Below, piece by piece: positions 1-32,611 of a stretch of 32,611 nucleotides of DNA. The notes beneath the pieces are model-generated. The model did not search any database, was not told the DNA's origin, and saw nothing but the letters and a program-made list of their open reading frames with translations. The DNA lies in the NCBI GenBank assembly GCA_030523425.1, contig JAUNIP010000018.1:1-32611 (forward strand). The letters are read 5' to 3'. The translations under genes were made by a program, and so were the position numbers. Source of the DNA: Coriobacteriia bacterium. Its GTDB lineage: Bacteria > Actinomycetota > Coriobacteriia > Coriobacteriales > Eggerthellaceae. Position 1 is the stretch's first letter; every line of letters starts with the position of its first letter.

Positions 1-55
1 TTCGTCGTTCACACAACGCGCGCAGGCAGGTTTGGGGCCTAAGGCGGGCGCTGCG

Positions 56-125
56 ATGACGTCCCTAAGATGGTGTAAATAGCGAAGATGATGACGTCCC
101 TAAGATGGTGTAAATAGCGAAGATG
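56..125. repeat. Two tandem copies of a 35-bp IS-end-like sequence
   Basis: Positions 56-90 and 91-125 are identical 35-mers in direct tandem with no spacer. Each contains the string GATGGTGTAAAT. A GTGTAAA core about 20 bases inside the end is typical of terminal inverted repeats of IS256-family elements (family knowledge). The transposase start begins about 70 bases downstream, which is the expected distance for a left end. What is odd is that the end is present twice in the same orientation. That is not an abutted circle junction, where the two ends would be inverted. Confidence 0.7.
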
Positions 126-335
126 AGCCAGAGGCTCACATTTCCAAGTAAATTTGTAATCGCCAAAAAACAAAAACCGCTTGGAAGGAGTGAACATGGC
201 TCAAATCAATTTTACCATCGACCAGGATGAAGTTCTCAAGGTTCTGGGAAACAGCACCGGGGAGGCCTTCAGGATGATTCTGCAGGAATCGCTCAACTCG
301 ATCCTGCAGGCCGAGTCCGCCGAGCAGTTGCGCGC
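56..335 (+). mobile_element. Left-end remnant of an IS256-family insertion sequence
   Basis: The segment joins the duplicated terminal repeat, a leader of about 70 bases and the 5' part of a transposase gene. IS256-type protein similarity stops near position 335, where the sequence becomes unrelated GC-rich DNA, so the rest of the transposase and the right end are missing. No target-site duplication can be named because the right end is absent. The right boundary is an estimate from where the protein similarity ends. Confidence 0.6.
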
Positions 336-423
336 CGGGCGGTTGGCAGCGCCGTCGAGCAATCTTGCCCGGAAGCAGGGCCGCCCCCGGTGGGCGGTTG
401 CCGCCTGCTCCTTCCCGGATTAG
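196..423 (+). pseudogene. Truncated IS256-family transposase (N-terminus only)
   Basis: The start is the ATG at 196, preceded by GGAAGGAG at 183-190; a TTG at 181 is in frame but lies before this ribosome-binding site. The product begins MAQINFTIDQDEVL and continues with GEAFRMILQESLN and AESAEQL, the familiar N-terminal helices of Mutator/IS256 transposases (about 400 residues when intact). After about residue 46 the frame runs into unrelated sequence (RAGRLAAPSS...) and stops at 423. The catalytic DDE core is absent, so it cannot be an active transposase. Family identity comes from remembered N-terminal consensus. Confidence 0.7.
371..418. other. Imperfect long stem-loop at the IS remnant junction
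   Basis: An inner stem CCGCCC/GGGCGG (381-386 with 392-397, five-base loop) sits inside an outer imperfect match between GGAAGCAGG (371-379) and CCTGCTCCTTCC (404-415). No run of T follows on either strand, so it is not a convincing intrinsic terminator. I see nothing else recognisable in 424-640, the gap before the rluD-type gene. Confidence 0.35.
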
Positions 424-640
424 GTTCCTCGGCTACGCTGCCGCTGCGCCCCGCATGCCTGCCCGCGTTCCGCGCGTTTCGCCCGCCACGGCGAACCCCG
501 CCGCTCGGATTGGAATGGCATTGTTGGGGCTGACCGGTAATAGCGGCATTGCTGGGTTCGGCCCGCCTGAGCGCTTTCTTTTAAACAGAATGATCGGCCC
601 GAGGAGCCATCCTAGGACTTTGCTCGTGCTTGCTCGCTTG

Positions 641-1705
641 TTACCAATCTTGCCAGGTGTTTTCGTATTGGGGGGCGGTGGGGTGCGGGGCGATTGCCAG
701 CGCGGCGAAGATTTCTTGACCGGTGGGGGTTACTTCGGTTTCACGCGGGGCCAGCGCGGTCAGTGCGGCTTGCAGGTCGGCCGGGGGGTTGTCCAGGAAA
801 TCCATGCGTTCGCCGGTGGCGGGATGTTCGAAGCCCAAGCGGTAGGAATGCAGGAACTGGCGGTTCAAGCCCAGCTGGGCTTCCCGCGCTTTGGGGCCGT
901 ACGTGGTGTACACGGGCTCGCCAACAAGCGGATGCCGAGTGTATTCAAGGTGCGCGCGAATCTGGTGGGTGCGGCCGGTGAACAGCTTGCAGTCTATCAG
1001 GGTGAATCCGTCGTCCTTCGCGCCGGCGGCATAGCGGGCCAGCACCGTGAACGTGGTGATGGCGTCGCGCGCCTGGGGCACGTCCTTCACGGCCATGCGC
1101 AGGCGGTCTTTGGGGTGGCGCGTCAGGGGCGCGTCAATCATGCCGGTCTCCCCCGCTATGTTGCCGTGGACCAGCGCCAGGTAGTGGCGGTCCACGTTGC
1201 GCAGGCGGATGGCATCCATCAGGGCGAACCCGGCTTCGTCGGTTTTGGCAGCCAGCATCAGGCCGCTGGTGTCCCTATCCAGGCGATGTACTATGCCCAG
1301 CCGGTCGTCGTCTTCGCCCTGCACGCTGCACAGGTGGTCCGCGCCGCAGTGATGCAGCAGTGCGTTCACCAGCGTGCCGTCGTAGTGATCTTCCGCAGGG
1401 TGGCATACCAGGCCAACCTGCTTGGACAGCACCAGCAGGTGGTCGTCTTCAAAGCGAATGTCAAGCGGGATATCCTGCGGCTCCATGATGCCGCGCTGGG
1501 CAGTGGGCTGCTGATATATCACGGTGTCGCCCACGCGAAGTTGCTGCTTCTTGGCGGGGGTTTGGCCGTTCACCAGCACCAGGCCGTCTTCGATGGCCTT
1601 GCCCGCGGCCGAACGCGTGGGGTACAAGCCGGCATCTGCCAGCGCCACGTCCAGGCGTTTTCCCAGGTCGTTCGTGCTTGCCACGTACAGCTTCTGCGCA
1701 GGCAT
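641..1705 (-). CDS. RluD-family 23S rRNA pseudouridine synthase
   Basis: This 354-residue protein isomerises uridines in RNA, most likely in 23S rRNA. Residues 1-70 form an S4-like RNA-binding domain (DVALADAGLYPTRSAAGKAI, VNGQ). The catalytic domain follows with the signature HRLDRDTSG at residues 140-148, where D143 is the nucleophilic aspartate. Later motifs GRTHQIRAHL and HPLVGEPVY are standard for the RluA/RluD family. Its ATG overlaps the lspA stop by one base (TAATG), so it is the last gene of an ileS-lspA-rluD transcript and probably translationally coupled. Whether it is RluD itself or a paralogue such as RluC is not settled by sequence alone. No clear terminator follows. Confidence 0.92.
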   Translation of the reverse strand: MPAQKLYVASTNDLGKRLDVALADAGLYPTRSAAGKAIEDGLVLVNGQTPAKKQQLRVGDTVIYQQPTAQRGIMEPQDIPLDIRFEDDHLLVLSKQVGLVCHPAEDHYDGTLVNALLHHCGADHLCSVQGEDDDRLGIVHRLDRDTSGLMLAAKTDEAGFALMDAIRLRNVDRHYLALVHGNIAGETGMIDAPLTRHPKDRLRMAVKDVPQARDAITTFTVLARYAAGAKDDGFTLIDCKLFTGRTHQIRAHLEYTRHPLVGEPVYTTYGPKAREAQLGLNRQFLHSYRLGFEHPATGERMDFLDNPPADLQAALTALAPRETEVTPTGQEIFAALAIAPHPTAPQYENTWQDW

Positions 1706-2259
1706 TAAGGGCGCTCCGCGGGTTGACTGCCTTCGCCTGCATCTGCATCTTCGCCTGGGTATTCCTTGAAGTCAAACAGCGCCACGGACACTACCAGCAG
1801 GATGATTCCGCAGGTCACGCCTATGTCGGCTACGTTGAACACGGGGAAATCCATGAAGGTTACGTTTATGAAATCCACTACGTAGCCGGTGAAGAAGCGG
1901 TCGTAGGCATTGCCCAGGCCGCCGGCGAACACCAAGCCCACGGCGAAGGCTTCAGCTGCGCGCGCTGTGGGGTTCACCACGAACAGCCACACCAGTAGCA
2001 ACGCGCAAATGACCAGGGAAAACACACCAAGCAACACGGGGAATCCCGCGAACAGGCCCCACGCGGCGCCGGTGTTGTGCACCAGCGTGAACTTGAACAG
2101 GCCCAAAAACGGCCCGGCGATGTCTTGCCCCACGGCGTAGGCGCCGCTGTTAACGTAGCCCTTGGTGGCAAGGTCGGCCGCAAGCCACACAACAGCAACG
2201 CATGCCATCAGGCATGCGTTGCGCTTGCGCTTGGGAGTCTGTGCGCTATCCCCCGCCAA
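1705..2259 (-). CDS. lspA: Lipoprotein signal peptidase (signal peptidase II)
   Basis: LspA is a membrane aspartic protease that removes the signal peptide from diacylglyceryl-modified prolipoproteins. The protein has four hydrophobic segments and the conserved blocks: ADLATK, VHNTGAAWG, GGLGNAYDRF and FPVFNVAD; the aspartates of the last two are the catalytic pair. I chose the TTG at 2259-2257, which gives 184 residues with a short basic N-terminus (TPKRKRN) before the first membrane segment, and which follows a TAGGGGG stretch. The ATG at about 2211 is an alternative. A longer open frame to 2367 would run deep into ileS and lacks family similarity. The TAATG overlap joins it to the next gene. 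Confidence 0.9.
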   Translation of the reverse strand: MAGDSAQTPKRKRNACLMACVAVVWLAADLATKGYVNSGAYAVGQDIAGPFLGLFKFTLVHNTGAAWGLFAGFPVLLGVFSLVICALLLVWLFVVNPTARAAEAFAVGLVFAGGLGNAYDRFFTGYVVDFINVTFMDFPVFNVADIGVTCGIILLVVSVALFDFKEYPGEDADAGEGSQPAERP

Positions 2260-2267
2260 CGCGCCCC

Positions 2268-5111
2268 CTACAGGCCCTGGCCCGCAAGCACGCCGGCGCA
2301 GCGTTCGCACACGTCCGCATGCGAAGGATCGGCCCCCAGCTGGCGGATGTTCCAGCAGCGCGGGCACTTGTCGCCTTCGGCCACTGAAATCTCGGCCGCA
2401 AGTTCGGCGCCTTCCACAAAGGCAACGCTGGCCACAATGAACAGTTCCTGGAACACGGCGGGGTCGTACGCCTGCGCGGCCGCGACCACATCGGCCGGGG
2501 CGGTCACCACCACGGCGGCTTCTTGGCTCTTGTTGATCACCTTGGCGCCGCGGGCGTCCTCTAGCGCCTTGGTCACCACATCGCGCACGGCCATCATCTG
2601 GGCAAACGCCTCGGCCGCGGCCTCCGCCACCGCGCCCACACGCAACCCGGGCGCCAAGTCGTCAACACCCGGCCCCCCACCCAACATCACGCAGAAAGGG
2701 CGCCCCAGTTCGCGCATGCCAGCCGGGAAGTACTCCCACACTTCGTCAGCCGTGAAGGAAAGGATGGGCGCGAACGCACGCACCATCACTTCCAGGATGT
2801 TCATCAGCACCGTTTGCACCGCCCGGCGCCGCGGCGAATCCGCCGCTTCGGAGTACAGGCGGTCCTTCGCCACGTCCATGTAGATGGCGCTGGTGTCGTT
2901 CACGAAGTCGTACAGCGCGCGGTACACGCCGTTGAAGCGGTACTCCTCATACGCGCTGGTAACATCCTGCAACAGCGCCACGGTGCGCACCATCATGTAG
3001 CGGTCAATGGGCTCTAGCACGTCCCATTCCACGGCGTTTTTGTAGGCGAAGTCATCCAGGCTGCCCAGCAGGAAGCGGAACGTGTTGCGGAACTTGCGAT
3101 ACGCGTCCGACACCTGCTTCAAAATGCCGTCCGAAATGCGCACGTCCTGCGAAAAGTCCACGCTAGACACCCACAGGCGCAACACGTCGGCACCGAACTT
3201 ACCAATCACTTCAGCGGGGTCTATGCCGTTGCCCTTCGACTTGGACATCTTCTCGCCGTTTTCGTCCACCGTGAAGCCGCAGTGCATGACCGCCTTGTAC
3301 GGCGGCTTGCCGAAGGCGCCCACGCTGGTCAGCAGGCTGGACTGGAACCACCCACGGTGCTGGTCAGACCCTTCCAGGTACAGATCGGCCGGCCAGCGCA
3401 GGCCTTCTTCTGCGCGGTGCAGCAGCACACCTGCATGGCTGACTCCGCTTTCCCACCACACGTCTAAAATGTCCTTTTCCGGCAGCAGTTCCGTGCCGCC
3501 ACACGCGGGACAGCACGTGCCTTCCGGCAGGTATTCCGCCGGCTTGCGAATGAACCACGCGTCGGAGCCTTCGCGGTCGAACAGGTCAATCACTGCGTCG
3601 AACGTGGCTTCGGTGGCCACCGTTTCGCCGCAGGTGGCGCACTTGAAAACGGGGATGGGAACGCCCCAAGAACGCTGGCGGCTGATGCACCAGTCGGGGC
3701 GCTCGCTGACCATGGCGCCGATGCGGTTCTTGGACCAGTCGGGAATCCACTGCACGTCGTTCTGGATGGCATCAACGGCCTTTTGGCGCAGGCCGGTTTC
3801 GTCCATGGAAACGAACCACTGCGTGGTAGCGCGGAAGATGACCGGCTTGTGGCAGCGCCAGCAATGCGGGTAGCTGTGGTTGATGTCCACGCGCGCCACC
3901 AGCGTGCCGGCCTGGCGCAAATACTCAATGATGGGTTCGTTGGCTTCCCAAGTGCTTAAGCCTTCCCAGCGGCAAGTGCCCTGGTAAAAGCGGCCTTCAT
4001 CGTCCACGGGCATCTTGATTTCCTTGATGCCCTTGGCCTGGCACACCTTGTAGTCGTCCACGCCATGGCCAGGCGCGGTATGCACGGCGCCAGTGCCGGT
4101 GTCCAGCGTCACGTGCGTGCCGGTGATGATAACGCCCGTTTCGCCGTCGCACACAGGGTGCACGTACGTGGCGCCTTCCAGCGCGGTGCCCTTGAAGGTC
4201 AGCCGCCCGCCGCCGTCCTGCAGGAACTGAATGTCTTCCCAGCCGGCCACTTCGGCCACGGCGCCGGCCAGATCTTCGGCCATCACCAGCAGGTTGCCGT
4301 CCACCACGGCCACCACGTAGTCGGCGTCGGGGGCCAAGCTGACGGCCTGGTTGGCCGGCAGCGTCCACGGCGTGGTGGTCCAGATGACCACGGCGCAAGG
4401 CGCTTCGCCCAGGCCCGCCGCAGCAGCAGCCCCAGCCACCGCTTCCGGCATGGCTTCGAAGAAGAAATTCACGTAGATGGACGGGCTGGATTCGTCGCCG
4501 TATTCAATTTCGGCTTCGGCCAGCGCGGTGTGGCAGTTGCTGCACCAATGGATGGGCTTGCGGCCGCGGTACACGCTGCCGTTCAGGTACATGTCCTTGA
4601 ACAGCTCCACGTCGGCGGTTTCGAAGCTGTGGTGATACGTAAGGTAGGGGTGCTCCCAGTCGCCGTTCACGCCCAGACGCTTGAAGCCTTCACGCTGCAC
4701 GCCCACGTACTTGCTGGCCCAGTCGTGGCACAGCTTGCGCAGTTCAGGTTGGCTGGTCTGGGCCATCTTTTCCTTGCCCAGCGTGGTTTCCACCATGTGC
4801 TCAATGGGCTGGCCGTGGCAGTCCCAACCAGGAATGTAAGGCGTGTAGTAGCCGCGCTGCGCGTGGCATTTCACCACGAAGTCCTTCAGAATCTTGTTGA
4901 ACGCATGGCCAATGTGGATGGGCCCGTTGGCGTATGGGGGGCCGTCATGCAACACGAACGGTTCGCCGGTGGCGTTCTTTTCCAGCACCTTCCAGTACAG
5001 TTGCTGCTGTTCCCACTGCTCAAGACGCTTCGGCTCGTTTTGAGGCAGGTTGCCCCGCATGGGGAAATCGGTCTTGGGCAGATTCATGGTCTCTTTGTAA
5101 CTTTGTGCCAC
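2268..5111 (-). CDS. ileS: Isoleucyl-tRNA synthetase
   Basis: This class I aminoacyl-tRNA synthetase charges tRNA-Ile. It has the HIGH motif in PIHIGHAFN, the KMSKS motif in EKMSKSKGN, the CP1 editing domain between them (including TTTPWTLPANQA), an anticodon-binding region, and a C-terminal zinc finger with CPRCW and CERC. Length is 947 residues, normal for the bacterial type. The GTG at 5111 lies 8-9 bases after GAAAGGA and gives an N-terminus like that of Gram-positive enzymes before PKTDFPMRG. An ATG at 5120 sits directly against the same ribosome-binding site, and an ATG at 5087 is a third option. The open frame extends to 5273, but that part is not conserved. No T-box leader was seen. 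Confidence 0.96.
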   Translation of the reverse strand: MAQSYKETMNLPKTDFPMRGNLPQNEPKRLEQWEQQQLYWKVLEKNATGEPFVLHDGPPYANGPIHIGHAFNKILKDFVVKCHAQRGYYTPYIPGWDCHGQPIEHMVETTLGKEKMAQTSQPELRKLCHDWASKYVGVQREGFKRLGVNGDWEHPYLTYHHSFETADVELFKDMYLNGSVYRGRKPIHWCSNCHTALAEAEIEYGDESSPSIYVNFFFEAMPEAVAGAAAAAGLGEAPCAVVIWTTTPWTLPANQAVSLAPDADYVVAVVDGNLLVMAEDLAGAVAEVAGWEDIQFLQDGGGRLTFKGTALEGATYVHPVCDGETGVIITGTHVTLDTGTGAVHTAPGHGVDDYKVCQAKGIKEIKMPVDDEGRFYQGTCRWEGLSTWEANEPIIEYLRQAGTLVARVDINHSYPHCWRCHKPVIFRATTQWFVSMDETGLRQKAVDAIQNDVQWIPDWSKNRIGAMVSERPDWCISRQRSWGVPIPVFKCATCGETVATEATFDAVIDLFDREGSDAWFIRKPAEYLPEGTCCPACGGTELLPEKDILDVWWESGVSHAGVLLHRAEEGLRWPADLYLEGSDQHRGWFQSSLLTSVGAFGKPPYKAVMHCGFTVDENGEKMSKSKGNGIDPAEVIGKFGADVLRLWVSSVDFSQDVRISDGILKQVSDAYRKFRNTFRFLLGSLDDFAYKNAVEWDVLEPIDRYMMVRTVALLQDVTSAYEEYRFNGVYRALYDFVNDTSAIYMDVAKDRLYSEAADSPRRRAVQTVLMNILEVMVRAFAPILSFTADEVWEYFPAGMRELGRPFCVMLGGGPGVDDLAPGLRVGAVAEAAAEAFAQMMAVRDVVTKALEDARGAKVINKSQEAAVVVTAPADVVAAAQAYDPAVFQELFIVASVAFVEGAELAAEISVAEGDKCPRCWNIRQLGADPSHADVCERCAGVLAGQGL

Positions 5112-5196
5112 GAAACTCATCCTTTCACATGCGCATATCATGAAGCCTTCCGCACGCGGCCAACCGCACGCAGGGGCTGTTTTCGCCAAGTTCAAA

Positions 5197-5225
5197 AGTA
5201 TACGCCAACACAGGGGTTGTGGGAA
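5197..5225 (-). promoter_or_regulatory. Candidate sigma-A promoter of the ileS-lspA-rluD operon
   Basis: Read on the minus strand, TTCCCA (5225-5220) and TATACT (5202-5197) are separated by exactly 17 bases. The start codon lies about 85 bases downstream. The -10 matches consensus at 5 of 6 positions and the -35 at 4 of 6. Confidence 0.55.
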
Positions 5226-5238
5226 GGAAACCCGCGTC

Positions 5239-5255
5239 ATTTCGGCTGCCGAAAT
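5239..5255. promoter_or_regulatory. Perfect 17-bp palindrome in the ileS/degV divergent region
   Basis: ATTTCGGCTGCCGAAAT is a perfect inverted repeat of 8 bases around a single central T. It lies 14 bases upstream of the ileS -35 box and about 45 bases upstream of the degV -10 box. It could be an operator for a dimeric regulator of one or both promoters. I cannot assign it to a known regulator. Confidence 0.45.
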
Positions 5256-5301
5256 CAACCTTGGCTGTGACACGCAATTTACATTCGAAGTGGAACAAAA
5301 T

Positions 5302-5310
5302 TGCTATAAT
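5302..5310 (+). promoter_or_regulatory. Extended -10 promoter of degV
   Basis: TGCTATAAT combines a perfect -10 hexamer (5305-5310) with the TGN extension. No good -35 stands 16-18 bases upstream, which fits an extended -10 promoter. The degV start codon is 41 bases downstream of the hexamer. Confidence 0.6.
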
Positions 5311-5350
5311 TGTCCATGTTTGTGCATATTTCGCTATGGAAGGGTGTTAC

Positions 5351-6223
5351 ATGGGCTATCAGATCATCACGGACTCCAGTTGCAATCTTACGGTTGAGAC
5401 CATCAACGAATTCGGCCTGGAGGTGTTGCCGCTTACGTTCATGATCGACGGCAAGCAGTACCAAAGCTTTCTGAAAGGCCAGGTTGTGGACCTTGGGCAG
5501 TTCTACGCCATGATGCGCGAAGGCAAGATGATTACCACTTCCCTGCCGAACTTGGTGGATTCCGAAAAGCTGATGCGCGAACACCTTGACGCTGGCACCG
5601 ACGTGCTGTACCTGGGCTTTTCCAGCGGGCTTTCCGGCACGTTCGAAGCCATTACGGCAATGATGGGCCAACTGGCCGCGCAATATCCTGAACGCCAGGT
5701 TGTTTCTGTTGACACACTGGCTGCGTCCGGCGGTCAGGGCCTGTTGGTGTGGTATGCGGCGAAGATGGCCAAGGAAGGCGCTTCTATGGGCGAAGTGGCC
5801 AAGTGGGTGGAAGACAACCGGCTGCATTTGGCCCACTGGTTCACCGTGGACGACCTAATGTTTCTATTCCGCGGCGGCCGCGTGAGCAAGACCAGCGCCT
5901 GGGCCGGCACGCTGCTGAACATCAAGCCCGTGCTGCACGTGGACGACGAAGGCCACCTGATTCCCATGGAAAAGGTGCGCGGCCGCAAGAAGAGCATGAA
6001 CCAGCTGATAGACCACATGGAAAAGACCGCGAATGCCCCCGTGGCCGACCAAACCGTGTTCATCACCCACGGCGACTGCATAGAAGACGCCGTGTACGTG
6101 GCCGAAAAGATACGCGAAAAGTTCGGCTGCCAAGACATCCGCATCAACTACGTTGACCCCGTAATCGGTGCCCACAGCGGCCCCGGCACGCTAGCGTTGT
6201 TCTTCTTGGCATCCCAACGATAG
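5351..6223 (+). CDS. DegV family protein (FakB-type fatty-acid-binding protein)
   Basis: DegV/FakB proteins bind a fatty acid and present it to the FakA kinase for phosphorylation and entry into phospholipid synthesis (family knowledge). The 290-residue length is typical. The N-terminus IITDSSCNL, the TTSLPN block, the SSGLSGTF loop, the FRGGRVSKT region and the C-terminal VIGAHSGPGTLALFF are the usual family motifs. GGAAGGG at 5338-5344 precedes the ATG at 5351. A longer in-frame start at 5219 is ignored because that part lies in the promoter region. dinB follows 50 bases later on the same strand. No FakA gene is in the window, so the lipid role is inferred from family only. Confidence 0.9.
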   Translation: MGYQIITDSSCNLTVETINEFGLEVLPLTFMIDGKQYQSFLKGQVVDLGQFYAMMREGKMITTSLPNLVDSEKLMREHLDAGTDVLYLGFSSGLSGTFEAITAMMGQLAAQYPERQVVSVDTLAASGGQGLLVWYAAKMAKEGASMGEVAKWVEDNRLHLAHWFTVDDLMFLFRGGRVSKTSAWAGTLLNIKPVLHVDDEGHLIPMEKVRGRKKSMNQLIDHMEKTANAPVADQTVFITHGDCIEDAVYVAEKIREKFGCQDIRINYVDPVIGAHSGPGTLALFFLASQR

Positions 6224-6273
6224 GGATTGGGGTGTACCACCCCCTGCGTCACCTGCCTTGAAAGGAGTGTTGC

Positions 6274-7491
6274 ATGACCATTTTTGGGGGCGGCACTCCT
6301 TCTTCTTTGGTGCCGTGGAGCGGGCCAGCCATTTTGCTGGTTGACCTGGACGCTTTCTTCGCCAGCGTGGAACAGATGGACCACCCGGAATGGAAGGGGC
6401 AGCCGGTTATTGTGGGCGGGCCTTCCAGCGAACGCGGAGTTGTGTCCACGGCGTCCTACGAAGCGCGGCGCTTCGGCGTGCACAGCGCCATGCCTTCGGC
6501 GCAGGCGGAACGCATGTGCCCGCAGGCCATCTGGGTGCGCGGCAACCACGCGCGCTACAAGGAAGTGTCCCAAACCATCATGGGCATACTAGGCGACGAA
6601 ACCCCGCACCTGCAGCAGGTGTCAATCGACGAAGCCTTCCTGGACGTTTCCACCACACGCCACAACACCGAACACCCCTACAATGTGGCCGCGCGCATCC
6701 AGCAGCGGGTGCGCACCGAAGTGGGCGTCACGTGCTCGGTAGGAATAGGCAGCACGAAAACGGTTGCGAAGGTGGCGTCCGACCGGGAAAAGCCGAGCGG
6801 TCTGACATGCGTGATGCCGGGATCGGAACAAGCCTTCCTGGCACCGCTTCCCATACGGGCCCTCAGCGGCGTAGGAGCGGCCTCTGAAGCCGAGCTGCGC
6901 AAGTTTGGCATACAGACCCTAGGACAGCTTGCACAGGCCGAAGAGAGCCTTCTGAAGCGCGTATTCGGCAAGAACGCGGGCCTTATGCGCCAGCGAGCGC
7001 TAGGCGGCGAACAAAGCCCCGTGGCTGCAGACCGCACCGTGAAGTCTGTCAGCCATGAAACCAGCTTCGCGCAAGACATCACCTGCCGCGAAGACGTGCG
7101 CGCAGCCATAGCCACCATGGCCACCGGCGTGGGGCGCCGTCTGCGCAAGAAGGGCCTGGCGGGCACCACGGTGTCGCTGAAGCTGCGCTTGGGAGACCGT
7201 CAGATTAAGCAGGCGCAAACCACGCTGGATGCCCCCACCAACAACGAACGCGCCTTCACCGGCCTGCTGTACGACCTACTAGACCAAGTGTGGGCCGAAG
7301 GCACCCCCGTGCGCCTGGTAGGCGTAGGCGTGTCCAACTTCGAAGCCCCCGGCGCCCAGCTGAACCTGTTCGCAAACGAAGCCGCCGGCCAGCGCGACCA
7401 CAACCTGCTAACCGCGGCGGACGCCATAAAAGACAAGTTCGGCGAAAGCGCCCTGACCTTCGGCCACGAATGGCGCACGAAGGGCAAGTAA
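6274..7491 (+). CDS. dinB: DNA polymerase IV (Y-family translesion polymerase)
   Basis: DinB is a low-fidelity polymerase that extends past damaged or mispaired ends. Residues 20-29 (ILLVDLDAFF) carry the first metal-binding aspartate and the steric-gate aromatic. SIDEAFLD supplies D119 and E120. The YEARRFGV block contacts the incoming nucleotide. A thumb/HhH region (ALSGVGAASEAELRKFGI) and the little-finger domain follow. Near the C-terminus QLNLF matches the sliding-clamp-binding motif. Length is 405 residues. AAAGGAG at 6261-6267 precedes the ATG. The N-terminus is about 14 residues longer than in many DinB proteins. No LexA-type site was recognised upstream. Only a small hairpin without a T-run (6229-6243) separates it from degV. 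Confidence 0.94.
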   Translation: MTIFGGGTPSSLVPWSGPAILLVDLDAFFASVEQMDHPEWKGQPVIVGGPSSERGVVSTASYEARRFGVHSAMPSAQAERMCPQAIWVRGNHARYKEVSQTIMGILGDETPHLQQVSIDEAFLDVSTTRHNTEHPYNVAARIQQRVRTEVGVTCSVGIGSTKTVAKVASDREKPSGLTCVMPGSEQAFLAPLPIRALSGVGAASEAELRKFGIQTLGQLAQAEESLLKRVFGKNAGLMRQRALGGEQSPVAADRTVKSVSHETSFAQDITCREDVRAAIATMATGVGRRLRKKGLAGTTVSLKLRLGDRQIKQAQTTLDAPTNNERAFTGLLYDLLDQVWAEGTPVRLVGVGVSNFEAPGAQLNLFANEAAGQRDHNLLTAADAIKDKFGESALTFGHEWRTKGK

Positions 7492-7497
7492 CGCGCG

Positions 7498-7641
7498 TTG
7501 TGCTGAACGGGCGCGATCCACAGTGGTTTGAGGCTCCACATAGCGTTCGCCATCCTTAGCCATACCGCTGATGACGCCCTCGCTCAGACACCAAGCCACG
7601 CTGGCCTTCGAATAATCGGAAACCTTGCTGGCATCCGCCAT
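7498..7641 (-). pseudogene. Fragment of an SLH-domain surface-protein gene
   Basis: Reading the minus strand from 7641, the frame gives DASKVSDYSKASVAWC, then LSEGVISGMAKDG, YVEPQTTVDRAR. This is one S-layer-homology repeat: a hydrophobic/WC core, the GxIxG turn and the terminal xRA motif. The frame then runs antisense into the 3' end of dinB, and similarity stops at about 7498. There is no room upstream for a signal peptide or other repeats because the glycosyltransferase ends at 7657. It is therefore a leftover of a larger cell-wall-anchored protein gene. It is not a copy of the SLH repeats in the protein at 29326-32355. Confidence 0.6.
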
Positions 7642-7656
7642 CCCCTGCGGGGAGTT

Positions 7657-8688
7657 CTAGTTGAACTTGAAGATCTTTTGAGCTACGTGGTAGCCGAAGA
7701 TGCCTAGGCGGCGGCCGGCTTCGGTGGGCAAGTTGGTGCCTAGGTTCAAGATGTTGCGGCGAATGCGGGAATACAGGTCGGCGTCTACCACACGCAGGTA
7801 CTCCCACACGTTGTCAAGTTTTTGCCGTGACTCCTTCGTGTTTTGCATGCGCAGAAACACGGTACAGATGCACATCATCATGGACAGGTAGTTTTCCATG
7901 TACTTCAGCAGGTGCGAATCGGGCACGTCTTCGGGCAGGCGCACGGAATCTATCATCACCTTGGTGATGCGCAGCTGTTGGTCAATGCGGCTCATCATCA
8001 CTTGCTCGTTCACGGACTGGTCTTCGCGGCCTATGAAGTAGTGGTACATGTCCACGTCGAAATAACGGATGGTGCTCACCTTCGGCAGAGGCACGTACAC
8101 GAAGATGTTGTCCACATAAAAGCAGTGCTCCGGCAGGCGTAGGCCCATTTCGCGCAGCAATTCCGTGCGGTAGATGACCGAATGCATAAGCAGGTATTGG
8201 CTGGCGCGGAAGTGCTTGGTGTCGCCCCAGGCGAATTCGCGGTCGGTGGGAAACACGTTGCTGTAGCCCATGGCGGTTTGGGTGCCTTCGTGCACCTTGT
8301 CATAGATGTAGTTTCCCACCACCATGTCGGTGGCGTGCTCAAGTTCGCATTGGCGGCGCAGGTAGGCCATGATGGGCTTCATGGCGGCCTCGTCTAGCCA
8401 GTCGTCGGAGTCAACCACCTTGTAGTAGCGGCCCGTGGCGTTGTCTAGCCCCGTGTTCACGGCCGAACCGTGGCCACCGTTTTCCTTGTGGATGGCGCGA
8501 ATGATGCCGGGGTAGTTCGCTTCCCACTCGTCGGCCTTTTCGCGGGTGTTGTCCTTGGTGGAACCGTCGTTCACTATCAGGATTTCAATGTCGGTGCCGC
8601 AGGTCAGAAGCGATTCAATGCACTTGTCCATGTATTCGGCGCTGTTGTAGCACGGAATGGCGAACGTGATTACCTTGCTGCCGGTCAT
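7657..8688 (-). CDS. Family 2 glycosyltransferase
   Basis: This 343-residue GT-A fold enzyme should transfer a sugar from a nucleotide donor to a cell-surface glycan. It begins FAIPCYNSAEYMDKCI, contains VNDGST (residues 39-44) for nucleotide binding, and has VVDSDDWLD at 91-99, which supplies the DxD-type metal site. There is no signal peptide, and the C-terminal half lacks clear membrane segments, so it is probably cytoplasmic. It starts three bases after the stop of the UDP-galactopyranose mutase gene, so the two are surely co-transcribed. That pairing suggests it may use UDP-galactofuranose, but donor and acceptor cannot be read from sequence. Confidence 0.85.
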   Translation of the reverse strand: MTGSKVITFAIPCYNSAEYMDKCIESLLTCGTDIEILIVNDGSTKDNTREKADEWEANYPGIIRAIHKENGGHGSAVNTGLDNATGRYYKVVDSDDWLDEAAMKPIMAYLRRQCELEHATDMVVGNYIYDKVHEGTQTAMGYSNVFPTDREFAWGDTKHFRASQYLLMHSVIYRTELLREMGLRLPEHCFYVDNIFVYVPLPKVSTIRYFDVDMYHYFIGREDQSVNEQVMMSRIDQQLRITKVMIDSVRLPEDVPDSHLLKYMENYLSMMMCICTVFLRMQNTKESRQKLDNVWEYLRVVDADLYSRIRRNILNLGTNLPTEAGRRLGIFGYHVAQKIFKFN

Positions 8689-8691
8689 GCC

Positions 8692-9912
8692 TTAGTCTTC
8701 TTTCAGCAGTTCAGCGGACAAATCCAGCGCGCGGCTGACGATGACGTCCATGTTGTAGTAACGGTATTCCGCCAAGCGGCCTAACGGGTAGAAGTTCGGC
8801 AGGCTTTGCGTCAGGCGCAGGTAACGCTGGTAGTGCGCGTTGTTTTCGTCGTTGATGATGGCGTAGTACGGCGTCTGCTTCGTGGGGTCTTCGTAAGAGC
8901 ACGAATATTCGCGCATGATGGTGGTCTTCGGGCTGTTGCAGGGGTTCAGGTACTTGAATTCAGTGATGCGCGTGTAGTCTTCGCTGACCGTGTAGTTCAC
9001 GGTGCCGCAAGGCAGGAAGTGGTCCTGGTCAAGCGTTTCGAATTCGAAGTTCAGGCTGCGGTAAGGCAGGCGGCCGAAGCGCGAAAGGAACAGTTCGTCT
9101 AGCGGCCCGGTGTAGACGATGGGCCCGGTGAACGGCACGTCCTTCACGCGGATTTCCTTCAGCTGCGCGTCTTCTTCAGGACCTTGGAACACCAGGTCAA
9201 ACACACTTTCGGCGTCGGTGTTCAGACACACGGTAATGTGTTCGTCGTCTAGCAGGTTCTCGAACAGCTTGGTGTAGCCCTGCGCCGGCATGCCCTGGAA
9301 GTCGTCCTGGAAATAGCGGTCGTCGCGGCTGATGTGCACGGGCACGCGTGCCACCACCGAAGGATCCACTTCGTCAGGCGTCAGGCCCCACTGCTTTTGC
9401 GTGTAGTACAAAAACACGTTGTTGTACACGTAGTCGGCAATTTCCTTCAACTCGGGGTCGTCCTGGGCGCGCAGCTGGGTGATGGTCACCTTGCATTCGT
9501 CGCCAAACGTTTCTACCAGCTTGTCTATCAGGCGGGCGGCCTTTTCTTCGCCGAACGCAATTTCCATAGACGTCTTGTTGAACGGCACCGGCATGTACGT
9601 GCCGTGGATGTCTGCTTGCACGCGGTGCTGATAGGCGGTGAAGCCGCTGAAGAAGCGCAGGTACTGGAACACGCGGCCTTCCTTGGTGTGGAAGATGTGC
9701 GGGCCGTACTTGTGAATCAAAATGCCGGCATCGTCCACTTCGTCGTACATGTTGCCGGCAATCTGGGCGCGTTTTTCAATGATCAGGACGTTCTTTTCGC
9801 CCTGCTGGGCCATCTGGCGGGCCACCACCGCGCCGGCGAAGCCACAGCCTACCACCAGCACGTCATAAGCGGTAATGTCGATATCTTTGAACTGGGCGTA
9901 ATGAACTGCCAT
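8692..9912 (-). CDS. glf: UDP-galactopyranose mutase
   Basis: Glf is a flavoenzyme that converts UDP-galactopyranose to UDP-galactofuranose, the donor for galactofuranose-containing surface polymers. The 406-residue protein has an FAD-binding start DVLVVGCGFAGAVVAR, then EKRAQIAGNMYDE, and the HKYGPHIFHT block characteristic of Glf. Later family motifs are YTQKQWG, the YFQDDFQGMPAQGYT region, RSLNFEFE and GRLAEYRYYNMD. The ATG at 9912 follows GAAAGGA. It is the first gene of a two-gene unit with the glycosyltransferase. The short isolated unit suggests the remaining glycan genes lie elsewhere. Confidence 0.95.
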   Translation of the reverse strand: MAVHYAQFKDIDITAYDVLVVGCGFAGAVVARQMAQQGEKNVLIIEKRAQIAGNMYDEVDDAGILIHKYGPHIFHTKEGRVFQYLRFFSGFTAYQHRVQADIHGTYMPVPFNKTSMEIAFGEEKAARLIDKLVETFGDECKVTITQLRAQDDPELKEIADYVYNNVFLYYTQKQWGLTPDEVDPSVVARVPVHISRDDRYFQDDFQGMPAQGYTKLFENLLDDEHITVCLNTDAESVFDLVFQGPEEDAQLKEIRVKDVPFTGPIVYTGPLDELFLSRFGRLPYRSLNFEFETLDQDHFLPCGTVNYTVSEDYTRITEFKYLNPCNSPKTTIMREYSCSYEDPTKQTPYYAIINDENNAHYQRYLRLTQSLPNFYPLGRLAEYRYYNMDVIVSRALDLSAELLKED

Positions 9913-9939
9913 AGTGGTTGAATCCTTTCGGGTCCCCTA

Positions 9940-9997
9940 GTTGCAACTGAAAATGGTTGCGTTACGTTTTTGCAACGAAACGATTTTAGCGGTTGCG
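9940..9997. promoter_or_regulatory. Repeated TTGCAAC/GTTGC elements upstream of glf
   Basis: GTTGCAAC (a perfect 8-bp palindrome) is at 9940-9947 and TTGCAAC again at 9970-9976. Half-sites GTTGC lie at 9956-9960 and 9992-9996. All are within 90 bases upstream of the glf start codon. They may be binding sites for a regulator, or chance in an AT-richer promoter region. I do not see a convincing -10/-35 pair; a TAAAAT reads on the minus strand at about 9983-9988. Confidence 0.3.
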
Positions 9998-10064
9998 CAG
10001 AAAATGAGGTAGCACGCGCAAGAAATCACCAAACCTGAACAAAACTGTTGGGATAACAAGGGGC

Positions 10065-10128
10065 AAAAAAGATGACCAGGGCTAGTGAGTCAAATAGGCG
10101 CCTGATCCCTTTTTGATTTACTGGCCCT
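10065..10128 (-). terminator. Possible terminator at the end of the metal ATPase gene
   Basis: On the minus strand a 9-bp stem forms between AGGGCCAGT (10128-10120, overlapping the stop codon) and ACTAGCCCT (10086-10078), with one G-T pair. The loop holds a smaller TCAAA/TTTGA stem. Six T residues (10070-10065) follow seven bases after the stem. The gap before the T-run makes this a suboptimal intrinsic terminator. Confidence 0.4.
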
Positions 10129-12052
10129 ACCCCTTGTGGACCTGTTTCACGCGCAGGGCGCGCATGGCGTTCAGGATGGCCAGGACGCATACGCCTACGT
10201 CTCCGAAGACTGCCAGCCACATGGTGGCTATACCTACTGCCGCCAGGATTAAGATGGCGATTTTCACGCCCAGGGCGAAGATTATGTTTTGCCAGGCTAT
10301 GCGCATGGTTTTGCGGGCCAAAGTTATGGCAGTGGCTATGTGGCTGGGGCGGTCGTCCATCAGCACCACGTCTGCGGCCTCTATGGCGGCATCGGATCCC
10401 ATGGCGCCCATGGCTATGCCCACGTCGGCGCGGGTGAGCACGGGGGCATCATTGATGCCGTCTCCCACAAAGGCCAGCTTTGCCCCAGGAAGCTGGGCCG
10501 CCAGCAGGCTTTCCACCTGCTGCACCTTGTGCTCGGGCAGCAATTCGGCGAAGGTTTGGTTAATACCCACTTCGGCAGCCACCGCTTCGGCCACTTCGGC
10601 GCGGTCGCCCGTCAGCATGACCGTGCGCTTTACGCCGGCTGACTGCAGCTGCAAAACAGCCTGCCGGGCATCGCCTTTCAGCACGTCGGCTATGACGATG
10701 TGTCCCAGATAGGCACCATCAAGCGCCACGTGCAGCACCGTGCCTGCCAGTTCGCATGCCTGAAAGGGCACCTGTTCCTGCTCCATCAGCGCGTGGTTGC
10801 CCACCAGCACCAGGCGTTCTTCCACCATGGCCCGCACGCCTTTGCCGCTTTGCTCCTGTACCTGGGAAACAATGCTTTCGTCAATGGCGCCCTGGTAAGC
10901 TTCGCGCACGGAAAGCGCTATGGGATGGTTGGAGAACGCTTCAGCGTGGGCTGCGAATTGCAGCACATCGCTAGGGCTGACGCCTTCGTTTGCGTGGATG
11001 GCAACCACGTTGAACGTGCCATTGGTCAGCGTGCCCGTTTTGTCGAACACCACAGTGTCCACCTGGGACAACACTTCAAGGTAGTTGCTGCCTTTCACCA
11101 GGATGCCCACCTTGCTGGCAGCCCCAATACCGCCGAAAAACGTGAGCGGAACGCTGATGACCAGGGCGCACGGGCATGAAACCACCAAGAAAATCAGGCC
11201 GCGCTCAATCCAGTCGGACCAAGATTGCCCCAGCACCAGCGGCGGCAGAATGGCCAGCGCCGCGGCAATACCCACCACAATGGGCGTGTAGTAACGCGCG
11301 AACCGCGTGATGAAGCTTTCGGTGCGCGCCTTCTTTTCGCTGGCGTTTTCCACCAGCTCCAAAATGCGCTGCACGGTGGATTCGCTGTAGGGCTTTTCCA
11401 CCTGCACCGTGATGGCGCCGGTCAGGTTGATGCAGCCACTGTTGATGCGGTCGCCGGCTTTGGCCGTGCGCGGCACGGATTCGCCGGTCAGCGCGGCGGT
11501 GTCTAGCTGCGTGGCGCCATCCAGAATTAGGCCGTCAAGCGGCACGCGCTCGCCGGGTTTCACCACAATGGTTTCGCCCACGCTCACATCATAAGGGTCC
11601 ACTTCCTGCTGCTGCCCTTCGCGCATCACCGTGGCGAATTCGGGCGCAATGTCCATCATGTCTGCGATAGATTTGCGGCTTTTCCCCACCGCATAATCCT
11701 GAAACAGCTCACCCACCTGGTAAAACAACATCACAGCGGCACCTTCGGCCATGTGGGCTTCGGCGTCGGGGAAAAACACCAACGCGAACGCGCCCAGCGT
11801 GGCCACGCTCATCAGGAAGTTCTCGTCAAAGATTTGGCCGTGGCCAATGTTGCGCGCAGCTTTCCACAGCACGTCGTAGCCGGCTATCAGGTAGGGAATA
11901 AGGAACAGCACGAATTCCGCCCACAGGGCGTAAGGTTGCGACAAAAGGCTGTCAAGCGGTAGTAACGCCACTACCGCGAAGATGGCAAGCGCAATCACAA
12001 TCCGCACAAACGTGCGGCGCTGCCTTTTCGAAAGACTGTCCAGAAACCGCAT
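10127..12052 (-). CDS. P1B-type heavy-metal-transporting ATPase (Zn/Cd/Pb type)
   Basis: This 641-residue membrane ATPase should export a soft divalent cation. It has the A-domain TGES loop (ALTGESVPRT), the transmembrane CPC metal site (SCPCALVISVPL), the phosphorylation motif DKTGTLTNG, the SNHPIA nucleotide-binding motif with the HP dipeptide of P1B pumps, TGDR, and GDGINDAPVL. The last membrane segment has GDVGVCVLAILNAMR, whose aspartate fits the ZntA/CadA (P1B-2) group rather than copper pumps. It lacks the usual N-terminal HMA domain; that is encoded by the separate gene two bases upstream. The ArsR/SmtB regulator at the operon start supports a Zn/Cd/Pb role. Exact metal selectivity is inferred. 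Confidence 0.92.
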   Translation of the reverse strand: MRFLDSLSKRQRRTFVRIVIALAIFAVVALLPLDSLLSQPYALWAEFVLFLIPYLIAGYDVLWKAARNIGHGQIFDENFLMSVATLGAFALVFFPDAEAHMAEGAAVMLFYQVGELFQDYAVGKSRKSIADMMDIAPEFATVMREGQQQEVDPYDVSVGETIVVKPGERVPLDGLILDGATQLDTAALTGESVPRTAKAGDRINSGCINLTGAITVQVEKPYSESTVQRILELVENASEKKARTESFITRFARYYTPIVVGIAAALAILPPLVLGQSWSDWIERGLIFLVVSCPCALVISVPLTFFGGIGAASKVGILVKGSNYLEVLSQVDTVVFDKTGTLTNGTFNVVAIHANEGVSPSDVLQFAAHAEAFSNHPIALSVREAYQGAIDESIVSQVQEQSGKGVRAMVEERLVLVGNHALMEQEQVPFQACELAGTVLHVALDGAYLGHIVIADVLKGDARQAVLQLQSAGVKRTVMLTGDRAEVAEAVAAEVGINQTFAELLPEHKVQQVESLLAAQLPGAKLAFVGDGINDAPVLTRADVGIAMGAMGSDAAIEAADVVLMDDRPSHIATAITLARKTMRIAWQNIIFALGVKIAILILAAVGIATMWLAVFGDVGVCVLAILNAMRALRVKQVHKG

Positions 12053-12054
12053 GT

Positions 12055-12273
12055 CTAGCGAATGACCGTGCAGTCGGGTTCAATCTTGTTGAAGATGCTC
12101 ACGCTTTCCGCGAACACTGCGTCGAACTGCGCGTCTTCTGCTTCCAGCGTGAACTTTTGGGTCAGGAAGTTCACGCGCGCGTGTTGCACGCCGTCAAGCC
12201 TTGCAATCTTGTCCTCAATCTGGGCGGCGCAGTTGGCGCAGCACAGGTCTTCCAGCTTGTATACCTTGCGCAT
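12055..12273 (-). CDS. Free-standing HMA metal-binding peptide
   Basis: The 72-residue product is a single heavy-metal-associated domain: MRKVYKLEDLCCANCAAQIE with the CxxC loop (CANC), and a ferredoxin-like pattern ending in KIEPDC. Such domains are normally fused to the N-terminus of P1B ATPases. Here it is a separate polypeptide ending two bases before the ATPase start, so it probably delivers metal to, or senses metal for, that pump. Its ribosome-binding site AGGAGG overlaps the stop codon of the regulator gene (TAGGAGG), a sign of coupling. An additional cysteine directly before the CxxC, and the LEDLCC context, resemble other CadA-associated HMA domains. Confidence 0.88.
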   Translation of the reverse strand: MRKVYKLEDLCCANCAAQIEDKIARLDGVQHARVNFLTQKFTLEAEDAQFDAVFAESVSIFNKIEPDCTVIR

Positions 12274-12282
12274 GATTGCCTC

Positions 12283-12633
12283 CTATTCGCAGATGTGTTG
12301 CATGCCTTGGGCCAACACCGTGTGCACGTGGTCGTCGGAAAGCGAATAGATGACCTGCTTTCCTTCACGGCGAAACTTCACCAAACGAGCCTGCTTCAGT
12401 ATGCGCAACTGATGCGACACCGCCGACTGGCTGGCCCCCACCGCTTCAGCGATGTGCGCCACGCACAAATCGTCATCCATCAGGGCAAACAATATTTTGA
12501 TGCGCGTAGTGTCGGCGAACACCTTGAACAAGTCCGCCAAGTCATACAGCATTTCCTCATCAGGAAGCGCCGCCGACAAGTCCTCAAGCGCCCCTTCGCA
12601 GCAAACTTCGTTCTGTGCTAGTGTTTCAACCAT
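12283..12633 (-). CDS. ArsR/SmtB-family metal-responsive repressor
   Basis: This 116-residue winged-helix regulator should repress its own operon until metal binds. The recognition helix region is GASQSAVSHQLRILKQA, followed by the wing RREGKQVIYSLS. The C-terminal helix carries D-x-H-x10-H-x2-E, the spacing of the alpha-5 zinc site of SmtB/CzrA. It also has a CC pair near the N-terminus (residues 11-12) and a cysteine in DDLCVA, resembling part of the CadC alpha-3N thiolate site, although the second cysteine of CadC's CVC is an alanine here. It may therefore sense Zn through alpha-5 and Cd/Pb through thiolates. It is the first gene of the operon, directly downstream of the promoter and operator described below. 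Confidence 0.92.
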   Translation of the reverse strand: MVETLAQNEVCCEGALEDLSAALPDEEMLYDLADLFKVFADTTRIKILFALMDDDLCVAHIAEAVGASQSAVSHQLRILKQARLVKFRREGKQVIYSLSDDHVHTVLAQGMQHICE

Positions 12634-12657
12634 AGCCCGCCTTCTTTACATGAACGT

Positions 12658-12673
12658 ATGAACGATTGTTCAT
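12658..12673. promoter_or_regulatory. Likely operator for the ArsR/SmtB repressor
   Basis: ATGAACGATTGTTCAT is a perfect 6-4-6 inverted repeat, 11 bases downstream of the -10 box. It contains the TGAAC/GTTCA half-sites common in SmtB-type operators. An extra half-site ATGAAC lies at 12650-12655, eight bases away. Binding here would block initiation or clearance. Confidence 0.7.
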
Positions 12674-12683
12674 TTATTCAAGA

Positions 12684-12711
12684 ATTATAGGATATAGTCT
12701 GGGGATGTCAA
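12684..12711 (-). promoter_or_regulatory. Near-consensus promoter of the metal-efflux operon
   Basis: On the minus strand TTGACA (12711-12706) and TATAAT (12689-12684) are both perfect consensus hexamers with a 16-base spacer. The -35 box directly abuts the ppdK terminator. Such a strong promoter fits a gene set held off by a tight repressor. Confidence 0.85.
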
Positions 12712-12752
12712 GAAAAAAGCGGCAAGTGACCGGGTCACTTGCCGCTTTTTTT
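12712..12752 (-). terminator. Strong intrinsic terminator after ppdK
   Basis: A perfect 13-bp stem (12718-12730 with 12734-12746) with a three-base CGG loop is flanked by six A on the left and at least six T on the right. Read on the minus strand it ends in a T-run, 31 bases past the ppdK stop. It is symmetrical, so it could work in both directions. Confidence 0.9.
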
Positions 12753-12783
12753 CCGTGGCGGTATTTCTCTGTTTGCCGTGGCG

Positions 12784-15501
12784 TTATTTCTCTTCCAGCA
12801 CCGCTTGAGCTGCTGCTAGGCGGGCCAGGGGGACGCGGTAGGGGCTGCAGCTTACGTAGTCTAGCCCAATACCATGGAAGATCTTTACGGAATCGGGGTC
12901 GCCGCCGTGTTCGCCGCATACGCCGCATACCAGGTTCGGGTTGCCCTGCTTGCCCAGTTCCACGCCCATTTTCACCAGCTTGGCCACACCGGGGTCAACC
13001 GTGGCGAAGGGGTTGTACGGCAACAGGTGCTCGGCCAGGTACTGGGGCACGAATTCGCCTTCCACGTCGTCGCGGCTGAAACCGAAGGTGGTCTGCGTCA
13101 AGTCGTTGGTGCCAAAGCTGAAGAAATCGGCCTGAGCGGCAATTTCATCAGCCGTCACGGCCGCGCGCGGCAGCTCAATCATGGTGCCTACGGGGATGTC
13201 TAGCGCCACGCCTTCGGCTTCCTGCACTTCAGCAATGGTCTCCAAGGCCACCTTGCGCAGGCGCTCCAGTTCCGTGTCCACCGAAACCAGCGGAATCATG
13301 ATTTCGGGCTTCGGCGCGAAGCCTTCCTTGATAAGCTTGGCCGTGGCGGTGGCAATGGCGCGCACCTGCATAACCGGCAAGATGGGATAGGTGATGGCCA
13401 AGCGGCAGCCGCGCAGACCCAACATGGGGTTCTGCTCAGCGAAGGAATCCACCTTCGAAAGATAGGCACGCTTTTCGGCCAGCGTCTTTTCGTCGGCGCC
13501 CTTTTCTTCCAGGCGCGCCAGCTCCACCTCCAGCGCGCGCGGGCTTTCCAGGAATTCATGCAGCGGCGGGTCAAGCAAGCGCACGATGACCGGCAGGCCG
13601 TCCATGGCCTTGAAGATGCCGTAGAAGTCGCCGGACTGCGCAGCGTACAGGTCGTTCACGGCCTTTTCGCGGATGGCGTCATCCTCGTTCAGGATGAACG
13701 TCTGGATGATCTGCTTACGTTCGCCCAAGAACATATGCTCGGTGCGGCACAGGCCTATGCCGCCGGCACCGAAATCGCGCGCCAGCTGGGCATCCTCGGG
13801 GTTGTCGGCGTTGGCGCGCACGCCCAGGCGGCGAATGGCGTCCGCCCATTCCAGAATGGTATCCAAATCGCCCGTAAGCTCCGGCGTCACCAGGTCCACC
13901 GCGCCTAGCACCACAATGCCGGTCGTGCCGTCAATGGAAATCATATCTCCTTCGCGAATGACCACGTCGGTTCCGGCCACGGCGGCTTCCTTGCGCTCTG
14001 CGTCAATGCGCAGAGCCTCCACGCCGCACACGCACGGGGCGCCCATGCCGCGGGCAATCACGGCGGCATGCGACGTCTTGCCGCCATGGGACGTAAGAAT
14101 ACCTTCTGCGGCAATCATGCCGGCCAGGTCGTCTGGCGTGGTTTCCCAGCGCACCAGCACGGTCTTGCGGCCCTGTTCGGCCGCAGCCACGGCCTCCTTC
14201 GCGGAAAACACGGCTTCGCCCACGGCGGCGCCGGGCGAAGCGTTCAGGCCGCGCGCCAGCACGTCGTAGGTGGCATCCTTGTCGAACTGCGGGTGCAACA
14301 GCTGGTCAATCTGCTCGGAGTCCACGCGGCCCACGGCCTCTTCCCGCGTTATCAGGCCCTCGTGTTCCATTTCGATGGCAATATGCAAGGCGGCCGCCGC
14401 GGTGCGCTTGCCCACGCGGGTTTGCAGCATCCACAGTTTGCCCTGCTCAATGGTGAATTCTATGTCGCACATGTCGCGGAAGTGGTTCTCCAGCGTCACG
14501 AAGATGCCTTCCAGCTGCGCGCCCGCCTCTTCCAGGCCCGGCACGTCCTTCAGTTCCGCGATGGGGCTGGTGTTGCGGATGCCAGCCACCACGTCTTCGC
14601 CTTGGGCATTCACCAGGTAGTCGCCGTAGAATTCCTTTTCGCCGTTAGCGGGGTTGCGCGTGAACGCCACGCCGGTGGCGCTGGTGTTGCCCTTGTTGCC
14701 GAACACCATGGACTGCACGTTCACGGCCGTGCCAAGGTCGTCGGCAATCTTGTTCTTCTGGCGGTACAGCGTGGCGCGCGGGTTGTTCCACGAACCGAAC
14801 ACCGCTTCGATGGCCAGCTTCAGCTGCTCAGTGGGATCCTGTGGGAAGGCCACTTCCCCATCCACCACCAGCTGCGGGTATTCGTCGGCCGAAACATTCG
14901 CCGCGAAGATGGCCTTGAAATCGGCCACCAGTTCCTGCAGGTCTTCGGCGGTCAGGTCGGTGTCGGAAGCCACGCCGCGGGCTTTCTTCAGCGAAATGAT
15001 GGCGTTTTCGAACAGGTCGCCGTCCAGACCCATGACCACGTTGGAAAACATCTGGATGAAGCGGCGGTAGGAATCCCACGCAAAGCGCGGGTTTTCGGTC
15101 TGCTTGATCAGGCCGTTGATGGATTGGTCGTTCAGGCCTAAGTTCAGCACGGTATCCATCATGCCGGGCATGCTCATGGGCGCGCCGGAGCGCACCGAAA
15201 CCAGCAGCGGGTCTTCGGCGTCGCCGATGCGCTTGCCCATGCGAGCTTCCAGGTCTTCGCGGTATTCCTGGATGGTTTCCAGGGCGCCTTCTGGCCAGGT
15301 GTTGTTGGCGTTGGCGTATTCCATGCACGTTTGGCACGTGATGGTGAAACCCGGGGGCACGGGCAGGCCGATGTTGGCCATTTCAGCCAAGTTGGCGCCT
15401 TTGCCTCCTAGCACCATCTTCATGGATGTGTTGCCTTCTGTGACGTTATTACCGGCGGCGTCCTTGCCGAATGCGTACACGCGCTTGATTGTGTTAGACA
15501 T
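12784..15501 (-). CDS. ppdK: Pyruvate, phosphate dikinase
   Basis: PPDK interconverts pyruvate + ATP + phosphate and phosphoenolpyruvate + AMP + pyrophosphate. In anaerobes it serves glycolysis or gluconeogenesis. Length is 905 residues, with the ATP-grasp N-domain (GGKGANLAEM at 32-41; SVRSGAPMSMPGMMDT at 102-117), the swivelling phosphohistidine domain (GGKTSHAAVIARGMG with catalytic H478), and the C-terminal TIM barrel (GIGLCRTEHMF; PMLGLRGCRL; GVCGEHGGDP with the catalytic cysteine). The ATG at 15501 follows TAGGAGCC. It begins 27 bases after the glyS stop, so it may share the upstream transcript. No PPDK regulatory protein gene is in the window. Confidence 0.97.
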   Translation of the reverse strand: MSNTIKRVYAFGKDAAGNNVTEGNTSMKMVLGGKGANLAEMANIGLPVPPGFTITCQTCMEYANANNTWPEGALETIQEYREDLEARMGKRIGDAEDPLLVSVRSGAPMSMPGMMDTVLNLGLNDQSINGLIKQTENPRFAWDSYRRFIQMFSNVVMGLDGDLFENAIISLKKARGVASDTDLTAEDLQELVADFKAIFAANVSADEYPQLVVDGEVAFPQDPTEQLKLAIEAVFGSWNNPRATLYRQKNKIADDLGTAVNVQSMVFGNKGNTSATGVAFTRNPANGEKEFYGDYLVNAQGEDVVAGIRNTSPIAELKDVPGLEEAGAQLEGIFVTLENHFRDMCDIEFTIEQGKLWMLQTRVGKRTAAAALHIAIEMEHEGLITREEAVGRVDSEQIDQLLHPQFDKDATYDVLARGLNASPGAAVGEAVFSAKEAVAAAEQGRKTVLVRWETTPDDLAGMIAAEGILTSHGGKTSHAAVIARGMGAPCVCGVEALRIDAERKEAAVAGTDVVIREGDMISIDGTTGIVVLGAVDLVTPELTGDLDTILEWADAIRRLGVRANADNPEDAQLARDFGAGGIGLCRTEHMFLGERKQIIQTFILNEDDAIREKAVNDLYAAQSGDFYGIFKAMDGLPVIVRLLDPPLHEFLESPRALEVELARLEEKGADEKTLAEKRAYLSKVDSFAEQNPMLGLRGCRLAITYPILPVMQVRAIATATAKLIKEGFAPKPEIMIPLVSVDTELERLRKVALETIAEVQEAEGVALDIPVGTMIELPRAAVTADEIAAQADFFSFGTNDLTQTTFGFSRDDVEGEFVPQYLAEHLLPYNPFATVDPGVAKLVKMGVELGKQGNPNLVCGVCGEHGGDPDSVKIFHGIGLDYVSCSPYRVPLARLAAAQAVLEEK

Positions 15502-15528
15502 AAAGGGCTCCTAAAGTACAGGTGGATA

Positions 15529-17619
15529 TTACTTGCCGGATTTGACCAGCTTGCTGAAATCAGCAACGTTCACAAACACGCTCACGAACGCGTTCAGCAG
15601 CTTCAGGCGCATGTCGCGCAAAGCCGGGTCTTCGTCCATGACCATCACGTCTTCGAAGAAGGTGTCGATAGGCCCGCGCAAGGCCGCCAACGCGGTCAGT
15701 GCCGCGGTGAAGTCATCGGCTTGCAGGGCAGACGCCACCGCGCCTTCGGCCTGGGCAATGGCCCCTTGCAGCGCCTTTTCGGCCGGCTGCATCAGGCTCT
15801 CGTCAGCATCGGTACCCAGTTCGGGCTTGCGCAGGTTGTTCGCACGCGCATAGGCGGTGGCCAAGTCGGCGAAGTCTTCGGGTTGCTGCTGACGGGCGGT
15901 TTCCAGCGCCTGCACGCGAGCGGTCAGCTCCATGGGTTCGCGCACGTCAACCGCCATCACGGCGTCGATGGCATCCAACCCGTTACCAGCGTCTTTGAGC
16001 ATCACCTTCGTACGCGTGATGAAGAAGTCTTCCACCGTGGCCTTCACAGCGGCCTTGTCAAACGCAATGCCGGCGGCGTCCAGAATATCCAGCGCGTCGT
16101 CGATGGCCTGCACCAGCGAAACGCCGCCTAGCTTGCCCAGAATGCTCACGATACCAATGGCGCTGCGGCGCAAGGCGAAGGGGTCAGACGTACCCGTGGG
16201 CAGCTGGTCAACCGCGAACATGCCGCAGATGGTATCCAGCTTGTCGGCCATGGCCACCACCTGGCCCACGGCAGTTGCAGGCGGTTCGTCGCCGCTGAAG
16301 CGCGGACGGTAATGCTCGGCAATGGCCTGGGCCACCTGATCGGTTTCGCCGGATGCCTTCGCGTAATACGAACCCATCACGCCTTGGACGCTGGTGAACT
16401 CGATAACCGCGTTGGTGGCCAGGTCGGCCTTGGCCAAATACGCGGCGCGCTTGGCATCGGCGGCGTCTTGGCCTTCCAGCCCTGCGGCAGCGGCAATGCG
16501 CCCAGCCAGCGCCGTCACGCGTTCGGTCTTCGCCCGCAGGGTGCCCAGCTTTTCTTGGAACACCACTTCGTCCAGGTTGGCCACAAAGCTTTCCAGGGGC
16601 TTTTTCAGGTCTTCTTCGTAGAAGAACTTGGCGTCGTACAGGCGGGCGGCCACCACGCGCTCGTTGCCGTCGATGATGGCGGCTTCGCAGGCCGGGTCGC
16701 CGTTAGACACCACAATGAACTTGTTGGTCAGCTTGTGGTTGGCGTCATACAGCGGGAAGTAGCGCTGGTGCATCAGCATGGCGTCCACGATGATCTCTTC
16801 GGGCACCTTCAGGAATTCTTCGCTGAACGTGCCCACCATCACGGTGGGGTATTCGGCCAGGTTGATGACCTCGGTCAGCGTCTTTGCCGGCAGTTCGGCG
16901 GTATAACCCGTGGCGGCTTCCGCGCGGGCCACGCCTTCGCGAATGACCGCTTCGCGCTCTTCCTGGCTTTTCACCACATAGGCGGCTTCCACCACGCCAA
17001 GCAGCGCGTCGGCGTTTTCCACGTAGTGCTTACCGGGGGCTAACACGCGATGGCCGTACGTGTACTTGTCGGCCTTCACGGTGGCATATTCCACGGGCAC
17101 AACGGTTTCGCCTAAAAGCGCCACAATCCAGCGGATGGGGCGCACGAACACTTCGCGGTGCGTGTTCCAGCGCATGCTGCGCGGCCACGCCAAGCCAACA
17201 ATCAGCCCGCGCAGAACATCCGGCAACAGCGCAGCCACATCTTGGGCAGCCACATGCCGCGTGGCGAACACGTATTCCGTGCCGTCCACGTTGCGCCGCT
17301 CTAGGTCTTCCACGCCTAAGCCCTTGCCCTTTGCAAAACCGATAGCAGCCTTGGTGGGGTTGCCTTCGGCGTCAAAGGCAATCTTGGCGGAAGGCCCGCG
17401 GAACACTTCGTCGATAGCTTCGGTCTGCGTGGCCACGGCGTCAACCATGGTGATCAAGCGGCGCGGCGCGGAATAAATACGCACTTCCCCGTGGGGAATG
17501 CCCAGGCCGTCCAAGGCTTCGGGCACCATCTTTTCCAGCTGCGTGGTGGCGTTCTTCAAGTCGAAGGCAGGCACTTCTTCAACGCCGATTTCGAAGGCCA
17601 GCGTTTCGGTGTTACTCAT
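15529..17619 (-). CDS. glyS: Glycyl-tRNA synthetase beta subunit
   Basis: The beta subunit of the alpha2-beta2 bacterial glycyl-tRNA synthetase binds and positions tRNA-Gly. The 696-residue protein has the family start [32 protein letters not shown], a central KADLATN segment in the HD-like part, and a C-terminal anticodon-binding domain from about residue 590. The ATG at 17619 overlaps the end of glyQ by eight bases (ATGAGTAA). GGAGG lies just upstream inside glyQ, so translation of the two subunits is likely coupled to give equal amounts. Confidence 0.97.
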
Positions 17620-18559
17620 TAGTTTCCTCCGCCTCTTCGATGCCTTCCACTTCCACGTCCATGCCCACCACGTTCTTCATGTAGCTGGCGCAGCACGCCT
17701 TGGCCAGCGTGCGCACGCGCAGAATGTAGGCCATGCGTTCGGTGGCGCTGATCACGCCACGCGCGTCTAGCAGGTTGAACGTGTGGCAGCACTTCAGCAC
17801 GCTGTCGTAGGCCGGCAGCGGCAGGTTGGCGCGCAAAATGCGCTTGCATTCCTTTTCGCGGTCGGCGAATTCCTGGAACAGGAAGTCGGTGTCGGCCACT
17901 TCGAAGTTGAAGGTGGAATACTGCTTTTCGTTTTCCAGGTACACATCGCCGTAGGTGAACACCACGCCGTCGTCGCCGCGGCTCCACACAATGTCATACA
18001 CGCTGTCCACGCCCTGCACGAACATGGTCAGACGCTCCAGGCCGTAAGCTATTTCGGCCGGCACGGGCGAACATTCGAAGCCGCCCACCTGCTGGAAGTA
18101 CGTGAACTGAGTGACTTCCATGCCGTCGATCCACACTTCCCAGCCAAGGCCCCAAGCACCCAACGTGGGGCTTTCCCAGTCGTCTTCCACGAAGCGCACG
18201 TCGTGCTTTTCAGGGTCGATGCCAATGGCCTTCAAAGAACCCAGGTACAAGTCCTGCACGTCTTCGGGCGAAGGCTTGATGAGCACCTGGAACTGGTAGT
18301 AGAACTGCAGGCGGTTGGGGTTTTCGCCGTAACGCCCGTCGGTGGGACGGCGGCAGCCCTGCACGTAGGCGGTGCGCCAGGTATCAGGACCCAGCGCCCG
18401 CAAGGTGGTGGCAGGCGCATTGGTGCCCGCACCCACTTCGTTGTCGTACGGCTGCAAAATCACGCAACCATGTTTGGCCCAGTAGGCCTGAAGACGCATG
18501 ATGACGTCTTGAAACGAAGGCGCCTGCTGCGCGTTCGCTTCCTGATCGGGTGTGGTCAT
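17612..18559 (-). CDS. glyQ: Glycyl-tRNA synthetase alpha subunit
   Basis: The alpha subunit carries the class II catalytic core that forms glycyl-adenylate. Family motifs: [84 protein letters not shown] and AYGLERL. The length of 315 residues is close to the usual ~300. I chose the ATG at 18559, after AAGGAAAAGGGG. An open frame back to 18643 overlaps the lepB end and is not conserved. It lies 44 bases downstream of lepB on the same strand. Confidence 0.97.
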
Positions 18560-18603
18560 ATCCCCTTTTCCTTTCTTATTGCACGCGAAACCGCGAGATG
18601 GGC

Positions 18604-19170
18604 TTAATTCAGAAGGCCTATATGATCGATAGGCCAATAACACACGCAGGCTTTGCCGGTGATGCTTGAAACCTTAATGGCACCGAAAGCGCGCGAGTCG
18701 CTGGAATTGGTGCGGTTGTCCCCCATCACCCACACATAGCCTTCGGGCACCACATAAGGATAGGTGATGGTAGTGCCCGGCAGCGGGTTGGATGGCTTGC
18801 CGTTGGTGTAGCTTTCATCAAGCGGCACGCCGTCAATCACCACCCTGCCATCTTGCAGGTTAACGGATTGGCCGCCCACAGCAATAATGCGCTTAACCAG
18901 CGTTCTACCAGGCGTTTCAGGGTCTTCGAACGTGATGATGTCGCCCTGTTTGGGCGCGCTGAAGTAATAGGAAACCTTTTCCGAGAAGATCATGTCATCG
19001 GTTTGGATGGTTGTCTCCATGGAACCGGACGGTACGTTATAAGCCTGGAAAACGAATTCACGCAGCAGGAACTGTAGCACCAGAACCACTACGACGACCA
19101 ACACCAAGTTGATCAGAAAGCGTATTACTTTGGGGCGCTCTTCGGCATTTGAATGCTCGCCATACGGCAT
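18604..19170 (-). CDS. lepB: Signal peptidase I
   Basis: LepB cleaves signal peptides of exported proteins at the outer face of the membrane. It has one N-terminal membrane segment (residues 18-37), then the catalytic serine in NVPSGSM (S50) and the general-base lysine in [11 protein letters not shown] (K93), followed by the box E motif [11 protein letters not shown]. The 188-residue Gram-positive-size form lacks the large E. coli insertion. I chose the ATG at 19170, 11 bases after AAGGAG. A TTG at 19179 is in frame but only two bases from that site. It lies between trmD and glyQ. The 135-base gap upstream holds no clear promoter; only a TATAGT is visible. Confidence 0.95.
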
Positions 19171-19305
19171 AAAGGCCAATACTCCTTAACGTAGTTACTA
19201 TAGACCAAGCAATGATACCCCGATACGCCGGCAACACGGCACCTAGCAGCAAAGTTTTCGATAAAAAAATGAAATAGTTCTAAGGATCCAAGCACGTAAA
19301 CCGAA

Positions 19306-20088
19306 TTAGCCCAAAAAGGCCCGATCGGCTTCTGTCAGGTGGGCAGATTCTAGCAAATCGGGGCGCAGGGCGGCGGTGCGTTGCAGGCTTTGGTGGCGGC
19401 GCCATTGGGCTATCAGGGCGTGGTTGCCGGAAAGCAGTTCGGCAGGCACTTCCATGCCGCGATATTTTGCGGGGCGGGTGTATTGGGGGTATTCCAGCAA
19501 TCCGTCAGCGAAGCTTTCGTCATCGGCGCCGTTTTCGGCACCTAACACGCCGGGCAGCTTGCGCACCACGGCGTCGATGATAACCATGGCGGCCAATTCG
19601 CCGCTGGTCAGCACGTAATCGCCCAAGCTGATAACGCAGTCCGCCAAGGAATACGCGCGCTCGTCTATGCCTTCGTAGTGCCCGCATACGAACAGCAGGC
19701 GCTCATGGGCAGCAAGCTGGTTAGCACAAGCGTCGTCAAAGGGCTGGCCGGTGGGGCTTAGGAAAATGGTGTAGGGCTTCGGCGCGTCGGCAAACTGGGG
19801 CGCGGGGCCCGTGGGGCCTTCTTCGCAGGCGCTTGCAGGACGCGCGGCGTAGTCGGCCGCGCCCACCAAGCAATCGTAGGCTTCGAAGATGGGCGGGCAC
19901 TTCATGATAAGGCCCTGCCCGCCGCCGTAGGGGTCATCGTCGGTGGTGCGATGCCTATCGTAGGTCCAATCGCGCAGGTCGTAGCCGCAATAGCGCAGAA
20001 TGCCCTTGTCTTGGGCGCGCTTCATCATGGACTGATTCAGAACCGAATCGAACATGGTGGGGAACGTGGAAAGCGTTTCGATGATCAT
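19306..20088 (-). CDS. trmD: tRNA (guanine-N1)-methyltransferase
   Basis: TrmD methylates G37 next to the anticodon of several tRNAs with S-adenosylmethionine, preventing +1 frameshifting. The 260-residue protein starts [13 protein letters not shown] and has the trefoil-knot SPOUT motifs: [48 protein letters not shown]. The last part, [17 protein letters not shown], is also standard. The ATG at 20088 is 14 bases after the rimM stop. Open frame extends to 20379 but that part overlaps rimM. The usual next gene, rplS, is not present downstream. Confidence 0.96.
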
Positions 20089-20102
20089 AGCGCCACCCTG
20101 CC

Positions 20103-20630
20103 CTACAGCTCCAGAAGACCCGCCGGAAGGTTCAGCGTGATGCGGTCTATGCGGTCGTCCACGTCTGCAAGAAATTCGTCCACCAGCGGCACCAATGCGG
20201 GGGTGCAGGTGCAGCGGTCTATCTGAAGCATCAGCTGACCGGGCATTTCGCTTATACCTATGACCGTGCCCACATAGCCGCTTTCGGTATCGTACACTTC
20301 CCAACCCGTCCAGTCGGGGGCGTCGGGCGCGCAGGCGTTCAGGGCGCCTTCCGGCAGGCTGGAACGACGCACCAGGCAATGGCAGCCCACCAGCATCTGG
20401 GCAAGGTTAGGGTCGCACACTTCGCGAAAGTGCACCACTCCCCCTTCCAGCCCGTCAGGCTCGGCCCGGTCAACCACCACGTTGCGCGGGGCGTCCAACA
20501 CCGGCGGCACCAGGCACACCTGCATACCGGCGCTGAACACAAAGGGAAGGCCCGCCGCGCACCGCGCAACGAGCCCTCCGTCAAGATGTTTGGTATTCGT
20601 CAGCTGGGCGATATCAATCCAGGTGTGCAC
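20103..20630 (-). CDS. rimM: Ribosome maturation factor RimM
   Basis: RimM helps assemble the 30S subunit head by binding ribosomal protein S19. The 175-residue product has a divergent N-terminal beta-barrel and a recognisable C-terminal PRC-barrel: [17 protein letters not shown], then [13 protein letters not shown] and the ending [10 protein letters not shown]. The N-terminal RimM core, usually an HG-G pattern, appears as KHLDGGLVA. The start is a GTG overlapping the khpA stop by one base (TAGTG). Position between khpA and trmD is the classic one and supports the assignment despite a divergent first half. Confidence 0.88.
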
Positions 20631-20881
20631 TAGTCAACAAGCTCGACTTCCACGTGCATGCCTTCCCGCGCAGCGGCAGCCCTGGCAAGGGTGCGAATGG
20701 ACTTGATGACCCTGCCTTGGCGGCCAATGACCTTGCCCGCGTCTTCTTCGTTGACCGTGAGTTCAACCAGAATCTCGGACCCTTCGGAAGAAGCGCTCAG
20801 GCGCAGCTCGTCGGGATAGTCGAGCAAGGGGCGGACAACCGATTCGACCAAGCCGGAAATGTCTTCGGTCAGGTCAGCCAT
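20630..20881 (-). CDS. khpA: KH-domain RNA-binding protein KhpA
   Basis: This 83-residue protein is a single type II KH domain that binds RNA; in other Gram-positives it partners KhpB and affects cell-division and elongation genes (family knowledge). The GxxG loop is VIGRQGRVIKSIRTLARAAA. The N-terminus, LVESVVRPLLDYPDEL, is typical of the YlqC/KhpA family. It starts three bases after rpsP and overlaps rimM, placing it in the rpsP-khpA-rimM-trmD ribosome operon. No khpB is in the window. Confidence 0.93.
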   Translation of the reverse strand: MADLTEDISGLVESVVRPLLDYPDELRLSASSEGSEILVELTVNEEDAGKVIGRQGRVIKSIRTLARAAAAREGMHVEVELVD

Positions 20882-20884
20882 GGG

Positions 20885-21130
20885 TTATGCGTCCTTTTTG
20901 GCAGTTTCAATCAGGCGCTTCACCGTGTCGGTAGGCTGGGCACCCTTCGAAATCCAGTCGTCAACCTTTTCCATGTCCAGGTTGATGGTGGCGGGGTCGG
21001 TCAGCGGGTTATAGCGGCCAACCTCGTCGATGAAACGGCCGTCGCGACGGGCGCGGGAATCGGCCACGATAACACGATAGTAAGGACGCTTCTTGGCGCC
21101 GTGACGGGCTAGGCGAATTTTCACAGCCAT
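20885..21130 (-). CDS. rpsP: 30S ribosomal protein S16
   Basis: S16 binds 16S rRNA early in 30S assembly. The 81-residue protein starts [20 protein letters not shown], the canonical S16 opening, and continues [27 protein letters not shown] precedes the ATG at 21130. It is the first gene of its operon, with its own promoter upstream (21200-21228), which separates it from ffh. Confidence 0.98.
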
Positions 21131-21199
21131 AAGAGAAATCTCCTTTTATAGTTCGTATTCATATCCACAGGAACTTCCCGGGAAAAACAGCGATTAAAT

Positions 21200-21228
21200 A
21201 TTGTAAGGCGAAACGGAGCGATTGGCAA
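21200..21228 (-). promoter_or_regulatory. Promoter of the rpsP operon
   Basis: On the minus strand TTGCCA (21228-21223) and TACAAT (21205-21200) stand 17 bases apart. Each hexamer matches consensus at five positions. The rpsP start codon lies 69 bases downstream. A palindrome TTCCCGGGAA occurs in the leader near 21175-21184. Confidence 0.7.
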
Positions 21229-21237
21229 GAGTGTGTT

Positions 21238-22659
21238 TTATTGCCCTAGCTGCTTTGCCAAGTTCTCCAGCGCCGCCTTGTCCATCTGGCCCATGCCAGG
21301 GATGCTCATGCCGCGGCGTTTGCGGCCCTTCTTGCCCTTCTTGCCACGCTTACCCTTCAAGGCGGAAAGGTCGCCGTCGGGCATCATCTTTTTGACCATC
21401 TTTTTGGTTTCGTTGTACTTCTTGATCAGGGAATTCACTTCCTGCACCGTGACGCCGGCACCGGCAGCAATACGCTTGCGGCGCGAACCATTCAGGATGT
21501 CGGGCTTTTGGCGTTCTTTCTTGGTCATGGAATTGATGATGACCACCATGCTGTCAAGCGCGCTTTCGTCCACTTGCCCGCTGCTGAGCGCCTTGTCGCC
21601 GCCAGGCAGTGCGCCCACCAGCTTGCGGATGCCGCCCATCTTGCGCACTTGGCGGTTCATCTCCAGGAAGTCATCCAGCGTCAGGTCCGCCCTCATCAGG
21701 CGTTCGGCCTCCTCGGCCTCAATTTGTTCTTCCTGCAGCTGCACCGCGCTTTCAATCAGGCTGACCACGTCGCCCATCCCTAAGATGCGCTTGGCCAAGC
21801 GGTCGGGGTGGAATTCCTCCAACGAGTCAGGCTTTTCGCCGCTGCTGATGAACTTGATGGGTTTGCCGGTAATCTGGCGAATGGAAAGGGCGCCGCCACC
21901 GCGGGCGTCGCCGTCCATCTTCGACATGATCACACCGTCGAAATCCACGCGCTCGGAAAAGGCCTGCGCCACGTTCACCACGTCTTGGCCGGTCATGGCG
22001 TCAACCACCATCAGCACCTGGTCGGGCTTGGTGGCGTCTTTGATGCGCTGGGCTTCCTCCATCATCTCTTCGTCAACGTGCAGGCGGCCGGCGGTGTCGA
22101 TGATCACCACGTCACGCAGGTTGTTGATGGCATCCTGCACGCCTTCCGTGGCAATCTTCACCGGGTCTTTGCCGTCGCCGCGGTACACCCGCACGCCTAT
22201 TTCGCCTGCCAGCGTTTCCAGCTGGTCGGCGGCGGCAGGACGATACACGTCGCAAGCCACCAACAAGGGATTGCGGTTTTGCTGCTTCAGGCGGTACGCC
22301 AGCTTCGAAGCGGCGGTGGTCTTGCCGGAACCCTGCAGGCCCACCAGCATGATCACGTTGGGGATGCGGCTGGAAAGCACCATGCGGGAATCGTCTTCGC
22401 CCAAAAGCAGTGTCAGCTCGTCCAGCACAATCTTCACCACGTTTTGCGAAGGCGTCAGCGAATCCATGACTTCGGCGGTCAGGCAGCGCTCCTTCGTGCG
22501 GGCCACGAAGTCCTTCACCACCTTGAAGTTGACGTCGGCCTCCAACAAGGCGCGGCGGATTTCGCGCATGGCAAGGTTGATGTCTTCTTCGGTCAGGCGG
22601 CCCCTGCTTTTCAGGTCGCCGAAAATGTCTTGCAGGCGCTCGGATAGATTCTCAAGCAT
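21238..22659 (-). CDS. ffh: Signal recognition particle GTPase Ffh
   Basis: Ffh binds signal sequences of nascent membrane proteins and, with 4.5S RNA, brings them to FtsY. The 473-residue protein has an N domain, the GTPase with GLQGSGKTTAASKL (G1, near residues 108-121), DVYRPAAADQL, DTAGRLHVD and TKPDQVL, and a methionine-rich M domain (from about 300) with the RNA-binding SRRKRIAAGAGVTVQEVN. The C-tail is lysine-rich (KGKRGKKGKKGRKRR) and ends in a short helix. It begins three bases after the ftsY stop, so the two SRP GTPases are co-translated. The SRP RNA gene is not in this window. Confidence 0.98.
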   Translation of the reverse strand: MLENLSERLQDIFGDLKSRGRLTEEDINLAMREIRRALLEADVNFKVVKDFVARTKERCLTAEVMDSLTPSQNVVKIVLDELTLLLGEDDSRMVLSSRIPNVIMLVGLQGSGKTTAASKLAYRLKQQNRNPLLVACDVYRPAAADQLETLAGEIGVRVYRGDGKDPVKIATEGVQDAINNLRDVVIIDTAGRLHVDEEMMEEAQRIKDATKPDQVLMVVDAMTGQDVVNVAQAFSERVDFDGVIMSKMDGDARGGGALSIRQITGKPIKFISSGEKPDSLEEFHPDRLAKRILGMGDVVSLIESAVQLQEEQIEAEEAERLMRADLTLDDFLEMNRQVRKMGGIRKLVGALPGGDKALSSGQVDESALDSMVVIINSMTKKERQKPDILNGSRRKRIAAGAGVTVQEVNSLIKKYNETKKMVKKMMPDGDLSALKGKRGKKGKKGRKRRGMSIPGMGQMDKAALENLAKQLGQ

Positions 22660-22662
22660 GGC

Positions 22663-23604
22663 TTATTCCTGTTCTGCGGACGCTTCGCCGCGTTCGTCAA
22701 GGTTGCCCACCAGCGCGCGGGCAAACTCCATCGGGTCGAATTCGCGCAGGTCGTCTATGCCTTCGCCCACGCCAATCTTGTAGATGGGAAGGCGCAGCTG
22801 GTGAGAAACCTGCAGCGCTATGCCGCCTTTGGCCGTGCCATCAAGCTTGGTGATGATCAGCCCGTCCAGTTCAAGCGCCTTGTTGAATTCCTTAGCCTGC
22901 TGCAGGCCGTTTTGGCCGGTGGTGGCGTCGGTCACCAGTATGGTATACACCGGCACGGCGGAACGCTTGCGCACCACGTTCACCACCTTGCCCAGCTCGC
23001 GCATCAAGTCGCCCGACGTGTGCAGGCGCCCGGCGGTGTCAATCAGCACAAGGTCGGCCCCGGTGGCTTCGGCGCGCTCGATGGTGTCATAGCACACGCT
23101 GGCAGGGTCGGAACCGCGCTCGCGCGTGACCATTTCCACGTTTGCGCGCTTGGCCCACACCTCCAACTGCTCAATGGCCGCGGCGCGGAAGGTGTCGGCG
23201 CTGCCCAGAATAACCTTGCGACCGGCATCGGTTTCCACCTTGGCAATCTTGCCTACCGTGGTGGTCTTGCCCGTGCCGTTGATGCCTACGAACAGCACCA
23301 CCGCAGGTTCGCCGCCGAAGATGTCTTTCTCAACCGGCGTGAAGTAGTCGGCAATCTGCTCATACAGCAGGTCAAACACGGCATACGCATCCGGCAGGCC
23401 CTTGCGCGTGGCAAGGGCACGCAGGTTGTCGGTGATGCCGAAGGAAATGGTCGCGCCCAAATCGCTTAAGATGAGCGCCTCTTCCAGGCCGTCCCAGAAG
23501 TCGTCATCCAAGTCTGGGCCGCGGTCCAAAAGCAGATTCATCTGCTCCCGGAAGCTTTCGCGGCTGCGCTGCAGCCCTTCGCTAATCTTATCGAAAAATC
23601 CCAT
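22663..23604 (-). CDS. ftsY: SRP receptor GTPase FtsY
   Basis: FtsY is the membrane receptor for SRP-ribosome complexes. At 313 residues it is the short Gram-positive form without a large acidic A domain. The start MGFFDKISEGLQRSRESF is likely the amphipathic membrane-targeting helix. GTPase motifs are GINGTGKTTTVGKIA, DTFRAAAIEQL, DTAGRLHTSGDLM and TKLDGTAKGG, ending with GVGEGIDDLREFD. It lies nine bases after smc and three before ffh in a compact transcript. Confidence 0.97.
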   Translation of the reverse strand: MGFFDKISEGLQRSRESFREQMNLLLDRGPDLDDDFWDGLEEALILSDLGATISFGITDNLRALATRKGLPDAYAVFDLLYEQIADYFTPVEKDIFGGEPAVVLFVGINGTGKTTTVGKIAKVETDAGRKVILGSADTFRAAAIEQLEVWAKRANVEMVTRERGSDPASVCYDTIERAEATGADLVLIDTAGRLHTSGDLMRELGKVVNVVRKRSAVPVYTILVTDATTGQNGLQQAKEFNKALELDGLIITKLDGTAKGGIALQVSHQLRLPIYKIGVGEGIDDLREFDPMEFARALVGNLDERGEASAEQE

Positions 23605-23613
23605 GTGAATCCC

Positions 23614-26600
23614 CTATTCGGCGTACTGCAGCGCCTTTTCCAGGCGCTGGCTGACCACCTTCGTCACGCCGTCTGCCTGCATGGATACGCCGAACAGCAC
23701 GTCGGCCATTTCCATGGTGCGGCGTTGGTGGGTGATCAAAATAAGCTGCGTGCGCTCGCTCAGTTCGCGCAGATACGACGTCAGACGGCGCAGGTTGGTG
23801 TCGTCTAGCGCAGCCTCAATCTCGTCAAGGATGTAAAACGGCGTAGAGCGGGTACGGTAGACCGCAAACAGAAGCGCGCACGCCACCAGGCTCTTTTCGC
23901 CGCCGGACATCAGCGTCATCTTCGTGATGCGCTTGCCGCGCGGCTGGGCCTTCACTTCCACGCCGGTGGTTTCCAGGTTTTCGGGGTCAACCAGCGTCAA
24001 TTCCGCTGTGCCGCCCGGGAACAACACGCCGAAAATTTCCTGGAAGTAGGCGTCAACCGTATGGAAGGTGTTGATGAAGTCATCTTTCATGCGCCGGTCG
24101 ATCACGCGGTCAATCTTCTTCAAGGCGCTGCGGGCGCTTGCCAGGTCTTCAAGCTGTCCCTGCAGGTAATCGTAGCGTTCCTTCAACGCCTGGTACTCTT
24201 CCGCAGCGTCGGGGTTGATGTTGCCCATATTCGCTATGCGGCGCTGCAGCTTGAAGGCGCGGTCTTCCACTTCCTGGCGCCGTTCCAGTTCCGGCAGGCG
24301 AAGGGCCTGCTCCATGGGGGTCTTGCAGTCATGAACGATGGCGTCGGCCGCCGCCTGCACCTTCATTTCCAGGCGGCCCTTTTCCACGCGCGTGTTCGAC
24401 AGCGCTTCGTTAGACGCATCGAAGGACGCACGGGCGGCAGAAGACGCCTCACGCGCCGCGTTTGCCTGCGCATGGGACCCCAAGGTTGCGTCCTGAGCGC
24501 TTTGCGTTTCGTCCGCCAACGCCACACACCGGGCGTTTATGCCTTCGCGCAGTGCCGCCACGGTGTCAAGCAGCGGTTGGATGCGCTTGCGCGCGGCCTG
24601 CTTGCGGGAAAGGTCGGTCAGCGAAGCCTCGTCGGCGGCGCTGAGGGCCACCAGTTCGCGGGCCTGCTGGTCTACCTGGCGGGCCGCGAAGGTTTCGCGC
24701 TCCGTCAGCGTGGCAAAGGCCACTTTGGCATCGGCCAGCTGCTGGGAAAGCTTCTGTTCGGCATCGCGCGCGGGGTCAAGCTCCTTTTGCTTGGCGCTCA
24801 CCTTGTCCTTTGCCTGTTGCACCGCCTGGTCAAGCTGGGCAGCCTTCGCTTTCAGCTGGTCTACCTGGGGTAGCGCCTGCTGCACCGCGGCTTCGGCCTG
24901 CAAATGCTGCTGCTGGCACGTTTCGCGTTCAGATTGCGCTTGTTGGCAGGCGGCCTGCGCGTCTTGCAGGCTGCGCGTGCAGGCCTGCACCTGGCCTTTG
25001 GCGTGGGCCAGCTGTTGCAGCACCTGCAGGCTTTCGGCTTGCGCCATCTGGGCAGCCTGCTTGGCTGCTTCCAGGCGCTGCTGGCAAGACGCAAGCGTGC
25101 TTTGTGCGGTTTTCAGTTCCTTGCCGCAAGCCTTGGCGCGGTTGGCATAAGACAGCGTGCCCTGCTCCTGCGAAGCACCGCCGCCTAACACCACCTTGCC
25201 GCTGGGGAACACCACTGCACCATCCTGCGTGGCAAAGCGCAGGCCCGCTTTGTCCTGCAGATGATGCGCCAGCGCATCATCCAAGCTGGGGCAAAGCATA
25301 ACATCGCCTAGCAGCACAGAAATGCTGCCGGCCAAGGAATTGTCGCAGGAAACCTTTTCCAGCAAGGGGGTGCATCCGGGCACCGCAGCAGGCGTTGCCG
25401 CCTGTTCGTGCGGCAACATCAGCGTCACGCGCCCCTGCTTGCGCTGCTGGGAGACGGCCGCGCCAATGGAAGAGACGCTGCGTTTGTCCTGCACCAGCAA
25501 GGCGGTCATGTCAGAGCCCAAAAGCTGTTCCACCAGCTGCTCGTAGCCATCCTGCACCTTCAGGTGATCATACAGCGGCGAAAGGCTGCCCCAGGAAGCT
25601 TCAGCCTGCTTGGACACCCATTCGTGGGCCGCACCCGCGCCAGCCATGTAGGCCCGCTGGATCTCTTCGATGCCGCGCAGTTCCGCCTGTAGACTTTGCA
25701 CGTCGGCATGTGCCTCATCGGCGGCTTCCTGAGCTGCGGAAACTTCCTGTTGTGCCTGGGAGTGGCACTGCGCGCTTTCCGCTTCGCTGTCTTGCAGGCG
25801 CTGCTGTTCGGCCTGCGCTTGCGTCAGGCTGTTCTGCGCAGCAAGCTGGGCTGCCTGCGCCGTTTCCACGTGTTGTGAAATGGTGGCCAGCCGCTCTTCT
25901 GCGGCCTGGGCGCGGCCTTGGGCAGAAGCAAGCTGCTCCTGAACGCGGGCCAGCTGCTTGGCGTTCTGCTCGGCTTCGCGGGCAGCATCGTTGCGGTTGC
26001 GGCTTAGGTCCGCAATGTCGCGCTCTATCCGCAGGCGCTTGTTGTGGCTTTCGTCGTAGTCGGCTTGCGCCTGGTCAAGCGCCGCTTGGGCGCTGGTGCG
26101 CTTCGATTGCACCTGTTCTAGCTGGTCAGCCGCTTCCTTGCGCTGCTGCTGGGCAACTTTGCGCTTCGTGGCGTTTTCGTCCAGCAAGGCGGAAAGCTCG
26201 GCGCAGCGCTGCGTGGCCTGGCGTTCCTTTTCGCCTAGCAGCAGGCTCAAGGAATCGAAGCGGTCCACCAGCGACTGCGCAGCGCTGTGCTTCTGCGCCA
26301 AGGCCGCCACGCCCGCGCTTTCGCTGCGAATGCTTTCCTGGATGTGCTCGTATTCCTGTTCGGCAGTGGCCACCACCGCGCGTTTTTGCTCCACTTCGGC
26401 AAGTTGTGCCTGCTCGGTTTCCAGCAAGGCGTCCCATTGGCGCCGCAACACGCGCAGGTCGTCCACGGCCAGCTGCAGCTTCACCTGCTCAAGCTGGTCG
26501 AACACGTCTTGGTACTGCTGGGCGCGCTTGGCCTTGCGCTGCAGGGGCCCCAATTGGCGCTCCAGTTCCTTCATCACGTCGTTCACGCGGGCCAGGTGCT

Positions 26601-27156
26601 GGTCCATCTGCTCAATCTTGCGATAGCTTTTGGCCTTGCGCTGCTTGTGCTTCAGCACGCCGGCGGCTTCTTCTATGAGCGCCCGGCGGTCTTCGGGCTT
26701 CGACTGCAATATGGAATCCAAGTGACCTTGGGAAATGATGGAATGGGTGCCTGTGCCCAGGCCGGTGTCGTGCAGAATATCCAGTACGTCCATGCGGCGC
26801 ACCACAGTGCCGTTGATCAGGTATTCGCTTTCGCCGTTGCGATACATCCGCCGCGCAACGGAAACTTCGTCGTAGTCAACCGGCAGCGAGCCGTCGGAAT
26901 TGTCCAGCACCAGCATGACTTCGGCCACGCCCACGCTTTTACGTGCGGAAGACCCTGAAAAGATGACGTCTTCCATCACCTGACCGCGCAGGTTCTTGGC
27001 GTTGCGTTCGCCTAACACCCACAACACGGCATCGGAAATGTTAGACTTGCCCGACCCGTTAGGGCCCACCACAGCGGTGATACCGGGCTCTAAGGTGAGC
27101 ACGCTGCGGTCGGCGAAGGACTTGAAGCCTTTGAGTATCAGTTGCTTCAGATACAT
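23614..27156 (-). CDS. smc: Chromosome segregation protein SMC
   Basis: SMC, with ScpA and ScpB, organises and helps segregate the nucleoid by ATP-driven loop formation. The 1180-residue protein has the N-terminal ATPase half (KGFKSFADR; Walker A GPNGSGKSN at about 31-39), a long coiled coil, a hinge from about 500 to 640 (AYMAGAGAAHEWVS; GRVTLMLPHE), a second coiled coil, and the C-terminal half with the ABC signature LMSGGEKSL (about 1080) and Walker B FYILDEIEAALDD. The coiled-coil arms are unusually rich in Ala and Gln, which looks like compositional drift rather than damage. It sits three bases after rnc. scpA and scpB are not in the window. Confidence 0.97.
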   Translation of the reverse strand: MYLKQLILKGFKSFADRSVLTLEPGITAVVGPNGSGKSNISDAVLWVLGERNAKNLRGQVMEDVIFSGSSARKSVGVAEVMLVLDNSDGSLPVDYDEVSVARRMYRNGESEYLINGTVVRRMDVLDILHDTGLGTGTHSIISQGHLDSILQSKPEDRRALIEEAAGVLKHKQRKAKSYRKIEQMDQHLARVNDVMKELERQLGPLQRKAKRAQQYQDVFDQLEQVKLQLAVDDLRVLRRQWDALLETEQAQLAEVEQKRAVVATAEQEYEHIQESIRSESAGVAALAQKHSAAQSLVDRFDSLSLLLGEKERQATQRCAELSALLDENATKRKVAQQQRKEAADQLEQVQSKRTSAQAALDQAQADYDESHNKRLRIERDIADLSRNRNDAAREAEQNAKQLARVQEQLASAQGRAQAAEERLATISQHVETAQAAQLAAQNSLTQAQAEQQRLQDSEAESAQCHSQAQQEVSAAQEAADEAHADVQSLQAELRGIEEIQRAYMAGAGAAHEWVSKQAEASWGSLSPLYDHLKVQDGYEQLVEQLLGSDMTALLVQDKRSVSSIGAAVSQQRKQGRVTLMLPHEQAATPAAVPGCTPLLEKVSCDNSLAGSISVLLGDVMLCPSLDDALAHHLQDKAGLRFATQDGAVVFPSGKVVLGGGASQEQGTLSYANRAKACGKELKTAQSTLASCQQRLEAAKQAAQMAQAESLQVLQQLAHAKGQVQACTRSLQDAQAACQQAQSERETCQQQHLQAEAAVQQALPQVDQLKAKAAQLDQAVQQAKDKVSAKQKELDPARDAEQKLSQQLADAKVAFATLTERETFAARQVDQQARELVALSAADEASLTDLSRKQAARKRIQPLLDTVAALREGINARCVALADETQSAQDATLGSHAQANAAREASSAARASFDASNEALSNTRVEKGRLEMKVQAAADAIVHDCKTPMEQALRLPELERRQEVEDRAFKLQRRIANMGNINPDAAEEYQALKERYDYLQGQLEDLASARSALKKIDRVIDRRMKDDFINTFHTVDAYFQEIFGVLFPGGTAELTLVDPENLETTGVEVKAQPRGKRITKMTLMSGGEKSLVACALLFAVYRTRSTPFYILDEIEAALDDTNLRRLTSYLRELSERTQLILITHQRRTMEMADVLFGVSMQADGVTKVVSQRLEKALQYAE

Positions 27157-27159
27157 GGG

Positions 27160-27972
27160 CTAAACCTGCTTGGGCTGCCGGGCGGCGTCGCGTTCGGCCT
27201 TCTTGCGGGCCTTCTCTTCGGCCTTCGCGGCGGCCTTCGCCTGCTTTTCGGCCTTGGCTTCCTCGGTCAGACCGAAAAAATCGCTCAAGCGCTCAAGGGC
27301 GCTTTTCGCCGCCTGGCTTTCAGCTTCCTTCTTGGTGCGGCCCGTTCCCTGCGCAAGGCCTTGGCTGCCGGCAAACACCTGCGCCACGAATGTGCGGTCA
27401 TGCGGGGGGCCTTGGGTTTCCACCAGCTTGTACGTGGGGGTAATGCCGTCCTCCTGCAGCTTTTCCTGCAGGGCGCTCTTGGGGTTTTCGGGCTCGTTGG
27501 CCAAATCCAGCGACATGCGCGGGATAAGCGTACGCTCCACAAAACCCGCGGCGGCATCCAGCCCGCCGTCCAAATACAGAGCGGCAACCACGGCCTCGTA
27601 CACATTTTCCAACGCGGAATGCAGGCCCCGGCGCCCGGTGCCTGCTTCCGAAGAGCCAAATACGATGACGTCGGCGAAGCCCAAGGATTCGGCCACTTCG
27701 GACAAGCTGGCGCCCGAAACCAGCGAAACCTTGATGCGGGTCAGACCGCCTTCGTCCAGTTCGCCGTATTCATGGAAGGCCTTGTAGGCAGCTATGGCGC
27801 CTAAGATGCTGTCGCCCAAAAACTCAAGGCGCTCATAGGAGTACTTGACAGACCGGCCTTCCGTGGCAGAAGGATGCGTGATGGCGGAAAGCAGCAGCTG
27901 GTTGTTTTGGAAGGTATAGCCCAATATGTCTTGGGCCTTCGCCAATTTTTCAGCTTGTTCGTCGCTTAGCAC
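27160..27972 (-). CDS. rnc: Ribonuclease III
   Basis: RNase III cuts double-stranded RNA in rRNA and mRNA processing. From the GTG at 27972 it has 270 residues. The signature ERLEFLGDSILG (47-58) and the later ENVYEAVVAALYLDGG supply the metal-binding acidic residues. A dsRNA-binding domain follows (from about 160: PKSALQEKLQEDG... GRTKKEAESQAAKSAL). The last ~35 residues are a Lys/Ala/Glu-rich tail beyond the usual end. The GTG is two bases after... rather, it lies inside the junction just past the plsX stop (one base apart) and follows GGAAGGCGG at suitable distance; the open frame to 28113 overlaps plsX and is not conserved. Confidence 0.94.
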   Translation of the reverse strand: MLSDEQAEKLAKAQDILGYTFQNNQLLLSAITHPSATEGRSVKYSYERLEFLGDSILGAIAAYKAFHEYGELDEGGLTRIKVSLVSGASLSEVAESLGFADVIVFGSSEAGTGRRGLHSALENVYEAVVAALYLDGGLDAAAGFVERTLIPRMSLDLANEPENPKSALQEKLQEDGITPTYKLVETQGPPHDRTFVAQVFAGSQGLAQGTGRTKKEAESQAAKSALERLSDFFGLTEEAKAEKQAKAAAKAEEKARKKAERDAARQPKQV

Positions 27973-27973
27973 G

Positions 27974-28993
27974 CTATTCGCCGCCTTCCGAAGCCTGATC
28001 GGCGTCGGTTTCACTGGCCAAGGCGGCCATGATTTGGCCTGGCAGGTCTTCGCGGACCATGGTTGCCGTGGCAGCAACACCGTTTTTGATGGCAGTGGCA
28101 TTTGAAGACCCATGGCCCACCATGCAGCCGCCCTTCACGCCTAAGAGCGGGGCGCCGCCGTAAGTGTCGGCGCTGACAGTGTCTTTGAACTTATATAAAT
28201 CACCCTTGATGCACAGCGCCCCAACTTTAGTCTTCAAAGACGTCATCATGATGTTTTTGATGGCGCTAAACAGCATCTTAGACGTGCCTTCTATGGTTTT
28301 CAGGCACACATTGCCGGTGAAGCCGTCGGTAACCACCAGGTCATACGTGCCATTCACCACGTCATGGCCTTCGGCGTTGCCCTGAAAGCCCTCCACGTCC
28401 TTCAAGGCCGCATGGCAAAGCTGCGCGAATTCCGACCCCTTGGTTTCTTCTTCGCCGATGTTCAGCAGGCCAACCGTGGGGTTTTGCACGCCTAGCACGC
28501 TGCGGCAATAAATGCGCCCCATAATGGCGAACTGCACCAGATATTCGGGTTTGCAATCGGCGTTGGCGCCAATGTCGGTAAGCACGCACGGCTTCACCGG
28601 CGAAGGCACCACCGTGGCCAAGCAGGGCCGCTTGATGCCTTTCACGCGCCCCATGACCAACGTTGCAGCAGAAAGGCAGGCGCCGGTGGACCCGGCAGAA
28701 AAGAAGCCTTTGGCCTTGCCTTCCTTCACCAGGCGGCAGCCCACCACCAGCGAAGAGTCCTTCTTGCGGCGCACCGCATTGGCGGGGTGTTCGCCCATAT
28801 CGATGACTTCGGTAGTGACCACCGCTTCGCAGTGCGGCTGCTGTTCGGCGAAGGGTTCCACCACTTCGGCCGGCCCGCACAGCATGATGCGCAGATTATC
28901 GTCCGCCGCCAAGGCCTGGGCGCACCCATCAAGCACTACGCCTGGGGCATTGTCGCCCCCCATGGCGTCAACGGCAATAACAGTTGGTTCCAT
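27974..28993 (-). CDS. plsX: Phosphate acyltransferase PlsX
   Basis: PlsX makes acyl-phosphate from acyl-ACP, the donor for PlsY in phosphatidic acid synthesis. The 339-residue protein begins TVIAVDAMGGDNAP and has the family blocks VRRKKDSSL, FFSAGSTGA, DIGANADCKPE, LLNIGEEETKGSE, VVTDGFTGNV and YGGAPLLGVKG. The ATG at 28993 has GAAGGAG five bases upstream. It is the first gene of the plsX-rnc-smc-ftsY-ffh run. The rpmF gene that often precedes plsX is absent; accessory DNA lies upstream instead. The 9-mer CATATGCAC occurs twice upstream (28991-28999 and 29056-29064). Confidence 0.96.
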   Translation of the reverse strand: MEPTVIAVDAMGGDNAPGVVLDGCAQALAADDNLRIMLCGPAEVVEPFAEQQPHCEAVVTTEVIDMGEHPANAVRRKKDSSLVVGCRLVKEGKAKGFFSAGSTGACLSAATLVMGRVKGIKRPCLATVVPSPVKPCVLTDIGANADCKPEYLVQFAIMGRIYCRSVLGVQNPTVGLLNIGEEETKGSEFAQLCHAALKDVEGFQGNAEGHDVVNGTYDLVVTDGFTGNVCLKTIEGTSKMLFSAIKNIMMTSLKTKVGALCIKGDLYKFKDTVSADTYGGAPLLGVKGGCMVGHGSSNATAIKNGVAATATMVREDLPGQIMAALASETDADQASEGGE

Positions 28994-29131
28994 ATGCACT
29001 CCTTCCGAGACATCCTCGCAATGAGTGCATGTGCCTGACAGCGCCCGCTGCAAGGCATATGCACACAAAGGCTGCGCACGGCACAGCAACTCTACATGAT
29101 ACCGTGAACAAAGGGACTTCGCTTGTGTGAT

Positions 29132-29236
29132 TTATGTAAGTTGGCGCAGGCGGAAAGCGAAGGCACTGCTACCGCACAGCTCCTTGGCCTTGGTGATGAC
29201 CACCATGTCCGAAGGCGGCCGGCGCGGGTGGGTCAT
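29132..29236 (-). pseudogene. Truncated Avd-like (four-helix-bundle) reading frame
   Basis: The frame starts at an ATG (29236) with AAGGGA at a suitable distance, 41 bases past the hairpin that follows the surface-protein gene. It encodes 34 residues: MTHPRRPPSD, then MVVITKAKELC, then GSSAFAFRLRQLT and a stop. The VITKAKELC segment resembles the first helix of the four-helix-bundle accessory proteins (Avd-like) found next to diversity-generating retroelements in gut bacteria; this is remembered family similarity, not a search. An intact protein would have about 110-130 residues, so the rest seems lost by deletion near 29170. A chance short frame cannot be excluded. Confidence 0.45.
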
Positions 29237-29277
29237 GGGCGTCCCTTCGTGCGGGGTCCAACAGCGTGCAAATGTTT

Positions 29278-29306
29278 CGCCGCGGGGCCTTAAGGGCCCC
29301 GCGGCG
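29278..29306. other. Perfect GC-only 12-bp stem hairpin just past the surface-protein stop
   Basis: CGCCGCGGGGCC (29278-29289) pairs perfectly with GGCCCCGCGGCG (29295-29306) around a five-base TTAAG loop. It begins 19 bases after the stop codon. On the minus strand it is followed by AAACATTTG, not a T-run, so it is not a canonical intrinsic terminator. A GC-rich hairpin or cruciform just downstream of the variable region is required for efficient homing in the Bordetella phage retroelement (established knowledge), which offers a different explanation. A Rho-type or non-canonical terminator is the alternative. Confidence 0.8.
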
Positions 29307-29325
29307 GGATTAGAGGATTTCCAGA

Positions 29326-29460
29326 TTACAGATTCACCCATAAAGCGGGGCGGACGGCGCCGATGGAGCCGTCCACGTAGTAGCCGACGGAGTTCACGTA
29401 GCCGTCGCCGATGACGTCCGCGGCGCTGCTCGAGTAGTAGCCTGGCGAACGCAGCCACCA
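29326..29460 (-). other. Candidate DGR variable region at the 3' end of the M4 protein gene
   Basis: The last 44 codons encode WWLRSPG, a run YYSSSAADVIGDG, then YVNSVGYYVDGSIG and AVRPALWVNL. Fixed framework positions (WWLRSPG, RPALWVNL) flank positions that are Y, S, D, I, G or A and mostly end in C (TAC, AGC, GAC, ATC, GGC, TCC). That is what adenine-directed diversification of AAC codons would give, and C-type-lectin-fold C-termini are the usual DGR targets. GC-rich codon bias also favours C endings, so this alone is weak. No A-rich template repeat copy occurs in the window. Confidence 0.45.
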
Positions 29461-32355
29461 GTCGCAGGCGGCCACACCGTCAACGGTGTAGCCGGACCAC
29501 TGCCAAGCCCCCTGGGCCACGGCGTAGGGCGTCGGGGCGCACATGCGGTCGGGGTAGGCTCCTAAGGAGTCGTCGTAGGTGGAGTCGAAGTACTTGCCAA
29601 CCTCCGCCAGCGACAGGCAGAACACGTTGTCGGAGGTGTCGTTGCCGCCAGGCGTCCCGTAGTCGGGGTTGTCGTCGTTCGCCACCCAGGTAGACGCTAT
29701 GCGCGCCTTGTCCGCTGCGCTGAAGGCGGCATCGTAGAAGGTGCCGTTCAGCCATACGCGCAGCGTGCAGGTTTCCCACGTAACACCGGCGTAGGCGGTG
29801 TTGTACCGCTGGCAGTCCAGCGCGTACCTGCTGACCAGCAGCTTCTTGCCGTTCTGCTCGTCCAGCACGCGCCACTCTATGTCCTCCGGGCCGTTTTCCA
29901 GGTTGTTGTCCTGCTCGTACTTCCCGAACAGCACGTAGTCCCCCACCTGCCGGCCGCCGCCGGGCCGGGTGATGCCCGCGGAGTCGAAGGCGTCCTTTAT
30001 GGCGGCAATCTGCTTCGGCGTCCATCCCAGCCGCCTGGCGGTGACCAGTATGGCTTCCCGCGCGTTCACGAACTTCGAGTCGGGGGACAGCAGGAACAGG
30101 GAAATGTAGTAAAGCTCGGCCCACTGTTCCTTGCTTATCGGGCTGCAGCGTCCGTCTGTCTGCATCAGGTAGGTCGCGTGGTTGAATATGCCGCTGTTCG
30201 CGTGGACGCCGCCGTAGTCGTGGTCGCCGTCTATTGGAAGGTTTTTGTAGTCCGCGTAGTTGTCGGGCTGACCGTAGCCGCCAGGGTTCGACAGGCTGCG
30301 GGTTGTCCATCCCTTGTCTTCCCCGTACAGCCACCGCCCTTCGTCGTCCTTTCCCTCTATGAGGCTGCCCATGATGTCGGCGTAGGACTCGTTCAGGGCG
30401 CCGGGCTCGCCAGCGTATGTCAGCCCGAGGCCGCTACCGCCGCCGACGACGCTGCCTATGACTGCATGGGTGAACTCATGCCCGAACGTGTCCAGGCCAG
30501 CCGTGTAGTTCCCCTGGTCACCGAAGACGAACTGCATTATGTCCGAGTCCCAGTAGGCGTTACGCACGCCCTCCTTCCTGCAGCTCACGCGTATGGGGGT
30601 GCCGGCGCCGTCGTAGGACCTCCGGCCCAGTTTGTCCCTGTAGTAGTCGTAGACGCAGGCCATGTTGGCATGGGCCGACACGTAGTCAGGGTCGGGGGTG
30701 CCATTGAAGGACACCAGGTCGCCGGGGTAGATGGGATTCCTGAAAATCCACCAGCCGGAGTACGCGACCCGGTAGGTTCCTATCGAGCGGAAGGGGTCCC
30801 ACAGGTCATACCCGTTGCCATTGCTGGTTGCCGTGAACGTCCTGGTGGCGCCTAGCATGTCCTGTGCCGCTATGTCATCAACCCGGACGGGGGCGAAGTC
30901 GTCGTCCTGCTGATTGCCGAAGGACGAGAGCACCTGGCCGGCGGCGTAGCTTTGGCTGTTGGCGGCCACGTAGTACGTCTTGCCGCCGCAGGGCAGGAGC
31001 GGGGCGTCCGCCGCCGCGTCGGGGGTTGCCCCGCCGGTGTCCGGCCCGCTTATGACCACCCTGTAGACCAGGGAGGCCGAAGAGCCGTCGTCCCCCGGCA
31101 GCACGAACAGATCGGCCTGGGACAGCAGCGGCACGGAGGAATCAAGGGAATAATCGCCGCGGTAGCTTTGCTCGGCGGCGGCCACGGCGTCGGCGGCGGA
31201 TATGCCGGCCTGGGTGTCCACGGCGCCTATGCCGGTGTCGTAGGTGCTGAACAGGCCCTGGGCTGTGCCCGCGGAGTCGGAGTCCACCACGATGCTGGAG
31301 CCGATGACGGGCACGCCGTTCACCGTGGGCTCGTAGCGCAGGATGATGTCGGCGTCGGCGTCGTCGGAGGTGCGGGTGACCGTCACGTCGGACTGGTCGG
31401 CCCCAAGGGATTCCCCGAACAGGCCGCTGGTGGAGTTCAGGAAGTCGCACATGCCGGCGGCGTCGGCGATAGGCTGGGCCCAGAACGTGCCGTCGATCAT
31501 GGCAGGCGTCACGCCGTCGCTTTCGAACTCGGTGTCCACGGTGCCGTCATCCACCAACCCCTGCAGGTCGCCCCGGTCGAAGACGCCGTCAGACATGGTG
31601 TCGCGCATGATGGCGGAGGACCCGATGCCTAAGATCTTGCTGGCTTCCGCCCTGGTGGCGTTCCCTTGGGGGCGCAGGAAGCCGTCGCCGGTGCCGCTGA
31701 TGGCCCCTATGCCGTTCGCCCAGCCGATGCCGTCATAGGCCCAAGCAGACGCCGAGCCCGCGTCCTTGAGCGCCGACTGCCACTCGTCGCTCGGCGCCCC
31801 CATCACGGAGCAGCCCTGCCCCCGGCAGTAATCGGTGAAGCCCAGCAGCATCGTGGCCAGCTGCTCCCTGGTGACAAGGTCGCCCGGCCCGAAGGTGCCG
31901 TCGTTGTAGCCGGTGGTCACCCCGACGGCCTTGCCCCAGCAAACCGCGTCGTAGAACCAATCGCCGGGCTGGACGTCGGGGAAGGATCCGCGCCCGCCCA
32001 CGTCCAGGCCGAGCGTTCCCGCGCGGTTGTACATCACGGCCAGGGCCTCGGCGCGGCTGAGCAGGTTATCGGGGCCGAAACAGCCGGTCGGGTTGCCGTC
32101 CGCGTCGGAATAGCCGTGGAAGAGCCCCCTCTTCACGGCGGTTTCGACGCAGGTGGCGTACCAGGCATCGTCGGCCACGTCCGCAAAGCCGGAAGCAGAG
32201 TCGGAACCGTCCGACAGCGGAAGGACGGTTGCCGCGTCCGCCGCCGGGCTAGCCGGGGCCTTGTCGGGGCTGGCCACGGCCGCGGCCGGGCACAAGCCAG
32301 CGGCCAGCACCGCGGCCAGGGCGAATCTAACAAGCTTGCCGGAGATTCCTTTCAT
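29326..32355 (-). CDS. Secreted SLH-anchored M4 metallopeptidase with C-terminal DUF6273/C-type-lectin-like domain
   Basis: This 1009-residue exported protein has several parts. A signal peptide ends near AVA-SP (residue 28). Three SLH repeats (about 57-105, 123-170, 190-240) should bind secondary cell-wall polymer. A FTP/PepSY-like propeptide follows (about 285-440). The thermolysin-type catalytic domain (about 510-795) has HEFTH (zinc ligands H626, H630; catalytic E627), the third ligand E656 in GALNESYAD, and H718 in GGVHANSGIFN. A DUF6273-type domain (about 804-1009) begins VGDYVLFGKYEQ and ends GAVRPALWVNL. GAGGAGG precedes the ATG at 32355. SLH plus M4 suggests a wall-anchored protease acting on extracellular protein; the lectin-like tail may choose its target. 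The combination is unusual. Confidence 0.9.
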   Translation of the reverse strand: MKGISGKLVRFALAAVLAAGLCPAAAVASPDKAPASPAADAATVLPLSDGSDSASGFADVADDAWYATCVETAVKRGLFHGYSDADGNPTGCFGPDNLLSRAEALAVMYNRAGTLGLDVGGRGSFPDVQPGDWFYDAVCWGKAVGVTTGYNDGTFGPGDLVTREQLATMLLGFTDYCRGQGCSVMGAPSDEWQSALKDAGSASAWAYDGIGWANGIGAISGTGDGFLRPQGNATRAEASKILGIGSSAIMRDTMSDGVFDRGDLQGLVDDGTVDTEFESDGVTPAMIDGTFWAQPIADAAGMCDFLNSTSGLFGESLGADQSDVTVTRTSDDADADIILRYEPTVNGVPVIGSSIVVDSDSAGTAQGLFSTYDTGIGAVDTQAGISAADAVAAAEQSYRGDYSLDSSVPLLSQADLFVLPGDDGSSASLVYRVVISGPDTGGATPDAAADAPLLPCGGKTYYVAANSQSYAAGQVLSSFGNQQDDDFAPVRVDDIAAQDMLGATRTFTATSNGNGYDLWDPFRSIGTYRVAYSGWWIFRNPIYPGDLVSFNGTPDPDYVSAHANMACVYDYYRDKLGRRSYDGAGTPIRVSCRKEGVRNAYWDSDIMQFVFGDQGNYTAGLDTFGHEFTHAVIGSVVGGGSGLGLTYAGEPGALNESYADIMGSLIEGKDDEGRWLYGEDKGWTTRSLSNPGGYGQPDNYADYKNLPIDGDHDYGGVHANSGIFNHATYLMQTDGRCSPISKEQWAELYYISLFLLSPDSKFVNAREAILVTARRLGWTPKQIAAIKDAFDSAGITRPGGGRQVGDYVLFGKYEQDNNLENGPEDIEWRVLDEQNGKKLLVSRYALDCQRYNTAYAGVTWETCTLRVWLNGTFYDAAFSAADKARIASTWVANDDNPDYGTPGGNDTSDNVFCLSLAEVGKYFDSTYDDSLGAYPDRMCAPTPYAVAQGAWQWSGYTVDGVAACDWWLRSPGYYSSSAADVIGDGYVNSVGYYVDGSIGAVRPALWVNL

Positions 32356-32392
32356 GGCATCCTCCTCTGCGCAGGGACAGCGCTTCGAACCG

Positions 32393-32402
32393 GAAACGTT
32401 TC
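32393..32402. promoter_or_regulatory. GAAACGTTTC palindrome upstream of the M4 protein gene
   Basis: GAAACGTTTC is a perfect 10-bp palindrome with a central CG, 38 bases before the start codon. It has the form of LacI/GalR-family operators (family knowledge). The gap 32356-32557 contains no obvious -35/-10 pair; a TTGTTT near 32430 (minus strand) is a weak candidate. Confidence 0.35.
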
Positions 32403-32511
32403 AATACTGGAATAACGAAACCATAAGCCAAACAAGACAGCCGCGGGGCTTGGATTGTTGCTATGCGCAGAAACTGGCCGCCCGGCAGCAATCGCGGCGC
32501 CCTGGGAGCAA

Positions 32512-32537
32512 CCGTGCCGCCCTGGGAGACGGCACGG
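32512..32537 (-). terminator. Hairpin 20 bases after the partial gene at the right edge
   Basis: CCGTGCC (32512-32518) pairs perfectly with GGCACGG (32531-32537) across a 12-base loop. It starts 20 bases past the stop of the partial gene. No T-run follows on the minus strand. An 11-mer CGCCCTGGGAG is repeated at 32498-32508 and 32518-32528, the second copy lying in the loop. Confidence 0.4.
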
Positions 32538-32557
32538 ATTCGTTCCTGGTTTGCGCC

Positions 32558-32611
32558 CTACAGCACTCCCCCGTCGATGGCGTTCACCAGGATGGTGGCC
32601 GCCCGGCCTCG
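32558..32611 (-). CDS. 3' end of a gene cut by the window edge, perhaps SLH-containing
   Basis: Reading inward from the right edge on the minus strand, an open frame gives RGRAATILVNAIDGGVL and a TAG at 32560-32558. The pattern R-x-x-A-A-T-I-L-V-N-A resembles the last helix of an SLH repeat, where a conserved R and small residues precede a hydrophobic stretch. If so, this is the C-terminus of another wall-anchored protein next to the M4 protein. Seventeen residues are too few to be sure. Confidence 0.4.
   Translation of the reverse strand, partial: RGRAATILVNAIDGGVL

Follow-up and report, generated by a model that had tools for sequence, protein, structure and literature searches.

A probable relic of a diversity-generating retroelement target at the 3′ end of an S-layer-anchored M4 protease gene in an Eggerthellaceae genome

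The 3′ end of a protease gene in a Coriobacteriia bacterium of the family Eggerthellaceae is probably the relic of a diversity-generating retroelement (DGR) target, frozen after the loss of most of avd, the template repeat (TR), and the reverse transcriptase (RT). The gene lies in the window, the whole 32,611-nucleotide stretch of contig JAUNIP010000018.1 that was analysed (Table 1). A relic had been proposed from the sequence alone, and the proposal gained support from an ungapped match to a foreign TR, an adenine bias in the differences, a lectin fold, a target family already published, an avd-like start, and the canonical DGR order of target, hairpin, and avd. Target, hairpin, and avd-like frame were located on one strand, and their position, strand, and order were as predicted before any search. 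The genome is a 1.97-Mb draft in 92 contigs with a completeness of 99.4%, and was the single genome of its genus in the comparison.

Table 1. Features of the putative relic locus and its surroundings, in window coordinates.
Feature	Position	Strand	Basis
Target gene, 1009 aa, SLH-M4 protease	29326..32355	(-)	Domain search and gene call
DUF6273 domain of target	29329..29958	(-)	Pfam and AlphaFold2 model
Variable-region-like segment	29344..29470	(-)	Ungapped match to G036 template repeat, 96/127 bases
28-codon core of variable-region-like segment	29356-29439	(-)	
GTCCGCCCCGCT, 3′ edge of TR/VR identity in G036	29344..29355	(-)	TR/VR alignment
AATCTGTAATCT, post-VR motif ATCTNNNATCT, spans stop codon	29323..29334	(-)	Motif comparison of tails
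Perfect 12-bp GC stem, 5-base loop	29278..29306	(-)	Fold computation
GAAGGGA, ribosome-binding-site-like	29242..29248	(-)	Ahead of short frame
34-codon frame, putative truncated avd	29132..29236	(-)	Similarity of start to Avd N-terminus
QLT*ITQAKSLCS, second weak Avd-start-like stretch, same frame, spans stop	29105..29143	(-)	
plsX, next gene	27974..28993	(-)	

The target protein comprises a signal peptide, S-layer homology (SLH) domains, an FTP propeptide motif, an M4 thermolysin-type metalloprotease, and a C-terminal DUF6273 domain. The M4 motifs are intact, with HEFTH at aa 626 and NESYAD at aa 655. A Pfam search of the protein placed DUF6273 (PF19789) at aa 835-1008 with 98.8 bits, and the C-terminus reads ...CDWWLRSPGYYSSSAADVIGDGYVNSVGYYVDGSIGAVRPALWVNL up to the stop. 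The PDB entry that best matched an AlphaFold2 model of the domain (pLDDT 96.3, pTM 0.91) was DUF6273 of the IgA protease 9QA6 (Z 17.5), followed by the DGR variable protein TvpA (2Y3C; Z 7.3), with many C-type lectins at Z of about 5-6 and Mtd further down the ranking (Z 5.1), a Z below 8 being one that may mean merely a common arrangement. The domain is predicted to adopt a C-type-lectin fold, and the C-type-lectin-like gene end first recognized in the sequence was borne out by Pfam as well as by the model.

The variable region (VR)-like segment was aligned with the TR of a DGR in G036, a genome from another Coriobacteriia family. The 28-codon core departs from the template at 17 of 28 adenines, as against 8 of 56 other bases. 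Because an AAC-rich template differs from any homologue mostly at adenines, the non-A positions served as the control and carry the weight of the comparison; the next best of the other DUF6273 tails of equal length, which included tails with a GC3 of 0.82-0.94, had 18/56 non-A mismatches to the same TR. The core kept the third C in every AAC codon of the G036 TR (13/13) and of the TR of a Synergistaceae genome, L060 (14/14). Third bases of the core agreed with the G036 TR in 25 of 28 cases, whereas the codon usage of the gene itself predicts 17.4 (p = 1.8e-4). A third-base test of framework versus VR against G036 (p = 1e-10) was discarded as confounded by base composition, since the G036 framework is AT-rich at third positions. 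One Y of the window stands opposite W in the G036 template and opposite AAC in the L060 TR. At the DNA level, the window VR matched G036 at 87.8 bits and the window DUF6273 framework gave no match there; fixed GC3-rich homologues scored up to 62.6 bits against the window VR. As in a DGR target, the differences fell chiefly at template adenines, a bias seen only against the templates of other species because the window VR's own template is absent.

G036 was detected by a DNA search of 60 relatives through two copies 1297 bases apart, which are the VR of a DUF6273 target and its TR, CNWWLRSPGNSSSNAANVNSNGNVNSNGWNVNNSNNGVRPA. These copies differ by 25 mismatches, 20 of them at TR adenines, and the cassette includes a DGR RT (RVT_1) and a gene resembling bAvd. 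This complete DGR (L160 7279-9892) resembles the window in its order, DUF6273 target, ungapped type of TR/VR pair, post-VR motif, and, putatively, Avd N-terminus. It differs in its whole cassette with a DGR-type RT, in an additional ORF of 211 aa that separates target from avd, and in AT-rich third positions; its target is a repeat-rich surface-type protein, whereas that of the window is a protease. The G036 TR and VR are GC-rich at third positions within the AT-rich gene, as if the template had been imported. TRs of the G036 pattern, together with Avd genes, were also present in a Clostridiales MAG (UBA1740; L045) and in the Synergistaceae MAG L060. Both have, like the window, a DUF6273 target, and the framework of the L045 target shares 59% identity with that of the window. 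Their TRs show the pattern AANVNNDG.VN, and their Avd starts, which the short frame of the window resembles, take the form QSELT[IV][IV]TKAKDLC; unlike the window, they have a TR and other target architectures. The L045 VR is masked by N, and no RT was seen on the L060 contig.

Conserved DNA was found at the 3′ end of the VR and just beyond it. In G036, the TR/VR identity stops at GTCCGYCCCGCT, which the window has as well, and the edge GTCCGCCCCGCT is a candidate part of the initiation of mutagenic homing (IMH) element. The tail search caught five DGR targets whose TR is identified, and in all five a motif, ATCTNNNATCT, lies 3′ of the VR. Among 43 DUF6273 tails, it was present in these five, in the window, and in 2 of the 37 others, a pattern noticed post hoc in a small set; it occurs in about 0.09% of window 36-mers. 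Since ATCTNNNATCT spans the stop codon in the window, protein similarity alone is an insufficient explanation, and the motif may be a piece of the homing signal. Edge and motif make up IMH-like conserved DNA at this VR end. Two DUF6273 tails (L044 and L051) carried the motif with no TR on the DNA examined and are possible orphan targets. In G048, a genome from another family, tandem DUF6273 genes (L162 and L029) have last bases, GCTTTATGGCTGAATCTGTAATC, nearly identical to those of the window; the likeness reaches across the stop codon, and no TR was found.

The perfect GC-stem hairpin that had been noted in the sequence was recovered at its place, starting 19 bases 3′ of the target stop, with a local fold of -35.2 kcal/mol (z = -3.9). 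Several DGRs of the family likewise have a GC hairpin shortly after the VR. Because a paralogous 3′ end on contig C4 has a similar hairpin, followed there by T6 as in an ordinary terminator, the hairpin alone is not diagnostic, and that of the window could be either a DGR-type post-VR hairpin or a terminator without a U tract. Elsewhere in the window, the 3′ end of the PPDK gene has an 18-bp perfect hairpin with A/T tails at 12713-12751, which is a bidirectional terminator.

The claim that a short frame past the hairpin resembles Avd stood in part. The frame begins MTHPRRPPSDMVVITKAKELC and is preceded by GAAGGGA. Its Avd-like stretch, PSDMVVITKAKELC, was compared with Avd starts of the DGR type, which read QSELTVVTKAKDLC in L060, QSELTIITKAKDLC in L045, and NELSVITHAKELC in G036; the similarity ends after LC and is followed by unrelated sequence and a stop. 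With an Avd profile of three sequences, the frame ranked 1 of 1593 six-frame fragments, yet its E value of 0.19 is not significant by itself. The Avd match covers about 13 residues, and for the Avd-like start a small-set tblastn search yielded E values between 7e-4 and 3e-3. The frame and its ribosome-binding site were recovered, and the N-terminal likeness is tentative; Pfam, PHROG, and NCBIfam gave no match to the frame. A full-length four-helix-bundle Avd (bAvd, PF22296) is not present, and about 14 N-terminal residues remain. The bAvd profile found nothing in the same genome and 40 family genomes, a result that says little on the fragment since true Avds of the G036, L045, and L060 type score 35-37 bits, under the PF22296 cut-off. 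Comparison of the 34-aa frame with 398 Coriobacteriia genomes, which is insensitive at such a length, gave chance matches only, for example in the L28 5′ region. In IMG/VR, VITKAKELC had no match and ITKAKELC had three, none recognizably Avd; the Avd alignment retrieved three distant relatives from IMG/VR, among them L226, which has a TR/VR pair. An Avd search in phages found none, and no leftover RT homology was detected in the spacer.

No DGR-type RT was found in the genome that holds the window, where RVT_1 matched an AbiA fragment only. This fragment (L001; G000:C50:1-1284) comes from an abortive-infection RT of the AbiA type that is truncated where the contig starts. RVT_1 picks up the RTs of G036 (53 bits) and L045 (74 bits), so that it should also have picked up any RT like them in the assembly. 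A blastn search for a TR in this genome returned nothing but related DUF6273 ends, and an A-tolerant template pattern (3 mismatches over 72 bases, A tolerated) had the VR itself as its sole match in this genome and 137 family genomes. A 28-bp match in G027 lay inside an EAL-domain gene and was rejected as chance, and a VR-framework pattern had 51 matches in IMG/VR, none in a DUF6273 tail. In the family, RVT_1 detected RTs in 20/138 genomes, several of them of DGR type on reading, and TR/VR pairs with adenine-biased differences were recovered in 7 of 8 regions around DGR-type RTs, so that DGRs are within reach of the search methods. These seven regions (L089-L094 and L096) came from six family genomes, with a DUF6273 target in three. 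The sequence-only reading had made its proposal depend on such parts in this or related genomes: no TR or RT was found in the genome itself, whereas related genomes contained a TR, RT, and Avd of the type.

Sibling 3′ ends were present on two other contigs of this genome. The one on C4 (L025 1-1225) belongs to an SLH-DUF6273 gene with a framework of about 75% DNA identity to that of the window; it has a T-tailed hairpin terminator and a variable core of different length, and was rejected as a target of the same TR on account of that length. On C70, a lone decayed DUF6273 3′ end with a hairpin (L008; G000:C70:12692-12840) was found without an intact gene ahead. This end aligned without gaps to the G036 TR, with 15/60 non-A mismatches, and is probably a second relic VR. 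It was rejected as the missing template, being a decayed copy whose variable codons are not AAC.

Under the relic reading, the lectin-fold domain of the S-layer-anchored M4 protease would be a former DGR variable protein, encoded in a cassette with the order target, hairpin, avd, TR, and RT. We infer past mutagenic retrohoming in this lineage, in which the RT, copying an AAC-rich TR, would have placed random bases opposite adenines, and the gene's 3′ end would have been replaced by the resulting cDNA. Later the TR, the RT, and most of avd would have been lost, or the target may have moved beside plsX with the 5′ end of avd only. A single binding-surface variant would now be frozen on the protease, where it presumably aids binding of substrate or a host surface. 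In a possible, if unlikely, version of these events, the already-written target and the avd 5′ end were acquired from a DGR donor, and the lineage never had the whole cassette. The closest DUF6273 frameworks outside the genome in a species-wide scan came from Clostridiales, and in relatives with a resolved upstream region plsX is preceded by rpmF, not by the target gene, and by no DGR. Against acquisition, the sibling ends on C4 and C70 point to a longer stay, and the GC3 of the target gene is high, as in the neighbouring genes, so that no recent import is visible.

An alternative in the sequence-only reading was a remote target served by a DGR elsewhere in the genome. In the form considered here, the target would be live, its DGR would sit on a contig (phage, plasmid, or chromosomal) absent from the draft, and the avd fragment would be a remnant of local duplication. 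With no TR and no DGR-type RT in the assembly, this alternative lost ground and appears quite improbable: neither blastn nor the A-tolerant pattern revealed a TR in this or the 137 family genomes, and AbiA was the only RT match at the completeness given above. In its favour, the post-VR motif and 3′ edge are intact, as is the protease, the draft is in 92 contigs, mobile DNA often goes missing, and active DGRs have been published in Eggerthella lenta prophages. Ongoing diversification of the wall-anchored M4 protease in trans by a DGR on an unassembled element, which would make the binding specificity of this surface protease rapidly changeable, is correspondingly doubtful. Improbable, too, is an ordinary fixed DUF6273 tail followed by an intrinsic terminator, in which the avd-like frame and the template likeness would reflect coincidence or shared domain descent. 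The non-A match to the G036 TR is far better than that of other equal-length tails, and the post-VR DNA motif and an avd-like start where one was predicted also argue against a fixed tail, even though DUF6273 is common in proteins without a nearby TR, the C4 paralogue combines a T-tailed terminator with a different-length core, and the fixed GC3-rich homologues reach the score reported above against the VR.

Several parts of the probable relic have counterparts in known systems. DGRs of Faecalibacterium and Flavonifractor phages have the VR within a DUF6273 domain of C-type-lectin fold; unlike the window, they are whole DGRs, and their targets are phage receptor-binding or decoration proteins (PMC11792537, PMC10743442). 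Treponema denticola (PMC4891356) and Anabaena (all3226; PMC7517822) provide examples of orphan DGR targets, so the kind is already known. According to the portions of these two reports at hand, those orphans are, like the window, remnant VRs with RT and TR gone or not nearby, whereas their target proteins are different and the same portions report no truncated avd. The Thomasclavelia ramosa IgA protease 9QA6 is, like the window's protein, a metalloprotease with DUF6273, and its DUF6273 is the closest solved fold; it differs in being M64 rather than M4 and in its N-terminal DUF6273, and the available part of its description does not mention a DGR (PMC12402451). An SLH-M4-lectin architecture was not found described as a DGR target in the literature.

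These findings suggest a cellular DGR lineage, defined by its DUF6273 target, template pattern, Avd start, and post-VR motif, across Coriobacteriia, Clostridia, and Synergistota, and suggest that a surface protease was once among the targets of this lineage. A variant that is frozen and lacks its retroelement is relevant to what follows the discovery of a useful variant. The conserved post-VR motif is a testable candidate for a homing signal, and offers a handle for finding orphan targets.
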